From contig NZ_CP094473.1 in the NCBI RefSeq assembly GCF_023347535.1, positions 1 to 64,000 on the forward strand: 64,000 nucleotides of DNA, given 5' to 3'. Of the stretch, positions 1 through 64,000 are shown in pieces. The DNA is from Faecalibacterium sp. HTF-F. GTDB taxonomy: Bacteria > Bacillota > Clostridia > Oscillospirales > Ruminococcaceae. Position 1 is the first letter of the stretch. Each line of letters begins with the position of its first letter. The position numbers and the translations under genes are program-made. The notes under the pieces were generated by a model that was not told the DNA's origin, ran no database searches, and worked only from the letters and a program-made list of their open reading frames with translations.

Positions 1-1323
1 ATGGATTCTTTCAAGGACGTTTTAGAGGCCGCGCAGGCGTACTGCAAAACGCAGATGGCCGAGCCGACCTATAATCTCTATATCGACGGGTTGGAGCCCA
101 TCAGCTTTGAGGACTCCAGCCACATCACCCTTTCGGTGCGCAACGACTTCATCTGCAAGATCGTGACGGACCGCTATCTTGGCCTGCTCAAGGAGGCCTT
201 CAAGACCGTGCTGGGCTTTGACGTGGACATCACGCTGGTGGTGCCCAGCACCCCGCCCCACGAGGTGGTGCTGGCCCAGCAGTACGAGGCAAACCCCGCC
301 TCCCCGCAGGGCAACTACGAGTTCACCTTCGAGAACTTCATCAAAGGCCCCTCCAACCAGTTTGCGTTTGCTGCTGCGCAGGCGGTGGCGGCCAATCCCT
401 CCGGCGCCTACAACCCGCTGTTCATCTACGGCGGCTCCGGTCTGGGCAAGACCCATCTGCTCACCGCCATCCAGACCGAGATCAAGCGCACCCACCCCGA
501 CTTCGTCATCATGTATGTTACCTGCGAGCAGTTCACCAATGAGCTGATCGCCGCCATCCGCGCCGGCAGCACCGAGGACTTCCGCATGAAGTACCGCGTG
601 GCAGACCTGCTGCTGGTGGACGATATCCAGTTCATCGCCGGCAAGGAGTCCACCCAGGAGGAATTTTTCCACACCTTCAACTCCCTGCACGACGCCCACA
701 AGCAGATCGTCATTGCCTCCGACCGCCCGGCCAAGGAGATCAAAAGTCTGGAAGAGCGTCTGCGCACCCGCTTTGAGTGGGGCCTGACCGCCGATGTGCA
801 GCCGCCGGATTTTGAGACCCGGGTGGCCATCGTCAAGCGCAAGGCAGAGCTTCTGCATCTGGACCTGCCCGAGGATGTGGCCGAGTTCATCGCCAACCAC
901 CTGAAGAACAACATCCGCCAGCTGGAAGGCGCCGTGAAAAAGCTGAACGCCTACTACATGCTGGAGGGCATCCAGCCGGTCATCAGCGTGGCCCAGAATG
1001 CCATCAAGGACATCCTCAACGAGACCCAGCCGGTGCCGGTCACCATCGAGAAGATCATCGGCGAGGTGTCCCGCACCTTCAACGTCTCCCCTGCCGACAT
1101 CCGCGGCACCAAGCGCAACGCCAACGTTGCCTCTGCCCGCCGCGTGGCCATCTACATCCTGCGGGAGGTCACCGGCATGAGCATGGAGGAGATCGGCCGC
1201 GAGTTCTCTGGCCGCGATCATTCCACCATCGTCTACTCCCTCAAGACCATGGAGCGGGACATGAAGAACGACCAGCACCTGCGGGAGACCGTCAGCGACA
1301 TCATCAAAAACGTGAAGGCCTGA
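1..1323 (+). CDS. dnaA: Chromosomal replication initiator DnaA
   Basis: DnaA binds 9-mer boxes at the origin, forms an ATP-dependent filament and opens the duplex. The 440-residue product has the family's usual length and domains: an N-terminal interaction domain to about residue 85, a short linker, an AAA+ module with Walker A GGSGLGKTHL near residue 145 and Walker B LLLVDDIQF near 204, and a C-terminal box-binding domain with GRDHSTIVYSLKT near 405. The window begins on its ATG, so its promoter and ribosome-binding site are not visible. The next gene is dnaN, and the gap between them holds the origin. Confidence 0.98.
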   Translation: MDSFKDVLEAAQAYCKTQMAEPTYNLYIDGLEPISFEDSSHITLSVRNDFICKIVTDRYLGLLKEAFKTVLGFDVDITLVVPSTPPHEVVLAQQYEANPASPQGNYEFTFENFIKGPSNQFAFAAAQAVAANPSGAYNPLFIYGGSGLGKTHLLTAIQTEIKRTHPDFVIMYVTCEQFTNELIAAIRAGSTEDFRMKYRVADLLLVDDIQFIAGKESTQEEFFHTFNSLHDAHKQIVIASDRPAKEIKSLEERLRTRFEWGLTADVQPPDFETRVAIVKRKAELLHLDLPEDVAEFIANHLKNNIRQLEGAVKKLNAYYMLEGIQPVISVAQNAIKDILNETQPVPVTIEKIIGEVSRTFNVSPADIRGTKRNANVASARRVAIYILREVTGMSMEEIGREFSGRDHSTIVYSLKTMERDMKNDQHLRETVSDIIKNVKA

Positions 1324-1721
1324 CCGGGGAAAATGGGGTAAAAGTCATACTCATTTTGACCTCTAACCCCAAAATATGGGGAAGAACCGGAAGAAAATGG
1401 GGAAAAACGGCCCATATCTTGTGGTAAAAACGCAAACCTTTCCACACTTTCCACAGAGTTTTCAACATTCAACCTGTGTTCTCCACATGGGCTGTGGAAA
1501 GAAGGGGTCCTTCTCACCTTTCCACGATCCATTCACAACACATTCACAATGCCGTGGAAACCCAAACCCCCGCATTCCGACAGGACTTTTCCAAGTTTTC
1601 CACAAGTTCCCCACCCCCTACTACGGTTACTACAACAAGTTCAATAAGATAGACCGGTCCGGAGACTGCATTCCAACCCAAAACAGCATCCGGACCCGGA
1701 AAACAAAGGAGAGAATTCAGT
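1324..1721. other. Replication origin (oriC) between dnaA and dnaN
   Basis: This 398-base gap holds many DnaA-box-like 9-mers on both strands: TTTCCACAC near 1440, TTTCCACAG near 1449, TTTTCAACA near 1458, TTCTCCACA near 1481, TGTGGAAAG near 1493 and a clean TTTTCCACA at 1596-1604. The box type resembles the Firmicutes TTATNCACA consensus with T or C at the variable positions. No ORF with coding character fills the gap. The location between dnaA and dnaN matches the unwinding origin of other Firmicutes. Confidence 0.85.
1596..1636 (+). promoter_or_regulatory. DnaA box, GC-rich element and DnaA-trio (unwinding module)
   Basis: A TTTTCCACA box (1596-1604) is followed by a C-rich run (1609-1618) and CTACTACGGTTACTAC. 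Read 3' to 5' on the bottom strand, this last part gives GAT, GAT, GCC, AAT, GAT. This is the box, GC cluster, DnaA-trio order described for the basal unwinding system of Bacillus oriC. The motif was recognised by eye; which bases unwind is inferred. Confidence 0.65.
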
Positions 1722-2828
1722 TTGAACATCGTATGTGACAAAGTTCTGCTGAGCGCAGCCATCGATGGTGTGTCCAAAGCCGTCACCATGCGTTCAGCGA
1801 TCCCCGTTCTGGAAGGCATTCTGCTCAAGGCCGAGGGCTTCCAGCTCAACCTGACCGGCTACGATCTGGAAATGGGCATCGTGACCACCATCGAAGCCAA
1901 TGTAAAGGAAGCCGGCGAGGTGGTGCTGAATGCAAAGCTGCTCAGCAGCATGATCAGCCGGATGCCTGCCGGTCAGGTGGCCATCACCTCTGCCGAAAAC
2001 GGCAAGACCACCATCCAGAGCGGCGTCGTCCAGTTTGAGATCCAGTCCATGCCGGCCAGCGATTTCCCCGAGCTGCCCAACACCGGAGCCGAAGAGACCC
2101 TGACCATCAAGACCGGCGTGCTGAAAGATATGATCGATCGTACGTTATATGCGGTCAGTCAGGACGAGAAAAAGCCCGCCCATACCGGTGAGCTGTTCGA
2201 GATCCTGCCCGACAAGCTGACCGTGGTGGCACTGGACGGCTACCGTCTGGCCATCGTGGAGCGCCCGGTCACGGCGGTGAAGGACATCCGCATCATCGTG
2301 CCCAGCAAGACCATGACCGAGGTCTCCCACCTGCTGCCCAACGATGACGAGGAGCTGGTGCACATCAGCGCCAACCGCCGCTATGTGGTCTTTATGGCGG
2401 GCGGCTACACCATCATGAGCCGCCTGATCGAGGGCGAGTTCCTCAACTACCGCAACGTGATCCCCGCCGACAGCCGCACCCGCGTGACCATCGACACCAA
2501 GGAGTTCATCGAGACCATCGAGCGTGCTTCGCTGATTATTACAGAGCGTTTAAAAAATCCCCTCCGCATCTCCTTTACAGAGGGTAAAGTCGTCGTCCGC
2601 TGCCAGACCAACCTTGGCCGCGTGGTGGATGAATTCAACGCTGACTGCGAGGGCGACGAGGTGGAGATCGGCTTCAACAACCGCTATCTGCTGGACGCGC
2701 TGCGCAACGCCCGCACCGACAAGGTCCGCATGGAGATCAGCGGCCCTCTGAGCCCGGTAAAGGTGCTGCCTGCCGAGGGCAGCGATTTCCTGTATCTGGT
2801 GCTGCCGGTGCGTTTCAAGAACGATTAA
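1722..2828 (+). CDS. dnaN: DNA polymerase III beta sliding clamp
   Basis: The beta clamp dimerises around DNA and tethers the polymerase; it also binds mismatch-repair and regulatory proteins. The 368-residue product matches the family in length and has the three-fold clamp domains, with the usual C-terminal ending (SDFLYLVLPVRF). The start is TTG at 1722, placed 10 bases after the ribosome-binding site AAAGGAGAG; no in-frame ATG lies in a better place. It is the first gene after the origin. The S4 protein, RecF and RemB genes follow on the same strand with short gaps or overlaps, so they probably share transcripts. Confidence 0.97.
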   Translation: MNIVCDKVLLSAAIDGVSKAVTMRSAIPVLEGILLKAEGFQLNLTGYDLEMGIVTTIEANVKEAGEVVLNAKLLSSMISRMPAGQVAITSAENGKTTIQSGVVQFEIQSMPASDFPELPNTGAEETLTIKTGVLKDMIDRTLYAVSQDEKKPAHTGELFEILPDKLTVVALDGYRLAIVERPVTAVKDIRIIVPSKTMTEVSHLLPNDDEELVHISANRRYVVFMAGGYTIMSRLIEGEFLNYRNVIPADSRTRVTIDTKEFIETIERASLIITERLKNPLRISFTEGKVVVRCQTNLGRVVDEFNADCEGDEVEIGFNNRYLLDALRNARTDKVRMEISGPLSPVKVLPAEGSDFLYLVLPVRFKND

Positions 2829-2840
2829 GAGGGATAATTT

Positions 2841-3056
2841 ATGCAGAAAATTCTCATCCATACGGAGTTTATCAAGCTGGATGCCCTGCTGAAATATGCA
2901 GGCCTGTGCGAGACCGGCGGCGAAGCCAAGGAGCTGGTGCAGGGCGGTGCCGTGAAGGTGAACGGCGAGGTGTGCACCATGCGCGGCAAAAAGTGCCGTG
3001 CCGGTGACGTAGTGGAGCTGGACGGCCAGACCGTGGAAGTCGGGCAGGGGCAGTAA
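2841..3056 (+). CDS. yaaA: S4-domain RNA-binding protein, YaaA type
   Basis: This 71-residue protein consists essentially of one S4 RNA-binding domain: [21 protein letters not shown], then a conserved V-x-V-NGE turn and a C-terminal beta strand. Family members at this locus, between dnaN and recF in many Firmicutes, are linked to the ribosome, but the exact role is not settled. Its stop codon overlaps the recF start by one base (TAATG), which suggests translational coupling. A ribosome-binding site GAGGGATAA lies just before the ATG. Confidence 0.9.
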
Positions 3057-4177
3057 TGCGTCTGCTGTCACTGGAAGTTGCGAACTACCGCAATATTGCG
3101 GCGGCGCAGCTGGAGCCGGGCCGGGAGCTGACCGTGATCTGCGGCAACAATGGCCAGGGCAAAACGAACCTGCTGGAGGCCATCTGGCTGCTGACCGGCG
3201 GCAAAAGCTTCCGGGGCGGCAAGGATGCCGAGCTTGTGCGCCGCGGGGAAACATTCGCGGTGCTGGAAGCCGTCACCCAGCGCACCCGGCAGGAGGATCA
3301 GGAACCGGACGACCCGGCCAGAGTGCGCATCACGGTGGGCACGCCGGACGCGCAGCGGCCCGGGCGGTATGCATCGGTGAACGGTGCACCATCCAAACGG
3401 GCGGCAGGCCTTGCGGGCAGTTTTCCGGCTGTGGTGTTCGACCCCGGGCACCTGAGCCTTGTCAAAGGAGCGCCGGAAGGACGGCGGCGGTTTCTGGACG
3501 CGGCGCTGTGCCAGCTGTACCCCGGCTACCTTGCCACCTACCGCCGCTATGTGCGGGCATTGCAGCAGAAAAACGCGCTTCTGCGTCATTCTGCAGGCGG
3601 CACAGAGCGTCCGTGGGCAGAAAAATGTGCCCTGCTGGAGGTGCTGAACGTGGAGCTTGCAGCGCAGGGCGAGGTCATCCAGAAGCGGCGGCGGGAGTAT
3701 CTGGCCCTGCTTGGCCCGCTGGCTTGCGCCAACTATGCCGAGCTTTCCCACGGGGCAGAGCGCATGGCAGTGCACTATGCCGCCCAGTTTGAGCCGGGCG
3801 GGTTGTCCGCACTTTTGAAGCAGCGCCAGAACGAAGAGTTGCGCGCCGGGCAGAGCCTGTGCGGCATCCACCGCGAGGATGTTGAGCTGCTGCTGGACGA
3901 CCAGCCCGCAAAGGTGTTTGCAAGTCAGGGACAGCAGCGCAGCGTGGTGCTGAGCCTGAAAATGGCCGAAGCGGCTGCCGCTGCCCGGATCACCGGAGAG
4001 CACCCGGTGCTCCTGCTGGACGATGTGCTCAGCGAGCTGGACGAGGGCCGCAAGCAGTATCTGCTGACCCGCATGAAGGAAAAGCAGACCTTCGTCACCA
4101 GCTGCGATGATACCGCGTTCCTGAAAACGGACGGCGAGGTGTACCGCATGAACGGCGGTGTGCTGAGCCGGGCCTGA
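3056..4177 (+). CDS. recF: DNA replication and repair protein RecF
   Basis: RecF is an SMC-like ATPase that helps load RecA at gaps in damaged DNA. The 373-residue product has Walker A GNNGQGKTNLLEAI near residue 31, a signature region near 290 (SQGQQRSVVLSLKMAEA), and Walker B HPVLLLDDVLSELD near 317. Length and order are normal for the family. It overlaps the S4 gene by one base. The product ends with GGVLSRA before a short gap to remB. Confidence 0.96.
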   Translation: MRLLSLEVANYRNIAAAQLEPGRELTVICGNNGQGKTNLLEAIWLLTGGKSFRGGKDAELVRRGETFAVLEAVTQRTRQEDQEPDDPARVRITVGTPDAQRPGRYASVNGAPSKRAAGLAGSFPAVVFDPGHLSLVKGAPEGRRRFLDAALCQLYPGYLATYRRYVRALQQKNALLRHSAGGTERPWAEKCALLEVLNVELAAQGEVIQKRRREYLALLGPLACANYAELSHGAERMAVHYAAQFEPGGLSALLKQRQNEELRAGQSLCGIHREDVELLLDDQPAKVFASQGQQRSVVLSLKMAEAAAAARITGEHPVLLLDDVLSELDEGRKQYLLTRMKEKQTFVTSCDDTAFLKTDGEVYRMNGGVLSRA

Positions 4178-4211
4178 CCGGGACGAATGCTGCAAAAGTC
4201 CATACGAAACC

Positions 4212-4220
4212 TGTGCATAA
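4212..4220 (-). promoter_or_regulatory. Single consensus DnaA box upstream of remB
   Basis: TGTGCATAA here reads TTATGCACA on the minus strand, an exact match to TTATNCACA. It is isolated, in the recF-remB gap, and could be a regulatory DnaA site or a chance match. Confidence 0.4.
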
Positions 4221-4263
4221 ACAGCATTTTATGCATGAGCTGCCGGAATGAGGAAAATACTGT

Positions 4264-4521
4264 ATGTATATTCATCTGGGGCGCGACTACGTACTGAATG
4301 ACCGGGACATCATCGGCATCTTCAACTTGGAGACCACCACCATCACTCCCCGGGGCCGGGAGTTTCTGAACTATGCCCAGAAGAACGGCGCGGTGGTGAG
4401 CCTTTCGGACGAGCTGCCCCAGAGCTATGTGCTGGCGGACGGCGCGGTGGTGGATACGGTCTATCTTTCCGAGTTGTCCCCTGCCGCCATGCGCCGCAGA
4501 GCCGAAAAGATGGTGGAGTAA
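4264..4521 (+). CDS. remB: RemB-like DUF370 regulatory protein
   Basis: The 85-residue product matches the DUF370/RemB (YaaB) family found between recF and gyrB in Firmicutes. It begins MYIHLGRDYVLNDRDIIGIFN and has the conserved T-x-x-G-x-x-F region. In Bacillus subtilis RemA, and to a lesser extent RemB, influence biofilm matrix and osmoprotection genes; RemA is a DNA-binding ring. Here the function is inferred from family and gene order only. The ATG follows GAATGAGGAAAA, a modest ribosome-binding site. Confidence 0.88.
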   Translation: MYIHLGRDYVLNDRDIIGIFNLETTTITPRGREFLNYAQKNGAVVSLSDELPQSYVLADGAVVDTVYLSELSPAAMRRRAEKMVE

Positions 4522-4634
4522 GATTTGAGGAAAACGGGCGGAAAATCCACAGAAAAAGAGGGATGGGAAAGCCCCGGAACTGCCCGGAAAGCCGCACCGC
4601 GCCAGCCGGAACGCCCTCTGCGGGCAGCGAGTGA

Positions 4635-6734
<2,100 letters not shown>

Positions 6735-6739
6735 GCGTG

Positions 6740-6871
6740 CTCGCCCTCTCCGTCTTTGCTTCGCAAATCCACCTCTCCCAAAGGGAGAGGCCTTGGCAAA
6801 GAGATGACGTTTGCGTGGACTGCCAAGGGCTCCCACTTTGGGGGAGCTGGCGCGTAAGCGCCTGAGAGGGC
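6740..6871. repeat. Palindromic intergenic repeat, copy a
   Basis: An element with CCCTCTC and GAGAGGG ends and internal hairpins (CTCTCCCaaaGGGAGAG). It belongs to the dispersed family found between many genes here and separates gyrB from gyrA. Confidence 0.75.
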
Positions 6872-6939
6872 AAGGCTGTTTTCCGAGAAAAAATCCCTTT
6901 CCTGTACAAAAGAGAGGGTCAAACCCTACGGAGGAAACA

Positions 6940-9522
6940 ATGGAAGAAGATTATGTGATGATACCGGGCAGCGGAACCAAAAAGATCATCCGCGATGTCA
7001 AAAAGGAGATCGAGACCGCATTTCTGGACTACTCCATGTCGGTCATCGTGTCCCGCGCTCTGCCCGACGTGCGCGACGGCCTGAAACCCGTCCACCGCCG
7101 CATTCTGTACACCATGCACGAGCGCGGCAACGACCCCAGCCATCCCTACCGCAAATCCGCCGACACCGTTGGTGCGGTGCTGGGCTCTTACCATCCCCAC
7201 GGCGACGCATCGGTCTACGATGCCATGGTCCGTCTGGCACAGGACTTCTCTCTGCGCTATCCGCTGGTGGATGGTCAGGGTAACTTTGGTTCTGTGGACG
7301 GCGACCCCCCGGCTGCCTACCGTTACACCGAGGCCCGCATGAGCCGCATGGCGGTGGAGATGCTGACCGATATCGAGAAGGACACCATCGACTGGGACCC
7401 CAACTTTGACGAGACCAAGAAAGAGCCCAGCGTGCTGCCCTGCCGCTTCCCGAACCTTTTGGTCAACGGCAGTCAGGGCATCGCGGTCGGCATGGCCACC
7501 AACATCCCGCCCCACAATCTGAGCGAGGTCATTGACGGCTGCATCGCCTATATCGATAACCCGGACATCGACCTGCCCGGCCTGATGGAATACATCAAGG
7601 GCCCGGACTTCCCCACTGCCGGCATCATCATGGGCCGCAGCGGCATCCGCGCTGCCTACGCCACCGGCCGGGGCAAGATCACCCTGCGGGGCCGCGCCAC
7701 CATCGAGGAGACCAAGAACGGCCGCACCCAGATCATCATTACCGAGATCCCGTATATGGTCAACAAGGCACGGCTCATTGAAAATATGGCCGACCTTGTC
7801 AAGGAGAAGCGCATTGAGGGCATCACCGGCCTGAACGATGAGACCAACCGCAAGGGTATGCGCATCGTGGTGGACATCCGCAAGGACGCCAACGCACAAG
7901 TCATCCTGAACCAGCTGTACCAGTATACCCAGCTGCAGGATACCGTGGGCGTCATCATGCTGGCCATCGACCACAAGGTGCCCAAGGTCCTCACCCTGAA
8001 GCAGATGCTTCAGAAGTACGTGGAATTTCAGGACGAGGTGGTGCGCCGCCGCACCCAGTACGACCTGAAAAAGGCCAAGGAGCGCGCCCACATTCTGGAA
8101 GGCCTGAAGAAGGCCACCGACATCGTGGACGAGCTGATCGCCACCATCCGCGCCTGCAAGGGCGGCATGGCCGAGGCCAAGGCTGCCATCATGGAGCAGT
8201 TCGGCTTTGACGATCCGCAGGCAGATGCCATCGTCAAGCTGCAGCTGGGCCGTCTGGCAGGCCTTGAGATCCTGAAGATCGAGGAAGAGCTTGCCAGCCT
8301 GCAGGCCAAGATCGAGAACTGGGAAGCCATTCTGGCCGATGACGCCCGTGTGCTTGCCATCGTCAAGGACGAGCTGCTGGAAATGAAGAAGCGCTTCGGC
8401 GACGAGCGCCGCACCGAGATCCAGTCGGTCACCGGTGAGGTGGATATCGAGGACCTGATCGCCGAGGAGCAGTGTGTCTACACCCTGACCGAGGCCGGCT
8501 ATATCAAGCGCCAGCTCAAGGCCACCTATCAGGCACAGCGCCGCGGCGGACGTGGTATCTCCGGCATGACCCGCAAGGAAGAGGACATCGTGCAGGAGAT
8601 GTTCGTAGGTTCCACCCACGACTATGTGCTCTTTGTCACTGACCGGGGCCGTCTGTTCCGCATCAAGGGCTACACCATCGCCGAGGGCAGCCGCACCAGC
8701 AAGGGCAGCAACATCGTCAACCTGCTGCAGCTGGCTGAGGGCGAAAAGGTCACCAACATGATCTGCCAGTCGAAGGAAGCCGACACCGAGGGCGGCTTTG
8801 TGACCATGGTCACGAAGCAGGGCCTTATCAAGCGCACCCCGCTGGAGCAGTATGCCAACATCCGCAAGTCCGGCCTGATCGGCATTGCCCTGAACGAGGG
8901 CGATGCACTGGCATGGACCCGCCTGACCACCGGTCACGATATGCTCATCGTTGCCACCCGCAACGGTCAGGCCATCCGCTTCAACGAAGAGGATGCACGT
9001 CCCATGGGCCGCAGCGGCCACGGCGTGCGCGCCATCCGTCTGGCCGAGGGCGATGAAGTTGTGGGCGTGTGCATCTGCCGCGAGGGCGGCACGGTGCTCA
9101 CCGTCACCGAGAACGGCAAGGGCCGCCGGTCCGATATCGACACCTACCGCATCACCGCACGCGGCGGCAAGGGCATCCGCAACTACGACGCCGCCAAGGA
9201 TAAGGTGGCTGCGGTCAAGATCGTGGATGATGTGGACGACGTGCTGCTGAGCAGTCAGGAGGGCATCATCATCCGTCTGCATGCCAACGAGATCCCGCTG
9301 CAGAGCCGCTACGGCTCCGGCGTGCGGGTAATGCGTCTGGGCGAGAACGACAAGGTGATGGTGCTGGCCCGCACCGACCACGACGACGAGGCACAGACCG
9401 AGCAGATCGATACCTCTGACGCCGATGCCGAGCCCACCGCAGAGCAGCTGGCCGCCATGGAGGCCGCCGATGCAGCCTCTGCCGCCGAGACTCCGGAAGC
9501 GGACGATAAGAGCGAAGAATAA
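6940..9522 (+). CDS. gyrA: DNA gyrase subunit A
   Basis: GyrA cuts and rejoins DNA during supercoiling. The 860-residue product has the winged-helix/tower breakage domain with catalytic Tyr129 in the RYTEAR motif, a coiled-coil region near 420-470, and a C-terminal beta-pinwheel with a GyrA box (QRRGGRG near 537). An acidic, Ala-rich tail ends the protein. The ATG at 6940 follows ACGGAGGAAACA; upstream in-frame codons run into the repeat and were rejected. The quinolone-determining segment reads GDASVYDAM, so the residue equivalent to E. coli Ser83 is Ala90. Confidence 0.97.
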
Positions 9523-9537
9523 CGAATCGAGGGCCAA

Positions 9538-9746
9538 CAGATAGCTTTCTCCGCGAACAGCGACGGGTTGCGGTACCCAGCAGCCGCATCGCATTCGCTT
9601 GCGTCTCGCTGACCGCGGCCCCAACGGCAACTCCCTGTTTCCGCCATTGGCGGCGGTCATTGCAGTTGCAGAACCCACGGTTCCGCCCCATCGAGCAAAG
9701 CTCGCCGGGGCCCCACTTCCCGGTCATTCGCTGGAGAAACTATCTG
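9538..9746. repeat. MITE-like element with ~20-bp terminal inverted repeats
   Basis: The left end CAGATAGCTTTCTCCGCGAA (9538-9557) is matched by the reverse complement at 9727-9746 with one change and one shifted base. The 209-base interior has no plausible gene. It fills most of the gap between gyrA and the first glycosyltransferase. Confidence 0.5.
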
Positions 9747-9762
9747 CCGGCTTCCCGGACTG

Positions 9763-9806
9763 AAAATCCCCGCAGATGCCTTTGTGCTGTCTGCGGGGAT
9801 TTTTTG
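9763..9806 (+). terminator. Rho-independent terminator after gyrA
   Basis: A 12-bp stem AATCCCCGCAGA / TCTGCGGGGATT with a 13-base loop is followed by a T-run. Confidence 0.85.
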
Positions 9807-9809
9807 TAC

Positions 9810-9838
9810 TTTTCAGCGGCGGAAAAACAATGTATAAT
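9810..9838 (+). promoter_or_regulatory. Promoter of the glycosyltransferase cluster
   Basis: TTTTCA (9810-9815), 17 bases, TATAAT (9833-9838), about 50 bases before the first glycosyltransferase ATG. Confidence 0.65.
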
Positions 9839-9888
9839 AGAAGCAGTATGTGCCGGAAAAACACGAATGTGAGAAGAGGAACAGAAAC

Positions 9889-10854
9889 ATGACAGAACAA
9901 AAGCGTCCGGAGATCAGCATCATCGTGCCGGTGTACAAGGCGGAAAAATATCTGAACGAGTGCATCGACTCCATCCTTGCCCAGACCTTCACGGACTTTG
10001 AGCTGATTTTGGTAGACGACGGCTCCCCGGATAACTGCCCTGCCCTGTGCGATGCGGCGGCAGCAAAGGACAGCCGCATCCGGGTCATCCACAAACCGAA
10101 CGGCGGTGTAAGCACGGCCCGCAATGCGGGTTTGGCAGCTGCGCAGGGAAATTGGATCGGCTTTGTGGATTCGGATGATGTGATTGATAAGACTTACTAT
10201 GAAAAGCTGTACCGTGCGGCAAAGCAGTCTGGTGCCGAAATTGCAGCCAGCAACATTCTGTACGCAAACGCGGATGGCACCCCGAACAACTACAAGGACC
10301 TGCCGCTCAAAAATGAGGTGCTGACCATTGACGAAGCAGCACATCGCATCCGTATGACACCGCTGGTTCAGGCTGCAACCAGATTGCATCGTCGGGACGT
10401 GATAGAGAAGATCCATTTTCCGGATGGCAAAAACTACGAAGATGCGTTCACGACGCCGACCATTTTTGAAAATTCTACAGCAGTTGCCTGTGTGGAGGAA
10501 ATGCTTTACCATTACCGCCTTCATCCCAGCAGCATCATGCATGAAAAGGTCGGCCTGAAAAATCTGGATGAGATCGATGCCAACTATGGTTTACTCCAAT
10601 GCGCGCTCCGGTACGGCAAAAAAGACACCGCCCTGCTGGAATATAAAATCATGAAAAGCTATTTCAAAAAAATCATGAAAAACCTTCCCCTGGAAGACCG
10701 GAATGACCCGAAGGTACAGCAGACCATCGATCTGATCTGCAAGGCAGAAACAGAGGTCAGGCAGGCCGGGGCAGATACCCTGCGCAATAAGCTGGAAGCG
10801 GCCGTGTGGTTCTGGAACAAAACCGTTTATTATCACCTGAAAGGCTGGGCCTGA
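9889..10854 (+). CDS. Family 2 glycosyltransferase, tandem copy 1
   Basis: A 321-residue GT-A type enzyme that would transfer a sugar from a nucleotide-sugar to a surface glycan. The N-terminal half carries the family core: ISIIVPVYKAEKYL, the nucleotide-binding LILVDDGSPD, and the metal-binding GFVDSDD near residue 85. The C-terminal half is variable and has no membrane segment, so it is probably cytosolic or peripheral. The ATG at 9889 follows AGAGGAACAG; an in-frame GTG at 9850 has no good ribosome-binding site. It is first of four tandem paralogues whose first ~100 codons are nearly identical in DNA. The acceptor and sugar cannot be read from the sequence. Confidence 0.9.
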   Translation: MTEQKRPEISIIVPVYKAEKYLNECIDSILAQTFTDFELILVDDGSPDNCPALCDAAAAKDSRIRVIHKPNGGVSTARNAGLAAAQGNWIGFVDSDDVIDKTYYEKLYRAAKQSGAEIAASNILYANADGTPNNYKDLPLKNEVLTIDEAAHRIRMTPLVQAATRLHRRDVIEKIHFPDGKNYEDAFTTPTIFENSTAVACVEEMLYHYRLHPSSIMHEKVGLKNLDEIDANYGLLQCALRYGKKDTALLEYKIMKSYFKKIMKNLPLEDRNDPKVQQTIDLICKAETEVRQAGADTLRNKLEAAVWFWNKTVYYHLKGWA

Positions 10855-10880
10855 TCAGAAGTCGTGAAGGAGAGAATGTT

Positions 10881-11882
10881 GTGAGTGAAAAGAGAGCGGA
10901 GAGCCGCCCGGAGATCAGCGTCATCGTGCCGGTGTACAAGGTGGAACGATATCTGAACGAGTGCATCGACTCCATCCTTGCCCAGACCTTCACGGATTTT
11001 GAGCTGATCTTGGTAGACGACGGCTCCCCGGACGGCTGCCCTGCCCTGTGCGATGCGGCGGCAGCAAAGGACAGCCGTATCCGGGTCATTCACAAACCGA
11101 ACGGTGGGGTGAGTTCAGCCCGCAATGCCGGGCTGGATGCTGTCCGCGGAAACTGGATCGGCTTTGTGGATTCGGATGATTCCATCGATCCCTCTTACTA
11201 TGAGAAGCTGCATCAAGCTGCGGTGCAGTCTGGTGCAGAGATCGCAATTGGAGATATCCTCTATTTTGAGGCGGATGGTTCACTGAGCGGATATCAGGAA
11301 AAAGCACTCCAGACAGAGGTGATCTCCGGGGACGAGGCCATCCACCGGATGCGGCTCACACCATTTATCCACCTGACGACTCGTCTGCATCGTCGGGAAC
11401 TTTTTGATACACTCCGTTTTCCGGTGGGCAAAAACTATGAGGATGCCTTTACGACACCGCTGATTCTGGAACAGGTCACAAAAGTTGCCTGTGTAGGAGA
11501 ACCGCTTTATCATTACAAATTCAACCCTGTGGGGATCGTGAGGACGAAGTTCGATTTTAAAAATTTGAATGAAGTATACGCGAACTACGCTTTGCTGGAA
11601 TGTGCCTTGAGACATGGAAAGAAAGACACTGCTTATCTGCAGTATATCATTATGAAAAACTTTGCCCGGAAAATACGCAGGCAGCTGCCGCCGGAAAAAA
11701 GAAATGATGCACAGGTACAGCAGATGGAAGCCTGCCTGAAAAAGGCAGGGGCCGAGGTAAGGCAGGCAGGGGCATTCACGGTGCAGAACTGGCTGGAAGC
11801 AGAGCTGCGGGCAGTCAATGCGCCGCTGTATAACCGCTGCAAATATAAGATCCGGCAGACAAAACCGAAAAAATGCAGGTAA
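10881..11882 (+). CDS. Family 2 glycosyltransferase, tandem copy 2
   Basis: A 333-residue paralogue of the preceding gene, with ISVIVPVYKVERYL, LILVDDGSPD and GFVDSDDSID. The start is GTG at 10881 after AAGGAGAGAATGTT; a longer reading would overlap copy 1. Its C-terminal half is closest to copy 1: both have YGKKDTA/HGKKDTA-like motifs and a KNYEDAFTTP segment. This suggests copies 1 and 2 form one recent pair. The 26-base gap to copy 1 and 12-base gap to copy 3 imply one operon. Specificity is unknown. Confidence 0.9.
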   Translation: MSEKRAESRPEISVIVPVYKVERYLNECIDSILAQTFTDFELILVDDGSPDGCPALCDAAAAKDSRIRVIHKPNGGVSSARNAGLDAVRGNWIGFVDSDDSIDPSYYEKLHQAAVQSGAEIAIGDILYFEADGSLSGYQEKALQTEVISGDEAIHRMRLTPFIHLTTRLHRRELFDTLRFPVGKNYEDAFTTPLILEQVTKVACVGEPLYHYKFNPVGIVRTKFDFKNLNEVYANYALLECALRHGKKDTAYLQYIIMKNFARKIRRQLPPEKRNDAQVQQMEACLKKAGAEVRQAGAFTVQNWLEAELRAVNAPLYNRCKYKIRQTKPKKCR

Positions 11883-11894
11883 GGAGAAACCGTT

Positions 11895-12890
11895 GTGAGT
11901 GAGCAGAAGGTCAGAAACCGTCCTGAGATCAGCGTCATCGTGCCGGTGTACCGGGTGGAAAAATACCTGAATGACTGCATTGATTCCATCCTTGCCCAGA
12001 CCTTTGCAGACTTTGAGCTGATCCTGGTAGACGACGGCTCCCCGGACAGCTGCCCTGCTTTGTGCGATGCCGCAGCGGCAAAGGACAGCCGCATCCGGGT
12101 CATCCACCAGAAGAACCGCGGCCTGAGCGGCGCCCGCAATGCCGGGCTGGACATTGCCCGGGGCCGCTGGATCGCCTTTGTGGATTCGGACGATATGCTG
12201 CTGCCGCAGGCGCTGGAAAAGGCCCACAGCACAGCGGAAAAGACCGGTGCGGACGTGGTACTGTACGGCTTTGCGTTCACGGACGAAAACGGCAAGGTCT
12301 ATGATGGCTGGGATACGACCCAGTACGATGAGGTCATCCCGCAGCAGGAGATCTATAACCGGCTGGTCATCGGCATGTATCAGTCCATGTGCAATAAGCT
12401 TTTCCGGCGGGAGCTGTTCGACGGCCTGCGCCTGCCGGAGGGCAAAAAGTTTGAGGACACCTACACCGCACCCCGGATCTATGAGCGGGTGCAGAAGATG
12501 GCCAGCATCCCGGAGTCGCTGTACCAGTACCGGCAGGTGCCGGAGAGCATCATGCACAGCAGCTATTCGGTAAAAACACTGGACCGGGTGGAAGCTTGCT
12601 ACCAGATGTTTCTGGGCATGTACCGGCACAACGCAGAGACCCTGTGCGAAGCCTACCGCACCGTGCTGACCGCCCTTGTGGATATCTGGTGGCACCTGAC
12701 CCCGGAGGAGCGCAGAACCCCCCGGATGAAAGAGTGCATGGGATACGAACGGGACGCACGGCATAAGCTGTGGCAGGCCCGGGCCATCACCCTGCGGGGG
12801 ATCTCGGATACGATCCGGTACACAAAATCGCCCGCAAAGTATCTGGAACTGCGCAGAGAACGGCAGGCAAAACTGCAGAACCTGAAATGA
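11895..12890 (+). CDS. Family 2 glycosyltransferase, tandem copy 3
   Basis: A 331-residue paralogue starting with GTG at 11895, after AAGGAGAAACCGTT. The GT-A core is ISVIVPVYRVEKYL, LILVDDGSPDSCPAL and AFVDSDDMLL. After residue ~75 it follows a second subtype, QKNRGLSGARNAGLD, shared with copy 4; copies 1 and 2 have KPNGGVS there. The C-terminal half (MCNKLFRRELFDGLRLPEG) resembles copy 4 in layout and has no membrane helix. The sugar and acceptor are unknown. Confidence 0.9.
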   Translation: MSEQKVRNRPEISVIVPVYRVEKYLNDCIDSILAQTFADFELILVDDGSPDSCPALCDAAAAKDSRIRVIHQKNRGLSGARNAGLDIARGRWIAFVDSDDMLLPQALEKAHSTAEKTGADVVLYGFAFTDENGKVYDGWDTTQYDEVIPQQEIYNRLVIGMYQSMCNKLFRRELFDGLRLPEGKKFEDTYTAPRIYERVQKMASIPESLYQYRQVPESIMHSSYSVKTLDRVEACYQMFLGMYRHNAETLCEAYRTVLTALVDIWWHLTPEERRTPRMKECMGYERDARHKLWQARAITLRGISDTIRYTKSPAKYLELRRERQAKLQNLK

Positions 12891-12903
12891 TGAGGAAGTT
12901 ACC

Positions 12904-13893
12904 GTGAAAGAACAGCACACGATCCGGCCCGAAAGCAGGAAAACCATCAGCATCATCGTGCCGGTATATAAGACAGAGCGTTTTCTGAACGCCTGCATCG
13001 CTTCCATCCTTGCCCAGACCTTCACGGATTTTGAGCTGATTTTGGTGGACGACGGCTCTCCGGACAAATGCCCTGCCCTGTGCGATGCCGCAGCGGCAAA
13101 GGACAGCCGCATCCGGGTCATCCACCAGAAAAACCGGGGCCTGAGTGGGGCACGCAATGCCGGGCTGGACGCGGCAGAGGGCGAATGGATCGCCTTTGTG
13201 GATTCAGACGACACCATCACGCCGGACTTCTGTGCAAAGCTTTACCATGCGGCGCAGGAGGCCGGTGCGCAGATGGCCGTATGCAATTACCGGCAGGTGG
13301 ACGAAGCCCTGACCCCCATCCGGGAGCAGTATCTGCATGTGCGGCGGGAGGTGCTGACCCCGGAGCAGGCGTTGGAGCACAGTACCCTTCTGCCCTACAT
13401 GGTGGTGTGGAACAAGCTGTACCACCGCAGCATCTTTGCGCAGCTGCGCTTTGCAGAGGGCAAGCTGAACGAGGACACCCTGCTGATCGCTTACGCCTAC
13501 GAAAAAGCGAAAAAGATCGCCAACATCCCGGATGCGATGTACCTCTACCGCAAGGTGGCGGGCAGCATCGTGAACAGCAAAGTCACCCTGCGCAATCTCG
13601 ACCGGGTGGAGGCAAACTATGCGGTGTTCGAGTGTGCCCGCCGCCATGGCGTCACCGGCTCGCTGTGTGAGCTGTACTGGGTGCTGCTGCACTCGCTCAT
13701 CGATGTGGGCTCCCACCTGACGGCGCAGGAGCGGAAAACGCCCCGGATGCAGCAGGCCCGGGAATATGAGCGCCGCGCCCGCCGGGCACTGCGGCAGGAG
13801 CATGCCGTCACCCCGCAGGCGCTGGGCAATACCCTGTGCTTTATCCTTTCGCAGGACCGGTATTTTGAGACCCGCTGGAAAAACAGGACCTGA
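12904..13893 (+). CDS. Family 2 glycosyltransferase, tandem copy 4
   Basis: A 329-residue paralogue starting with GTG at 12904, 13 bases after copy 3 ends, with a weak ribosome-binding site (GAGGAAGTTACC). The core motifs are ISIIVPVYKTERFL, LILVDDGSPDKCPAL and AFVDSDDTIT, with the QKNRGLSGARNAGLD subtype of copy 3. The C-terminal region has VVWNKLYHRSIFAQLRF. It ends the cluster; the next transcription unit is the manganese riboswitch. No polymerase, flippase or other glycan gene lies beside the cluster. Confidence 0.9.
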   Translation: MKEQHTIRPESRKTISIIVPVYKTERFLNACIASILAQTFTDFELILVDDGSPDKCPALCDAAAAKDSRIRVIHQKNRGLSGARNAGLDAAEGEWIAFVDSDDTITPDFCAKLYHAAQEAGAQMAVCNYRQVDEALTPIREQYLHVRREVLTPEQALEHSTLLPYMVVWNKLYHRSIFAQLRFAEGKLNEDTLLIAYAYEKAKKIANIPDAMYLYRKVAGSIVNSKVTLRNLDRVEANYAVFECARRHGVTGSLCELYWVLLHSLIDVGSHLTAQERKTPRMQQAREYERRARRALRQEHAVTPQALGNTLCFILSQDRYFETRWKNRT

Positions 13894-13930
13894 AGGCGAT
13901 TGTTTCTAAAAACGGTTTCCACGGTTTGTC

Positions 13931-13959
13931 TGGACTTCCGGCGCGGGATATGCTACAAT
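13931..13959 (+). promoter_or_regulatory. mntP promoter
   Basis: TGGACT (13931-13936), 17 bases, extended -10 TGC-TACAAT (13951-13959). Transcription would start just ahead of the riboswitch. Confidence 0.6.
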
Positions 13960-13969
13960 AACAGAACGA

Positions 13970-14112
13970 TCACAAATACCCGTGGGGGAGTAGCAAGCGC
14001 CGGTTGCAGAAGGCGCAGCAAGTCAACACAATGGCCGGTGGTTTCGGTCTGGCTTGCTTTAATTTGCGAGACTCATGTGTTTTTGGCGCGCAGAATGCCG
14101 CCCGTGCACATG
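13970..14112 (+). ncRNA. yybP-ykoY (manganese) riboswitch
   Basis: The leader contains GGGGGAGTAGCAAGCG, then AAGTCAACACAATGG and a closing GCGAGAC. These are hallmark blocks of the yybP-ykoY aptamer, which binds Mn2+ and turns on manganese exporters. The gene downstream is mntP, the classical target. No covariance search could be run. Confidence 0.85.
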
Positions 14113-14131
14113 GAGTCGATGATAAAAATTG

Positions 14132-14173
14132 ACCCGGCTTCGGACGTGCAGGTGCGCCCGAGGCCGGGTTTTG
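14132..14173 (+). terminator. Riboswitch expression platform (intrinsic terminator)
   Basis: The stem ACCCGGCTTCGG / CCGAGGCCGGGT with a TTTT tail sits between the aptamer and the mntP ribosome-binding site. Mn2+ binding would be expected to prevent this terminator forming. Confidence 0.75.
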
Positions 14174-14213
14174 TATTGCCCGATATTCTGGTCAGATTCA
14201 GGAGGCAGACAAT

Positions 14214-14795
14214 ATGGAATGGAGCTTTGTATTTTTCCTCAACAGCGCCCTGCTGGGCGTGGGCCTTGCAATGGATGCGTTTTCAGTGTCGATGGCAAAC
14301 GGCCTGCACGACCCCCGTATGAGCAGGGGGACCATGTGCAGAATCGCGGGCACCTTTGCCCTTTTTCAGGCGGTCATGCCCATGACCGGCTGGGTGTGCG
14401 TGCACACCATCGTGGAGATGTTCTCTTCCTTTGAAACATTCATCCCGTGGATCGCGCTGGCACTGCTGGGCTACATCGGCGGCAAGATGCTTGTGGATGG
14501 CATCCGGGGCGAGGAAGCCGAAGAGGCCGCAGAGCTCAGCGCCGGTGCACTGCTCATGCAGGGCGTCGCCACCAGCATCGATGCGCTCTCGGTGGGCTTT
14601 ACCATTTCGGAATACGGCTGGCTGATGGCTCTGGCGGCATCGCTCATCATTGCGGTAGTCACCTTCTTCATCTGCATGGCGGGCCTGCGCATCGGCAAAA
14701 AGTTCGGCACGAAGCTTTCCGGCAAGGCGTCCATTCTGGGCGGCATGATCCTCATTGGCATTGGTCTGGAAATCTTTATTTCCGGGGTACTGTGA
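14214..14795 (+). CDS. mntP: Manganese efflux pump MntP
   Basis: MntP (DUF204) exports Mn2+ through the cytoplasmic membrane and protects against manganese excess. The 193-residue protein has six predicted hydrophobic segments in two halves. Each half carries a conserved motif of the type A-x-x-MDAFSVSMANG (near residue 20) and VATSIDALSVGFTIS (near 120), whose Asp residues are thought to bind metal. The ATG follows CAGGAGGCAGACAAT. The upstream manganese riboswitch gives direct regulatory support for this assignment. Confidence 0.95.
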   Translation: MEWSFVFFLNSALLGVGLAMDAFSVSMANGLHDPRMSRGTMCRIAGTFALFQAVMPMTGWVCVHTIVEMFSSFETFIPWIALALLGYIGGKMLVDGIRGEEAEEAAELSAGALLMQGVATSIDALSVGFTISEYGWLMALAASLIIAVVTFFICMAGLRIGKKFGTKLSGKASILGGMILIGIGLEIFISGVL

Positions 14796-14813
14796 AAGCT
14801 ATCATATAACAAT

Positions 14814-14841
14814 AAGCCCGGAAGGCTGACCCTCCGGGCTT
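14814..14841. terminator. Hairpin after mntP
   Basis: AAGCCCGGA / TCCGGGCTT stem of 9 bp. There is no T-run on the plus strand, so termination would be weak. Confidence 0.45.
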
Positions 14842-14847
14842 GTGCAT

Positions 14848-15038
14848 GAACTCCTTCAGTTTCGCATACGCTCGACAGCTCCCTCAAAGAGGGAGCCGAA
14901 CCCTCTCAGTCATCTCACTTTGCACAAATAAAGCTCCCCCGAAGGGGGGAGCTTTATTTGTGCTGACCGGAAGATGCAAAAAAGCTCTCTCTTTGGGAGA
15001 GCTGGCTGCGACCATCGGGAGCAGACTGAGAGGGTTCA
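14848..15038. repeat. Palindromic intergenic repeat, copy b (compound)
   Basis: Several hairpins in series (AGCTCCCtcaaaGAGGGAGC-like, AGCTCCCCCgaagGGGGGAGCT, AGCTCTCtcttTGGGAGAGCT) end in GACTGAGAGGGTT. It lies between the convergent mntP and GntR genes. Confidence 0.75.
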
Positions 15039-15060
15039 ACCATTGTTCCACATAGAACAA

Positions 15061-15738
15061 TTACTTTTCCGGCTCAAAGTAGTCGGCATATTCCTCGGTC
15101 AGCTTGGAGCCCAGCCGCCGGATGCCGCCGTAAAGGTGCTTTTCCACCAGCGGCTCAAAGGCGGCAAGGTCGCACCGCTCAATGGCATCCAGCAGGCTCC
15201 GGTGATCTGCGATCACTTCCGCAAGCCCGCCGCTGGTGATGGTGTCCAGCATCCGGAAGCGGCTGTAGTCGGCGTGGGCGTTCTGCAGGGTGCTCCACAG
15301 ATACATCTTGTCCATGGCGGCAAACCATGTCCCGTGCAGGGTGCGGTCGGCCTCGTACAGCCGGTTGTAATCGGGCTCTTCCGTGGCGGCAAGGGCCGCA
15401 TAGGCCTCCACCCGTCTGCGGATGAGCGCCCGCTGTTCGGGGGTGCACTGGGGCGCAAAATCCCGCAGGATGCGGGCCTCCACGGCGGTGCGCTCGTAGA
15501 TCAGCTCGTCCACGATGCGGCGGTTCAGCCGGGTGACGGTGGTGCCCTTATAGGGCACGATCTTCACCAGCCCGTTTTCCTGCAGTTTCTGCAAAACCAC
15601 CCGGATCATGCTGCGGGGGGCCGCAAAGCGGCTGCACAGCGGGTTTTCGCTCAGCAGGGAGCCGGGGCGGATGGTCAGATCGATGATCTCCCGCTTCAGC
15701 ACGGCGTAAATTTCAGCATCGGTTCTATATTGTTCCAT
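15061..15738 (-). CDS. GntR-family (FCD domain) transcription regulator
   Basis: A 225-residue regulator with an N-terminal winged helix (EIYAVLKREIIDLTIRPGSL, then APRSMIRVVLQKLQENGLV) and a C-terminal all-helical FCD ligand domain typical of the FadR subfamily. The ATG at 15738 lies just after AGGTGAGAGGT; an in-frame GTG three codons upstream is possible. Such proteins repress catabolic genes until a carboxylate-type effector binds. No catabolic gene lies beside it; it is flanked by two palindromic repeats, so its target cannot be inferred from context. Confidence 0.88.
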   Translation of the reverse strand: MEQYRTDAEIYAVLKREIIDLTIRPGSLLSENPLCSRFAAPRSMIRVVLQKLQENGLVKIVPYKGTTVTRLNRRIVDELIYERTAVEARILRDFAPQCTPEQRALIRRRVEAYAALAATEEPDYNRLYEADRTLHGTWFAAMDKMYLWSTLQNAHADYSRFRMLDTITSGGLAEVIADHRSLLDAIERCDLAAFEPLVEKHLYGGIRRLGSKLTEEYADYFEPEK

Positions 15739-15780
15739 ACCTCTCACCTAATGAAAATGATGTATTCCTTTAGCGGGCTC

Positions 15781-16015
15781 GCCCTCTCAGTCAAAGCCTG
15801 TCGGCTTTGCCAGATTCCCCCTTTTGTCGCTTACGCGCCATCTTCCCCCGGCGCGGGGGAAGTCTTTCCTCAAAGGGAGAGCCTTTGGCAGTCCACGCGG
15901 ACTGTATCTCTATGCCAAGGCCTCTCCCTTTGACAGACTCCCCCGGTCGGGGGAGGTGGCACGAAGTGCCAGAAGGGGAACAAGGTGGCTTTGCGAAGCA
16001 AAGACGGAGAGGGCT
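15781..16015. repeat. Palindromic intergenic repeat, copy c (compound)
   Basis: It starts with CCCTCTCAGTC and carries several GC-rich hairpins, including CTTCCCCCgGCGCGGGGGAAG and paired CTCTCCC arms. It ends with GGAGAGGGC. It fills the gap between the GntR and pseudouridine synthase genes. Confidence 0.75.
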
Positions 16016-16040
16016 AGGATGCTGACCGTATACAACAATC

Positions 16041-16730
16041 TTATTCTAAAAACTCTTTCCACGGTGCGGCGTCCGGCAGGGGCAGGCTGAACTGCAGGGG
16101 CTTGCCGGTATCCGGATGCCGGAACTGCAGGCCGCAGCTCTGCAGAGCGATGTCTCCCTTTATCCGGCTGCCATACTTGCCGTCGCCGGAGAGCGGATGC
16201 TTCCGGGCAGCGAACTGCACCCGGATCTGATGGGTGCGGCCGGTGTGCAGAGTGATGCCCGCAAGGCTCGTGTCCCCTGCTGTTTTCAGGATGCGGTATT
16301 CCAGAACGGCTTCCCGCACGCCCCTGCGGGGGCGGCTGACCGGGAACACCCGGCCCCGGCGGCTGTCCTTGAACAGCCAGTCCCGCAGGGTGCCTTCGGC
16401 GGGCAGTGCTTCGTCCGGCCCGCCTGCAATGACGGCGCGGTACTGCTTGATGAACTGCGGCTCTTCTGCCCTGCCCTCGGCCCGGCCGTCCTGCACAGCG
16501 TAGGCGTTCTGGCTCTGGGTGATCTGACGGCTGAGTGCGGCCGCAGCCCCGGGCGTGCGGGCAAACACCATCAGGCCGGAAACGCCGGTGTCCAGCCGGT
16601 GCACCACCCCCACAAAGGCGTCCGGGGCGTTCCACAGCTCCCGCAGCGCTGCGGGAACGCCCTCCTCACTGGAAAGGCCCGCGGGCTTGTCCAGCACCAC
16701 GATGGAAGCGTCCTCGTACAGGATGTTCAC
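16041..16730 (-). CDS. RluA-family pseudouridine synthase
   Basis: The 229-residue product converts specific uridines in rRNA or tRNA to pseudouridine. It has the family's catalytic motif HRLDTGVSGLMVFA (the Asp is the nucleophile, near residue 46), an N-terminal IVVLDKPAGL and the downstream R-T-H-Q-I-R-V-Q-F box. No S4 domain precedes the catalytic domain, so it belongs to the shorter RluA-like group whose targets cannot be predicted. Its start overlaps the end of the NUDIX gene by four bases (ATGA), so the two are probably translated together. Confidence 0.9.
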   Translation of the reverse strand: MNILYEDASIVVLDKPAGLSSEEGVPAALRELWNAPDAFVGVVHRLDTGVSGLMVFARTPGAAAALSRQITQSQNAYAVQDGRAEGRAEEPQFIKQYRAVIAGGPDEALPAEGTLRDWLFKDSRRGRVFPVSRPRRGVREAVLEYRILKTAGDTSLAGITLHTGRTHQIRVQFAARKHPLSGDGKYGSRIKGDIALQSCGLQFRHPDTGKPLQFSLPLPDAAPWKEFLE

Positions 16731-17281
16731 AGCCTGCCCTCAGCAATCAGTGCCTTGAGCTTCAGGATGCCGGCAATGGTCTTGCCGTCCCGGATCTCGC
16801 CGCTCATGACCATTTCATAGGCTTTATCCAGCGGCACGCGGTCCGGCGTCAGGAACTCGTCCGCATCCAGATGCATCTGGGTCTTGTGCAGGCCGGTGGC
16901 GACCCATGTATAGATGACCTCGGTATCGTAGCCCACGGTGGGGTAGAACTGGCCCAGAGAGATGTAATGGTCGGCGGTCAGGCCGCACTCCTCGCCCAGC
17001 TCCCGCTTGGCGGCTTCAAAGGGGTCCTCGCCCTTTTCCAGCTTGCCGGCGGGCAGCTCCCACAGCTCCTGCTGCATGGCGTAGCGGAACTGGCGCACCA
17101 TGCAGATGGTGCCGTCCTCAAAATAGGGCAGGATGCACGCACCGCCGTGGTGATGCACCACCTCACGGGTGGCGGTCTTGCCGTTTTCCAGCAGAGCAGT
17201 GTCCTTGGTCAGGGTGATGACCCGGCCCTCAAAGAGGACCTCGCTGGTAAGTGTCTTTTCGTAATGTGTGATCTTTTCCAT
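16727..17281 (-). CDS. NUDIX hydrolase, ADP-ribose pyrophosphatase type
   Basis: A 184-residue NUDIX protein with the complete box GKLEKGEDPFEAAKRELGEE, where the REx2EE glutamates bind Mg2+. The domain around it (VVHHHGGACILP, ICMVRQFRYAMQQELWELPAGKL) matches the ADP-ribose pyrophosphatase (NudF-like) branch, which splits ADP-ribose into AMP and ribose 5-phosphate. It comes first in a two-gene operon with the pseudouridine synthase; the four-base overlap supports coupling. Substrate choice is inferred from family only. Confidence 0.9.
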   Translation of the reverse strand: MEKITHYEKTLTSEVLFEGRVITLTKDTALLENGKTATREVVHHHGGACILPYFEDGTICMVRQFRYAMQQELWELPAGKLEKGEDPFEAAKRELGEECGLTADHYISLGQFYPTVGYDTEVIYTWVATGLHKTQMHLDADEFLTPDRVPLDKAYEMVMSGEIRDGKTIAGILKLKALIAEGRL

Positions 17282-17385
17282 TGTATTTACCCTCTCTGCC
17301 CGGCACAGCGCCGGTTTTCTGCTCTCAGTTTACGGCAAAGTGCGGTTTGTTGTCAATAAAGAGATGATAAATATAAGAGAGAGTG

Positions 17386-17563
17386 AACCCTCTCAGGCTC
17401 ACTGCGTTCGCCAGCTCCCCCGAAAGGGGGAGCTTTTTGTATCTTCCGGTCAGCACAAATAAAGCTCCCCCTGAGAGGAAAGACTTCCCCCGCGCCGGGG
17501 GAAGATGTCGCGCAGCGACAAAAAGGGGAATCTGGCACGGCGCAAGCCGTGACTGAGAGGGTT
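17386..17563. repeat. Palindromic intergenic repeat, copy d
   Basis: Bounded by AACCCTCTCAG and GACTGAGAGGGTT, with AGCTCCCCCgaaaGGGGGAGCT and CTTCCCCCGCGCCGGGGGAAG hairpins. The rest of the 565-base gap around it holds the nifJ promoter and no gene. Confidence 0.8.
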
Positions 17564-17717
17564 TCCACCCCCTTTTTGCGAAAAAAATCACAGGATCTGG
17601 CAAGGCAGGCAGGCTAAAACCAAAAATCCGCACCAACGCTTGCTTTACCGTACTAAAGACGTACAAAACAGCTAAAAAATTTTCTTTATTTTTGGTGCGT
17701 TTGTTGGGCGGTTTGCG

Positions 17718-17746
17718 TTTACTTTGCGGGCAGAATTTGTTATTAT
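17718..17746 (+). promoter_or_regulatory. nifJ promoter
   Basis: TTTACT (17718-17723), 17 bases, TATTAT (17741-17746). A ~95-base leader with a CCCatgtGGGG-type hairpin follows before the ATG. Confidence 0.6.
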
Positions 17747-17846
17747 AGTATACAAGCAATAGTGCCTTTATGGGGTTCTCCGGTCCCATGTGGGGCATAT
17801 TGCCCCGCGCAAAAGGTACCAAATTCTGAATAATGGAGGAAGAAAA

Positions 17847-20800
17847 ATGCCTAGAGCAAAGCAAACTATGGATGGCAATACCGCTGCCGCCCATGTAGCG
17901 TATGCCTACACGGACGTGGCTGCCATCTACCCCATTACCCCGTCTTCTCCGATGGCTGACTCTGTGGACCAGTGGTCCGCAGCCGGCCAGAAGAACATCT
18001 TCGGCAATCAGGTCAAGGTTGTCGAGATGGAATCTGAGGCAGGCGCCGCAGGCGCTGTGCACGGCTCTCTGGGTGCAGGTGCTGTTACCACCACCTTCAC
18101 CGCTTCTCAGGGCCTGCTGCTGATGATCCCCAACATGTACAAGATCGCTGCTGAGCAGCTGCCCTGCGTGTTCGATGTTTCTGCACGTACCGTTGCTACC
18201 CAGTCCCTGAACATCTTCGGTGATCACAGCGACGTCATGGCATGCCGCCAGACCGGCTTTGCAATGCTGGTCGAGAGCAGCGTGCAGGAAGTCATGGATC
18301 TGTCCCCTGTCGCACATCTGTGCGCCATCGAGGGCAAGGTTCCCTTCCTGAACTTCTTCGATGGCTTCCGTACTTCTCATGAGTACCAGAAGATCGAGAA
18401 GTGGGATTACGCCGATCTGAAGGAAATGTGCAACATGGAGGCTGTGGAGGAGTTCCGTAAGAAGGCTCTGAACCCCGAGAACCCCAAGATGCGCGGCTCC
18501 CACGAGAACGGCGACGTGTTCTTCCAGCATCGTGAGGCATGCAACAGCGTTTACAACGCTCTGCCTGCTGTTGTTGAGAAGTACATGGCCAAGATCAACG
18601 CAAAGCTGGGCACCAACTACGATCTGTTCAACTACTACGGCGCACCCGATGCTGACCGTGTGATCGTGGCTATGGGCTCCATCTGCGACGTTGCTGATGA
18701 GGTCATCGACTACCTGAACGCCAAGGGCGAGAAGGTCGGTATCGTCAAGGTCCGCCTGTACCGTCCCTGGGTCTCCGCTTCCCTGCTGAAGGTCCTGCCC
18801 AAGACCGCCAAGAAGGTGGCTGTGCTGGATCGCACCAAGGAGCCCGGCTCTCTGGGCGAGCCCCTGTATCTGGATGTTGCCGCTACCCTGCGTGAGGCTG
18901 GCCTGAACGATGTCGTTCTGACCGGCGGCCGTTACGGTCTGGGCAGCAAGGATACCCCGCCGTCCTCCATCTTTGCTCTGTTCAAGGAGCTGGAGAAGGA
19001 TCAGCCCAAGGAGCGCTTCACTCTGGGTATCACCGATGACGTCACCTTCCTGTCTCTGCCGGAAGTCAAGCCCGCTCCCATCACCGCAGCTGCTGGCACC
19101 AAGGAGTGCAAGTTCTGGGGTCTGGGCGGCGACGGTACTGTCGGTGCTAACAAGAACTCCGTCAAGATCATCGGCGACCATACCGACAAGTATGTTCAGG
19201 CATACTTCCAGTATGACTCCAAGAAGACCGGCGGCGTGACCATCAGCCATCTGCGTTTCGGCGACAAGCCCATCCGCAGCCCCTACTACATCAACCAGGC
19301 TGACTTCGTGGCCTGCCACAACCCCGCTTACATCCACATGGGCATGAAGATGGTTCAGGATGTCAAGCCCGGCGGCGTGTTCATGATCAACTGCCAGTGG
19401 TCCGATGAGGAGCTGGGCCAGCACCTGAACGCCGAGGCAAAGAAGTATATCGCTGACAACAACATCCAGCTGTATACCATCAATGCTATCGATAAGGCTA
19501 TCGAGATCGGCATGGGCAAGCGCACCAACACCATCCTGCAGTCTGCATTCTTCAAGCTGGCTGACGTCATGCCCATCGAGGATGCCGTCAACTTCATGAA
19601 GCAGGCAGCTCAGAAGAGCTACGGCAAGAAGGGCCAGGACGTCGTTGAGATGAACTGGAAGGCTATCGATGCAGGCGTTGACGCCATCCACAAGGTGGAC
19701 GTGCCCGCATCCTGGTCCAACCCCGAGGCTGATCCCGCACCCAAGGCTCTCACCGGCCGTCCGGAACTGGTCAAGCAGATCCGCGATGTCATGGAGCCCA
19801 TTGCCCGTATGGACGGCGACAGCCTGCCTGTCTCTTCCTTCGTGGCAAATGCAAACGGCGAGTGGGAGCAGGGCGCTTCTGCATACGAGAAGCGCGGCAC
19901 CGCTGTCAACGTCCCCGAGTGGGATGCTGCAAAGTGCGTTGGCTGTAACCAGTGTGCATTCGTCTGCTCTCATGCTACCATCCGTCCCTTCCAGCTGACC
20001 GCCGACGAGCTGGCAGCTGCTCCTGCACAGACCAAGAGCCGCGACAACAAGCCCGCAAACGAGTACAAGTTTGTCATGGCTGTGTCTCCTCTGGACTGCA
20101 TGGGCTGCGGCGAGTGCGTCACCGTCTGCCCCACCAAGGCTATCACCATGGTGCCGCAGGACAGCCAGGCCGATCAGCAGGCAGTGTTCGACTACTGCGT
20201 GGCCAACATCTCCAAGAAGCCTTCCAAGTTTGCTGACGATACCGTCATCGGTTCTCAGTTCAACCAGCCGCTGCTGGAGTTCTCTGGCTCCTGCGCAGGC
20301 TGTGCCGAGACTTCTTACGCTCGCCTGATCACTCAGCTGTTCGGCGAGAAGATGTACATCTCCAACGCTACCGGCTGCTCCTCCATCTGGGGCGGCACCG
20401 CTTCCATCTCTCCGTACACCGTCAACAAGGACAGCGGCCATGGTCCTGCATGGTGCAACTCCCTGTTCGAGGATAACGCAGAGCATGGTCTGGGCCTGTA
20501 CATCGGCCAGAAGACCGTCCGCGAGAACCTGATCAAGGAGATCGCAGAGGTTGCTGGTTCCGACAAGGCTTCTGCTGAGCTGAAGGCTGCCTTTGAGAAG
20601 TTCCTGGAGACCAAGAACAACACCAAGGCCAACGACGAGCCCGCAAAGGCCCTGATCGCTGAGCTGGAGAAGGCTGCTGCTGCCGGCTGCGAGAAGTCTG
20701 CAGAGATCCTGAAGAGCAAGCAGTTCATCGCCAAGAAGTCCGTCTGGATCTTCGGTGGTGACGGCTGGGCATACGACATCGGCTTCGGTGGTCTGGACCA

Positions 20801-21392
20801 CGTTCTGGCTTCCGGCGAAGATGTCAACGTGATGGTCTTCGATACTGAGATGTACTCCAACACCGGTGGACAGGCATCCAAGGCTTCCAACATTGGTGAA
20901 GTCTGCCAGTTCGCTGCTGCTGGTAAGGAGATCAGCAAGAAGAGCCTGTCCGAGATCGCTATGACCTACGGTTACATCTATGTTGCTCAGATCGCACTGG
21001 GTGCTAACCCGGCTCAGGCTGTCAAGGCCATCGCTGAGGCTGAGGCTTACCCCGGCCCGTCTCTGATCATCGGCTACGCTCCCTGCGAGCTGCACGGTGT
21101 CAAGGGCGGCATGACCAACTGCCAGAACGAGATGAAGAAGGCAGTTGAGGCCGGTTACTGGAACCTGTTCACCTTCAACCCGGCAAACAAGGCTCAGGGC
21201 AAGAATCCGTTCACCCTGACCTCCAAGGCTGTGGATAACGAGAAGTATCAGGCACTGCTGTCTAACGAGACCCGTTACAGCCGCCTGACTCGTGCATTCC
21301 CCGACCGTGCTAAGGAGCTGTTCGCACGCAACCAGCAGGTTGCTAACGACCGCTACGAGCACCTGACCCGTCTGGTCGACCTGTACAAGTAA
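17847..21392 (+). CDS. nifJ: Pyruvate:ferredoxin (flavodoxin) oxidoreductase
   Basis: PFOR converts pyruvate and CoA to acetyl-CoA and CO2 and passes electrons to ferredoxin; it feeds butyrate formation and hydrogenase in gut clostridia. The 1181-residue single chain has the usual order: N-terminal pyrimidine-binding domain (AYPITPSSPM-like), CoA and gamma regions, two 4Fe-4S clusters (CVGCNQCAFVC near 697 and CMGCGECVTVC near 751), and the TPP domain with GDGWAYDIGFGG and YSNTGGQ near 971. The ATG at 17847 follows ATGGAGGAAGAAAA. Codon use is more T-ending than in neighbouring genes, consistent with very high expression. Confidence 0.97.
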   Translation: MPRAKQTMDGNTAAAHVAYAYTDVAAIYPITPSSPMADSVDQWSAAGQKNIFGNQVKVVEMESEAGAAGAVHGSLGAGAVTTTFTASQGLLLMIPNMYKIAAEQLPCVFDVSARTVATQSLNIFGDHSDVMACRQTGFAMLVESSVQEVMDLSPVAHLCAIEGKVPFLNFFDGFRTSHEYQKIEKWDYADLKEMCNMEAVEEFRKKALNPENPKMRGSHENGDVFFQHREACNSVYNALPAVVEKYMAKINAKLGTNYDLFNYYGAPDADRVIVAMGSICDVADEVIDYLNAKGEKVGIVKVRLYRPWVSASLLKVLPKTAKKVAVLDRTKEPGSLGEPLYLDVAATLREAGLNDVVLTGGRYGLGSKDTPPSSIFALFKELEKDQPKERFTLGITDDVTFLSLPEVKPAPITAAAGTKECKFWGLGGDGTVGANKNSVKIIGDHTDKYVQAYFQYDSKKTGGVTISHLRFGDKPIRSPYYINQADFVACHNPAYIHMGMKMVQDVKPGGVFMINCQWSDEELGQHLNAEAKKYIADNNIQLYTINAIDKAIEIGMGKRTNTILQSAFFKLADVMPIEDAVNFMKQAAQKSYGKKGQDVVEMNWKAIDAGVDAIHKVDVPASWSNPEADPAPKALTGRPELVKQIRDVMEPIARMDGDSLPVSSFVANANGEWEQGASAYEKRGTAVNVPEWDAAKCVGCNQCAFVCSHATIRPFQLTADELAAAPAQTKSRDNKPANEYKFVMAVSPLDCMGCGECVTVCPTKAITMVPQDSQADQQAVFDYCVANISKKPSKFADDTVIGSQFNQPLLEFSGSCAGCAETSYARLITQLFGEKMYISNATGCSSIWGGTASISPYTVNKDSGHGPAWCNSLFEDNAEHGLGLYIGQKTVRENLIKEIAEVAGSDKASAELKAAFEKFLETKNNTKANDEPAKALIAELEKAAAAGCEKSAEILKSKQFIAKKSVWIFGGDGWAYDIGFGGLDHVLASGEDVNVMVFDTEMYSNTGGQASKASNIGEVCQFAAAGKEISKKSLSEIAMTYGYIYVAQIALGANPAQAVKAIAEAEAYPGPSLIIGYAPCELHGVKGGMTNCQNEMKKAVEAGYWNLFTFNPANKAQGKNPFTLTSKAVDNEKYQALLSNETRYSRLTRAFPDRAKELFARNQQVANDRYEHLTRLVDLYK

Positions 21393-21414
21393 GCATTCTT
21401 CTGCGCTTTGGATG

Positions 21415-21770
21415 CAGATATTTGCGGCACCTTAGCCCCACAATGCAAGAGGGCGGCTGCCCCGTACCGGCGGTTACTGCGCAATGCAGCGGTACGAAGC
21501 GGAGAAACGCATCCATCCAAGCAGGTGATGTGCTGAAGTACAGCATCCGCCACACGCGTTCTGACTGATTTCACTTCCCGGGCGGTGCTTTGTTCCGTGC
21601 GAAGCACCGCAGCGGGATATGAGATACCAAAGCGCCCGCGAGGGTCCTTGAAAGCACACCCCGCGTGTGTCAGGAGTATAAGGTCTGTTTTGCAGATACC
21701 TTGCTCCGCCTGCTGCATAAGACCTGCTTTTGCAGGGATCTTGCCGCAGTAAAAACGAGCTTCGTTTTAG
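21415..21770 (+). ncRNA. Structured 3' region of nifJ, possible noncoding RNA
   Basis: About 350 bases with serial hairpins: CCGTACC (21462-21468) with GGTACG (21491-21496) closing CTGC/GCAG; a perfect 9-bp stem GCGGTGCTT / AAGCACCGC (21582-21610); and GGAG...AAGGT / ACCTT...CTCC (21673-21707). It ends at a strong terminator. It matches none of tmRNA, RNase P RNA, SRP RNA or T-box by its conserved blocks. It may be a processed 3' RNA of nifJ or an unknown RNA. Confidence 0.4.
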
Positions 21771-21809
21771 CGCCCCGCTCACCGCAAGGTGACCGGGGCG
21801 TATTTTTTT
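21771..21809 (+). terminator. Terminator of the nifJ transcript
   Basis: CGCCCCG-ctCACC gcaa GGTGa-CCGGGGCG stem followed by TATTTTTTT. A second small hairpin, AAAACGA/TCGTTTT, precedes it. Confidence 0.85.
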
Positions 21810-21885
21810 GTGCAAAAAACAGCAGGGACTGCTGCACGTTATCCGATGCAGCAGCCTCTGCTGAATTATAAAATATTATTTTGCG

Positions 21886-22167
21886 TCAGTTCTCTCCAAA
21901 GAAGCCGTTTTCACTCATGGATGCCCACTTGAGGTACATTTCTTTATAGTTGTCTTTGATGAAGCTTTGAATTTTGCTTAGTTCCCTGTCGGTCAGGACC
22001 CCGCGGTTTTGTATTACGGTGTCACCATTGCTTTTTACAAAGAATTTTGCAGAACCGCCCTCAGTCAATTTACGGTCACTGGCGTGGACGTGCATACATT
22101 CAATAATGCAGTGCGCAGTAAAATAAAGATAGTAACCGCAAATCTTGAAATCATAATATTTTGGCAT
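21886..22167 (-). CDS. DUF4160-like small protein
   Basis: A 93-residue protein that resembles DUF4160 proteins in its opening and layout: a short beta strand with KICGYYLYF, then ECMHVHASD, where the H-x-H occupies the place of the family's FHVxYG segment. The match is weak. DUF4160 proteins often pair with a DUF2442-like partner in toxin-antitoxin-like cassettes, but no activity is established. It is the last of three overlapping genes; its ATG shares one base with the stop of the gene before it. The T-rich third positions differ from the GC-rich neighbours, which hints at acquisition. Confidence 0.6.
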   Translation of the reverse strand: MPKYYDFKICGYYLYFTAHCIIECMHVHASDRKLTEGGSAKFFVKSNGDTVIQNRGVLTDRELSKIQSFIKDNYKEMYLKWASMSENGFFGEN

Positions 22168-22391
22168 TACGATTCCTCCAGATGTTTCCGGTTTCGGCTG
22201 TAATAGTCCTGAACAATGTCTAACTCGATATCATCCATGGTGGTTTCCAGTATCTTTCCATCGGCAGACAATACACAGGCGCTTGCAGGATTATTCAGAT
22301 TCAGAACACGGACGGAATCATTGCTTTTTGAAAAAGCATAACCATTTACGATCATATCTGCATGGTCAGCAATGCTTAAAATATCAGGCAT
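22167..22391 (-). CDS. Small protein of unknown function, middle of a three-gene cassette
   Basis: A 74-residue protein that I do not recognise. It is mixed alpha/beta with no membrane segment and no Cys cluster; the C-terminus is acidic then basic (IELDIVQDYYSRNRKHLEES). It overlaps the upstream gene by eight bases and the downstream gene by one, which is strong evidence for co-translation. By position it could be the partner of the DUF4160-like protein, as DUF2442 is elsewhere, but no DUF2442 motif is evident. Confidence 0.6.
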   Translation of the reverse strand: MPDILSIADHADMIVNGYAFSKSNDSVRVLNLNNPASACVLSADGKILETTMDDIELDIVQDYYSRNRKHLEES

Positions 22392-22653
22392 ACTGCAACT
22401 CTACCTTTCGGATCGGCTTTAAAAAAGCATCAGCATCAATATACAAATTGTTCAGGATGGGAATCAGATCAATGTATTCTTCTTCTGCAGGGGCACCTTT
22501 GTATTTTGCCATGACCACAAGATAGCCCTTGTCCCATTCCAGAATATCCGTGTAACGCTCCAGAGAAGAAGGTGTGCGGAACCGAATCGTTCTTCCAGCG
22601 TAGGTGAACGAGGTAAAATTGCCGCTGTTGTTCAAAAAAGCACAGTCGCTCAT
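22384..22653 (-). CDS. Small protein of unknown function, first in a three-gene cassette
   Basis: An 89-residue protein starting at ATG 22653, seven bases after GGGAGG; the longer frame upstream lacks a ribosome-binding site. It reads as a beta-rich domain (TSFTYAGRTIRFRTP, DKGYLVVMAKYKG) followed by an acidic helix with EEEYIDLIPIL and a conserved-looking C-terminal KPIRKVELQ. I do not recognise the family. A clear minus-strand promoter precedes it. Its AT-richer composition matches the other two cassette genes. Confidence 0.65.
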   Translation of the reverse strand: MSDCAFLNNSGNFTSFTYAGRTIRFRTPSSLERYTDILEWDKGYLVVMAKYKGAPAEEEYIDLIPILNNLYIDADAFLKPIRKVELQYA

Positions 22654-22688
22654 AAGATGCCCTCCCTTACAGCTGCTTTTACAGTTCC

Positions 22689-22717
22689 ATTTTAGCATGT
22701 GAAAAAACGAAGGTCAA
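22689..22717 (-). promoter_or_regulatory. Promoter of the three-gene cassette
   Basis: On the minus strand: TTGACC (22717-22712), 17 bases, TAAAAT (22694-22689), about 36 bases upstream of the first ATG. Confidence 0.75.
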
Positions 22718-22810
22718 TCAAAAAATGTTATCACAAAATCTTCCAAAAGATACCATTTCCTTTTTACAGTTTCTTCATAGCTTCTTAACGAATTGAATTG
22801 TGAAAGCTGT

Positions 22811-22940
22811 TATACTTTTGCCATGGGAAACGGGGCCGCAACCGTTTCCCGTGTAACATGATTCCTCCTCACACCAAGGCAATATCCAAACAAAACACCC
22901 TTTTTCGTGCGCCGCAACACGGAAGAGGGTGTTTTGTTTT
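22811..22940 (+). ncRNA. Candidate small RNA with anti-Shine-Dalgarno linker, copy 1
   Basis: The extended -10 TGT-TATACT (22808-22816) places +1 near 22823, at the foot of stem 1, GGGAAACGG / CCGTTTCCC (22825-22850), whose loop contains GGGCCGCAAC. A single-stranded linker follows with ATTCCTCCTCACACC (22861-22875), complementary to Shine-Dalgarno sequences. Then comes a terminator stem CAAAACACCCT / AGGGTGTTTTG (22891-22936) with an inner CGTG/CACG helix and a loop ending CCGCAA. A second copy at 29381-29513 keeps the loops and linker but has different stem sequences that still pair. An ATG in the linker opens a short frame without a ribosome-binding site, so an RNA role is preferred. Confidence 0.7.
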
Positions 22941-23112
22941 GGCAAAAAACGATCTTCCGATGCCGCCGCAGTGCTTTGGCATTCTCAGCGGTAATTTTTA
23001 TCCTTGCAGTTCGGCAAAGGCTGCGGGCTTTGCCGGACTGCCTTTTCACGCGAAAGAAAAATAAGATCTGTGTTTTTATAAAATAAAATTCCTGTAAATC
23101 CATGGTTTAGGG

Positions 23113-23141
23113 TTGACCCCGTTTTTTGGCGGCGCTATAAT
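23113..23141 (+). promoter_or_regulatory. mgtE promoter
   Basis: TTGACC (23113-23118), 17 bases, perfect TATAAT (23136-23141). It leaves a leader of about 325 bases before the mgtE ATG. Confidence 0.85.
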
Positions 23142-23179
23142 AAAAATGAATATGAAAACTTGGAGGTGAACGCAGGAAA

Positions 23180-23275
23180 ATGGACCCGGATCATAGTCGA
23201 AGTAGAACCACCGGCGCGGTGGATCAGAAAACAAAAACAACTGCGTTTTCCCCAACCGTTCGCCTCCTTCGCTGA
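23180..23275 (+). CDS. Putative mgtE leader peptide (Met-Asp-Pro-Asp start)
   Basis: A 31-codon ORF begins 13 bases after GGAGG in the mgtE leader and ends at TGA 23273-23275. Its product starts MDPDHSRSRTT and ends SPTVRLLR; it is basic, with two prolines. The E. coli mgtL leader peptide starts MEPDPTP and senses magnesium because its acidic/proline start destabilises the ribosome. The similarity here is limited to the first residues and the genomic role, so this is a hypothesis. A longer frame starting at GTG 23166 is possible but lacks a ribosome-binding site. Confidence 0.4.
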   Translation: MDPDHSRSRTTGAVDQKTKTTAFSPTVRLLR

Positions 23276-23280
23276 GTCCT

Positions 23281-23400
23281 GCGGAAAAGCACCGCTTCAA
23301 CGGTGTGTCTTTCCGCAAAACAGAGCAGAGGAAGGCGCGGCTTTGTGTGCGCAGAATGCGGCGTTTGCGGCATTCCGGCAGGCAAGGCGGCGCGTTTTTT
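23281..23400 (+). promoter_or_regulatory. mgtE leader hairpin and attenuator-like terminator
   Basis: The first hairpin is GCGGAAA..CACCG / CGGTG..TTTCCGC (23281-23316). The second is GTGCGC (23347-23352) with GCGCGT (23390-23395), enclosing GAATGC/GCATTC (23354-23375), followed by a T-run to 23400. The second would stop transcription 73 bases before mgtE. It shows none of the conserved blocks of the M-box magnesium riboswitch that I could recognise. Confidence 0.55.
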
Positions 23401-23472
23401 GTTTCCCGATCTGCTGCGTCCTCCGGATACAGGAGCTGCTCCTGTGCCGTAAAAACTGAGGAGGAACGCCCA

Positions 23473-25050
23473 ATGGATATGGAAGAAAAGAAGCTGACGG
23501 TTGATGCTGCGGAGCAGGCGCTGCCGGTGCAGGAGCTGCCTGCCGATATCCCTGACGAAGTCCGTCAGAAGCTGGCCGAGGACCTGAACGATGAAGCCAC
23601 CGAGGACCTCAAGCAGGATATGCGTGAGGCCGAGGAAGAGGAGGCCAACGACGAAGAGGTCAAGGCTAACCCCGAAATGTTGACCAAGAGCCGCCTGCTC
23701 AAGCTGCTCATCAAGAAGCAGTACGTCAAGCTGCGCGAAGTGACCGAGGAAGAGCAGCCTGCCGACCTTGCCGAGCTGCTGGAAGAGCTGGACGAGAACA
23801 ACCGCCTTGTGGTGTTCCGTCTGCTGAAAAAGGAAGTGGCCACCGAGGCCTTTGCCTATATGTCCGACGAGGCCCGCGATGATCTGGTAAACGCCTTTTC
23901 GGACGTGGAGCTGGTGAGCGCCATCGAGGAAATGAGTCTGGACGATGCCGCCGACCTGCTGGAGGATATGCCGGCAGGCGTGGTGAAGCGGGTACTGGAA
24001 AAATCCTCCCGGGAGACCCGTGAGAGCCTGAACAAGCTGCTGAACTACCCCGAAAGCTCTGCCGGCAGCCTGATGACCCCGGAGTATGTCCGCCTGCGGG
24101 AGGATATGACCGTGGAGCAGGCCTTTGATGCCATCCGCAAACAGGGCGAAAACGCAGAGACCGTGTACACCTGCTACGTGGTGGAGCGCAACCGCCTGAA
24201 GGGTGTTGTCTCTGCCCGCAGCCTGCTGCTTTCGGACAGGAACATTCCCGTTTCCGAGATCATGGATGACAACGTGGTGGCAGTGAAGGTCACGGACGAT
24301 CAGGAATATGTGGCCCGTGAGATGCAGCGCTACGACTTTACCGCAATGCCCGTTCTGGACAACGAGGGCATGTTCGTGGGCATCATCACCATCGACGATG
24401 CAATCGATGTTCTGACCGACGAGAGCACCGAGGATATGCAGAAGATGGCCGCCATTCTGCCGGACGACGATGCCACCACCTACTTTGGCACCAGCGTCTG
24501 GACTCACGCAAAGCAGCGCATCCCATGGCTGCTGATCCTGATGCTTTCCGCCACCTTTACCGGCATGGTCACCACCCACTATGAGGAAGCCTTTACCGCG
24601 CTGCCCCTGCTGGTCTCCTTCATGCCCATGCTGATGGATACCGCCGGCAACTGCGGCAACCAGATCAGCACCCTGATGGTGCGCGGTCTGGCTCTGGGCG
24701 AGGTGGAGCCTGCCGACTTTATGCGGGTGCTGGGCAAGGAGCTGCGGGTGTCGGCCATCGTGGGCGCAGTGCTGGGCATCGTGAACGGCCTGCGCATCTA
24801 CCTGATGTACACCTTCCTCTTCCCCGGCCAGTACGCCAACGTGATGGGCTACGCCATCGTGGTCAGTGTGTCGCTGTTCTTCAGCGTCATTCTGGCAAAG
24901 CTGGTGGGCGGTATGCTGCCGCTGGCCGCAAAGAAGCTGGGTGCAGACCCGGCCATCATGGCTACCCCCTTCATCACCACCATCGTGGACGCCTGCAGCC
25001 TGATCCTGTATTTCCAGATCGCACAGCTGGTATTCCACAATATGATGTAA
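23473..25050 (+). CDS. mgtE: Magnesium transporter MgtE
   Basis: MgtE is a dimeric Mg2+ channel whose cytosolic domains close it when magnesium is plentiful. The 525-residue product is longer than the usual ~450 because of an acidic N-terminal extension (residues ~1-75). Then come the MgtE_N superhelix (LAELLEELDENNRLVVFRLL, about 95-210), two CBS domains (about 215-345, with FTAMPVLDNEGMFVGIITIDD), and five membrane segments (about 355-525) with FMPMLMDTAGNCGNQ in the pore region. The ATG at 23473 follows GAGGAGGAAC. The long leader suggests control at RNA level. Confidence 0.96.
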   Translation: MDMEEKKLTVDAAEQALPVQELPADIPDEVRQKLAEDLNDEATEDLKQDMREAEEEEANDEEVKANPEMLTKSRLLKLLIKKQYVKLREVTEEEQPADLAELLEELDENNRLVVFRLLKKEVATEAFAYMSDEARDDLVNAFSDVELVSAIEEMSLDDAADLLEDMPAGVVKRVLEKSSRETRESLNKLLNYPESSAGSLMTPEYVRLREDMTVEQAFDAIRKQGENAETVYTCYVVERNRLKGVVSARSLLLSDRNIPVSEIMDDNVVAVKVTDDQEYVAREMQRYDFTAMPVLDNEGMFVGIITIDDAIDVLTDESTEDMQKMAAILPDDDATTYFGTSVWTHAKQRIPWLLILMLSATFTGMVTTHYEEAFTALPLLVSFMPMLMDTAGNCGNQISTLMVRGLALGEVEPADFMRVLGKELRVSAIVGAVLGIVNGLRIYLMYTFLFPGQYANVMGYAIVVSVSLFFSVILAKLVGGMLPLAAKKLGADPAIMATPFITTIVDACSLILYFQIAQLVFHNMM

Positions 25051-25060
25051 AGAATAGAGC

Positions 25061-25098
25061 AATGCCGGACAGTCTTGAAGTGACTGCCCGGCATTTTT
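25061..25098 (+). terminator. mgtE terminator
   Basis: AATGCCGGaCAGTC / GACTGcCCGGCATT stem followed by TTTT. The stem is a diverged version of the repeated AATGCCGGGCGGTC hairpin at 44259 and 52571. Confidence 0.85.
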
Positions 25099-25106
25099 AT
25101 AGGACG

Positions 25107-25231
25107 AACCCTCTCAGTCATCGCTGCGCGATGCCAGCTCCCCCGAAGGGGGAGCTTTTAAGCATCTGACGGTTTACAGCAAATAAGCTCCCCCTTCGGG
25201 GGAGCTGTCGCCGCAGGCGACTGAGAGGGTT
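25107..25231. repeat. Palindromic intergenic repeat, copy e (type copy)
   Basis: AACCCTCTCAGTC ... GACTGAGAGGGTT ends enclose two AGCTCCCCC-4-GGGGGAGCT hairpins joined by a linker (GCATCTGACGGTTTACAGC). This ~125-base copy is a clean example of the family. Confidence 0.85.
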
Positions 25232-25322
25232 CAACTGCGTCCCCCGCATCGGCTGCTTTTTTGCATCCAACCCTTTGGCGCATTTGCCCAAAAGGACGGC
25301 GATATTTTATATGCTCTGTCAA

Positions 25323-25353
25323 TTGACACACCACGGGTGTGATGGTGTAAAAT
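25323..25353 (+). promoter_or_regulatory. Promoter with inverted repeat, lipoprotein gene
   Basis: A perfect TTGACA (25323-25328) is followed by TAAAAT (25348-25353) at 19-base spacing, or TGTAAA at 17. CACACC-ACG-GGTGTG overlaps the -35 and spacer and resembles the gyrB palindrome half-sites. Confidence 0.6.
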
Positions 25354-25422
25354 AATAACAGGAAGTCGTTTGATTTCCAGTACGTTGGATAGAACCTGTA
25401 TTTTTGTTACCGGAGGTGTATC

Positions 25423-25914
25423 GTGAAAAAGACAAGACGCTTTGTAGCCCTTTTACTGGCCGCAGTGCTGGCCTTGGCTTTGTTCACCGCCTGCGGTGCA
25501 GCGCAGCCCACCATTGGCGAGGAATACGAAAAATGGTTTGTAGAGCAGCTCAACAGCAAACTGCCGGAGGGCAAAACGGTACAAAAAGTTGACGTCAAAC
25601 ACTCGGAGATGATGGCTGCTCTGGCGAAAATTGACAAGGACGGGAAGTTCACAGCCGGAGAAGGCTGGGATGAAGGTGAGCAAGGAATTGGGCCCTGGTA
25701 TTGGATAATCCTCTCAGACCCGCATGCATGGATTCCTGGTGTTTCGGAAGCTAAGGCAGTTGCGCTGGCCCCGGAAAATCTGACGCAGTACGGACCTACT
25801 TACCTTACTAAGGAAGGATATTTGAACAAGATCAGGGAGTATGATATTGCCACCCGTGTTATGGATGGCAAGACCTACGTTGCGGTGTATCTCCACTTAG
25901 AGAGATGGTACTGA
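25423..25914 (+). CDS. Small lipoprotein of unknown function
   Basis: A 163-residue exported protein starting with GTG at 25423 after CCGGAGGTGTATC. The signal peptide has a basic start (KKTRR), a hydrophobic core and a lipobox ending LFTAC, so it should be lipid-anchored through Cys25. The mature part is soluble, with an acidic helix and aromatic patches (GIGPWYWIILSDPHAW). I do not recognise the fold or family. It stands alone, between two palindromic repeats, behind its own promoter and followed by a terminator. Confidence 0.8.
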   Translation: MKKTRRFVALLLAAVLALALFTACGAAQPTIGEEYEKWFVEQLNSKLPEGKTVQKVDVKHSEMMAALAKIDKDGKFTAGEGWDEGEQGIGPWYWIILSDPHAWIPGVSEAKAVALAPENLTQYGPTYLTKEGYLNKIREYDIATRVMDGKTYVAVYLHLERWY

Positions 25915-25974
25915 CCCCTGTGTCGCTGCATACCCTAGTGTGCGCCGCTGCTAAGGCGTAAAATATGGTTTTAT

Positions 25975-26017
25975 AAGCCCTCTCAGGCACTTTGTCTGCC
26001 CGAGAGGGCTTATTTTT
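25975..26017 (+). terminator. Terminator after the lipoprotein gene
   Basis: AAGCCCTCTC / GAGAGGGCTT stem with a 17-base loop and TATTTTT tail. Confidence 0.8.
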
Positions 26018-26023
26018 GCATCC

Positions 26024-26198
26024 AACCCTCTCAGTCATCGCTGCGCGATGCCAGCTCCCCCGAAGGGGGAGCTTTTAAGCATCTGACGGTTTACAGCAAA
26101 TAAGCTCCCCCCTCGGGGGAGCTTTTAAGCATCTGACGGTTTACAGCAAATAAGCTCCCCCTTCGGGGGAGCTGTCGCCGCAGGCGACTGAGAGGGTT
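26024..26198. repeat. Palindromic intergenic repeat, copy f (internal duplication)
   Basis: Nearly identical to copy e, but the central unit (AGCTTTTAAGCATCTGACGG with its AGCTCCCCC hairpin) is duplicated in tandem. This shows recent slippage or recombination between the two hairpins. Confidence 0.85.
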
Positions 26199-26668
26199 CA
26201 GCCAGGATAAAAACAGTGTGGAAAACTGCAATTTTCCCCGCCTTTTCCACACGGAAAAACGGCAGCGGCCCGGTGTTGAAAACTTGGGAGCCAGCCATTC
26301 CAGATTGGAGAAAAATAAATCGCCGCTCGGGAACGGTTTGTAGAATGCAAAGAAAATCCTTCGACTTTCTTTTTTATAAAAGGCAGAATGCCTGCATTTT
26401 CATCCAAAACTTTCCAGAAAGCGGCTGCCTGAATTACGGTGCGTATAGGGCTGATCCCTTTTTATTGTTGAAAACCCAGTGGAAAAAGTGGAAAACATCA
26501 CGGAAAACCCGACCTTTTCTTCACAAAAGCGGTTGAAAACCCGGTGGAAAAAGTGAAAAGTTCATTCCAGACCGGAAATTACATACAATTTTCGGTTGTG
26601 CTTTGGCATCCGGAGGGCGGCAGGAAAGCTGTATTTCCGGGCTTTGGGGGCAGAGGTTTTCAACAGTG
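26199..26668. promoter_or_regulatory. Gene-free stretch with a cluster of DnaA-box-like sequences
   Basis: No convincing gene. Repeated 9-mers resemble the oriC boxes: TGTGGAAAA (26217), TTTTCCACA (26243), two AGTGGAAAA (26479, 26488), GGTGGAAAA (26543), several GTTGAAAAC and a palindromic GTTTTCAACAGTGTTGAA (26656). This could be an accessory DnaA-binding locus; binding is not shown. Confidence 0.4.
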
Positions 26669-26697
26669 TTGAATGCCCCGGCCAATCATGGTACAAT
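26669..26697 (+). promoter_or_regulatory. Promoter of the rhomboid-like gene
   Basis: TTGAAT (26669-26674), 17 bases, TACAAT (26692-26697). The -35 overlaps a GTTTTCAACAGTGTTGAA palindrome. Confidence 0.75.
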
Positions 26698-26746
26698 AAC
26701 AGCAGTAAGCTGCGGCAAAACATTTCCGAATTGAGGGAGGCACCCT

Positions 26747-27391
26747 ATGAACAATTGGCTGAACCGGCTGGAACGCAGATATGGACGTTTCGGCATCCCG
26801 AACCTGACCAACATTCTTGTGGGCGGGCAGATCCTTGTACTGGCCATCGAGCTGTTTGTGAACCAGACCATCAGCGTCTGGCTGTCCCTCAGCAGATATC
26901 TTCTGTTGAGCGGCCAGATCTGGCGCATCATCACATTTGTGTTCATCCCCTCCTATGGCGGCAGCATCCTCAGTGCAGTGCTGGGCATCTACTTTACCTG
27001 GTTCATCGGTACGGCGCTGGAACGGGAGTGGGGCGATTTCCGCTATACGGTCTATCTGTTGTCCGGGATGCTGGGCACCGTGCTGGCCTGCCTGCTCACT
27101 GGTGTCAGCGGCAGCACCTACTGCCTGTCCCTTTCGCTGCTGCTGGCCTTTGCCATGCTGTACCCGGAGGTGCAGGTGCTGCTGTTCTTTGTCATCCCCA
27201 TTCGGGTGAAGTATTTTGGCGTTTTTGCAGCGATCCTGTGGGTGCTGAGCTTTTTGGGCGCACCGCTGCCCCAGAAGCTGAGCCTGCTGCTCAGCATGGC
27301 GAATGTCTGGCTGTTCTTTGGCCCCATGGGCTATCGCGCCATCCGTGCATGGGTCCGCCGCGAGCAGTGGAAGCGGAAAAACAGAAGGTAA
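26747..27391 (+). CDS. Rhomboid-like membrane protein, probably not a protease
   Basis: A 214-residue membrane protein with about six hydrophobic segments and a basic C-terminus (RREQWKRKNRR). Its layout follows the rhomboid fold: a helix after FGIPNLTNILV, an R-W-G-like turn (EREWGDFRYTVYLLSGM), and GVSGSTYC, where rhomboid proteases have the catalytic GxSG. The protein contains no histidine at all, so the usual Ser-His dyad cannot form. It is best called a rhomboid-family pseudoprotease, perhaps a membrane chaperone. The ATG follows GAGGGAGGCACCCT. It stands alone behind its own promoter. Confidence 0.7.
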   Translation: MNNWLNRLERRYGRFGIPNLTNILVGGQILVLAIELFVNQTISVWLSLSRYLLLSGQIWRIITFVFIPSYGGSILSAVLGIYFTWFIGTALEREWGDFRYTVYLLSGMLGTVLACLLTGVSGSTYCLSLSLLLAFAMLYPEVQVLLFFVIPIRVKYFGVFAAILWVLSFLGAPLPQKLSLLLSMANVWLFFGPMGYRAIRAWVRREQWKRKNRR

Positions 27392-27423
27392 ACTTTTTCA
27401 GGCGATAGCCTCGGGGGAGTCTG

Positions 27424-27550
27424 ACTCCTTCAGTCAAAACCTGACGGTTTTGCCAGCTCCCTCAAAGAGGGAGCCTATTTGCTGCAAACCGTCAGATGTT
27501 TAACAGCTCCCCCCTCGGGGGAGCTGTCACCGAAGGTGACTGAGAGGGTT
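27424..27550. repeat. Palindromic intergenic repeat, copy g
   Basis: CTTCAGTC ... GACTGAGAGGGTT ends with GCTCCCTcaaAGAGGGAGC and AGCTCCCCCctcGGGGGAGCT hairpins. Confidence 0.8.
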
Positions 27551-27564
27551 CGTCCCTTGCCGCG

Positions 27565-27712
27565 CTGCCGCTTTCCTCCACGACCCTACCTGTGAAAATG
27601 CAGCCCCGGAACGCCCGCAGGCGTTCCGGGGCTGCAGATCAAAAATAATTTTTCCGCTGAAGATGCCCAGAGCAGCGCGGAGGGCATTTTAAATCGTCTC
27701 ACAAAAGGAGTG
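27565..27712. repeat. Hairpin-bearing repeat related to 52541-52672
   Basis: CTCCACGACCCTACCTGTGAAAA-like sequence, then a variable 15-bp hairpin (GCAGCCCCGGAACGCC, 27600-27636), then TTTTTCCGCTGAAGATGC. The same order with a different stem occurs at 52541-52672. It directly precedes the holB ribosome-binding site. Confidence 0.6.
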
Positions 27713-27719
27713 CACCCCC

Positions 27720-28685
27720 ATGATGCTGGACCGCATGGAAGGCAACGCAGAACTGAAAAGCAGCGTGCAGCTGATGCTGGCAGCCCGCCGCCTGACCCAC
27801 AGCGTGCTGTTGGTGGGCGAAGAGGGCCTTGGGGCCGGTTTTGCGGCCCGCTGCATCGCGGCCGATTATCTTTACCCTGCAGGCGGAGCGCCCGCTGAGG
27901 CCCTTCTGCGGGGCGAATGCTGCCGTGCGGTGGCGAAGGCCGGCAAGCGCGACAGCGGTCAGGTGGAGACCGGCATCGTGCGCGAGGCGATCTCGGTCAC
28001 CGGCATGGGCGCGGGCGGCCGGTATCTGGTGGGTCAGGTCACGGCCATGCGCAGCGAGATCTTCAACACCAGCCTTTCGGCCGAGGGCCGCGCGGTGCTG
28101 CTCTACCACGTGGAAAAGATGAACGAGGAGTCCGCCAACGCGCTGCTGAAGGTGATGGAAGAGCCGCCGGAGGGGGTGCTGTTCCTGCTCACAGCCGATT
28201 CGCTGGCAGGCGTGCTGCCCACCATCCGCAGCCGCTGCATCAGCTTTGCCGTGGCGCCGGTCCCGCCGGAGCAGTGCGCCCGCTACTGCGCCGCACAGGG
28301 GGTGGACAAAAAGACCGCCGCGCTGTACAGTGAGCTGTTCGATGGGCACATCGGCACGGTGCTTGCAGCGGCACAGGACGAAGCCCGCACGGCGCAGGTG
28401 GAAAAGGCGCTGCAGCTGGCAAAGACCGCAGCCGACCGTGACAGCTATGCCGCCGCCGTGCTGCTGGCTCCGTATGAGAAGGACAAAGCCGGTGCCGCCG
28501 CCCTGCTGACGGACTTCCGTGCGGTGGCAGCAGCGGGCCTGCGGCAAAGCCCCCACGCACCGGTGCAGGGCGATGCCGCCCGGCGTGCCCTGCGGCTGGC
28601 AGATGCCGCTATCCAGCGTCTGGGCGCACAGGTGAACCCCAAGATCGTGCTCAGTGTGTTTGCGGCAAAGTTCAGAGCGTTGTAA
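27720..28685 (+). CDS. holB: DNA polymerase III delta-prime clamp-loader subunit
   Basis: The 321-residue product has the clamp-loader AAA+ fold. It begins with LDRMEGNAELKSSVQLMLAARRLTHSVLLVGEEGLG; the P-loop position lacks the GKT/S of active ATPases, as expected for delta-prime. The later VEKMNEESANALLKVMEEPP and TIRSRCISF (sensor 1/SRC) motifs are diagnostic. Delta-prime helps load the beta clamp, whose gene is at 1.7 kb. The ribosome-binding site is AAAGGAGTG; either of two adjacent ATGs (27720, 27723) may be used. Confidence 0.88.
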   Translation: MMLDRMEGNAELKSSVQLMLAARRLTHSVLLVGEEGLGAGFAARCIAADYLYPAGGAPAEALLRGECCRAVAKAGKRDSGQVETGIVREAISVTGMGAGGRYLVGQVTAMRSEIFNTSLSAEGRAVLLYHVEKMNEESANALLKVMEEPPEGVLFLLTADSLAGVLPTIRSRCISFAVAPVPPEQCARYCAAQGVDKKTAALYSELFDGHIGTVLAAAQDEARTAQVEKALQLAKTAADRDSYAAAVLLAPYEKDKAGAAALLTDFRAVAAAGLRQSPHAPVQGDAARRALRLADAAIQRLGAQVNPKIVLSVFAAKFRAL

Positions 28686-28691
28686 AGGCAA

Positions 28692-28734
28692 AAAACGCCC
28701 CGGAAGAAGCATCTGCGTTCTTCCGGGGCGTTGT
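28692..28734 (-). terminator. Terminator between convergent holB and the Tat lipoprotein gene
   Basis: 14-bp stem ACGCCCCGGAAGAA / TTCTTCCGGGGCGT. On the minus strand it is followed by TTTTTT, so it mainly ends the lipoprotein transcript; on the plus strand only a short T tract follows. Confidence 0.85.
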
Positions 28735-28740
28735 GCATGG

Positions 28741-29331
28741 TTAGAAAATCCTGCTGGAAGGGGCATCCTGCAGGCCGGTGTAGGTAAAGACAGCCGTTTT
28801 GCCGGACTTCTTAAGGGTAAGGGTCATCTGGCCCGTATAGAGGCTCTGGAACGAAGAATTGGAAATGGTGCCAAGATCAATAAAAAGGATCACGGTCTTC
28901 TGTGAAGCATTGCCCACGGAAAGCGAGGTTTTGAATACATAATCCGTTTTATCGCTGTTCAGGCCCTTGTAGCCAAGCCCCACGACGGTGCCCTTGCTGC
29001 CGCCGGTGTGCGCAAACGTTAAATCGGAAGTGTTGATCGTAATAGAATCGGTGCTGCTCATAGTGCTGACAGCAAAAGCAGCGTAGAGGTAATTGTGGCG
29101 CTCACCGCCCTCGTAGATGGAGCTGGAAGTCCACTGGTCAAAGCGGCCGATATTGGCGGTAAAGGCGCCAAAGTCAACAACCTTGTCGCTATCAACGGCG
29201 GCGGCCACCAAGCCATCTGGGGTAGAAGCATACGCACCGCCGCAGCCTGCCAGCATACCGCTTGCGGCAACGGCCAGTGCAGCAGCACCGGTGGTCTTTA
29301 AAAAGGTACGGCGGGTAATAAGCTCAGACAT
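28741..29331 (-). CDS. Exported lipoprotein with twin-arginine-type signal
   Basis: A 196-residue protein starting at ATG 29331 after AAGGAGAGGTTTCGTT. The signal reads ITRRTFLKTTG, a twin-arginine-like motif, then a hydrophobic stretch and lipobox LAGC. The mature domain is a beta-rich sandwich rich in Thr/Ser, with a DxFAFTAxIG-type opening and FTYTGLQDAP at the end. It looks like immunoglobulin-like or DUF4352-like extracellular domains, but no family can be assigned. Candidate small RNA copy 2 lies directly upstream on the same strand, so its expression may be linked to that RNA. Confidence 0.75.
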   Translation of the reverse strand: MSELITRRTFLKTTGAAALAVAASGMLAGCGGAYASTPDGLVAAAVDSDKVVDFGAFTANIGRFDQWTSSSIYEGGERHNYLYAAFAVSTMSSTDSITINTSDLTFAHTGGSKGTVVGLGYKGLNSDKTDYVFKTSLSVGNASQKTVILFIDLGTISNSSFQSLYTGQMTLTLKKSGKTAVFTYTGLQDAPSSRIF

Positions 29332-29380
29332 AACGAAACCTCTCCTTTTCACGCAGAAAATCATAAAATACAAAAGCGGA

Positions 29381-29513
29381 TAAAAACAAAGACTCCCCCC
29401 AGCGCTTGCGGTACACCGGAGGGAATCTCTGTTTGGGGTATTGCTTTGGTGTGAGGAGGAATCATGTGTAGAGACGCGGTTGCGGCCCCGCGTGCTCTAC
29501 AATTGATAGTATA
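29381..29513 (-). ncRNA. Candidate small RNA with anti-Shine-Dalgarno linker, copy 2
   Basis: Minus strand: -10 TATACT (29513-29508), with ATGACT 17 bases upstream as -35. Stem 1 is GTAGAG..ACGCG / CGCGT..CTCTAC (29500-29468) around loop GGGCCGCAAC. The linker carries ATTCCTCCTCACACCAAAGC. A 14-bp terminator stem lies between 29431-29418 and 29400-29387, with a CCGCAA loop and a TTTGTTTTTA tail. Loops and linker match copy 1, while both stems have different sequences that still pair. It sits 50 bases upstream of the Tat lipoprotein ATG, so it could instead be a leader. Confidence 0.7.
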
Positions 29514-29666
29514 CCCCATTTTCCTCAAAAAGTCATTACATTTCTGTGAAAAATCATCCCGTAATAAACTTTTCTTTAAAAACTCATCCGGCTTTGAAAA
29601 ACGACCAAACAGCGCACAATGCGCAAAGGCTCCCGTAGTTCCAGAATGCGGCAGACTGTCACTTTC

Positions 29667-29695
29667 ACTATAGTAGACAAGGTGCAAAGTGTCAA
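29667..29695 (-). promoter_or_regulatory. Strong promoter upstream of small RNA copy 2
   Basis: Minus strand: perfect TTGACA (29695-29690), 17 bases, TATAGT (29672-29667). It would give a ~330-base leader for the lipoprotein gene that includes the small-RNA module. Confidence 0.8.
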
Positions 29696-29715
29696 TCTGA
29701 ATCGCAGTTTTTCCC

Positions 29716-30258
29716 TTATGCCTTTTCTACTTCGCCCACCACCAGCTCACCGGTCTCGGAGGAGTAGCTGCCGGTCACCTTCTGGTGGCCGCTCTTAAAG
29801 GTCAGCTCCACGGTGTGCACCAGCTGGAACCAGCTCTCATAAGCAGTGTCGCTGATGCGGTAGACCAGCACAAAGGTCTTTTCTTCGTTCGGCTGCAATT
29901 CGTAGTCCTTCTGGGTCCACCAGCTGTCGCCGCTGGCGTTGTCCGCAAAGCCAAAGTAGATGGGCGATGCAGCAGAATGGTCGATCTCAGCCGGGAAGTT
30001 GTCGGCGGTCAGGGTGACGGCACGGCTGCTGACGTTTTTCAGGGTGACAACCACCTTGACCACATGGATGGTGCCATATTCCTCGGTGCCAATGATCTCA
30101 CGGCCCGCCTTGCCGCTCACATAGCCAATGCCATTTACGGTGCCGGGAATTTCAACATCTTTGCCGCCGCCGCAGGCGGTCAGGGTGCCGGTGAGCCCTG
30201 CCGCAAGCAGTGCTGCGCCGGAAAGTTTAAGGAATGCGCGTCTTGAAAGATTTTCCAT
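29716..30258 (-). CDS. Exported lipoprotein with twin-arginine-type signal
   Basis: A 180-residue protein starting at ATG 30258, eight bases after AGGAGG. The signal has NLSRRAFLKLSG and lipobox LTAC followed by GGGKD. The mature domain resembles DUF4352/DUF5067-like beta-sandwiches of clostridial lipoproteins: VVKVVVTLKNVSSRAVTL is the typical strand pair, then a WW-containing loop and QPNEEKTFVLVYRI. Such domains are thought to bind ligands or partners outside the cell; no function is known here. It stands alone, between the gamma-carbonic anhydrase gene and the small-RNA locus. Confidence 0.78.
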   Translation of the reverse strand: MENLSRRAFLKLSGAALLAAGLTGTLTACGGGKDVEIPGTVNGIGYVSGKAGREIIGTEEYGTIHVVKVVVTLKNVSSRAVTLTADNFPAEIDHSAASPIYFGFADNASGDSWWTQKDYELQPNEEKTFVLVYRISDTAYESWFQLVHTVELTFKSGHQKVTGSYSSETGELVVGEVEKA

Positions 30259-30322
30259 GTTTTCTACCTCCTGCCCCAAAACAAGGGCTTTTTGTACAGT
30301 ATACCATGGCTAAAAACGGGGG

Positions 30323-30841
30323 TCAATCCATTTTGCACTGTGCTGCGTGCACTCTGCCGTGCTCCACATAGTGGGCGGCGTTGTGCAGGTTGGCCTCGAC
30401 CTGTGCGGGGCTCACCTGCTTGATGACCCTTGCGGGCACGCCCACGGCCACCGAGCCGTCCGGGATGACCATGCCCTCCGGCACCAGCGCACCTGCGCCG
30501 ATGATGCAGTTTTTGCCCACGACGCAGTGGTTGAGCAGGGTGGCGTGCATTCCGATCAGGCTGCCATCCCCTACCGTGCATCCGTGCACCAGCGCACTGT
30601 GGCCCACAGTGACATTCCTGCCCAGCGTCACGGCCCCGCCCACATCGCAGTGCAGCACGGCATTGTCCTGCACGTTGGAGTTCTCGCCGATGATAAGCTG
30701 GCCGTCGTCGCCGCGCAGCACGGCACCGTACCACACCGTGGAACCGGCTTTGAGGATCACATCGCCCTGCACGGTGGCGTTGGGCGCAACGAACGCAGCC
30801 CCCTCGTTGCGGGGGACTTTTCCACAAAAAGACAGAAACAT
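30323..30841 (-). CDS. Gamma-carbonic anhydrase / left-handed beta-helix protein
   Basis: A 172-residue protein with hexapeptide repeats ([LIV]-G-x-x-x-x) that form a left-handed beta-helix: VAPNATVQGDVILKAGSTVW, GENSNVQDNAVLHCD, GRNVTVGHSALVHGCTVGD. It keeps the three metal-binding histidines of the YrdA/PaaY gamma-carbonic anhydrase group (VLHCD, VGHSALVHG). The reaction would be CO2 hydration, but several relatives are inactive or act on other substrates. The start at 30841 has only a weak ribosome-binding site (AAAGGCGG, 14 bases away). Confidence 0.85.
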   Translation of the reverse strand: MFLSFCGKVPRNEGAAFVAPNATVQGDVILKAGSTVWYGAVLRGDDGQLIIGENSNVQDNAVLHCDVGGAVTLGRNVTVGHSALVHGCTVGDGSLIGMHATLLNHCVVGKNCIIGAGALVPEGMVIPDGSVAVGVPARVIKQVSPAQVEANLHNAAHYVEHGRVHAAQCKMD

Positions 30842-30899
30842 TGTTAAAAACCGCCTTTCTCTCTTTCTCTTTTGGCTGGTTTATGGTATTCTTTAAAGT

Positions 30900-30928
30900 A
30901 GTATAGCAAGCCAGAGCCTTTCCGGCAA
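30900..30928 (-). promoter_or_regulatory. Promoter of the gamma-carbonic anhydrase gene
   Basis: Minus strand: TTGCCG (30928-30923), 17 bases, TATACT (30905-30900). Confidence 0.65.
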
Positions 30929-30994
30929 GTAGGAGCTGTTTCAAAACAAAAATTTTTGCCGTGCGTCGGCAAGCAGATACAAGGGGGCACGCTC

Positions 30995-32278
30995 ATGTTC
31001 AAAAACACCATCTTCCGCCGCATGACGGCGCTGGTGCTCACGCTGGCACTGGCCGCTGCTGCTGCACTGCCGGGCCTTGCGGTATATCCCATGCCCATCC
31101 AGACCGCCAGCGAGACCGAGGCGGTGTACCTGTTCAACGCCGACACCGGCAAGACCATCCTGAACCAGAACGCCGGCCAGCAGCAGTATGTTGCCAGCCT
31201 GACCAAGCTCATGACGGCCCTGCTGCTGCTGGAAAGCGGCAAGGACTTGAACGGTGAAGTGACCGTGCCCACCGCGCTGACCCAGGAGTTCCGGGATATC
31301 CAGAACGCCAACGGCACCACCATGGGCCTGCGCATCGGCGAGACGGTGCGCCGCATCGACCTGCTGAACGCCATGCTCATCGTCAGCGCCAACGATGCCG
31401 CCAGCGTCATTGCCTACGATGTGGGCGGCAGCGTGCTGGATTTCGTCAAGCAGATGAACGCCCGTGCCCAGGAGCTGGGCTGCACCGGCACGAACTTTAC
31501 CTGTGCCCACGGCCTGTTTGACTACGGCAACGTGTCCACCGCGCAGGATCTGGCAAAGATCGCCGCCGCCTGTGCGGCAAACCAGACCTTTGCACAGGTG
31601 GCGGGCACCGCCAGCTATGTGCTGCCGGCCACTAACCTCCGCAAGGCTGAGCACACCATCAGCAGCTCCAACAGCCTGATGAACAGCGAGAGCGCCAACT
31701 ACCGGGAGTATGTCCGGTGGGTCAAGGGCGGCTTTACCACGCTGGCAGGCCGCTGCATCGTTGCCTTTGCGGAAAAGGACGGACACACCTACGGGCTGGT
31801 GATCCTTGGCTGCGATACGCCGGACCACCTCTTTGCCGAGTGCGATGATCTGTTCGACTGGGCCTTTGAGAGCTTTGCGGATCGTCCGCTGGTGGACACC
31901 CAGACCGAGATCACCACCGTGGCGCTGACCAAGTGCCGCACCGAACCGACGGTGGCGCTGTATGCCGCTGCGCCGGTCAGCGGCTACGGCCACGCGGACG
32001 ATATCGTTACCTACTCCTTCGACCTGCCGGAGAGCATTGCGGCCACCGTCAAGAGCGGCAGTGTGGTGGGTACAGCCACCGTGTATCTGGACGGCGATGA
32101 AGTGGGCACGGTGGATCTTGTGACCCACCGGGAGTACGTCTCCGACTTCCGCACCGACATGAAGGCAACGGCGCTTCTGCTGTGCGCACTGGTGCTCATC
32201 CTGTTTGCAATGATGGTGCTCACGCTTGCGGCCGGCGGCGGTTCGCTGAGTCTCAAAAAGAGAAAACGCCGCAGATAA
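30995..32278 (+). CDS. dacA: D-alanyl-D-alanine carboxypeptidase (peptidase S11)
   Basis: A 427-residue low-molecular-weight penicillin-binding protein that trims the terminal D-Ala of peptidoglycan peptides. It has a signal peptide (residues 1-30), the SxxK nucleophile motif SLTK at 68-71, the SxN motif SANDAAS near 128, and a third motif reading WVKGGFTTLAG where most relatives have KTG. A membrane-binding hydrophobic segment near residue 395 and a basic tail (KKRKRRR) end the protein, in place of a simple amphipathic anchor. The ATG at 30995 follows AAGGGGGCACGCTC. Confidence 0.9.
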   Translation: MFKNTIFRRMTALVLTLALAAAAALPGLAVYPMPIQTASETEAVYLFNADTGKTILNQNAGQQQYVASLTKLMTALLLLESGKDLNGEVTVPTALTQEFRDIQNANGTTMGLRIGETVRRIDLLNAMLIVSANDAASVIAYDVGGSVLDFVKQMNARAQELGCTGTNFTCAHGLFDYGNVSTAQDLAKIAAACAANQTFAQVAGTASYVLPATNLRKAEHTISSSNSLMNSESANYREYVRWVKGGFTTLAGRCIVAFAEKDGHTYGLVILGCDTPDHLFAECDDLFDWAFESFADRPLVDTQTEITTVALTKCRTEPTVALYAAAPVSGYGHADDIVTYSFDLPESIAATVKSGSVVGTATVYLDGDEVGTVDLVTHREYVSDFRTDMKATALLLCALVLILFAMMVLTLAAGGGSLSLKKRKRRR

Positions 32279-32289
32279 AGTGCATGGGC

Positions 32290-32426
32290 TTGACAATTTT
32301 GGAAAATAAGCTATACTGAAAATACAAAGGCGCTGGCCCACAAACGGCTAGCTCCTTACCATACTAGTCAAAAAGAAAAATGACCGGTCGTGTTGGGGAA
32401 CAAGAGGCGGTCATTTTTTCTTTTTG
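32290..32426 (+). ncRNA. Candidate antisense RNA of a type I toxin-antitoxin locus
   Basis: TTGACA (32290-32295), 16 bases, TATACT (32312-32317) gives a start near 32324. No ORF follows; transcription would end at the bidirectional hairpin (ATGACCG/CGGTCAT, 32380-32414) with its T-run. The ~100-base RNA would overlap the last codons and 3' end of the convergent toxin-like gene. This arrangement matches txpA/RatA and Fst/RNAII loci in outline. Confidence 0.6.
32369..32426. terminator. Bidirectional terminator shared by the toxin-like mRNA and the opposing RNA
   Basis: CAAAAAGAAAAATGACCG (32369-32386) pairs with CGGTCATTTTTTCTTTTTG (32408-32426), giving a T-run on either strand. The toxin-like ORF stop (32413-32411) lies inside the stem. 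Confidence 0.85.
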
Positions 32427-32521
32427 TCATCACTGTGAGAAACAGTCCATGTAATTTCAAACGTAACGTAGATCGCCCCGCCAAGAAGCGTGAGCAGAAG
32501 CACGACCTGTTCAAACGTCAT
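32411..32521 (-). CDS. Small single-pass membrane protein, candidate type I toxin
   Basis: A 36-residue ORF with its own ribosome-binding site (GGAAGGGGGG, eight bases before ATG 32521). The peptide starts MTFEQVVLLLTLLGG, has one hydrophobic segment (about residues 5-27) and ends DDKKKK. Size, topology and charged tail match holin-like/TxpA-type toxins, which insert into the membrane. Its mRNA would start at the promoter near 32673, carry a ~140-base leader that opens with a GCCGCA/TGCGGC hairpin, and end at the shared terminator. Longer upstream frames have no ribosome-binding site. Toxicity is inferred only. Confidence 0.6.
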   Translation of the reverse strand: MTFEQVVLLLTLLGGAIYVTFEITWTVSHSDDKKKK

Positions 32522-32672
32522 GGTGCATCCCCCCTTCCTGCCCTTGGGCAAAACCGGGGGTGCGAAAGATCCAAAGAAAAAATCGCCTTGCCCGGCGCGC
32601 ATAGGTGCCGGTAAGGAACAGCCGCCTGCGTTTTGGGACACAGCGCCTTCGTGCCGCAGATGCGGCAATTAC

Positions 32673-32701
32673 AGAATACCACAGCAAACTGCAAAAAACA
32701 A
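32673..32701 (-). promoter_or_regulatory. Promoter of the toxin-like gene
   Basis: Minus strand: TTGTTT (32701-32696), 17 bases, TATTCT (32678-32673). The predicted +1 lies at the hairpin TGCCGCA-TC-TGCGGCA-like (32652-32667). Confidence 0.55.
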
Positions 32702-32767
32702 TAAAGAACAGCGAAAAAGCGGCGCTCAGTGCCTTGCAACAGGCTCTGAGCGCCGCTTCTTTTGCGC

Positions 32768-33121
32768 TTATTGGTTGAGGAACTTGATAAAGTGATAAGA
32801 TTCCACGATCTGGAAATACTTGATGATGCGCGGGTACAGGGGTTCGGCCTTTTCGCCGAACTGCTGCTTCATGCAGTCAGCAAGCTGTGCAACGGTCTTC
32901 CGGCCATCGATCAGCGGCCACAGGTAGCTGCCGGTCTCGTCCAGATGCACCTGTGTGGTGCGCGGTTTATGGAACACTTTTTGCGCGATCGTATTGAACA
33001 CACCGGTGTTCTCCACCTCAAGGGTGATAAGGCCGGTGGCTTCATCTGTGTGCCAGCGCAGGGTCTCCGCCCGCTGCGGGATAAGATCCAGATAATTGAT
33101 GGACTGCTTTTTCTTATTCAT
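32768..33121 (-). CDS. PqqD-like (RiPP recognition element) protein
   Basis: A 117-residue protein with the PqqD winged-helix layout: RAETLRWHTDEATGLITLEV, then the typical LDETGSYLWPLIDGRKTVAQLADCM and FQIVESYHFIKF. PqqD-type domains bind leader peptides of ribosomally made, modified peptides. The ATG at 33121 overlaps the stop of the OPT transporter gene (ATGA), so the two are translationally coupled. No radical-SAM maturase or precursor peptide is visible nearby. It may serve the transporter itself, or the relation to peptide modification may be lost. Confidence 0.78.
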   Translation of the reverse strand: MNKKKQSINYLDLIPQRAETLRWHTDEATGLITLEVENTGVFNTIAQKVFHKPRTTQVHLDETGSYLWPLIDGRKTVAQLADCMKQQFGEKAEPLYPRIIKYFQIVESYHFIKFLNQ

Positions 33122-35010
33122 CAGTTCTTCTTTTTCTTCATGGAGAAGGCCAGCAGGCATGCGATCATCACGATCATCAGAACCACGCCGCCAATGTTGC
33201 CCAGATCAATGCTCAGGGCAGTGCTGATGCCGAATACGGCAAAGATGGCCAGCAGGATGCCCACAAGGCCCTCGCCTGCGATCATACCTGCGCAGAACAG
33301 GGTGCCGCGGGTGGTCTGCTCTTCCTTGAGCTTCGCGTCAACATTCTTGCGGCTGTCCATGAACCAGCGCACAACACCGCCGATCATGATGGAGGTGTTC
33401 AGGTAGATGGGCAGGTACAGGCCGATGGCAAAGGGCATCACGGGGATGCGCAGGACCTCCAGAGCAATGGCAAGGAACACACCGGTGAACACCAGGTTCC
33501 AGGGCAGGTTGCCGCCCATGATGCCCTCGACGATCATCTTCATCAGGGTAGCCTGCGGTGCGGGGACCTCGGCACCGCCGTAGCCCCATGCGCTGTCCAG
33601 CAGGTACAGCACACCGCCGATGGCCAGACCGGCGGCAATAACGCCGATCAGCTCACCGATCTGCTGCTTGACCGGGGTCGCACCCAGCAGGTAGCCGGTC
33701 TTCAGGTCCTGAGAGGTATCCGCAGCAATGGCAGCGCAGATGCAGATGACAGAGGCGATGGCCATGGAGCCGATCATGCCCTCGATGCCAACGTTGCCGG
33801 TGGCCTTCAGGATCATGGTAGCGATCAGCAGGGTGGCAATGGTCATGCCGGAGACCGGGTTGTTGGAGCTGCCGATCATGCCGACCATACGTGCAGAGAC
33901 GGTGGAGAAGAAGAAGCCGAAGATGACGATCAGCAGAGCACCCAGCGGGCTGACGGGGATGGCCGGAGCCAGCCAGATGATGAGGATGATGAGCAGGATG
34001 CCGCCCAGAATAAAGGGCATGGGCATGTCCTTATCGGTGCGGGAGGTGCCGGAAGCGCTGCCGCCCTTCATGCTCTTCATGGCGTCGCGGAAGGTGGATA
34101 CGATCAGGGGCAGGCTCTTGATCAGCGAAATGATACCGCCGGTAGCAATGGCGCCTGCGCCGATATACTTGACGTAGTTGGACCAGATAGCGTCTGCACC
34201 GCCTGCTGCATACAGATCAGCAATGGTGGTGCCGGCTGCTGCCGGGTACAGGGAAATGTTTGCGCCGAACAGGCAGATCAGCGGGATGATGACCATCCAG
34301 CCTACCAGAGAACCGGCAAACATATAAGAAGCGGTCTTGGGGCCGACGATATAGCCCACGCCCAGCAGAGCAGGGTATACTTCCATGCCCAGAGCACCCT
34401 TGAAGGAGCTGAAGGCCATGGCAATGTCGGAGGGAATCATCTTCAGGCCATCGACGATGAACTTGAAGATGGCTGCCAGACCCATGCCGGAGAACACGGT
34501 GGAGGCGTTTGCACCGCCCTCTTCACCGGCCAGCAGAACGTCTGCACAGGCGGTGCCTTCCGGATACAGCAGGGTGGCGTGTTCCTTGACGATCAGGGCG
34601 TTGCGCAGGGGCACCATGAACAGAACGCCCAGAATGCCGCCGCACAGGGCGATCAAGGTGATCTCCAGGATGCTGGGCTTGTCGCACAGGCCCTCTTTTG
34701 CCCACAGGAACAGTGCGGGCATGGTGAAGATGGCACCGGCGGCCAGGCTCTCGCCTGCGGAACCGATGGTCTGCACCATGTTGCTCTCCAGAATGGAGTT
34801 CTTCTTGAGCAGGACGCGGATCACGCCCATAGAAATGACTGCTGCCGGGATGGAGGCAGAAACAGTCATGCCGACGCGCAGGCCCAGATAGGCATTTGCA
34901 GCGCCGAAGACCACAGACAGGATGATGCCCATGATCACAGAGGTCGCCGTCATTTCTGCGGTGATCTTTTCCGCAGGAATATACGGCTTGAAGGATTCTT
35001 GATCTTTCAT
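33121..35010 (-). CDS. OPT-family oligopeptide transporter
   Basis: A 629-residue membrane protein with about 14-16 hydrophobic segments; OPT proteins are proton-coupled importers of small peptides or metal chelates. The N-terminal cytosolic part (FKPYIPAEKITAEMTATSVIMG) and the motifs GLRVGMTVSASIPAAVISMG and LYPEGTACADVLLAGEEGG are typical of the bacterial branch. The C-terminal KKKKN tail runs into the PqqD-like gene. The ATG follows CAAGGAGTGCAAGC. A hairpin CAAGCGCC/GGCGCTTG lies in the short leader. Confidence 0.93.
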   Translation of the reverse strand: MKDQESFKPYIPAEKITAEMTATSVIMGIILSVVFGAANAYLGLRVGMTVSASIPAAVISMGVIRVLLKKNSILESNMVQTIGSAGESLAAGAIFTMPALFLWAKEGLCDKPSILEITLIALCGGILGVLFMVPLRNALIVKEHATLLYPEGTACADVLLAGEEGGANASTVFSGMGLAAIFKFIVDGLKMIPSDIAMAFSSFKGALGMEVYPALLGVGYIVGPKTASYMFAGSLVGWMVIIPLICLFGANISLYPAAAGTTIADLYAAGGADAIWSNYVKYIGAGAIATGGIISLIKSLPLIVSTFRDAMKSMKGGSASGTSRTDKDMPMPFILGGILLIILIIWLAPAIPVSPLGALLIVIFGFFFSTVSARMVGMIGSSNNPVSGMTIATLLIATMILKATGNVGIEGMIGSMAIASVICICAAIAADTSQDLKTGYLLGATPVKQQIGELIGVIAAGLAIGGVLYLLDSAWGYGGAEVPAPQATLMKMIVEGIMGGNLPWNLVFTGVFLAIALEVLRIPVMPFAIGLYLPIYLNTSIMIGGVVRWFMDSRKNVDAKLKEEQTTRGTLFCAGMIAGEGLVGILLAIFAVFGISTALSIDLGNIGGVVLMIVMIACLLAFSMKKKKN

Positions 35011-35131
35011 GCTTGCACTCCTTGCGACAATACAAGCGCCTTGCTTTTGGGGGCAGGGCGCTTGTGCTGTCCGTTTTCCGATTTCCTAAACACGCGCATC
35101 CCATCCAAAAGGACGCGCTGGCACGTACTCC

Positions 35132-35160
35132 ATTATACTAAAGTATGACTGAATTGGCAA
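35132..35160 (-). promoter_or_regulatory. Promoter of the OPT-PqqD operon
   Basis: Minus strand: TTGCCA (35160-35155), 17 bases, TATAAT (35137-35132). An ATACT-aa-AGTAT inverted repeat overlaps the spacer and -10. Confidence 0.8.
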
Positions 35161-35337
35161 CTGGAAATGTACACAAGAAATTTACAAAAAATTCGTTTAT
35201 TCAAGCATTTTGCGGGAAATTCGGGCAAAAGCGTGCAAAAAGATTCCATATGATTCCAAAACTGTACGCACGTGGAGAACAGCTTTGCAGGAAAAGAATG
35301 CCTTTTAACAGCGTGCGCGCCTGTCCGGAGGATAGCA

Positions 35338-35396
35338 AAAAGCTCCCCCTTCGGGGGAGCTGGCAAAACCGTCAGGTTTTGACTGAGAGGGTTTGC
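35338..35396. repeat. Palindromic intergenic repeat, copy h (partial)
   Basis: One AGCTCCCCCttcGGGGGAGCT hairpin, an AAAACCtgACGGTTTT-like hairpin and one GACTGAGAGGG end; the other end is missing. The rest of the 450-base gap holds the OPT promoter and no gene. Confidence 0.75.
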
Positions 35397-35460
35397 CTAT
35401 CGCGGCGGTCCTGCGCCCTCATCAGTTTCCTGCGGTGATATTTTATGATAAAGAGCGCTT

Positions 35461-36228
35461 TTACACGGCCCCATAGATGCCGTGCACCGACACTTCGCCG
35501 GTGAACACATGCACTTCGCCGCTGTCGGTGCGCACCACCAGGCGGCCCTCTTCGTCCACATCGACGGCTTCACCGGCCCCCTGCCTGCCGTCCGGCAGGT
35601 CAAAGGTGACCCGGCGGCCCAGATTGACGCAGGCGGCCTTGTATTCCTCCCGGAAAGGGGCAAAGCCGTCCCGGGCAAACTGGTACAGATTGCGGTCAAA
35701 GCCAAAGTCGGTCAGGCCCTCGGCCAGCCATGCGGGGTCGGTGGAAAGGTCCACCTTTGCCCCCTGCAGTTCCAGCGAGGTGCCGTTGGGCAGGCCGGCG
35801 GCGTCAAAGTAGCTCTGGGGCTGGGCAAGATTGATGCCGATGCCGCACAGGATGCCCCGGCCCTGCTGCTGGTAGCCGTAGCTCACACTCTCGCACAGGA
35901 TGCCCACGATCTTTTTGCCGTTCAGCAGCAGATCGTTGGGCCACTTGATCTGGCAGTCCACGCCGTAGCGCAGCCTGAGCTGGGTGCGCACGGCCAGACT
36001 GGCCAGCAGCGGCAGGGTGGCAGGCTGGGCCAGCGGCTCCCGGATGGCAACTGTATAATACAGGGCCTTGCCCTCGGCGTTCACCCAGCTGCGGCCCAGA
36101 CGGCCCCGGCCTGCGGTCTGGTTCTCGGTATACACCGCGCCCACCGGGCCGAACTCCTCAAAATGCTCCTTCACGTAAGCGTTGGTGCTGCCGCATTCCG
36201 GCAGATAGCGCACCTCATTGATGCTCAT
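35461..36228 (-). CDS. birA: Biotin--[acetyl-CoA-carboxylase] ligase
   Basis: The 255-residue enzyme attaches biotin to carboxyl carrier proteins. It shows the ligase signature GRGRLGRSWVNAEGKALYY, then KWPNDLLLNGKKIVGILCE and GIGINL. There is no N-terminal helix-turn-helix, so it is a group I ligase without the repressor role; the C-terminal SH3-like domain includes GRQGAGEAVDVDEEGRLVVR. Its ATG overlaps the stop of the phosphodiesterase gene by four bases. Confidence 0.93.
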   Translation of the reverse strand: MSINEVRYLPECGSTNAYVKEHFEEFGPVGAVYTENQTAGRGRLGRSWVNAEGKALYYTVAIREPLAQPATLPLLASLAVRTQLRLRYGVDCQIKWPNDLLLNGKKIVGILCESVSYGYQQQGRGILCGIGINLAQPQSYFDAAGLPNGTSLELQGAKVDLSTDPAWLAEGLTDFGFDRNLYQFARDGFAPFREEYKAACVNLGRRVTFDLPDGRQGAGEAVDVDEEGRLVVRTDSGEVHVFTGEVSVHGIYGAV

Positions 36229-36716
36229 TGTTTGGGTACCTCTTTGTGTTCATAGGCGGTCACTTTGCCTCCGTCCAGCGTCAGGATGCCGTAGGTGTCC
36301 GGCCCGGTGTAGCACCGGCCGCAGGAGCCGGGGTTGAACAGGAACACCCCGCTGCGGGTCTCTGCATGGGGGATGTGGGTGTGGCCGAACAGCGCCACCT
36401 CGGCACCCCGGGCAGATGCGGCGTCTGCCAGCGTATCCAGATCGTATTTTACACCGTACATATGACCATGGGTGTAAAAGATCACCACGCCGTCAAAGGC
36501 GGCAAGGCCGTCGGTGGGTTCCAGTGCGCCGTAATCGCAGTTGCCGGCCACCGAGTAGGCCCGCAGCTTGGGGTACAGCGTCAGGGCCAGTTCCAGATCC
36601 CGCAGGCCGTCGCCAAGAAAGATCAGGGCATCGATGTTTTTGCTCTCTTTCATCAGCACACGCTCAATGGCGGTGCGTCCGCCGTGGCTGTCGCTCAAAA
36701 CCAGAAGTTTTGTCAC
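36225..36716 (-). CDS. YfcE-type metallophosphoesterase
   Basis: A 163-residue calcineurin-like phosphoesterase with the full metal-site series: LVLSDSHG, FLGDGLRD, VAGNCD, FYTHGHMYG and LFGHTHIPH. The size fits the MJ0936/YfcE branch, which hydrolyses phosphodiesters in vitro; the natural substrate is unknown. The following birA start overlaps its stop (ATGA). The ribosome-binding site is AGGAGGACCC, upstream of the ATG. Confidence 0.9.
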   Translation of the reverse strand: MTKLLVLSDSHGGRTAIERVLMKESKNIDALIFLGDGLRDLELALTLYPKLRAYSVAGNCDYGALEPTDGLAAFDGVVIFYTHGHMYGVKYDLDTLADAASARGAEVALFGHTHIPHAETRSGVFLFNPGSCGRCYTGPDTYGILTLDGGKVTAYEHKEVPKQ

Positions 36717-36749
36717 AAAAAGGGTCCTCCTCTGTTTACCAGTTACGTA

Positions 36750-37607
36750 TCATTCCTCTGCCTGCTGGCCCTGTTGCAATACCAGCAGCTGCTTGTACAC
36801 TTCGCTCTTGGAATAGGGCGTGCCCTGCGCCGCCGCCTTGGCCGCTGCGGTGGGGCCAAAGCCCTGCCCGGTCAGTTCCAGCGCCCGCTGCGCTGCCTGC
36901 TCCAGCGTCAGCTCCTGCTCCGGGTCGGCAGTCTCCGGTGCACCGGCCATCACCAGCACGTATTCCCCCCGGGGCTCGTTGGCTTTGTAGTGCTCCACCG
37001 CCTCGCCGAGGGTGGTCTTCCAGATATCCTCATGGAGCTTGGTCAGCTCCCGGCACAGGGTGATGCTGCGGTCGGCACCGAAAGCGTTGGTCAGATCGTC
37101 CAGCGTGGTGCGCAGTTTGTGGGGGGCTTCGTAGAAGATGGTGGTGCGCTTTTCCTGCAAAAGCTCGGCCAGCCGCTCTTTTTTCTGTTTGCGGTTCACG
37201 GGCAGAAAGCCCTCGAACACCCAGCGGGAGGTGTCCTGCCCGGACACGGCCAGCGCGGTGACGCAGGCAGAGGCCGCCGGTACCGGCACCACTTTGATGC
37301 CCCGGGCCAGCGCGTCCCGCACGATCACCTCGCCCGGGTCGGAGACGCAGGGCATTCCCGCATCACTGCACAGCGCGCAGCTCTCGCCCGCCTCAATGCG
37401 GCGCAGGATGCCCTCGCCCTTCTGCAGGGCGTGCTCATAGTAGCTGACCATGGGCTTTTTCAGGCCCAGAAAGTTCAGCAGTTTCATGGTCACACGGGTG
37501 TCCTCGGCGGCAATGAAGTCGGCCGCGCCAAAGGTGGCTGCCACCCGGGGCGGCATATCGTCCAGGTTGCCGATGGGCGTTGCCACGATATAAAGAGTTC
37601 CTGCCAT
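36750..37607 (-). CDS. rsmI: 16S rRNA 2'-O-ribose C1402 methyltransferase RsmI
   Basis: RsmI methylates the ribose of C1402 in the decoding centre, using S-adenosylmethionine. The 285-residue product has the family blocks TLYIVATPIGNLDDM, AAEDTRVTMKLLN, SDAGMPCVSDPG and FYEAPHKLRTTL, and a C-terminal helical domain. The ATG at 37607 sits after GGAGGTAACT; a long in-frame extension upstream overlaps the preceding methyltransferase gene and is rejected. It probably forms an operon with that methyltransferase. Confidence 0.95.
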   Translation of the reverse strand: MAGTLYIVATPIGNLDDMPPRVAATFGAADFIAAEDTRVTMKLLNFLGLKKPMVSYYEHALQKGEGILRRIEAGESCALCSDAGMPCVSDPGEVIVRDALARGIKVVPVPAASACVTALAVSGQDTSRWVFEGFLPVNRKQKKERLAELLQEKRTTIFYEAPHKLRTTLDDLTNAFGADRSITLCRELTKLHEDIWKTTLGEAVEHYKANEPRGEYVLVMAGAPETADPEQELTLEQAAQRALELTGQGFGPTAAAKAAAQGTPYSKSEVYKQLLVLQQGQQAEE

Positions 37608-37651
37608 AGTTACCTCCTGAAGATGATCCTCTCGGCCTGATCCGCAGCTCG

Positions 37652-38326
37652 TCATCTGCCATATAACGCCGCACCGGCGCTGATCAACACATCCGGCTCC
37701 ACCCGCAGGCCGGTTTTGCGGTTCTTCTGCGCTTCCACAAGGAAGAGCCATGGCACGCCGTCTGCCCTGTTCTTTACAAAGGCCAGCCGCTTGGGTTCCA
37801 GCCGGTGGGCCCGCAGCACCGCCAGCACCTCCGCCAGCCGTTCCGGCCGGTGGCAGAGGGAAAAGCGTCCGCCGTCCTTCAGCAGACGGAAGGCGCACCC
37901 GCACACATCGTCCAGTGTGCAGGTGTTCTCGTGCCGGGCAAGGGCGTGGGCCGCATTTTGGCTCTGGGGTCCATCCGTGAAGTAGGGCGGATTGCACGCA
38001 CACACGTCAAAACTGCCCTCGCCCTGCCGGAAAGTGCGCAGGTCGGCACAGACCGGCGTGAGATGCCCGATGTCCTGCTCTTCTACTGCGGCGGAAAGCA
38101 GGGCGCTGCCCTCCGGCTGCAGCTCCAGCCCGATGCAGGGGCCCCGGTGGCCCCGGTCGTGCCATTCCAGCGCCACGATGCCGCAGCCGGAGCACAGGTC
38201 TGCGGCCTTCTGGGCACGCTTCGGCTCACAAAAACGGGCCAGCAGCAGCGCGTCCGAGCCGAAACGATGCTCCGGCGAGCAATATACCATAGTTCTATTA
38301 TACAAGACTTCGGTAGAATGTTCCAT
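37652..38326 (-). CDS. tRNA1(Val) A37 N6-methyltransferase (YfiC/TrmN6-like)
   Basis: A 224-residue Rossmann-fold methyltransferase with a SAM-binding DLCSGCGIVALEW and the N6-adenine motif NPPYFTDG. These place it in the YfiC group, which in E. coli methylates A37 of tRNA1(Val). In Firmicutes this gene commonly precedes rsmI, as it does here. The start at 38326 has no strong ribosome-binding site, and the ATG 13 codons further in (MVYCSPEHRFG) is an alternative. Confidence 0.85.
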   Translation of the reverse strand: MEHSTEVLYNRTMVYCSPEHRFGSDALLLARFCEPKRAQKAADLCSGCGIVALEWHDRGHRGPCIGLELQPEGSALLSAAVEEQDIGHLTPVCADLRTFRQGEGSFDVCACNPPYFTDGPQSQNAAHALARHENTCTLDDVCGCAFRLLKDGGRFSLCHRPERLAEVLAVLRAHRLEPKRLAFVKNRADGVPWLFLVEAQKNRKTGLRVEPDVLISAGAALYGR

Positions 38327-38396
38327 AGATAAGTGCGCCTGACCCTCTCAAAAAAATAGGTGGAATTGCCTGTGGAATTTGTGCGAATTACTGCAA

Positions 38397-38437
38397 AACA
38401 AAAAGCAGCAGACCTGCTTTGGACAGGCCTGCTGCTC
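38397..38437 (-). terminator. Ferredoxin gene terminator
   Basis: AGCAGCAGaCCTG / CAGGcCTGCTGCT stem; on the minus strand it is followed by TTTTTGTTTT. Confidence 0.85.
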
Positions 38438-38465
38438 TTGAAGCGTTTTTGTGCCGCTGCTAAAA

Positions 38466-38633
38466 TTATTCAGCAGTGATAGCACCGGTGGGGCAAGCGC
38501 CCTCGCAAGCGCCGCAGTCGATGCAAGCGTCTGCGTTCACAGATGCAACACCGTCAACGGTGATAGCGCCAACCGGGCAAGCGCCCTCGCAAGCGCCGCA
38601 GCCAACACATGCGTCAGAAACCTTGTGTGCCAT
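38466..38633 (-). CDS. 2[4Fe-4S] ferredoxin
   Basis: A 55-residue clostridial ferredoxin that shuttles low-potential electrons, for example from PFOR encoded at 17.8 kb. It has two near-identical cluster motifs, CVGCGACEGACPVGAI and CIDCGACEGACPTGAI, each with the CxxCxxCxxxCP pattern. The ATG at 38633 follows AAAGGAGAGTTTATT. It has its own promoter and terminator. The two halves share long stretches of identical codons, a trace of the ancient duplication or of continuing gene conversion. Confidence 0.96.
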   Translation of the reverse strand: MAHKVSDACVGCGACEGACPVGAITVDGVASVNADACIDCGACEGACPTGAITAE

Positions 38634-38732
38634 AATAAACTCTCCTTTTTATCTCCGTGCCCGAAGTATTGTATGAAGAGTCATGTATGGCACGGCTGTG
38701 CATGTCTCTCCGGAAATCATATCCTTGACTGC

Positions 38733-38761
38733 ATTCTAACAAAGCAGGTGAGAAAAGGCAA
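38733..38761 (-). promoter_or_regulatory. Ferredoxin promoter
   Basis: Minus strand: TTGCCT (38761-38756), 17 bases, TAGAAT (38738-38733). Confidence 0.7.
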
Positions 38762-38919
38762 GACTAACCGTGGCCCAAAAAACACAAAAGTCTGTTTTTT
38801 GTTGGGTTGCACAAAAGCACAGGCTAACTTATGGACAAATTTGCAGGAGTTTTTTGGCAAAAATCACGAAGAATAGTTAGTTTTAGCATACTAACCCCTC
38901 GGAGCCTCCGGCGCGGCTC

Positions 38920-39873
38920 TCACTCCTTTTCGGCAGGGCGCTTTCTGGCACAGCAGCCGCCAGCGCAGCGCTTTTCCCCCTCGTCGGAGGAAGCCACCAC
39001 CGGTGCCGGGTTGCGCACGCCGGAGTAATCGTCCTCCGGGTCCGGGCGGCGGGGCGCACGCTTGCCGCCGCTGACATACTCACACACGCCTACCTTGTAG
39101 TACCGGGGCGAAAGGCTCTCAGTGCCGCAGCGCACCCGCAGGTAGCCGGATACCGGGTTCACTTCCAGCACGGTGCCAAGGCCGTCCGGCGTGCGCACGG
39201 TGCTGCCCACCATGGGCATGATGCTGTTCAGGTACTCGTAGGCGCTTTCCTCGTAGGCAAGGCAGCACATCAGCCGGCCGCAGGCACCGCTGATCTTGGT
39301 GGGGTTCAGCGAAAGGCCCTGCTCCTTTGCCATCTTGATGGACACGGGCTGGAAGTCCTTGAGGAAGCGGCTGCAGCAGAAGGGCTGGCCGCAGATGCCC
39401 AGACCGCCGATCATCTTGCTCTCGTCCCGCACGCCGATCTGGCGCAGCTCGATGCGGGTGTGGAAGATGCCGGCCAGATCCTTGACCAGCTCGCGGAAGT
39501 CCACCCGGCCGTCTGCAGTAAAGTAGAACATGATCTTGGAGCGGTCCAGCGTGTATTCCGCTTCCACCAGCTTCATTTCCAGGCCGTGGCGGGCGATGCA
39601 CTCCTGACAGGTGTGGTAGGCGCGCTTTTCGTCCTCGCGGTTCTGGCGCATCCGGCGGATGTCCACGCTGTCGGCCATGCGGGTGATGGGCTTGAGGGCC
39701 TTGGGCACCGCTGCATCGGTGATCTCCCTCACCCCCTGCACCACCTCGCCGCACTCGATGCCGCGGGCAGTTTCCACAATGACGTATTCGCCGGTTTTGA
39801 TGTCGGCCCCGGCGGGGTCGAAATAATAGCTTTTGCCGTTCTCTTTGAAACGGACGGAAATGACTTTTTTCAT
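38920..39873 (-). CDS. ricT: RicT (YaaT) PSP1-domain protein
   Basis: The 317-residue product matches RicT/YaaT, part of the RicA-F-T complex that directs RNase Y maturation of mRNAs and affects sporulation and competence in Bacillus. It begins KKVISVRFKENGKSYYFDP and keeps the cysteine-bearing CGQPFCCSRFLKDF and ACGRLMCCLAYEE segments, which can hold Fe-S clusters in the complex. The C-terminal tail has an additional CAGGCCARK cluster. The ATG follows CGAGGAACGCT. A promoter with an extended -10 (TGT-TATACT, 39953-39948) lies upstream. Confidence 0.92.
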   Translation of the reverse strand: MKKVISVRFKENGKSYYFDPAGADIKTGEYVIVETARGIECGEVVQGVREITDAAVPKALKPITRMADSVDIRRMRQNREDEKRAYHTCQECIARHGLEMKLVEAEYTLDRSKIMFYFTADGRVDFRELVKDLAGIFHTRIELRQIGVRDESKMIGGLGICGQPFCCSRFLKDFQPVSIKMAKEQGLSLNPTKISGACGRLMCCLAYEESAYEYLNSIMPMVGSTVRTPDGLGTVLEVNPVSGYLRVRCGTESLSPRYYKVGVCEYVSGGKRAPRRPDPEDDYSGVRNPAPVVASSDEGEKRCAGGCCARKRPAEKE

Positions 39874-40177
39874 AGCGTTCCTCGTTTTTATCGGTCGAAT
39901 CTATAGGATAAGGCCAGAAAAGGGCCTGCTGATCCATTCTGCATCTTAGTATAACATATTCAAATGCACATTTCCACGCAAAAAACAAAAAGCTGCTGCC
40001 GTGCGCCCTGCAGAAAATTTCTGCGGGGTGCAACAATCCGCCCGGCTGAGGCGTATCAATCGGGGGAGACAGACCGAATTTGGTTGCATCCGCTGCCGGA
40101 AAATGGAAAAACGGAAGGGTAATTGTTAAAATCCTGCGAAAGAATCTAAAGAATCACAAAAGAATCCTCCCCTGCCC

Positions 40178-40205
40178 TTGCAAGGCGGGGGCTTGTGTGT
40201 ATAAT
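40178..40205 (+). promoter_or_regulatory. Promoter of the RND permease gene
   Basis: TTGCAA (40178-40183), 16 bases, TATAAT (40200-40205). A CCCC-GCC/GGC-GGGG inverted repeat straddles the -35. The rest of the 411-base gap before it holds only the ricT promoter. Confidence 0.7.
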
Positions 40206-40284
40206 AAAAATGTTGAAGTGTGGCCTTTCTGGAAAGAAAGCGGCTGCCCTGCTTTGCGGCACGGCAGAGAAATGGTAGGGAAAA

Positions 40285-43200
40285 ATGGAAAAATTCAGTG
40301 TTAAAAAACCATTTACGGTGCTGGTGGCAGTCGTTATGGTTCTGATCCTGGGCTTTGTGGCAGTCACAAAGATGGATACGAACCTTTTGCCCAACGTCAG
40401 TACGCCGTATCTGATGGTGGTCACCGTGTATCCCGGCGCAAGTCCGGAGCGTGTGGAGAGTGAGGTCTCCGATGTTCTGGAAAATGCGCTCACCGTGCCG
40501 GGCGTGTCCGATATCACCGCAACATCGGCAGAAAACTACAGCCTGCTGCTGATGAAATTTGTGGACGATACCGACATGAACAGCGCGATGGTCAAGGTGT
40601 CCAACAAGCTGGATCAGGCCAAAAGCGACCTGCCGAGCACCTGCCTGACCCCCTCTGTCATTGAATACAGCCTGAACATGAACGCCTTTATGACGGTGGC
40701 CGTCAGCCGCGAAGGCGCGGACCAGTACGAGCTTTCGGAGTTCATCCAGAAAACGCTGGTGCCGGAGCTCCAGCGCAGGGGCGGTGTTTCCAGCGTTTCC
40801 TCCAGCGGTCTGGTGGATAAGATGGTTCAGGTGCAGCTGAATCAAGATAAGATCAACGATATCAACGCAAAGCTGCTGGAACTCATCGACACCCAGCTGG
40901 CGGCAGCCCGTGAGCAGCTGGAAGCTGCTGAGGCGCAGATCACCGCAGGCCGTAAAGAGTACGAAAAGCAGCTGAAAAACTTTGGCAATACGGTGTCCAA
41001 CTCGGTCATGAGCCAGATGAGCACCGAGGTGGGTGCCGCAGTGGAAACGGTGCGCGCTCAGGCGCAGGCTTTGCTGGAAAGCGTCAACGACCTGATCGCC
41101 GTGGTCAAGGAGCCCGAGATCCAGCAGGCCCTTATCGAGGTGCGCGACGGCCTGCAGAAGGTGCTGGACAAGTTCAACGAGACCGGTATGCGGGACATCG
41201 ATTCCCTCATCGATATCGTGGCAGAGCTGCGCACCATCACGGATAAGCTCACTGGCGCACTGCAGAAGCTGCAGGAGCGCATGAACACCGAGACCGGCAC
41301 CGAGGGCAGCACGGCGGAAGATCTTGCCAATGAGATGCAGCTGCAGGAAAGCCTGAATGTGGTCTACAACGCGCTGGAAAGCACCATCAAGGCCATGGAC
41401 AATGTGCCGCAGCTGATGAGCGAGTTCTCCGGCGCGCTGGGCAGCTTCTCCCAGCAGCAGCTCAATGCCTATATGCAGTTCACCGAAGCGCGTGAAATGC
41501 TGAACGAGTACGAAAAGCAGCTGGAGGCCGCCAAGGAAGAGTACGAGACGGCCAAGACCAATGCGCTGGCACAGGCCGATGTGGCAAAGCAGCTGGATAT
41601 CGATACACTGGCCCAGCTCATCTACGCGCAGAACTTCTCCATGCCGGCCGGTTATGTGCCGGACAAGGACGGCGAGTCCTGGCTGCTGAAGGTGGGCGAA
41701 GAGTACGACAGCGTGGAGGACATCAGCGGTGCTCTGCTGCTGCATGTGGAGGGCTACGGAGACGTGCGCCTTTCCGATGTGGCGGATGTGGAGGTCATCG
41801 ACAACTCTGCGGACAGCTACACCCGCCTGAACGGCGAAAAGGCATCCATCCTCAAAATTTATAAGAATGCGACCTCCAGTGCGGGCGAGGTCTCCAACAA
41901 CTGCCTGACCGCCTTTGAACAGATGGAGAGCCGGTACGACGGCCTGCACATGGTGGTGCTGTCCAATCAGGGCAACTACATCACCATCGTCATCCAGAGC
42001 ATCCTCACCAGCATGGTGGTGGGTGCCGCGCTGGCCATCATCGTGCTGGCCATCTTCCTCAAGGACGTCAAGCCCACCCTTGTGGTCGGCATCAGCATCC
42101 CGCTGTCCGTGCTGTTTGCGGTGGTGCTCATGTACTTTACGGGTCTGGACCTGAACGTGATGACTCTGGCCGGCCTGTCCCTTGGCATTGGTATGCTGGT
42201 GGACAACTCGGTGGTCGTCATTGAAAACATCTACCGCCTGCGCAGCCGCGGCGTGTCTGCGGCCCGCGCTGCCGTGCAGGGCACAAGGCAGGTGGGCATG
42301 TCGGTCGTGGCCTCCACCCTCACCTCGGTATGCGTGTTCCTGCCGGTGGTGTTCTCGGCCAGCCTCGTGCGCAGCCTGATGATGCCCATGTCCCTGTGCA
42401 TCGGCTACTGCCTGATGGCTTCCCTCATCGTGGCGCTCACGGTGGTCCCGGCGGCAGCCTCCACCGTGCTGAAAAAGGCCGAGCCCAAGCGCCTTGTCTG
42501 GTTTGAAAAGGTGCAGGAAAAGTACGCCCATAGTCTGGAATGGTGCCTGCAGCATCGTGCCCTGCCCCTGATCGCGGCGGTGGTGCTGCTGGTGTTCAGC
42601 GGCTGGCAGGTGCTGAACATGGGCGTGGAGCTGCTGCCCAGCATCACCAGCAACGAGGCGCAGATCACCCTGTCCACCGCCGACGGCCTGACCAAGGAGG
42701 AATCCTATGCCATTGCGGGTCAGGTGGCAGAGGCGGCCCTGAATGTGGAAAACGTGGAAGAGGTGGGCATCACCACCGACACCAGCATGGCGGGTCTGGA
42801 CATCAGCCAGCTGGGCCTGCCCACCGCTATCACCGATATCCTGAATGCCGCCAATGCCTACGGCAGATACAAGATCAATGTCATGATGAGCGAGAGCCTT
42901 TCCTCCCGTGAGGTGGAAAAGACCCGGCAGGCCATGGAGGATGCAGTGTCCCAGATCGAGAACTGCACCGCCGAGGTCAAGCTGTACGGCATGACCGACG
43001 ATCTGACCAGCCAGCTGGCGACCGGCCTGTCGGTCAAGGTCTATGGCGCGGATGCCGAGACCCTGACCGCCGTCTCCGAAAAGGTGGTGGAGATGGTGAA
43101 CGACACCGAGGGCTTTGCCAACGCGGACAACGGCCTTGGCAGCGGCGATGCCACCATCATCTTGAAGGTGGACCGCGACAAGGTGCGTGCCTACGGCCTG

Positions 43201-44229
43201 ACCGTGGCGCAGGTGTATCAGCAGATCGCAGCCAAGCTGACCACCACCGCTACCGCCCAGACCCCCGTCACGGTGAACGGCACCACCATGGATGTGCAGA
43301 TCACCAACAATCTGGACCCCGTCACCAAGGAAAATATGATGGAGCTCACCTTTGAGACCACCGAAATGTCGGCAGACGGCACTGTGACCAAGGGCACCTG
43401 CACCCTGAACGACATCGCCAGCTGGTCCACCGGCACTGCGCCGGATGCCATCACCAGCGAGAACCAGACCGAGTATGTCACCGTGACGGCAGATACGCTG
43501 AAGGGCTACAACACCATGGTGCAGTCCCGCGTGCTGCAGAAGAAGCTGGACGAGTACGCAGCCAGCGGCGAAATGCCGGAGGGCTGCAGCATCTCGCTGG
43601 GCGGCGAGACCGAGAGCACCGATTATATGGTGAACGAAATGGTGCAGTGGATGGCGCTGGCCCTGCCCTTTGTGTACCTTGTCATGGTGGCACAGTTCCA
43701 GAGCCTGCTGTCCCCCTTCATCGTGCTGTTCACGGTGCCGCTGGCCTTTACCGGCGGCCTGCTGGGCCTGCTGATCACCGGTCAGCAGCTGACCATGATC
43801 TCCCTGATGGGCTTCATCGTGCTGATGGGCACCGTTGTCAACAACGGCATCGTGTTCGTGGACTATGCAAACCAGCTGCGTCTGGGTGGCATGGAGCGCC
43901 GCGCCGCGCTGGTGGCCACCGGCAGGACCCGTATGCGCCCCATCCTCATGACCACCCTGACCACCGTGCTGGCCATGCTGCAGCTGGTGTTCAGCGGCGA
44001 TATGGCAAGCCAGCTCATGAGCGGCATGGCCATCGTCATCATCTGCGGCCTGAGCTATGCCACCCTGATGACCCTGTATATCGTGCCGGTGCTGTATGAC
44101 GTGATGTTCAAGAAGCCGCCGCTCAATGTGGATGTCGGCAGCGACGATGATCTGGACGATATCCCGGACGATGCGGCAGAGTTCATTGCGGCGCAGAAGT
44201 CTGCGGGCACCGCACAGCCGGAAGCCTGA
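40285..44229 (+). CDS. RND-superfamily efflux permease (HAE1-like)
   Basis: A 1314-residue proton-driven exporter of the AcrB-like group. After TM1 (residues ~9-28, then NLLPNVSTPYLMVVTVYPGASPERVE) there is an outward-facing loop with a long coiled-coil insertion (about 190-445; LEAAEAQITAGRKEYEKQL, EYEKQLEAAKEEYETAK). TM2-6 start near 566 (GLSLGIGMLVDNSVVVIENIYR holds the paired charged residues of TM4). The second half repeats the layout from about 750. No membrane-fusion or outer-channel gene is near, as expected for a one-membrane cell. The substrate is unknown. The tail is acidic (DDDLDDIPDD). Confidence 0.93.
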   Translation: MEKFSVKKPFTVLVAVVMVLILGFVAVTKMDTNLLPNVSTPYLMVVTVYPGASPERVESEVSDVLENALTVPGVSDITATSAENYSLLLMKFVDDTDMNSAMVKVSNKLDQAKSDLPSTCLTPSVIEYSLNMNAFMTVAVSREGADQYELSEFIQKTLVPELQRRGGVSSVSSSGLVDKMVQVQLNQDKINDINAKLLELIDTQLAAAREQLEAAEAQITAGRKEYEKQLKNFGNTVSNSVMSQMSTEVGAAVETVRAQAQALLESVNDLIAVVKEPEIQQALIEVRDGLQKVLDKFNETGMRDIDSLIDIVAELRTITDKLTGALQKLQERMNTETGTEGSTAEDLANEMQLQESLNVVYNALESTIKAMDNVPQLMSEFSGALGSFSQQQLNAYMQFTEAREMLNEYEKQLEAAKEEYETAKTNALAQADVAKQLDIDTLAQLIYAQNFSMPAGYVPDKDGESWLLKVGEEYDSVEDISGALLLHVEGYGDVRLSDVADVEVIDNSADSYTRLNGEKASILKIYKNATSSAGEVSNNCLTAFEQMESRYDGLHMVVLSNQGNYITIVIQSILTSMVVGAALAIIVLAIFLKDVKPTLVVGISIPLSVLFAVVLMYFTGLDLNVMTLAGLSLGIGMLVDNSVVVIENIYRLRSRGVSAARAAVQGTRQVGMSVVASTLTSVCVFLPVVFSASLVRSLMMPMSLCIGYCLMASLIVALTVVPAAASTVLKKAEPKRLVWFEKVQEKYAHSLEWCLQHRALPLIAAVVLLVFSGWQVLNMGVELLPSITSNEAQITLSTADGLTKEESYAIAGQVAEAALNVENVEEVGITTDTSMAGLDISQLGLPTAITDILNAANAYGRYKINVMMSESLSSREVEKTRQAMEDAVSQIENCTAEVKLYGMTDDLTSQLATGLSVKVYGADAETLTAVSEKVVEMVNDTEGFANADNGLGSGDATIILKVDRDKVRAYGLTVAQVYQQIAAKLTTTATAQTPVTVNGTTMDVQITNNLDPVTKENMMELTFETTEMSADGTVTKGTCTLNDIASWSTGTAPDAITSENQTEYVTVTADTLKGYNTMVQSRVLQKKLDEYAASGEMPEGCSISLGGETESTDYMVNEMVQWMALALPFVYLVMVAQFQSLLSPFIVLFTVPLAFTGGLLGLLITGQQLTMISLMGFIVLMGTVVNNGIVFVDYANQLRLGGMERRAALVATGRTRMRPILMTTLTTVLAMLQLVFSGDMASQLMSGMAIVIICGLSYATLMTLYIVPVLYDVMFKKPPLNVDVGSDDDLDDIPDDAAEFIAAQKSAGTAQPEA

Positions 44230-44256
44230 CGACAGGCGGAAGAATTATTTATAATA

Positions 44257-44300
44257 GAACAATGCCGGGCGGTCTGCGGACCGCCCGGCATTGCGTTTTC
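44257..44300 (+). terminator. Terminator after the RND gene; repeated hairpin
   Basis: A perfect 15-bp stem CAATGCCGGGCGGTC / GACCGCCCGGCATTG, then CGTTTTC. The same hairpin with its flanks (TATTATAAA on one side, GTTTTCACGGGAAAGG on the other) is present inverted at 52555-52617. Confidence 0.8.
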
Positions 44301-44570
44301 ACGGGAAAGGCCGTAACGGCAAACGGCATTTGCTGACGCTGGCTCCCTGCGGGAGCATTCGCGTCAGCATGAAAATATGCTGTTGCCCTTACGTTTCGTC
44401 GCGCAAGCGACCGTAAATCGGCGTAACACTCAATCCACGCGAAAACGCTCTGCGAGGGAAGCACATCTTTCTGGCTGTATACCCCGTCAACTGAATAATT
44501 TCAACAAAAAATAGCTGGAAAAATTGGATTCAAATTCTAAAATTCGTTCCCCACAAAGATGTAAAACTGT
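44301..44570. other. Gene-free stretch with hairpins, no assignment
   Basis: It contains GCTGACGC...GCGTCAGC (near 44332-44370) and GTCGC-gcaa-GCGAC (near 44398) hairpins, followed by AT-rich sequence leading to the galM promoter. No ORF with coding character and no known RNA was recognised. Confidence 0.4.
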
Positions 44571-44579
44571 GATATAATC
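44571..44579 (+). promoter_or_regulatory. galM promoter (extended -10)
   Basis: TGA-TATAAT; no good -35 at 17 bases. The leader of about 65 bases contains a CAGTggaagtctgtctgACTG hairpin. Confidence 0.6.
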
Positions 44580-44652
44580 ATAAATAAGCTAGAATACAGT
44601 GGAAGTCTGTCTGACTGTATCTCCAAGTAAAATCTGAGGAGGCGAATGCCCA

Positions 44653-45726
44653 ATGGCACAGATCCGCTCTAAGCCCTTCGGTGTGACCAGACAGGGCGCA
44701 AATGTTACAGAGTACATCCTTTCCAACCCCGGCGGCCTGACCGTGAGCGTCCTGGATTACGGATGCATCATTAAAAACATCATCGTTCCGGCCAAAAACG
44801 GCCCTGTGGATGTCGTTCTGGGCCATGACACCATGGCAGATTATGAGGATGACTTCACGTCCTCCGGCAGCACCTGCTGCGGTGCATTCGTAGGCCGCTA
44901 TGCCAACCGCATCGAGAACGCGGTGTTCAGCGTGGGCGGCAAGACTTACCAGCTGGAAGCAAACAACGGCCCCAACCATCTGCATGGCTGCTTCTCCCGC
45001 AAGCTGTACCAGGTGAAGGCCTTTGGCGACACCCTGCTGATGGAGGCCGAGAGCCCGGACGGTGAGGACGGTTTCCCGGGAAACCTGAAGCTGGCGGTGC
45101 GCTACACCCTTACGGAGGACAATACCTTCCGCATGGATTATCGGGTGTCCTCCGATGCGGACACCATCGTGAACCTGACCAACCACAGCTACTTCAACCT
45201 GAACGGTGAGGGGGATGTTCTGGGCCAGAAGCTGCGCATCTATGCCTCCAACTATCTGGAGGGCAACAACCAGACCTGCCCCACCGGTGCCATCCTGCCG
45301 GTGGCGGATACGCCCATGGACTTTACCGAGGGCAAGCTCATCGGCCGGGACATCGACACCGGCTTTGCCCAGACCACTATGGTGGGCGGAGGCTACGACC
45401 ACTGCTTTGTCATCGACCGCGCCCGGGGTTCCAGCCAGAGCATCTGTGCATGGGCCACCAGCGAAAAGACCGGCATCAGCATGAAGCTGTACACCACCCA
45501 GCCGGGCATCCAGCTGTACACCGGCAACTTCCTGCAGGAATGTCCCACCCCCGGCAAGGGCGGCGTGCCCATGCAGAAGTACGGCGGCTTTGCATTGGAG
45601 ACCCAGCACTATCCCTGCAGCCCCTCGCACCCGGAGTTCCCCACCACTGTGCTGCGGGCGGGCAAGGTGTTCCGTGCCACCACCACCCTGCGGTTCTTCA
45701 CCGGCAAGCAGTGCGGGAAACTTTAA
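44653..45726 (+). CDS. galM: Galactose mutarotase (aldose 1-epimerase)
   Basis: The 357-residue enzyme interconverts alpha and beta anomers of galactose or glucose. It has the conserved ANRIENAVF region (residues ~80), NNGPNHLHG with the catalytic His near 107, the NLTNHSYFNLNG block with a second His near 178, and the C-terminal catalytic Glu in GGFALETQHYP. The ATG follows TGAGGAGGCGAATGCCCA. galE follows on the same strand after a terminator and a repeat, so the two Leloir-pathway genes are neighbours but separately transcribed. Confidence 0.94.
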   Translation: MAQIRSKPFGVTRQGANVTEYILSNPGGLTVSVLDYGCIIKNIIVPAKNGPVDVVLGHDTMADYEDDFTSSGSTCCGAFVGRYANRIENAVFSVGGKTYQLEANNGPNHLHGCFSRKLYQVKAFGDTLLMEAESPDGEDGFPGNLKLAVRYTLTEDNTFRMDYRVSSDADTIVNLTNHSYFNLNGEGDVLGQKLRIYASNYLEGNNQTCPTGAILPVADTPMDFTEGKLIGRDIDTGFAQTTMVGGGYDHCFVIDRARGSSQSICAWATSEKTGISMKLYTTQPGIQLYTGNFLQECPTPGKGGVPMQKYGGFALETQHYPCSPSHPEFPTTVLRAGKVFRATTTLRFFTGKQCGKL

Positions 45727-45741
45727 AAATGATGCACCACA

Positions 45742-45771
45742 CAAAAACGTCTGCTCCGGCAGGCGTTTTTT
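45742..45771 (+). terminator. galM terminator
   Basis: AAAAACGtCTGC tccg GCAGgCGTTTTTT; the stem runs directly into the T-run. Confidence 0.85.
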
Positions 45772-45800
45772 GCGTAAATGGAATTGCTTATAGCGGGCTC

Positions 45801-45929
45801 GCCCTCTCAGGCGCTGACGCGCCAGCTCTCCCAAAGGGAGAGCCCTTGGCAAAACCGGGAACTTTGCGTGGACTGCCAAAGGCTCCCACTTTGGGGGAGC
45901 TGGCATCGCGTAGCGATGCCTGAGAGGGC
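45801..45929. repeat. Palindromic intergenic repeat, copy i
   Basis: CCCTCTCAG ... CTGAGAGGGC ends with CTCTCCCaaaGGGAGAG and GCTCCCACTTTGGGGGAGC hairpins, closest to copy a before gyrA. Confidence 0.8.
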
Positions 45930-46064
45930 GAGGATGCCGCGCCATTTCTATGTTTTGCACAAACCGTGCCTTTTATCCATGACAAAATGCCAAAAAACGC
46001 TTTTGAATCAAAAACTCTAAAACAAATAAGCAACAAAAATGCATCCAAATAGAAAACACATCCC

Positions 46065-46093
46065 TTGATTCTGCCCGGCAAAAGAGGTATTCT
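46065..46093 (+). promoter_or_regulatory. galE promoter
   Basis: TTGATT (46065-46070), 17 bases, TATTCT (46088-46093). Confidence 0.7.
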
Positions 46094-46156
46094 TTAGGCA
46101 GAGCCGGAAACCCCGGCGTCAACTGTAATGTGAATGAGTGAGAGAGGTACTGGACT

Positions 46157-47182
46157 ATGGCAATTTTGGTTTCCGGCGGCGCCGGTTATATCGGCAGCCA
46201 CACCTGCATCGAGCTTCTGAACGCCGGCTACGACGTGGTCGTGGCAGATAACTATTACAACGCTTCCCCGGTGGTGCTGGACCGCGTCAAGCAGATCACC
46301 GGCAAGGACTTCCGCTTTTACAAGGCAGATATGACCCGGCACGAGGATGTGGAGAAGATCTTCTCTGAATGCCCGGACATTACTGCTGTGATCCAGTTTG
46401 CAGCCTACAAGGCTGTGGGCGAGAGCGTGTCCAAGCCCATCGAATACTACTATAACAACCTCAACTGCACGCTGGTCATTCTGGACGTGATGCGGAAGCA
46501 CAACTGTCACAACTTCGTGTTCAGCTCCTCCGCCACCGTTTACGGCGACCCCGCCAGCGTGCCCATCACCGAGGACTTCCCCGTGGGTGCCACCACCAAC
46601 CCCTACGGCACCACCAAAGCCTTCACCGAGCGCATCCTGACCGACGTCTGCAAGGCTGACCCCAGCCTGAACGTGGCCCTGCTGCGCTACTTCAACCCCA
46701 TTGGTGCCCATAAGTCCGGCCTCATCGGCGAGGACCCCAACGGCATCCCCAACAACCTGATGCCCTACATCGCCAAGGTGGCTGTGGGCAAGCTGGAAAA
46801 GGTGCATGTCTTTGGCAACGACTACCCCACCCCGGACGGCACCGGCGTGCGCGATTACATCCACGTGGTGGATCTGGCCCGCGGCCATGTCTGCGCCATC
46901 CGGAAGCTGGAAACGAACTGCGGCCTGTTCATCTGCAATCTGGGCACCGGCAAGGGCTACAGCGTGCTGGACGTGATCCACGCCTTCTCCAAGGCCTGCG
47001 GCAAGGAGATCCCCTATGTGATCGACCCGCGCCGTCCCGGCGACATTGCCGAGTGCTATGCGGACCCCTCCAAGGCCAAGCGTGAGCTGGGCTGGGTGGC
47101 TCAGTACGGCATCGAGGAGATGTGCGCTGACAGCTGGAACTGGCAGAAGAACAACCCCGATGGCTACCACACCGTGAAGTAA
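46157..47182 (+). CDS. galE: UDP-glucose 4-epimerase
   Basis: The 341-residue short-chain dehydrogenase-type enzyme interconverts UDP-glucose and UDP-galactose with tightly bound NAD. It has the N-terminal nucleotide motif SGGAGYIGSHT, the catalytic SSSATVYG (Ser) and NPYGTTK (Tyr-xxx-Lys), and the substrate region RYFNPIGAHKSGLIGEDP. Length is normal. The ATG follows GAGAGAGGTACTGGACT. It could supply UDP-galactose to the glycosyltransferases at 9.9-13.9 kb, but this link is speculative. Confidence 0.96.
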   Translation: MAILVSGGAGYIGSHTCIELLNAGYDVVVADNYYNASPVVLDRVKQITGKDFRFYKADMTRHEDVEKIFSECPDITAVIQFAAYKAVGESVSKPIEYYYNNLNCTLVILDVMRKHNCHNFVFSSSATVYGDPASVPITEDFPVGATTNPYGTTKAFTERILTDVCKADPSLNVALLRYFNPIGAHKSGLIGEDPNGIPNNLMPYIAKVAVGKLEKVHVFGNDYPTPDGTGVRDYIHVVDLARGHVCAIRKLETNCGLFICNLGTGKGYSVLDVIHAFSKACGKEIPYVIDPRRPGDIAECYADPSKAKRELGWVAQYGIEEMCADSWNWQKNNPDGYHTVK

Positions 47183-47196
47183 ACGCATAAACCTCC

Positions 47197-47240
47197 AAAG
47201 CCGTGCATTCTCTGAAAAAGAGGGTGCACGGCTTTTTTGT
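47197..47240 (+). terminator. galE terminator
   Basis: AAGCCGTGCA / TGCACGGCTT stem with a 17-base loop and TTTTTT. Confidence 0.85.
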
Positions 47241-47260
47241 TATCACTGTAACGTTAGCGG

Positions 47261-47337
47261 CCTCGCTCTCTCCGTCACCTGCGGTGACACCTCTCCCTTT
47301 GGGAGAGCTGCCGAGCAAGGCGAGGCTGAGAGGGCAA
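47261..47337. repeat. Palindromic intergenic repeat, copy j (short)
   Basis: CTCTCTCCGTCACC ... GGCTGAGAGGGC with one CTCTCCCtttGGGAGAG hairpin. Confidence 0.75.
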
Positions 47338-47374
47338 GGATGCTGACTGCCGAGCATCTCCCCCATATTCTCTA

Positions 47375-47435
47375 TTGACAACCGCGCAAAGTTAGCCTAT
47401 ATTACTATTGTTAACACGAACTAACACACTTTGAC
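47375..47435 (+). promoter_or_regulatory. feoAB promoter and possible iron operator
   Basis: TTGACA (47375-47380), 17 bases, TATATT (47398-47403). GTTAGCCTATATTAC over the -10 and GTTAACACGAACTAAC just downstream look like metalloregulator (DtxR-type) half-sites; this is inference. Confidence 0.6.
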
Positions 47436-47462
47436 AGTGGATAAAATGAGAAGGTCGATCTT

Positions 47463-49808
47463 ATGACATTAAAAGAATTGCAGATCGGAAAAAGCGCTGT
47501 TGTGGATACCGTCGGCGGCAGCGGCGCACTGCGCCAGCATTTTCTGGATATGGGCCTGATCCCGGGGGCGGAGGTCACGCTGGTCAAGCTGGCACCCATG
47601 GGCGACCCCATGGAGCTGCGCATCCATGGCTACGAGCTGACCCTCCGGCTGGACGATGCCGCGCAGATCGGCATCACCCCCACCGAAAAAGCCCCGGCAA
47701 TATCGGCGGCTCCGGCAGATGACAAAATGGTGGATCACCCCGGCCTTGGCGAGGGCGGCAAATACCACATCAAAAAGGGGGAGAATCCCCTGCCCGAGGG
47801 CAAGACCCTCACCTTTGCGCTGGCGGGCAACCAGAACTGCGGCAAGACCACCCTGTTCAACCAGCTCACCGGCTCCAACCAGCATGTGGGCAACTTCCCG
47901 GGCGTGACGGTGGACCGCAAGAGCGGTGCCATCAAGGACCACCCGGAGACCGAAGTCACCGACCTGCCGGGCATCTACTCCATGTCCCCCTATTCCAGCG
48001 AGGAGATCGTCACCCGACAGTTCATCATCGGCGAAAAGCCCACCGGCATCATCAACATCGTGGATGCCACCAACATCGAGCGCAACCTCTACCTGACGAT
48101 GCAGCTCATGGAGCTGGACACCCCCATGGTGCTGGCGCTGAACATGATGGACGAGGTGCGCGGCAACGGCGGCACGGTGCGCATCAACAAGATGGAGGCC
48201 ATGCTGGGCATCCCGGTCATCCCCATCTCCGCCGCCAAGAATGAGGGCGTGGATGAGCTGGTAGACCACGCCCTTCATGTGGCAAAGTATCAGGAGCGGC
48301 CCGGCCGCATGGATTTCTGCAGTGAGGACGACCACGGCGGCGCGGTGCACCGCTGCATCCACGGCATCATCCACCTGATCGAGGACCACGCTAAGGCTGC
48401 GGGCATTCCGGTGCGGTTTGCCGCCACCAAGCTGGTGGAGGGCGACCAGCGCATTGAGGAAGCCCTGAAGCTGGATCAGAACGAAAAAGAGATGATCGAG
48501 CATATCATCGTGCAGATGGAGCAGGAGCGCGGGCTGGACCGCGCCGCCGCCATTGCGGATATGCGGTTCTCCTTTATTCAGGAGCTGGTGGCCAAGACGG
48601 TGGTCAAGCCCCACGAAAGCAAAGAGCAGCTGCGCTCCAACCGCATCGACAAATTCCTCACCGGCAAGTACACCGCCATCCCGGCCTTTATCGCCATCAT
48701 GGGTCTGGTGTTCTTCCTCACCTTCAACGTCATCGGCCTGTTCTTCCAGAACCTGATGGAAACGGGCATCAACGCCCTGACCGGCATCGTGGACACGGCG
48801 CTTACCAACTGGAACGTCAACGCGGCGGTGCACTCCCTGCTCATCGACGGCGTCTTTACCGGCGTGGGCAGCGTGCTGAGCTTTCTGCCCATCATCGTGG
48901 TGCTGTTCTTCTTCCTCTCCATGCTGGAGGATACCGGTTACATGGCCCGCGTGGCCTTTGTGATGGATAAGCTGCTGCGCCGCATCGGCCTTTCGGGCCG
49001 CAGCATCGTGCCCATGCTCATCGGCTTTGGCTGCACGGTGCCCGGCGTCATGGCAAGCCGCACCCTGCCCTCGGAGCGGGACCGCAAAATGACCATCCTG
49101 CTCACCCCGTTCATGAGCTGCTCGGCAAAGCTGCCCATCTACAGCCTGTTTGCGGCGGCCTTCTTCCCGCAGTATGCGGGCCTTGTGATGGTGCTGCTGT
49201 ACTTTACCGGCATCGCGGTGGGCGTGCTGGCGGCACTGCTGCTCAAGAGCACGGTGTTCAAGGGTGAGGCGGTGCCCTTTGTCATGGAGCTGCCCAACTA
49301 CCGCCTGCCCGGCCTGAAAAACGTGGCACAGCTGCTGTGGGAAAAGGCCCGGGACTTTTTGCAGAAGGCCTTCACGGTCATCTTTGCGGCCACCATCGTC
49401 ATCTGGTTTTTGCAGAACTTTGACCTGCAGCTGCGGCTGACCGCCGACCCGCAGGCCAGCATCCTTGCCCGCATTGCGGGCGACATCGCCCCGCTGTTCG
49501 GGCCTTTGGGCTTTGCGGACTGGCGCATCTCCACCGCCCTCATCACCGGCTTTATGGCAAAGGAGAGCGTGGTGTCCTCGCTGCTCATCCTCTTTGGTTC
49601 CGAAGCTGCCCTGTCGGCGGCCCTCACCCCGGCGCAGGCGGCTCCCCTGCTGGTGTTCTGCCTGCTGTACACCCCCTGCATCGCGGCGGTGGCCTCGGTC
49701 AAGCGGGAGCTGGGCAACAAGTGGGCGGTCATCATGGTGGTGAACCAGTGCGCCGTGGCATGGCTGTGCGCTTTGCTGGTGCGTCTGGTCGCCGTGGCGG
49801 TGTTCTGA
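47463..49808 (+). CDS. feoB: Ferrous iron transporter, FeoA-FeoB fusion
   Basis: A 781-residue fusion of FeoA and FeoB for Fe2+ import. Residues 1-75 are a FeoA SH3-like domain (LRQHFLDMGLIPGAEVTLVK). The FeoB G-domain follows, with G1 GNQNCGKTTLFNQLTG near 121, G2/G3 NFPGVTVDRKSG and DLPGIYSM, and G4 ALNMMDEV where typical proteins have NxxD. From about 400 come the helical membrane segments with Gate motifs (GFGCTVPGVMASRT, LLTPFMSCSAKLPIY). The ATG follows GAAGGTCGATCTT. Fusion of the two proteins is known in several anaerobes. Confidence 0.95.
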   Translation: MTLKELQIGKSAVVDTVGGSGALRQHFLDMGLIPGAEVTLVKLAPMGDPMELRIHGYELTLRLDDAAQIGITPTEKAPAISAAPADDKMVDHPGLGEGGKYHIKKGENPLPEGKTLTFALAGNQNCGKTTLFNQLTGSNQHVGNFPGVTVDRKSGAIKDHPETEVTDLPGIYSMSPYSSEEIVTRQFIIGEKPTGIINIVDATNIERNLYLTMQLMELDTPMVLALNMMDEVRGNGGTVRINKMEAMLGIPVIPISAAKNEGVDELVDHALHVAKYQERPGRMDFCSEDDHGGAVHRCIHGIIHLIEDHAKAAGIPVRFAATKLVEGDQRIEEALKLDQNEKEMIEHIIVQMEQERGLDRAAAIADMRFSFIQELVAKTVVKPHESKEQLRSNRIDKFLTGKYTAIPAFIAIMGLVFFLTFNVIGLFFQNLMETGINALTGIVDTALTNWNVNAAVHSLLIDGVFTGVGSVLSFLPIIVVLFFFLSMLEDTGYMARVAFVMDKLLRRIGLSGRSIVPMLIGFGCTVPGVMASRTLPSERDRKMTILLTPFMSCSAKLPIYSLFAAAFFPQYAGLVMVLLYFTGIAVGVLAALLLKSTVFKGEAVPFVMELPNYRLPGLKNVAQLLWEKARDFLQKAFTVIFAATIVIWFLQNFDLQLRLTADPQASILARIAGDIAPLFGPLGFADWRISTALITGFMAKESVVSSLLILFGSEAALSAALTPAQAAPLLVFCLLYTPCIAAVASVKRELGNKWAVIMVVNQCAVAWLCALLVRLVAVAVF

Positions 49809-49826
49809 GACATATAAAAAACAAAA

Positions 49827-49868
49827 GTGCCTGTACAGAAAAAAGCATCTGTACAGGCATTTATTGTT
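49827..49868 (+). terminator. feoAB terminator
   Basis: TGCCTGTACAG / CTGTACAGGCA stem with a 10-base loop, then TTTATTG. Confidence 0.8.
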
Positions 49869-50015
49869 TGTGCTGCTTCTGATATTCAGGAAAGGCAACG
49901 GATTCGCGCAGAAGCTTTCCAAACATGGCGGTGCCCTCCCCGTTACAAAGTGACTAAAGGATAGCCACGCTCACTAGTAAAATGGGAAAAATTAAGCAGA
50001 TTCTATGTTTTCTGC

Positions 50016-50043
50016 TTGACAAGCTATTACATATAGGTGTAAT
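50016..50043 (+). promoter_or_regulatory. Promoter of the Gly-rich lipoprotein gene
   Basis: TTGACA (50016-50021), 16 bases, TGTAAT (50038-50043). Confidence 0.7.
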
Positions 50044-50098
50044 TTTATGCTGAAACGATACGTTTCACAATCGTCCAAAAAAGTGAGGAGTGCTGAAT

Positions 50099-50998
50099 AT
50101 GCGTAAGAAAATGCCCCGTCGTGAATTTTTGAAAGTGGCTGGCACGGCGGCCCTTGTGGTGTCGGCAGCTGCCCTGACCGGCTGCGGCGACACGCCGTCT
50201 GGCGGCAATGGTGGTACGGGCGGCAGTGGAGGAAACAATACGCCGGATAACGGCAATACTGGTTCCGGCGACAGCGGAAACGGGGGCGACAGCGGCACGG
50301 GCTCGGAGGATCCCGGCAATACCAAGCCCGGTAAAATCAGTTATAAGGATACCCGCACCGCAAAGTATTACGCCAAACACGGCATTACGGCAACGAATGT
50401 TTACATGGAGGGTACGGTCACGGCAGACTGGTCCGGCAAACTGCTGATTGCCAAGAGTGGTGAAAATGTGCGCTTCCGCAAGTACTTCCAAGGGAAAGTC
50501 GTGGATAGCAACGGCAGCCAGAAGGATGCAAAGACCGGCTGGAATGTAGTAGTGGAAGGCGATACGGTTTACGAACTGAACGATAAAAATCAACAGTATG
50601 AACGGTATACCGATTACTTTGATACCACTGAGGAGAAAATGAAATCGGCTGCACAGAATTTCAGAAATTGTGACGGCTATTTTATCGTTCCGGCAGACAA
50701 CGGCGATGTGAAGGGGATTGAAATCACGACTTGTACCGTAGGTGCGGTGGAGTATTATGCCGAAAAAATTTACATTGCTACGGAAACGGGAGATGGCTGG
50801 TGGAACGGAAGAGTGATGTACCACTGCTTTGAAGGGGATGACCTGAAATATATCGTACAGAAGCATGATGGAAAGCAGGATACGGTTCTTTCGTTTAAGG
50901 AACTCCATCAGAACACCAAGCCGTCCATAACAAGAATTCCGGCTGATTATACACAGGTGACCGGAACATATGCGTTGTCCTTGGATTTGGAATTTTAA
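50099..50998 (+). CDS. Exported Gly/Asn-rich lipoprotein with twin-arginine-type signal
   Basis: A 299-residue protein starting at ATG 50099 after GTGAGGAG. The signal has MPRREFLKVAGTAALVV and lipobox LTGC. A low-complexity linker of Gly, Asn, Ser and Asp (residues ~30-75) follows, typical of surface proteins that must reach through the wall. The C-terminal domain (about 80-299) is rich in beta strands, lysines and aromatic residues (ETGDGWWNGRVMYHC) and is not recognised. The C-terminal half has AT-rich codons unlike neighbouring genes. It stands alone between two terminators. Confidence 0.75.
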   Translation: MRKKMPRREFLKVAGTAALVVSAAALTGCGDTPSGGNGGTGGSGGNNTPDNGNTGSGDSGNGGDSGTGSEDPGNTKPGKISYKDTRTAKYYAKHGITATNVYMEGTVTADWSGKLLIAKSGENVRFRKYFQGKVVDSNGSQKDAKTGWNVVVEGDTVYELNDKNQQYERYTDYFDTTEEKMKSAAQNFRNCDGYFIVPADNGDVKGIEITTCTVGAVEYYAEKIYIATETGDGWWNGRVMYHCFEGDDLKYIVQKHDGKQDTVLSFKELHQNTKPSITRIPADYTQVTGTYALSLDLEF

Positions 50999-51026
50999 AA
51001 ACACCAGAAAATAAGATAATGGATAG

Positions 51027-51069
51027 CAGCGCCCCGGCGGAGATTTCTCCTGCCGGGGCGCTATTGTTT
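51027..51069 (+). terminator. Terminator before the marR operon
   Basis: AGCGCCCCGGC / GCCGGGGCGCT stem, then ATTGTTTG. Confidence 0.75.
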
Positions 51070-51080
51070 GTACAAAAAAC

Positions 51081-51130
51081 TTGACATCTCCCCGCATCTG
51101 CACTATAATGCTTCAAAAATGAATCATTCA
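51081..51130 (+). promoter_or_regulatory. marR-tauE promoter and operator
   Basis: Consensus TTGACA (51081-51086), 17 bases, TATAAT (51104-51109). A TGAAT-C-ATTCA palindrome (51120-51130) lies just downstream, with TTCAAA/GATGAA flanks; it is a good candidate for MarR autorepression. Confidence 0.8.
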
Positions 51131-51152
51131 AAGATGAAAGGACAGACCTGCT

Positions 51153-51587
51153 GTGAACCCGAACATCGAATTTTCCATCAAGACCGCGCAGGCGTACAAT
51201 GCTGTCTGCAAACCGCTGTGTCAGGAGCTTGGCCTGTCGCAGACGGCGCTGGATATCCTGCTGTTCCTCGCCAACAACCCGGACTATAAAACGGCCCGGG
51301 ACATCGTGGAGGTGCGGCATATCAAGGCGAACCTCGTCTCCATGAATGTGGACAAGCTGGTGCAGGAGGGCTATCTGGAACGCTATGCCGTGGCCAGCGA
51401 CCGCCGCAAAACAAAGCTGCTCTGCACCGGCAAGGCAGACCCGATCATCCGCCGGGGCCGTGCCGTGCAGAACGCCTTTTTCAAGCGCCTGCTGGACCAT
51501 GTGGATCCAGCCGATCAGGAGGTCTTTTTCCGGACCATGGAGCTGATCGGGAAAAATCTGGACGAGATCCTGAAGGAGAACGGATAA
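51153..51587 (+). CDS. MarR-family transcription regulator
   Basis: A 144-residue winged-helix regulator starting with GTG 51153 after GAAAGGACAGACCTGCT. The domain order is typical: a dimerisation helix, the recognition helix region KTARDIVEVRHIKANLVSMNVDKL, the wing VASDRRKTKLLCT, then a C-terminal dimerisation helix (FFRTMELIGKNLDEIL). The gene is followed after one base by a TauE-type exporter, and its promoter has a palindrome at +1. It therefore probably represses its own operon until an exported compound binds. Confidence 0.9.
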   Translation: MNPNIEFSIKTAQAYNAVCKPLCQELGLSQTALDILLFLANNPDYKTARDIVEVRHIKANLVSMNVDKLVQEGYLERYAVASDRRKTKLLCTGKADPIIRRGRAVQNAFFKRLLDHVDPADQEVFFRTMELIGKNLDEILKENG

Positions 51588-51588
51588 A

Positions 51589-52365
51589 ATGAGCGTGTTG
51601 TTTACGGTGCTTGTCACCTTTTTTGCCGGCATGGGGGCCGGCCTTGGCACCGGCTTTGCCGGTATGAGCGCGGCGGCGGTCATCAGCCCCATGCTCATCA
51701 CCTTCCTGCATATGGACCCCTATATGGCGGTGGGCATTGCCCTGTCATCGGATGTGCTGGCCAGCGCCGTTTCGGCCTATACCTACCACAAAAACAAGAA
51801 TCTGGATCTCAAAAACGGCCTGATCATGATGGCCAGCGTGCTGGTGTTCACGGTGGTGGGCAGCTGGGTGGCCAGCAGAGTGCCCTCTGCCACCATGGGC
51901 GGCTTCTCGGTGTTCATGACCTTCCTGCTGGGCGTCAAGTTTATTGTGCGCCCGGTAATGACCACCAAGGAAGCCATGCAGGGCGTCAGCGCAAAAAAGC
52001 GTGCGGTCCAGTCGGTGGTGTGCGGAATGCTCATCGGTTTCATCTGCGGCTTTATCGGCGCGGGCGGCGGCATGATGATGCTGCTCATCCTCACCAGCGT
52101 GCTGGGCTACGAGCTGAAGACCGCCGTGGGCACCAGCGTGTTCATCATGACCTTCACCGCCCTGACCGGTGCGGTCTCCCACTTCATGATCGGCGGCACG
52201 CCCGACTGGCTGGTGTGGATCCTGTGCGTGGTGTTCACTCTGCTGTGGGCACGCATTGCGGCCGTGTTTGCCAATAAGGCTGAGCCTAAGACCCTGAACC
52301 GCGCCACCGGCGTCGTGCTGGTGGTGCTGGGTGTGGTCATCATGGGCTTTAACCTGCTGACCTGA
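51589..52365 (+). CDS. TauE/SafE-family membrane exporter
   Basis: A 258-residue membrane protein with about eight hydrophobic segments in two repeated halves. The glycine-rich starts GAGLGTGFAGMSAAAVISPM and GFIGAGGGMMMLLILT are hallmarks of the TauE/SafE (DUF81) family, implicated in export of sulfite, sulfoacetate and other small organic anions. Its ATG lies one base after the marR stop, so it is the regulated partner. The substrate is unknown. Confidence 0.92.
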   Translation: MSVLFTVLVTFFAGMGAGLGTGFAGMSAAAVISPMLITFLHMDPYMAVGIALSSDVLASAVSAYTYHKNKNLDLKNGLIMMASVLVFTVVGSWVASRVPSATMGGFSVFMTFLLGVKFIVRPVMTTKEAMQGVSAKKRAVQSVVCGMLIGFICGFIGAGGGMMMLLILTSVLGYELKTAVGTSVFIMTFTALTGAVSHFMIGGTPDWLVWILCVVFTLLWARIAAVFANKAEPKTLNRATGVVLVVLGVVIMGFNLLT

Positions 52366-52370
52366 AAAAC

Positions 52371-52519
52371 TCCTCCAGTCGCCTACGGCGACAGCCCCCT
52401 CAAAGAGGGAGCCTTTCGCGTTGGAAAAGCTTCCGGCTCAGGTGTAAAACTTTCGGTTTCGCCAGAGCCTCCCTCATTGAGGGAGGTGGCAAACCCGTAG
52501 GGTTTGACGGAAGGAGTTC
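52371..52519. repeat. Palindromic intergenic repeat, copy k
   Basis: CCAGTCGCC..GGCGAC, CCCTCaaaGAGGGAG and CCTCCCTcattGAGGGAGG hairpins; the ends are degenerate (TCCTCCAGTC, GACGGAAGGAG). Confidence 0.7.
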
Positions 52520-52540
52520 GTCCTGACCAGCAAATGCTGT

Positions 52541-52672
52541 TTCCCTCCACGACCTTTCCCGTGAAAACGCAATGCCGGGCGGTCCGCAGACCGCCCGGCA
52601 TTGCTCTATTATAAATGATTTTTCCACTGAATATGCGCAGAGCGAAGCGGCGCGCATTCCAGATCGTCAGCG
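52541..52672. repeat. Hairpin-bearing repeat, inverted copy of the 44257 terminator unit
   Basis: CTCCACGACCTTTCCCGTGAAAA, then the 15-bp AATGCCGGGCGGTC hairpin (52571-52605), TATTATAAAT and TTTTTCCACTGAATATGC. The reverse complement of the middle part equals 44249-44310. On the minus strand it can terminate trigger-factor transcription. Confidence 0.7.
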
Positions 52673-52673
52673 C

Positions 52674-53981
52674 TTACTGGTTCTCTGCCTTGTCCTCGAT
52701 GGTGGAGTGCTCGATCACCCAGTCAGCAGCCTTGCGGATGCCCTCGTTGCGGCGCATGGCAGGGATGTTGGAGTTGGCCTTGACCTCGTCCAGCGTCTTT
52801 TTGGAGCGCTCTGCACGGTCGGCCAGCGTCTTTTCGATCTCTTCCTCGGTGGGCAGCAGGTTCTCCTGCTGTGCGATCTGCAGCAGAGCCATGTGCACGC
52901 GGGAGGTCTTTTCGGCAGAAGAACGGACCTTGGCGGTAAAGCTCTCGCGGGTCTCGTGGATCTGGCTCAGGTAGCGGTCCAGACTCAGGCGCTGCATCTG
53001 CAGCTGCTGCTGGATCTGCTCCATCTGCTGCTGGTAAGTGGTCTCCACCAGCACGCTGGGCAGTTCGCCCTCGGAAGCATCGGCCAGCTGGGTCAGGATC
53101 TGATCCTTGGCGCGGTTCAGCGCGGCGGCATGCTTGCCGTCGTGCAGCTGCTGGCGGATCTGCGCACGCAGCTGGTCCATGGTGTCCAGATTGGCCACCT
53201 TCTTGGCAAAATCGCTGTTCAGGGCAGGGATCTGGCGCACGCAGACGTCGATCAGCTTGACCTTGAATACCACCGGCTTGCCGGCCAGATCCTTTGCGTG
53301 GTAGCGGTTGGGGAAGGTGACAAAAATCTCGAACTCCTCGCCTGCCTTGTGGCCCAGAATGCCCTCCTCAAAGCCGGGGATCATGCGGCCGCTGCCCAGC
53401 TGAACGGCCTGATTCTGTGCGGTGCCGCCCTGGAAAGGCTTGCCCTCCAGCAGGCCCTCGTAATCGATATGTACGATGTTGCCCTTCACGGCAGGGCCCT
53501 TGTGAGGCACCAGCTCTGCGGCAGCTGCGCGGTGACGCTCCAGCACATTGTCGATCTCCTTGTCGGACACCTCAGGGGTAACGCACTCAGACACAAAACC
53601 GGTGGTCTTGGTCAGATTCAGTTCAGGCTGCAGAGCAACCGTGGCAGTGGCCACAAAGCCCTCGTCCTTTTTCACGCTCACCAGATCGTATACGGGATCG
53701 GCAACAGCCACAAAGCCGTGCTCTGCCATCGCAGCATCGTACAGTGCGGGCACGTCCTTGTCCATCAGATCGTTGATGGCGTCGTACCAGAAGGTGTGTT
53801 CGCCGCGATCGGCTTCGATCTGTGCACGGTCAGCTTCGCCCTTTTTGAAGCCCCGGATCGTATAAGAGGCGCGGGTGCGCTCATAAACGGCATTGGATGC
53901 AGCTTCCAGCTCTTCCGGGCTGGCGCTGAAGGTCATTTTGCAGACACTCTTTTCAGGAGTTTCCACGCTTACCAGTTTCAT
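52674..53981 (-). CDS. tig: Trigger factor
   Basis: Trigger factor is the ribosome-bound chaperone that meets nascent chains at the exit tunnel. The 435-residue product has an N-terminal ribosome-binding domain whose loop reads TIRGFKKGEADR (the usual GFRxGKxP is altered), an FKBP-type PPIase domain (about 155-240; HIDYEGLLEGKPFQGG, GSGRMIPGFEEGILG) and a C-terminal helical cradle. The ATG at 53981 follows GGAGGGTAGATCC; the upstream in-frame extension is rejected. It is followed by the repeated hairpin. Confidence 0.95.
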   Translation of the reverse strand: MKLVSVETPEKSVCKMTFSASPEELEAASNAVYERTRASYTIRGFKKGEADRAQIEADRGEHTFWYDAINDLMDKDVPALYDAAMAEHGFVAVADPVYDLVSVKKDEGFVATATVALQPELNLTKTTGFVSECVTPEVSDKEIDNVLERHRAAAAELVPHKGPAVKGNIVHIDYEGLLEGKPFQGGTAQNQAVQLGSGRMIPGFEEGILGHKAGEEFEIFVTFPNRYHAKDLAGKPVVFKVKLIDVCVRQIPALNSDFAKKVANLDTMDQLRAQIRQQLHDGKHAAALNRAKDQILTQLADASEGELPSVLVETTYQQQMEQIQQQLQMQRLSLDRYLSQIHETRESFTAKVRSSAEKTSRVHMALLQIAQQENLLPTEEEIEKTLADRAERSKKTLDEVKANSNIPAMRRNEGIRKAADWVIEHSTIEDKAENQ

Positions 53982-54102
53982 AGGATCTACCCTCCGTGGT
54001 GTCTCGCTGCAGAGAAAACCCGGCGGCCCGGCGCCCGATCGACGCCCGCCGCAAAGCTCCTGTACCCCTGCATGGACACAGATTAAAACATATAGTAAGG
54101 TT

Positions 54103-54111
54103 ATTATAACA
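54103..54111 (-). promoter_or_regulatory. Trigger factor promoter (extended -10)
   Basis: Minus strand TGT-TATAAT (54111-54103); the -35 is poor. It leaves a ~110-base leader. Confidence 0.55.
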
Positions 54112-54395
54112 CAAGAATGACAAAAGCGATACAAGAAAAATCATAAAAAATGCTGGTTTTGCGCTTTGAACGGCTTTTTGCCGGAAAAAGTGCGCAGACC
54201 CTGCGGGCGCAAAGCGTCTGCCGCAGGATGCCCATATAAGAGGAACAGCGCAAAAATGCCGAAACGGAGCCCTGCTGTGCAGGCGGCGGGCAGAAAGCGC
54301 GGCGATGGACGCAAAAGGAAGCCTGTGAAAAACGCCGTGCACACGCGTAAAAAACGAGTACGGTCAAAAAGAATAAAAATAATTGCAAAAAGGTG

Positions 54396-54424
54396 TTGAC
54401 AAAACCATGGCTGAGTGATAAAAT
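54396..54424 (+). promoter_or_regulatory. tRNA-Arg promoter
   Basis: TTGACA (54396-54401), 17 bases, TAAAAT (54419-54424), 25 bases before the tRNA. Confidence 0.85.
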
Positions 54425-54449
54425 ACATCTTGTTCCGGACGGAACGTAT

Positions 54450-54526
54450 GCGTTGGTAGCTCAGCTGGATAGAGTGACTGACTACGAATCAGTAGGCCGG
54501 GGGTTCGAGTCCCTTCCATCGCACCA
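54450..54526 (+). tRNA. tRNA-Arg (anticodon ACG)
   Basis: A full cloverleaf: D stem GCTC/GAGT, anticodon stem ACTGA/TCAGT around CTACGAA (anticodon ACG, read as ICG), five-base variable loop, T stem GGGGG/CCCTT around TTCGAGT, and encoded CCA. The acceptor stem GCGTTGG/CCATCGC has a T-T mismatch at the fourth pair. Confidence 0.95.
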
Positions 54527-54570
54527 AGAAAAACCAGTACACGTTGTGTGCTGGTTTTTCTTTTTTTGTT
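54527..54570 (+). terminator. tRNA-Arg terminator
   Basis: AAGAAAAACCAGtACAC / GTGTgCTGGTTTTTCTT stem with a long T-run. Confidence 0.9.
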
Positions 54571-54573
54571 TGC

Positions 54574-54593
54574 GCGATGGAAGGGGCTCGAAC
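54574..54593 (-). repeat. Inverted copy of the tRNA-Arg 3' end
   Basis: GCGATGGAAGGGGCTCGAAC is the reverse complement of tRNA positions 54504-54523 with one mismatch. Such tRNA-end copies usually mark integration events, though normally as direct repeats. Confidence 0.6.
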
Positions 54594-54776
54594 AGGGCGG
54601 CGGCGCATAGCGCTGCAAGCAATCAGCCCAGTGGGCTGTTGCTTAGCCCGCGGGTTCCAACGCGTAGGAATGTCTACTGTGGAAGCTGTAAATCGAAAGA
54701 TTTCATGGCTTTTTTGTTTTTCTGGCAGAGTCTGCACACTTTTGCACATCTCCTGCACACTTTACAAAAAAGCCAT
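54594..54776. repeat. Dispersed repeat shared with 63722-64000, with TGCACA iterons
   Basis: It shares GGCGCATAGC...GCAAGCAATCAGCCCAGTG and GCTTAGCCCGCGGGTTCCAA...AAATCGAAAGATTTCATGGC with the window's end. It then has a 16-bp perfect inverted repeat (TTCATGGCTTTTTTGT) around three TGCACA(C/T) repeats spaced 10-11 bases apart. These look like recombinase arm sites. Confidence 0.6.
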
Positions 54777-54826
54777 GAACTCTTTGCATCGCTTGCACAG
54801 CGTGTATTTCGCTGCACAAAAATTAA

Positions 54827-54920
54827 GCTTGTCGGGGCGAGGCCCCTCCATCTTGCTTACGCAAGACCGCTTTGTTGCTTAAAAGCCCCACTGGGGCTTT
54901 CATTGCTTCGCAAACGCAAA
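54827..54920. repeat. Left ~93-bp terminal inverted repeat of a decayed element
   Basis: It starts AGCTTGTCGGGGCGAGGCCC and runs to TTGCTTCGCAAACGCAAA. The reverse complement is found at 55677-55769 with a handful of mismatches. Confidence 0.75.
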
Positions 54921-54923
54921 TTT

Positions 54924-55432
54924 TTACGCGAAGAGTACCCGCGTCAGCTCGCGGCGCTCCTCTGCGTCCATCTGCCGGATGGCTTCAAGGATCATTTTAC
55001 CCGTGATTTTTGTTGCCACCGGCGTTTTGTTTTCCGGGGGTTCCTGCGGCTTTGCACCGGCCACATCCTGCGTGTAGAAGTCGGCTTCGATCTTCTCAAA
55101 CTCCGGGTGCTCCGCCCTCCACATACGGTACCACTTGGTCAGAACGTCCGGGGCAATGGGTAAGCCTCTGGTAAGCGGAACAGCTGACCGCAGTTGCTGT
55201 ACTTTTCCGGGGCGCTCTGCTCGTCCTGCTTCATCTTTTCCAGCCATGCCAGAAGCTCCTCTTTCAAGGGCTTGGTCATGTACAGGATGCGGTTGGACCT
55301 TTTGGTCTTAGTCCGCTTGAGGATCAGCGAGGATTTGCTTCCCTCCCGTCTGTCCGGGAAGGTGTGGTAGATCTGGGTAGGGTCGATCTTGGACAAGGCG
55401 ACCTTGTCGGCACGCTGCAGGGCTTTGTTCAC
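54924..55432 (-). pseudogene. Tyrosine recombinase (integrase) remnant
   Basis: Two frames together resemble the middle of a phage/ICE integrase. The upstream frame has ALQRADKVALSKIDPTQIYHTF, SSLILKRTKTKRSNRILYMT and PEKYSNCGQLFRLPEAYPL. The downstream frame continues with GLPIAPDVLTKWYRMWRAEHPEFEKI. A frameshift lies near 55160-55185. The part that should hold the catalytic HxLRH block is missing: after EFEKI the frame goes directly to EADFYTQDVAG and a C-terminal tail ending RRELTRVLFA. The N-terminal half is gone too. It cannot be active. Confidence 0.7.
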
Positions 55433-55557
55433 CGAGATGCGATCCGCAGTTTTTCTTCTGCGGTCACTCTGACCTTGATGATGTGTGTCTTTCGTTTTCG
55501 CGGCGTGTCATTGCGGTTCTTCTTTGCGTGTACGTTCGGACTTTTCATTTCAGCCAT
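55429..55557 (-). pseudogene. Truncated mobilisation (MobC-like) gene start
   Basis: A 42-residue frame with an excellent ribosome-binding site (AGGAGGTCGAAT) begins MAEMKSPNVHAKKNRNDTPR and reaches HIIKVRVTAEEKLRIASR, the opening of relaxosome-accessory or ribbon-helix-helix proteins. It then stops where the integrase remnant begins, so a deletion seems to have fused the start of one gene to the middle of another. Confidence 0.55.
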
Positions 55558-55676
55558 ATTCGACCTCCTGTGAAAATGATAAATGCCCGCTCCGGGATGG
55601 AGAGGGCTATGTAATGCGACACGCCGCTTTTGCGCTGAAACCAGCGCAACGCTGGAGCAGGGTTTGGGGAAGGGCC

Positions 55677-55769
55677 ACGTTTGCGTAGCAATGAAAGCCC
55701 CAGTAGGGCTTTTAAGCGGCAGAGCGGTCTTGCGCAAGCAAGATGGAGGGGCATTGCCCCGACAAGCTC
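55677..55769. repeat. Right ~93-bp terminal inverted repeat of the decayed element
   Basis: ACGTTTGCGTAGCAATGAAA ... GCCCCGACAAGCT, the inverted partner of 54827-54920. The remaining bases to 56006 hold no gene. Confidence 0.75.
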
Positions 55770-56006
55770 GGTGGGATTTGCGATAAAGGGTATCAGGGAT
55801 TTGCGGAGCGCGTCAAGATGGTTTTGCAAGTTTTATTGCAGTAAAGCGGTGATAGCAGGACTTATATTCTGGGGAATTTGATGGAAACCGGTGCTTGTAT
55901 GCACGGTTTTACCGCAGCAGTGTCGAGGAGGGCACGAACAGTGTCGAAAGCACGGGATTTAATTACCAAAAAGACTGTCACAATGAAATAAAAACTATGC
56001 AGGGTG

Positions 56007-56028
56007 TATACTGCAAGCACAAGGAGGG
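56007..56028 (+). promoter_or_regulatory. PTS operon promoter -10 and ribosome-binding site
   Basis: TATACT (56007-56012) with a poor -35, and AAGGAGGG (56021-56028). No sigma-54 signature (GG-N10-GC) was found in the preceding 250 bases. An ACCGGTGC...GCACGGT inverted repeat lies near 55890. Confidence 0.45.
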
Positions 56029-56034
56029 ATGCAT

Positions 56035-56430
56035 ATGAGAACTGTAATCCTAGCGTCACACGGACATTTGGCATCCGGCATGAAGAACACGGTGGAGATG
56101 ATCCTGGGAGAACAGGAGGCGCTCAAGGCGTTCGATGCCTACACAACGCCGGAGTGCAATGTCCATGACACACTGGAGGCGATGCTCCGTCAGGCAGACG
56201 GAGAATGCGTCATCGTTACGGATGTGCTGGGTGGCAGCGTGAATAAGGAAGCTGTCGTCTTTGCGGCACGGCCGGGTGTACGCGTGATCACCGGAATGAA
56301 TTTGACGCTGGTCGCAACTCTGCTGACCGAGGAGGAGCTGCCGCTGGACGAGCTGGTAAAAACCGGCATCGCAGAGGCACAGGCTTCCATTCAGCAGCCG
56401 GAGTTCGTCAGTGAAGAAGAAGATTTCTGA
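56035..56430 (+). CDS. PTS mannose/fructose/sorbose-family IIA component
   Basis: The 131-residue IIA protein accepts phosphate from HPr on a histidine and passes it to IIB. The N-terminal VILASHGHLASGMKNTVEMI holds the phosphorylation site (His9), and VIVTDVLGGSVNKEAV is the second family block. Two ATGs lie close together; the one at 56035 is placed best behind AAGGAGGG. It opens a six-gene unit: IIA, IIB, IIC, IID, serine hydrolase, regulator. Confidence 0.93.
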   Translation: MRTVILASHGHLASGMKNTVEMILGEQEALKAFDAYTTPECNVHDTLEAMLRQADGECVIVTDVLGGSVNKEAVVFAARPGVRVITGMNLTLVATLLTEEELPLDELVKTGIAEAQASIQQPEFVSEEEDF

Positions 56431-56447
56431 TAAGGAGGAAAAATTTT

Positions 56448-56909
56448 ATGATCCAACTGCTGCGCGTCGACCATCGTCTGCTGCATGGTCAGGTGGTTTT
56501 CAGCTGGTGTGGCCAGCTGAACCCCAACTGCATCCTGATCGCAAACGATGCTGCCGCTACCGATGATGTGCGCAAGGCTGCGCTGCGTCTGGGCAAGCCC
56601 AACAATGCCAAACTCGTCATCAAGACGGTGGAGGATTCCATTGCCGCCATCAATGAAGGCAAGACCGACAAGTACAGCCTGATGATCGTGACCGGCAATG
56701 TCAAGGATGCGGTGCGTCTGGCGCGGGAGACCACCCAGATCAAGAGCATCAACCTGGGCGGCACAAAGTCTGCGCCGGATCGCCACGCACTGTCCCCCAT
56801 GGTCTATGTATCGGACGAAGAGGAAAAGCTGCTGCACGAGGCCGCCGCGGAGGGCATTGAGGTGTTCATCCAGGCAGTGCCCAGTGATGCCAAGAAGATA
56901 TTGACCTGA
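56448..56909 (+). CDS. PTS mannose/fructose/sorbose-family IIB component
   Basis: A 153-residue cytosolic IIB protein. The start IQLLRVDHRLLHGQVVFSW is the IIB-Man signature, with the phosphorylated His13 in LLHGQV. It hands phosphate to the sugar held by the IIC-IID channel. It lies 17 bases after IIA, with TAAGGAGGAAAAATTTT before the ATG. The sugar cannot be read from IIB; related systems take mannose, fructose, sorbose, N-acetylgalactosamine or glycated amino acids. Confidence 0.93.
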   Translation: MIQLLRVDHRLLHGQVVFSWCGQLNPNCILIANDAAATDDVRKAALRLGKPNNAKLVIKTVEDSIAAINEGKTDKYSLMIVTGNVKDAVRLARETTQIKSINLGGTKSAPDRHALSPMVYVSDEEEKLLHEAAAEGIEVFIQAVPSDAKKILT

Positions 56910-56935
56910 TCCATCGAGAACAGGAGGAGAACAAC

Positions 56936-57709
56936 ATGCTTGTAAAGACATTATTGATCGCACTGGTTTCCTTTATCGGTTTTCTGGAATGCGGCGTCGG
57001 CAACTCCATGATCCAGCGTCCCATCGTGATGGGTCCGCTGGTCGGTCTGGTGCTGGGCGATGTGAACGCGGGTCTGGCCGTGGGTGCTACGCTGGAGCTG
57101 GCCTTCATGGGCAACGTGACCATCGGCGCAGCGCTGCCGCCGGAGATTACCGCAGGCGGCATTCTGGGTACGGCGCTGGCCATTGTTTCCGGCAATGGCA
57201 CAGAGGCTGCCCTTGCACTGGCACTGCCCATTGCAACGGTGGCTCTGCTGATCAAGAACACCTACTATCTGACCGCCCGCAGCTGGTTTTTGCATAAGTC
57301 TGATAAATATGCGGCTGAAGGCAACGCCGCCGGCGTGGATGCCATGCACATGATCAGCTTCCTTTCCTACGATATCGTTATGTCTCTGGTTATCGCCATC
57401 TGCTTCTACTGCGGCAGCGACGCGGTGCAGAGCTTCCTTGCCATCATCCCTGCTTTCATCATCCGCGGCATTTCCGTGGCCGCCGGCATCCTGCCTGCAC
57501 TGGGCTTTGCCATGCTGGGTAAGATCCTCATCAGCCCCAAAGTCGCTCCGTATTTCCTGCTGGGCTTCCTGCTGGCTGCATACCTCAATGTTCCCGTGCT
57601 GGGCATCGCACTGCTGGGCGTGATCATTGTAGCTCTGATGCTGGTCAACGACCAGAACAAGCCGAACAATACTGCTGTGGTTGACGGAGGTGCTGACGAT
57701 GACTTCTAA
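56936..57709 (+). CDS. PTS mannose/fructose/sorbose-family IIC component
   Basis: A 257-residue membrane subunit with several hydrophobic segments. The family motifs are GNSMIQRPIVMGPLVGLVLGD near residue 22 and GATLELAFMGNVTIGAALPPE near 48. Together with IID it forms the sugar channel. The ATG follows AGGAGGAGAACAAC. Its end overlaps the start of IID by 11 bases, so the two subunits are translationally coupled. Confidence 0.94.
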   Translation: MLVKTLLIALVSFIGFLECGVGNSMIQRPIVMGPLVGLVLGDVNAGLAVGATLELAFMGNVTIGAALPPEITAGGILGTALAIVSGNGTEAALALALPIATVALLIKNTYYLTARSWFLHKSDKYAAEGNAAGVDAMHMISFLSYDIVMSLVIAICFYCGSDAVQSFLAIIPAFIIRGISVAAGILPALGFAMLGKILISPKVAPYFLLGFLLAAYLNVPVLGIALLGVIIVALMLVNDQNKPNNTAVVDGGADDDF

Positions 57710-58517
57710 TAACGAGAAAAAGCTGCTCACCAAGAGCGATATCAACAAGGTTTTCTGGAGATCCTTTACGGTCAATGCATCCTTTAACTACGAGCGTCAG
57801 ATGAACCAGGGTGCGCAGTATGCGCTGTCCCCTGTCCTGCAGAAGCTGTACCCGGAAAAGAAAGATCTGGCAGAGGCGCTGCAGCGTCACGCTGAGTTCT
57901 TCAACACCACGCCCATGCTCTGCCCCTTTATCTTCGGCATTGCAGCGGCCATGGAGGAGGAGAACGCCACGCAGGAGGACTTTGACCCCAACACCATCAA
58001 CTCGGTCAAGGCCGGTCTGATGGGCCCTCTGGCCGGCATCGGCGACTCGGTGTTCTGGGGCACCCTGCGTCCGCTGGCCGGCGGCATTGCCTGCTCGCTG
58101 GCACTGACGGGCAACCTGTTTGCACCGTTCCTGTTCCTGCTGCTGTTCAACATCCCCAACGTGCTGGTGCGCTACTTCGGCTGCCACTGGGGCTACAACT
58201 CCGGCATGAAGGCACTGAACCGCTTTGAGGAGCTGGGTCTGACCGAAAAGATCTTTACCGCGGCATCCATCATCGGCCTGCTGGTCATCGGCGGCATGTC
58301 GGCCTCCATGGTCAGCATCAACCCGGTCATTGCCATTGGCAGCGGCGACAGTGCCATCAAGCTGATCGATGTCATCAACGGCATCATGCCCAAGATGCTC
58401 TCTCTGTTCACCACACTGGGTGTCTACAGGCTGCTCAAGAAGGGCACGAAGCCCAACACGATCCTGCTTGGCATCATCGTGGTCAGCGTGCTGCTCACCG
58501 CCATCGGCGTTTTCTGA
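57699..58517 (+). CDS. PTS mannose/fructose/sorbose-family IID component
   Basis: A 272-residue membrane subunit typical of this PTS class only. The signature blocks are FWRSFTVNASFNYERQMNQG, FFNTTPMLCPFIFGI and GLMGPLAGIGDSVFWGTLRP, followed by hydrophobic C-terminal segments. The ATG at 57699 follows GGAGGTGCTGACG, inside the end of IIC; earlier in-frame codons at 57681 are not needed. Confidence 0.94.
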   Translation: MTSNNEKKLLTKSDINKVFWRSFTVNASFNYERQMNQGAQYALSPVLQKLYPEKKDLAEALQRHAEFFNTTPMLCPFIFGIAAAMEEENATQEDFDPNTINSVKAGLMGPLAGIGDSVFWGTLRPLAGGIACSLALTGNLFAPFLFLLLFNIPNVLVRYFGCHWGYNSGMKALNRFEELGLTEKIFTAASIIGLLVIGGMSASMVSINPVIAIGSGDSAIKLIDVINGIMPKMLSLFTTLGVYRLLKKGTKPNTILLGIIVVSVLLTAIGVF

Positions 58518-58610
58518 GCAGAACTTTTCAAGACGACAATTTTATAGTAAAATGGAAAGCGGATGGGAGCGTGGACTGACATCCGCTTTCCCACTTATCA
58601 GGAGGCTGCA

Positions 58611-59510
58611 ATGAACTGTACCGAAGAATTTATTGCTAAAATGAAGCAGAAGGATATTGTGATCAACTTTGTGCAGGCATGGCGCAATGATACGCTGGAG
58701 GAAAGCTATGCCCGTCTGGACAAGCCTACCCGCCTGCACGCGTATTCGGTAAGCAAGAGCGTCACCTCCATCGGTGTGGGCCTTGCCGTGCAGGAAGGGC
58801 TGCTGCGGCTGGACGACCCGGTGCTCAGGTTCTACCCGGAGTATGATCCCGCAGAGCTTGCGCCGAACCTGCGCCGCATGACCGTGCGGGATCTGCTGAA
58901 GATGGGCTGCGGCTCCAAGGATAAAATGTTCTTCTGGAACGATGCGCAGCGGCTGCAGTGCAGGGACTGGCAGGATTATTTCCTGCGCAATGCGTTCCCC
59001 TACGAGCCGGGCACCCGGTTCGAGTACAACAATTTCAACAGCTATATGTGCAGCTGCATCGTGGAGCGCGCTGCGGGCTGCACCCTAAAGGACTACATGA
59101 CGCCCCGCTTTTTTGATAAGCTGGGCATCGGCAACCCGGACTGGCTCACCTGCCCCATGGGACATTCTGCCGGAGCGTACGGCCTGTTTTTGAGCATTGA
59201 CGAGATGTCCCGCATCGGGCAGTTCCTGCTGCACGACGGTTGCTGGAACGGCGAGCAGCTTCTGGACCCCGCATATTTGCATGAGGCAGAAAAAAACCAG
59301 TACCCGGTCAATGCCCCCAAGCACGGCTACGGCTATTTCTTCTGGACGAACCCGGACGACGAATCCTACCGCGCAGACGGTAGGTATGGTCAGTACATCG
59401 TGGTGGTGCCCAAGAGCAATGTGGTGGTCACGGTGCAGGCGCTGGACAGTAAAAAATTCTTCGACGATGTGTGGTCGGAGCTGGTGGTGCCCTTCCTGAA
59501 CAAGGGCTGA
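58611..59510 (+). CDS. Beta-lactamase-family serine hydrolase
   Basis: A 299-residue protein of the class C beta-lactamase/esterase fold. It has the nucleophile motif SVSKSVTS (SxxK near residue 45), a YNN in FEYNNFNSY where the family has YxN, and a C-terminal YGYFFWTNPDD in place of the typical HxG. No signal peptide is visible, so it is cytosolic and not an antibiotic-resistance enzyme. Its place between PTS subunits and regulator suggests it hydrolyses the incoming phosphorylated or acylated substrate. The ATG follows TCAGGAGGCTGCA. Confidence 0.85.
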   Translation: MNCTEEFIAKMKQKDIVINFVQAWRNDTLEESYARLDKPTRLHAYSVSKSVTSIGVGLAVQEGLLRLDDPVLRFYPEYDPAELAPNLRRMTVRDLLKMGCGSKDKMFFWNDAQRLQCRDWQDYFLRNAFPYEPGTRFEYNNFNSYMCSCIVERAAGCTLKDYMTPRFFDKLGIGNPDWLTCPMGHSAGAYGLFLSIDEMSRIGQFLLHDGCWNGEQLLDPAYLHEAEKNQYPVNAPKHGYGYFFWTNPDDESYRADGRYGQYIVVVPKSNVVVTVQALDSKKFFDDVWSELVVPFLNKG

Positions 59511-59543
59511 CCGGATGAAAAAACAACAGGAGCAAAGGTGACA

Positions 59544-62261
59544 ATGGCAAATCTGCAGAAGCTGAATCCGACCCAGCAGGAGCTGTACAACTATCTGGAA
59601 CAGCAGACCGGACAGGTGAACTTTGAGGTGCTGCAGCCGTTTACCACGCAGGAAATGGGTGCGGTGCTGCACATCAGCCGCAACACGGTGAGCCAGTACC
59701 TGAACGAGTTTTTCAAAGAGGGCTGGATGGTCAAGATCAATACCCGGCCGGTCTATTATTTCCTGCGGGAGACGCTGAGCCGGAAATTCAACGTTCAGAC
59801 GCTGGATGCTGAATATGAGGATCTGCAGTTTCTGCAGCAGGATCTGAACCATGGCCGCCGTGCGGACAGCTGCTTTGCGGGAGTCATCGGCTATCACCTC
59901 AGCCTGAAATCCGCCGTGGAAAAATGCCGTGTGGCGGTGGAGTATCCGCCCACCGGCCTGCCGCTGGTGCTGGCGGGCGAAAAAGGCACCGGCAAGCGTC
60001 TGCTGGCCGGCAAGACCTGGGAGTATGCAAAGGAAAAGCAGGTCGTGCCGGCAGAGAGCCGTTTTTCCGAGCTGGACTGCGCCATGTGGGGCGCAGCAGA
60101 GCCGGGCGGCACCGGCTTTGCCGCTTCGTTCAAACGCAGGCTGGAGGCTGGCACCGGCAGCGATTTTTTGTACCTGCACGGCTTTGACCAGCTGGAGAGC
60201 AGTGTGCAGGCCGAGGCGGTGCGCTTTTTAACGGCAGTGCTGCCGGAGCTGGGCGCGAAGTATCCGCGCCTGATCTTCGGTGTGCAGACGGTGCCGCCCT
60301 CGCTCAAGAACAGTGTGCCGGTGCAGGCAGAGCTTCTGCCGCTGCGCAGCCGGTCGCTGCTGGAGAAAAAACGGCTCATCTATCGTTTTCTGATGCAGGA
60401 GGAGCAGCGCATCGGCCGCAGGGTGCAGGTGACGGGTCAGGCATACCAGATGCTGATGCAGTATCCGTATGAGCGGAACGTGGGTCAGCTGGAGCAGGTC
60501 ATCCGTACCAGCTGCACCAATGCATACTCCCGCAGCCGGGACGGCAGCATCTGCATCGGGCTGCCGGTGCTGCCGGATGCCGTGTTTGAGAGCTGCCTGC
60601 TGCTGCCGGAGGCCGGTGCGCAGAACCATCCGCTGACACTGGACGACCTGCGGGAGGACTGCGGCTTTGAAAAGGAGCATCGTCTGCTGGAGGAGATCCG
60701 GGAGCAGGGGCGGCTGTATTTACAGGGCAGTCTGGAATGTGCCGGATTCTGCACCCGCATGGTGCACCAGCTGGAAGAGTACAACAACTATATCCTGTTC
60801 CAGAACAAGATCGCGGATGAGCGCATCAAGGGCATCGAACAGGGAATGCTGCGCATCTCGGAGCGCATCCATGAGCTGTACGGTGTCGGCTTCCCCAACA
60901 GCTTTATCCTGATGCTGGCGCGGTGGGTGTATTTCGGCAATGTGTTCGATGATGCCTTGCCGGAGGACAGCGCCGAGGTGCAGCAGCTGGTGACAGATCT
61001 GACCGAGGCTGTCCGGCGGGATGCGCCCTACAGTTTTGCGGTGGCAAGTGATCTGCTGCTGATGGTGCAGAACACCACCGATGTGCATTTCTCGTCCATC
61101 GGCATCCTGATGATCAGCGCCTTTGTGGAGGTGCTGCACCGCCCCGGCAACAAGCTGCCGGTGCAGGCGTTCATCATCTGCCACGGTTACGCCACGGCCA
61201 GCAGCATTGCAGACGTGTGCAACAAGATGCTGCATAAGTATCTGTTCAACGCCATCGATATGCCCTATGATGTGCCGGTCAGCGAGATCGTCAGTCAGGT
61301 CAAAAAGATCCTTTATTTCAACGAGAACCGTGATGTGCTGATTCTGGTAGACCTCGGCTCACTGGAAAACATCACCGAGCTTCTGGACGACCTGCCGAAT
61401 GTCAACCTCGGGATCATCAACAATGTTTCCACAGCGATGGCACTTTCGGTGGGCAGCCATATTCTGGACGGGATGCCGCTGGCAGAGGTTCTGGAAAATG
61501 CCAAAAATGCTTCGCAGATCCGCTATAAGATCCTGGAAAAAGCCCGCAAAGAGGATGTGATCCTGTTTGTGAGCGAGAGCGGCAGCAACGTCGCTGCAAA
61601 GGTGAGCGAGCTGTTCATGCACAGCCTGAACCACCTGAACACCAAGGTGAATGCGCGCTTTTTGTGCTACGATGTGCAGACCTATGAGCAGCTGCGCCAG
61701 AGCGGCCACTGGAATACCTGCAACGTGCTGTTTGCGGCGTCCACCATGGAGCTTGGCCCGGCGGATTTCCCGGTGGTGGCTGTGGAGGACATCATCACCC
61801 AGCGCGGACTGGATAAGATCAAAAGCGGCCTCAGCGGTTATCTGACCGAGGAAGAGTTCGAGCACTTCAAGCAGAATCTGGTCAACCAGTTCTCGCTGGA
61901 GAATGTGGTGGAATCGCTCACCATCCTGAACGCTTCACGGGTGCTTTCTTTGGTGGCAGATATGCTGGAGGAGATGCAGCGGGCGCTTGGCTCCCACTTC
62001 CAGCCCAAGACCGTGGTGGGTCTGAACCTGCACATCAGCTGCCTGATCGAGCGGCTGGTGAAAAAAGAGGAGATCAAGAGCTACCGTGAACTGGAACGCT
62101 TCTGTGAAGAGCACCGGGACTTTGTGGCACTGGCGCGGCGCTGCTTTGCCAACATTGCGGAGCAGTACCGCATCAACCTGCCGGACAGTGAGATCGGCTA
62201 TATTTACGATTATATTTCCCACGATTACAGCGATGAAAGTCCTTGGAAAAATGAGTTTTGA
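59544..62261 (+). CDS. LevR/ManR-like PTS-regulated transcription activator
   Basis: A 905-residue regulator with an N-terminal helix-turn-helix (TQEMGAVLHISRNTVSQYLNEF), an AAA+ domain (~115-345), a PRD (~430-540), a IIA-Man domain with FIICHGYATASS (phosphorylatable His near 550), a IIB-like segment and a second PRD (~800-900). In true LevR proteins the AAA+ domain activates sigma-54. Here Walker A is present (AGEKGTGKR), but the Walker B position reads FLYLHGFDQL and no GAFTGA loop is seen. The ATG at 59544 (or GTG 59538) follows AGGAGCAAAGG. It ends 25 bases before the malic enzyme start. Confidence 0.88.
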   Translation: MANLQKLNPTQQELYNYLEQQTGQVNFEVLQPFTTQEMGAVLHISRNTVSQYLNEFFKEGWMVKINTRPVYYFLRETLSRKFNVQTLDAEYEDLQFLQQDLNHGRRADSCFAGVIGYHLSLKSAVEKCRVAVEYPPTGLPLVLAGEKGTGKRLLAGKTWEYAKEKQVVPAESRFSELDCAMWGAAEPGGTGFAASFKRRLEAGTGSDFLYLHGFDQLESSVQAEAVRFLTAVLPELGAKYPRLIFGVQTVPPSLKNSVPVQAELLPLRSRSLLEKKRLIYRFLMQEEQRIGRRVQVTGQAYQMLMQYPYERNVGQLEQVIRTSCTNAYSRSRDGSICIGLPVLPDAVFESCLLLPEAGAQNHPLTLDDLREDCGFEKEHRLLEEIREQGRLYLQGSLECAGFCTRMVHQLEEYNNYILFQNKIADERIKGIEQGMLRISERIHELYGVGFPNSFILMLARWVYFGNVFDDALPEDSAEVQQLVTDLTEAVRRDAPYSFAVASDLLLMVQNTTDVHFSSIGILMISAFVEVLHRPGNKLPVQAFIICHGYATASSIADVCNKMLHKYLFNAIDMPYDVPVSEIVSQVKKILYFNENRDVLILVDLGSLENITELLDDLPNVNLGIINNVSTAMALSVGSHILDGMPLAEVLENAKNASQIRYKILEKARKEDVILFVSESGSNVAAKVSELFMHSLNHLNTKVNARFLCYDVQTYEQLRQSGHWNTCNVLFAASTMELGPADFPVVAVEDIITQRGLDKIKSGLSGYLTEEEFEHFKQNLVNQFSLENVVESLTILNASRVLSLVADMLEEMQRALGSHFQPKTVVGLNLHISCLIERLVKKEEIKSYRELERFCEEHRDFVALARRCFANIAEQYRINLPDSEIGYIYDYISHDYSDESPWKNEF

Positions 62262-62286
62262 ACCAATGGGAGGAAATTCAATTCAA

Positions 62287-63459
62287 ATGGATTACAATAA
62301 AGCAGCTCTGGAAATGCACGAGACCCACAAAGGCAAGGTGGGCATCGTGAGCAAGGTGGAGGTCGCCACCCGCGACGACCTGTCCACCGCCTACACTCCC
62401 GGCGTGGCCGAGCCCTGCCGCAAGATCAAGGAAAACCCCGAGGACGTGTATAAGTACACCTTCAAGGGCAACATGGTGGCGGTCGTTTCCAACGGCACGG
62501 CTGTGCTGGGCCTGGGCGATATCGGCCCGGAGGCCGGTCTGCCGGTCATGGAGGGCAAGGCGGTGCTGTTCAAGGAGTTCGGCGGCGTGGACGCCTTCCC
62601 CATCTGCATCGATGCCCACGACGCTGCCAGCGTCATTGCTGCCTGCAAGGCCATTGCGCCCACCTTTGGCGGCATCAATCTGGAGGACATCAAGAGCCCC
62701 GAATGCTTTGAAATTGAGGAAACTTTGGAGCGGGAGCTGGATATCCCCGTTTTCCACGATGACCAGCACGGCACCGCGATCGTGGTCACTGCTGCCCTCA
62801 TCAACGCTCTGCGTGTGGTGGGCAAGAAGATGGAGGATGTGCACATCGTCCTGAACGGCCCCGGCGCTGCCGGTACCGCCATCATCAAGATGCTCATGAC
62901 CGCCGGTGCGAAGGATATCATTGCAGTGGATCAGTTCGGCACCCTGTACAAGGGCTGCAACAGCGCCGAGGCCCACAAGAACTGGCTGGGTGAGATGACC
63001 AACCCCCGTCAGGTCAAGGGCGGCCTGAAGGAGGCGCTGGAGGGCGCCGACGTGTTCATCGGCGTGTCCAAGCCCGGCATCCTGACCACCGAGCTGTGCA
63101 AGACCATGAACAAGGACGCCATCGTCTTTGCCATGGCCAACCCCACCCCGGAGATCATGCCGGACGAGGCCAAGGCCGGCGGCGTGCGGGTGATGGCCAC
63201 CGGCCGCAGCGACTTCCCCAATCAGGTCAACAACGTGCTGTGCTTCCCCGGCCTGTTCAAGGGCGCGCTCAGCGTCCGCGCCCGGGATATCAACAATGAG
63301 ATGAAGCTGGCCGCTGCCTACGCCATTGCAGACCTCATCACCGATGCAGACCGCAGCGAGGAGAACATCATCCCCGGCGCGTTCGACCCCCGCGTGGCCG
63401 AGGCTGTGGCAAATGCCGTGGCAAAGGCTGCCCGCGAGACTGGTGTGGCAAGAGCTTGA
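62287..63459 (+). CDS. NAD(P)-dependent malic enzyme
   Basis: The 390-residue short-form bacterial enzyme oxidatively decarboxylates malate to pyruvate. It has AYTPGVAEPCRKI near residue 35, VVSNGTAVLGLGDIGPEAGL, metal-binding IPVFHDDQHGTAIV near 155 and the nucleotide fold HIVLNGPGAAGTAI near 185. The ATG at 62287 gives the usual N-terminus (DYNKAALEMHETHKGK); GGGAGGAAA lies 13 bases upstream, a long spacing, so an upstream in-frame ATG at 62266 or 62251 remains possible. Pyruvate formed here could feed PFOR. Confidence 0.95.
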   Translation: MDYNKAALEMHETHKGKVGIVSKVEVATRDDLSTAYTPGVAEPCRKIKENPEDVYKYTFKGNMVAVVSNGTAVLGLGDIGPEAGLPVMEGKAVLFKEFGGVDAFPICIDAHDAASVIAACKAIAPTFGGINLEDIKSPECFEIEETLERELDIPVFHDDQHGTAIVVTAALINALRVVGKKMEDVHIVLNGPGAAGTAIIKMLMTAGAKDIIAVDQFGTLYKGCNSAEAHKNWLGEMTNPRQVKGGLKEALEGADVFIGVSKPGILTTELCKTMNKDAIVFAMANPTPEIMPDEAKAGGVRVMATGRSDFPNQVNNVLCFPGLFKGALSVRARDINNEMKLAAAYAIADLITDADRSEENIIPGAFDPRVAEAVANAVAKAARETGVARA

Positions 63460-63469
63460 TCGAAAATAA

Positions 63470-63517
63470 AACAACCACCTATTGCACGATTTTGTGTAGT
63501 AGGTGGTTGTTTTTTCA
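63470..63517 (+). terminator. Malic enzyme terminator
   Basis: ACAACCACCTA / TAGGTGGTTGT stem with an 18-base loop and TTTTTT. Confidence 0.9.
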
Positions 63518-63528
63518 TATCTATAATG

Positions 63529-63725
63529 TTAATCTTCCAGTCTGCCATGGTCGCAGCCGAGAGAAAGACAACGCTCCATCTCCCCTCTCAGCACCATCTG
63601 TGCGTACTCCAAGGGCTTATTATACAGCAGCCAGTCCAGCTCTGCCCGCTGTGCCGTGGTGTTGCCGTACTCGTCCTCGACGGCAATGCAGTCGATGGCA
63701 AGAATGGTGCCATCCTCGAACAGGG
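63529..63725 (-). pseudogene. 5'-truncated DUF6061-like gene
   Basis: The frame reads FEDGTILAIDCIAVEDEYGN, QRAELDWLLYNKPLEYAQMV and ends CDHGRLED, which I recognise as the C-terminal part of DUF6061-type small proteins. The normal N-terminus is absent: upstream of about 63725 the sequence becomes the dispersed repeat shared with 54594, and no ribosome-binding site precedes the apparent start. It looks cut by the repeat. The function of the intact family is unknown. Confidence 0.55.
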
Positions 63726-64000
63726 CGGAGGCGCATAGCACCGCAAGCAATCAGCCCAGTGCAACAACGACGACCGCAGCCTGCGGCTGAAACAGGGAGG
63801 AGTTGTTGGGGCCGCGTTCTGATTTTTCAAAGCCCTGCCAAGGGGCTGCGGAAAAATCAGCTAACGCAACCCGTTTCTGTTGCTTAGCCCGCGGGTTCCA
63901 ACGCGTAGGAATGTCTACCGTGGAAGCTGTAAATCGAAAGATTTCATGGCCTTTTGTTTTGTAAGCCATGGGTGCACGGTTTCTGCACGGTTTTTGCACG
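63722..64000. repeat. Dispersed repeat shared with 54594-54776 (longer copy)
   Basis: Two blocks match the copy beside tRNA-Arg: 63722-63761 and about 63877-63950. Between them are ~115 additional bases with a GATTTTTC...GAAAAATC inverted repeat. The end carries TGCACGG repeats spaced 11 bases apart. The window stops inside it. Confidence 0.6.

What the first reader, a model, noticed from the sequence alone, without database searches (positions are those of the whole stretch)
22808..22940. Two-copy candidate small-RNA family with compensatory stems and an anti-Shine-Dalgarno linker (copy 1)
This locus and 29381-29513 (opposite strand) share a plan: a TATACT -10; stem-loop 1 with identical loop GGGCCGCAAC; a linker containing ATTCCTCCTCACACCAA; and a terminator stem-loop with a CCGCAA loop. 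Stem 1 is GGGAAACGG/CCGTTTCCC here and GTAGAG..ACGCG/CGCGT..CTCTAC there; stem 2 also differs completely, yet all arms still pair. Constant loops with covarying stems imply selection on RNA structure. CCTCCTC is complementary to ribosome-binding sites, as in C-rich regulatory RNAs of Firmicutes. Both copies could encode a peptide starting MIPPHTKAI, but they lack a ribosome-binding site and a one-base indel breaks the shared frame.
Basis: partly seen in the sequence, partly recalled or inferred. Interest (0 to 1): 0.87.

Follow-up and report, generated by a model that had tools for sequence, protein, structure and literature searches.

The report
New small-RNA family in gut bacteria
Two near-twin stretches in this gut bacterium look like genes for a small regulatory RNA that is not in the standard RNA catalogue, is kept in many related gut bacteria with matching changes in its folded stem, and probably acts by covering the start sites of messenger RNAs.

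Summary
Confirmed and extended. Both copies fold far better than shuffles (z -7.4, -7.2). They belong to a family with 90 further copies on 86 fetched stretches, by record title nearly all Faecalibacterium, Gemmiger, Fournierella, Ruthenibacterium, Anaerofilum, Pygmaiobacter and unnamed relatives. Divergent homologues occur in another family of the order; a third copy lies elsewhere in this genome. All 10 stem-1 pairs show two-sided changes. No Rfam family fits. Neighbouring genes vary, so it is a free-standing gene, not a leader. New here: the promoters lack a TTGACA -35 and carry 11-nt direct repeats of the kind OmpR/PhoB-family regulators bind, and the linker is antisense to a complete translation start (AGGAGG-AAUC-AUG). 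Best reading: a sRNA switched on by a two-component system that pairs with ribosome-binding sites, working like Listeria LhrC or RsaE/RoxS but not a member of either. No transcript, target or regulator is shown; long-match searches found no convincing target, and the regulator is unresolved.

The parts
22763..22790 (+). Copy 1 promoter repeats TTTACA-N5-TTCATA-N5-TTAACG (11-nt period), candidate response-regulator box
   Evidence: A PWM trained on 71 homologues, window copies left out, scores 31.1 here, the best site in the window and five other stretches of this genome
22811..22816 (+). Copy 1 -10 element TATACT; no TTGACA -35
   Evidence: sequence; aligned promoters
22822..22853 (+). Copy 1 stem-loop 1, loop GGCCGCAA 22834-22841
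   Evidence: fold; covariation in the family
22854..22892 (+). Copy 1 linker: CAUGAUUCCUCCUCACACCAA, anti-SD CCUCCUC 22864-22870, then GGCAAUAUCC
22893..22942 (+). Copy 1 intrinsic terminator hairpin with CCGCAA in the loop, T-rich tail
29534..29550 (-). Copy 2 promoter: one good repeat unit TTCACA (29550-29545), next unit degenerate (GTAATG)
   Evidence: read
29508..29513 (-). Copy 2 -10 element TATACT
   Evidence: sequence
29467..29501 (-). Copy 2 stem-loop 1, loop GGCCGCAA 29487-29480
29433..29466 (-). Copy 2 linker: CAUGAUUCCUCCUCACACCAA, CCUCCUC 29459-29453, then AGCAAUACCCC
29378..29432 (-). Copy 2 intrinsic terminator hairpin with CCGCAA in the loop, T-rich tail

Best explanation
The two loci are paralogous genes for a free-standing, about 120-nt trans-acting small RNA. 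Shown by sequence: a -10 element just upstream, a 5' stem-loop with a fixed loop (A/G)GCCGCAA and covarying arms, a constant, mostly unpaired C-rich linker, an intrinsic terminator that often repeats CCGCAA in its loop, and wide conservation. Inferred: an OmpR/PhoB-family response regulator binds the 11-nt direct repeats in place of a -35 and switches the RNA on. Inferred: the linker pairs with translation starts, CCUCCUC with the Shine-Dalgarno sequence and the CAU before it with the AUG, and blocks initiation. The GCCGCAA loops would be a second conserved contact, for RNA or protein. My first choice of regulator is the response regulator-histidine kinase pair at G000:C1 about 311.5-313.8 kb (about 0.4); PhoP/PhoB is next (about 0.3).
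For: Family: 92 copies counted, window copies included. Structure: 73 of 74 distinct stem-1 segments fold with z < -1.5 against mononucleotide shuffles, mean -3.3; covariation. CCGCAA in the 75 nt after the linker in 68 of 92, against 2.5% of shuffles; a T-run in 86 of 92. Free-standing: the nearest downstream ORF and its orientation vary. Promoter: TTNAYA-like hexamers 11 nt apart in 73 of 86 distinct upstream regions, while all other spacings from 6 to 16 together make 4; the three-unit score is reached by under 5% of 50 resampled sequences in 81 of 86; the homologues L182, L189, L174, L192, found without the exact linker, score 13-15 of 15 and the third copy 12. Regulator hint: the 12 genomes of this family with the exact-linker form that were searched each hold a 75-100% identical copy of the 313-kb response regulator, own genome included (G024, G046 and G057 were not searched). 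TTCACA lies within 220 nt upstream of 9 of these 12, of 0 of 13 paralogous regulators and of 0 of 14 pstS matches. Linker antisense reads GAGGAGGAATCATG; in f24 homologues GAGGAGGGTAGAACATG.
Against: No transcript data. Linker identity is partly built in by the exact-match search. In this genome TGTGAGGAGG-N2-9-ATG occurs only on the strand opposite the two sRNA copies; with up to 2 mismatches to TGAGGAGGAATCATG only two places besides the three copies turned up, and the one at an rpoD-like start did not recur in G081. So any pairing is short. The regulator was picked after seeing four of this genome's regulators. Repeat spacing in its orthologues' promoters is irregular: 9, 10 and 11 nt in 3, 1 and 1 of 12; 3 of 12 lack TTCACA; 3 of 13 paralogue promoters also reach p at or below 0.03 with the sRNA matrix. 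G039 and the four f24 genomes searched, which have the RNA, have only 46-49% identical best matches to this regulator. Copy 2 keeps one good repeat unit. Some pstS promoters carry similar repeats, so PhoP is not excluded.
Confidence: 0.6

Rival explanations
1. The same sRNA, but with its box bound by the phosphate-starvation regulator PhoP/PhoB, making it a Pho-regulon sRNA.
For: Unit 1 of the box is mostly TTTACA, which lies upstream of 8 of 14 pstS matches. This genome's pstS has a 13-of-15 three-unit box, reached by 0 of 200 resampled sequences, and 5 of 14 pstS loci have p at or below 0.03. With the sRNA matrix 4 of 15 pstS regions score 9.5 or more.
Against: TTCACA, the commonest form of unit 2, is upstream of 0 of 14 pstS matches. 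With the sRNA matrix only 3 of 15 pstS regions reach p at or below 0.02, against 5 of 97 control genes.
Confidence: 0.25
2. A cis-acting leader or riboswitch/attenuator for the downstream gene.
For: Terminator plus conserved loop and linker; copy 2 ends about 50 nt before the likely ATG (29331) of a lipoprotein-like ORF on the same strand.
Against: Downstream ORFs differ and often face the other way (the ORF caller is crude and partly picks antisense ORFs); copy 1 ends about 365 nt before the listed start (23305) of the next long same-strand ORF; the folds show no competing anti-terminator.
Confidence: 0.06
3. A small protein gene: either the sense MIPPHTK peptide or an antisense ORF that starts at the ATG after AGGAGG on the other strand.
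For: The antisense strand has a good SD and ATG at every exact-match copy; the sense ATG is in all 74 aligned copies.
Against: The antisense frame relative to the loop splits 47, 27 and 18 among 92. Covarying stems explain the changes.
Confidence: 0.04
4. The RNA mainly binds a protein through its repeated GCCGCAA/CCGCAA loops, and the C-rich linker is secondary.
For: The loop is nearly invariant in stem 1, and CCGCAA recurs in 68 of 92 terminator regions.
Against: In the other 24 of 92 the region has only CCGCA (13), CGCA (1) or neither (10, one cut off by a contig end). The linker is at least as conserved. No partner protein is known.
Confidence: 0.15

Closest known systems
LhrC family, Listeria monocytogenes (PMC4132741; abstract start, passages)
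   Same: Multicopy; 5' stem-loop, single-stranded stretch and terminator loop; C-rich contact sites; binds a G-rich sequence upstream of a start codon; depends on a two-component system (LisRK).
   Different: The UCCC motif is absent from our linker (it has UCCUC and ACCCC); no Rfam match; another bacterial order; our loops carry GCCGCAA; target and regulator here are only inferred.
RsaE/RoxS of Staphylococcus and Bacillus (PMC4409812 and others, search listing only)
   Same: Firmicute trans-acting sRNA with C-rich regions; pairing with ribosome-binding sites is the usual mode.
   Different: No Rfam match in the window or at E up to 1 in seven loci; regulator and architecture differ as far as seen.
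Candidate structured RNAs of human microbiomes (PMC8040213, passages)
   Same: Survey with 3161 candidates that could contain this RNA.

Membership tests
Any Rfam 15 family | Covariance-model match | tested here: not met
   Window at gathering thresholds: only a tRNA at 54450. Thirteen loci at permissive E-values: a tRNA and four sub-threshold hits, of which three lie off the element; the fourth (L022, ncr1175, E 0.48, 27 of 60 bits) is on the strand opposite the terminator.
LhrC-like sRNA | UCCC motifs in loop A, linker and terminator loop | tested here: not met
   Read: the linker has CCUCCUC and ACCCC, the loops have CCGCAA
LhrC-like sRNA | Several copies per genome | tested here: met
   Two close copies and a divergent third in this genome
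LhrC-like sRNA | Expression needs a two-component system | tested here: inconclusive
   Repeat boxes fit an OmpR-family regulator; no binding or expression data
C-rich SD-pairing sRNA (general kind) | Unpaired C-rich segment complementary to SD | tested here: met
   CCUCCUC is unpaired in the copy 2 fold; three of its bases are in a weak 6-pair interaction in copy 1
C-rich SD-pairing sRNA (general kind) | Pairs with mRNA starts in vivo | not testable with these tools
   No convincing long-match target found by pattern
RsaE/RoxS | Match to the family model | tested here: not met
   No such match
Riboswitch or attenuator leader | Constant downstream gene or function | tested here: not met

The most novel reading that the evidence does not exclude
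A new, anciently conserved sRNA family of the order that includes Faecalibacterium, whose conserved core is antisense to a whole idealised translation start (SD, 4-7-nt spacer, AUG), and which is the RNA arm of a dedicated two-component system (regulator and kinase followed by a beta-N-acetylhexosaminidase-like gene, so perhaps envelope-sensing), with repeated GCCGCAA loops as a separate protein or RNA contact.
Probability: 0.3. Interest if true: 0.75.

Novelty: new member of a known kind. Interest (0 to 1): 0.6.

Why it matters
Faecalibacterium and its relatives are abundant human gut commensals. The papers listed by my searches (15 of 20, 15 of 7,699, 6 of 103 and 8 of 358 hits shown) include none evidently about a trans-acting sRNA of these bacteria. 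A covariation-supported family with a defined promoter box is a concrete, testable entry into RNA-based and two-component regulation there.

Tried and rejected
Leader/riboswitch: downstream genes vary. Sense and antisense small proteins: frame and length vary. Phage origin: the 12 viral-collection stretches with ATTCCTCCTCACACC show no GCCGCAA loop before it. WalR box: its recalled consensus TGTWAH-N5-TGTWAH needs A/T where unit 2 has C in 62 of 71 (consensus from memory). Long-complementarity targets: TGTGAGGAGG-N2-9-ATG, with the sRNA genes' own antisense taken out, has 28 hits in 14 sRNA-bearing genomes and 9 in 10 others; SD usage was not controlled for, and I found no recurring target gene among the ORFs read (loci were fetched for only part of the hits). 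A first covariance model (R1) had no pairs: RNAalifold found no structure on the MAFFT alignment of 74 copies, which I put down to misaligned stems of differing length. R2 came from 13 copies of one stem register. Those 13 were chosen by their pairing and A3 was fitted to R2, so pair counts lean towards the structure; the controls and the single-sequence folds answer this in part. The first pstS scan left minus-strand loci unturned and was redone. The box matrix used the 71 of 74 distinct boxes left after dropping the two window copies and one box with a weak match. My first idea, PhoP control, became a rival.

Full report
OBSERVATION. Both copies are present as described and fold into two hairpins with a linker between (z -7.39 and -7.19, 0 of 200 shuffles as good). 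In the 2.78-Mb genome the 21-nt core is found only there with up to 3 mismatches; a covariance model then found a third, divergent copy at G000:C1:557015-557084, E 1.4e-4, with loop AGCCGCAA, ACATGATTCCTCCTTTACAAACC and a following hairpin with TTCCGCAG.

FAMILY. An exact scan for ATTCCTCCTCACACCAA in one genome per species gave 103 stretches. Reading them, 17 lack the loop and come mostly from other groups: chance matches, dropped. The other 86 stretches hold 90 copies; with the two window copies, 92. By title they are Faecalibacterium, Gemmiger, Subdoligranulum, Fournierella, Ruthenibacterium, Anaerofilum, Pygmaiobacter and unnamed Oscillospiraceae, Ruminococcaceae or Clostridia. Model R2 matched 21 of 119 genomes of the family at E up to 0.01; by reading I accept 16 and regard 5 (G022, G038, G051, G064, G115) as chance. 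In the order 13 of 197 matched; I accept 5 (G000, G081, G141, G207, G283); six others look unrelated by eye (G197 and G237 despite E near 1e-5), and G168, G177 and a second match in G197 were not read. A pattern from the divergent form hit 3 of 291 genomes of the class, G141, G207 and G178, all family f24. So the RNA is old within the order but patchy outside one clade.

STRUCTURE. 73 of 74 distinct stem-1 segments fold with z < -1.5. On the R2-fitted alignment (80 matches, 75 distinct rows, among them two weak secondary hits in L022 and L006) 10 of 10 pairs have two-sided changes (7 of 500 shuffles also reach 10) and 91.7% of cells pair; covariation is 0.687 against 0.221 shuffled and at most 0.161 for slid structures. 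The linker's identity is inflated by the exact search; L174, L181, L182, L189 and L192, found otherwise, keep CCUCC and a CAU 4 to 7 nt before it. After the linker: T-run in 86 of 92; CCGCAA in 68, only CCGCA in 13, CGCA in 1, none in 10.

NOT A LEADER, NOT A PROTEIN. Genes that I read as yfcE, rsmI, birA, holB and yaaT recur nearby (holB also by Pfam), but the next downstream ORF is not constant.

PARALOGUES. In L003, L038, L080, L104 and the ATCC 27768 record (L054, L014) two copies converge, as in the window; in the F. hattorii record (L056, L021) both lie on one strand. One type ends (G/A)GCAAUAUCC, the other AGCAAUACCCC. Several promoters of the second type, window copy 2 among them, keep mainly one repeat unit, so regulation may have diverged.

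PROMOTER. Upstream of the -10 lie TTTACA, TTCACA and TTMAYA units at -48, -37 and -26. Hexamer pairs 11 nt apart occur in 73 of 86 distinct regions. PhoB-family regulators bind tandem 11-nt direct repeats (PMC4415409, passages). The PhoB model finds nine regulators over nearly its full length in this genome, none over its cut-off. I read upstream of four; the one at 313 kb had the strongest box (13 of 15; matrix 15.3). With its 11 orthologues (75-82% identical), 9 of 12 reach matrix score 9.5 and 9 of 12 (not the same nine) reach p at or below 0.03; of 13 paralogues 0 reach 9.5, but 3 reach p at or below 0.03. Of 97 control genes 2 reach 9.5 and 5 reach p at or below 0.02. TTCACA: 9 of 12, against 0 of 13 paralogues and 0 of 14 pstS. 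Against: irregular spacing; L240, L245 and L250 are not significant; in f24 and G039 the best match to the regulator is 46-49% identical, and only L254 of these five has a significant box. Thirty family genomes without a match have at best 46-55% identical homologues (18 of 30 at E up to 1e-60), which may just follow phylogeny. A kinase and a beta-N-acetylhexosaminidase-like gene (207.3 bits, cut-off 207) follow the regulator; envelope sensing is inference.

MECHANISM. The antisense of the core, GAGGAGGAAUCAUG, is itself a full translation start, so the RNA could cover SD and AUG at once. No strong target turned up: in G000 the long pattern gives only the strands opposite the two copies, and of two extra near-matches one starts an rpoD-like ORF (my reading of the protein) and the other has ACG for ATG; neither recurred in G081. 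Short C-rich pairing, as in LhrC, remains the likely mode.

NOVELTY. No Rfam match. Paper searches (most lists capped) showed no evident description; the supplements of PMC8040213 could not be read. It is a new RNA family as far as tested, of the known kind of C-rich regulatory sRNAs.

Noticed in passing
L181 / L230; G000:C1:557015-557084 (+): Third, divergent copy of the RNA, about 95 nt after a long permease-like ORF (L230 3646-6921).
   Followed up: partly
L269 3309-6792 (-); G000:C1 about 310.3-313.8 kb: Response regulator, histidine kinase and beta-N-acetylhexosaminidase-like gene in a row, with TTCACA repeats before the regulator.
   Followed up: partly
window 28741-29373, 29716-30279 (-); L127 7602-8216 (-): Several short lipoprotein-like ORFs with twin-arginine-like starts (RRTFLK, RRAFLK) in this genome; two flank copy 2.
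   Followed up: no
L113: Viral-collection contig with two copies, 58 nt apart, of a repeat holding ATTCCTCCTCACACC; no sign of the RNA.
   Followed up: no
G000:C1:1188994-1189008 (+), L228: An rpoD-like ORF starts GGAGCAGGAATCATG, with 10 nt in a row complementary to the linker; may be chance.
   Followed up: partly
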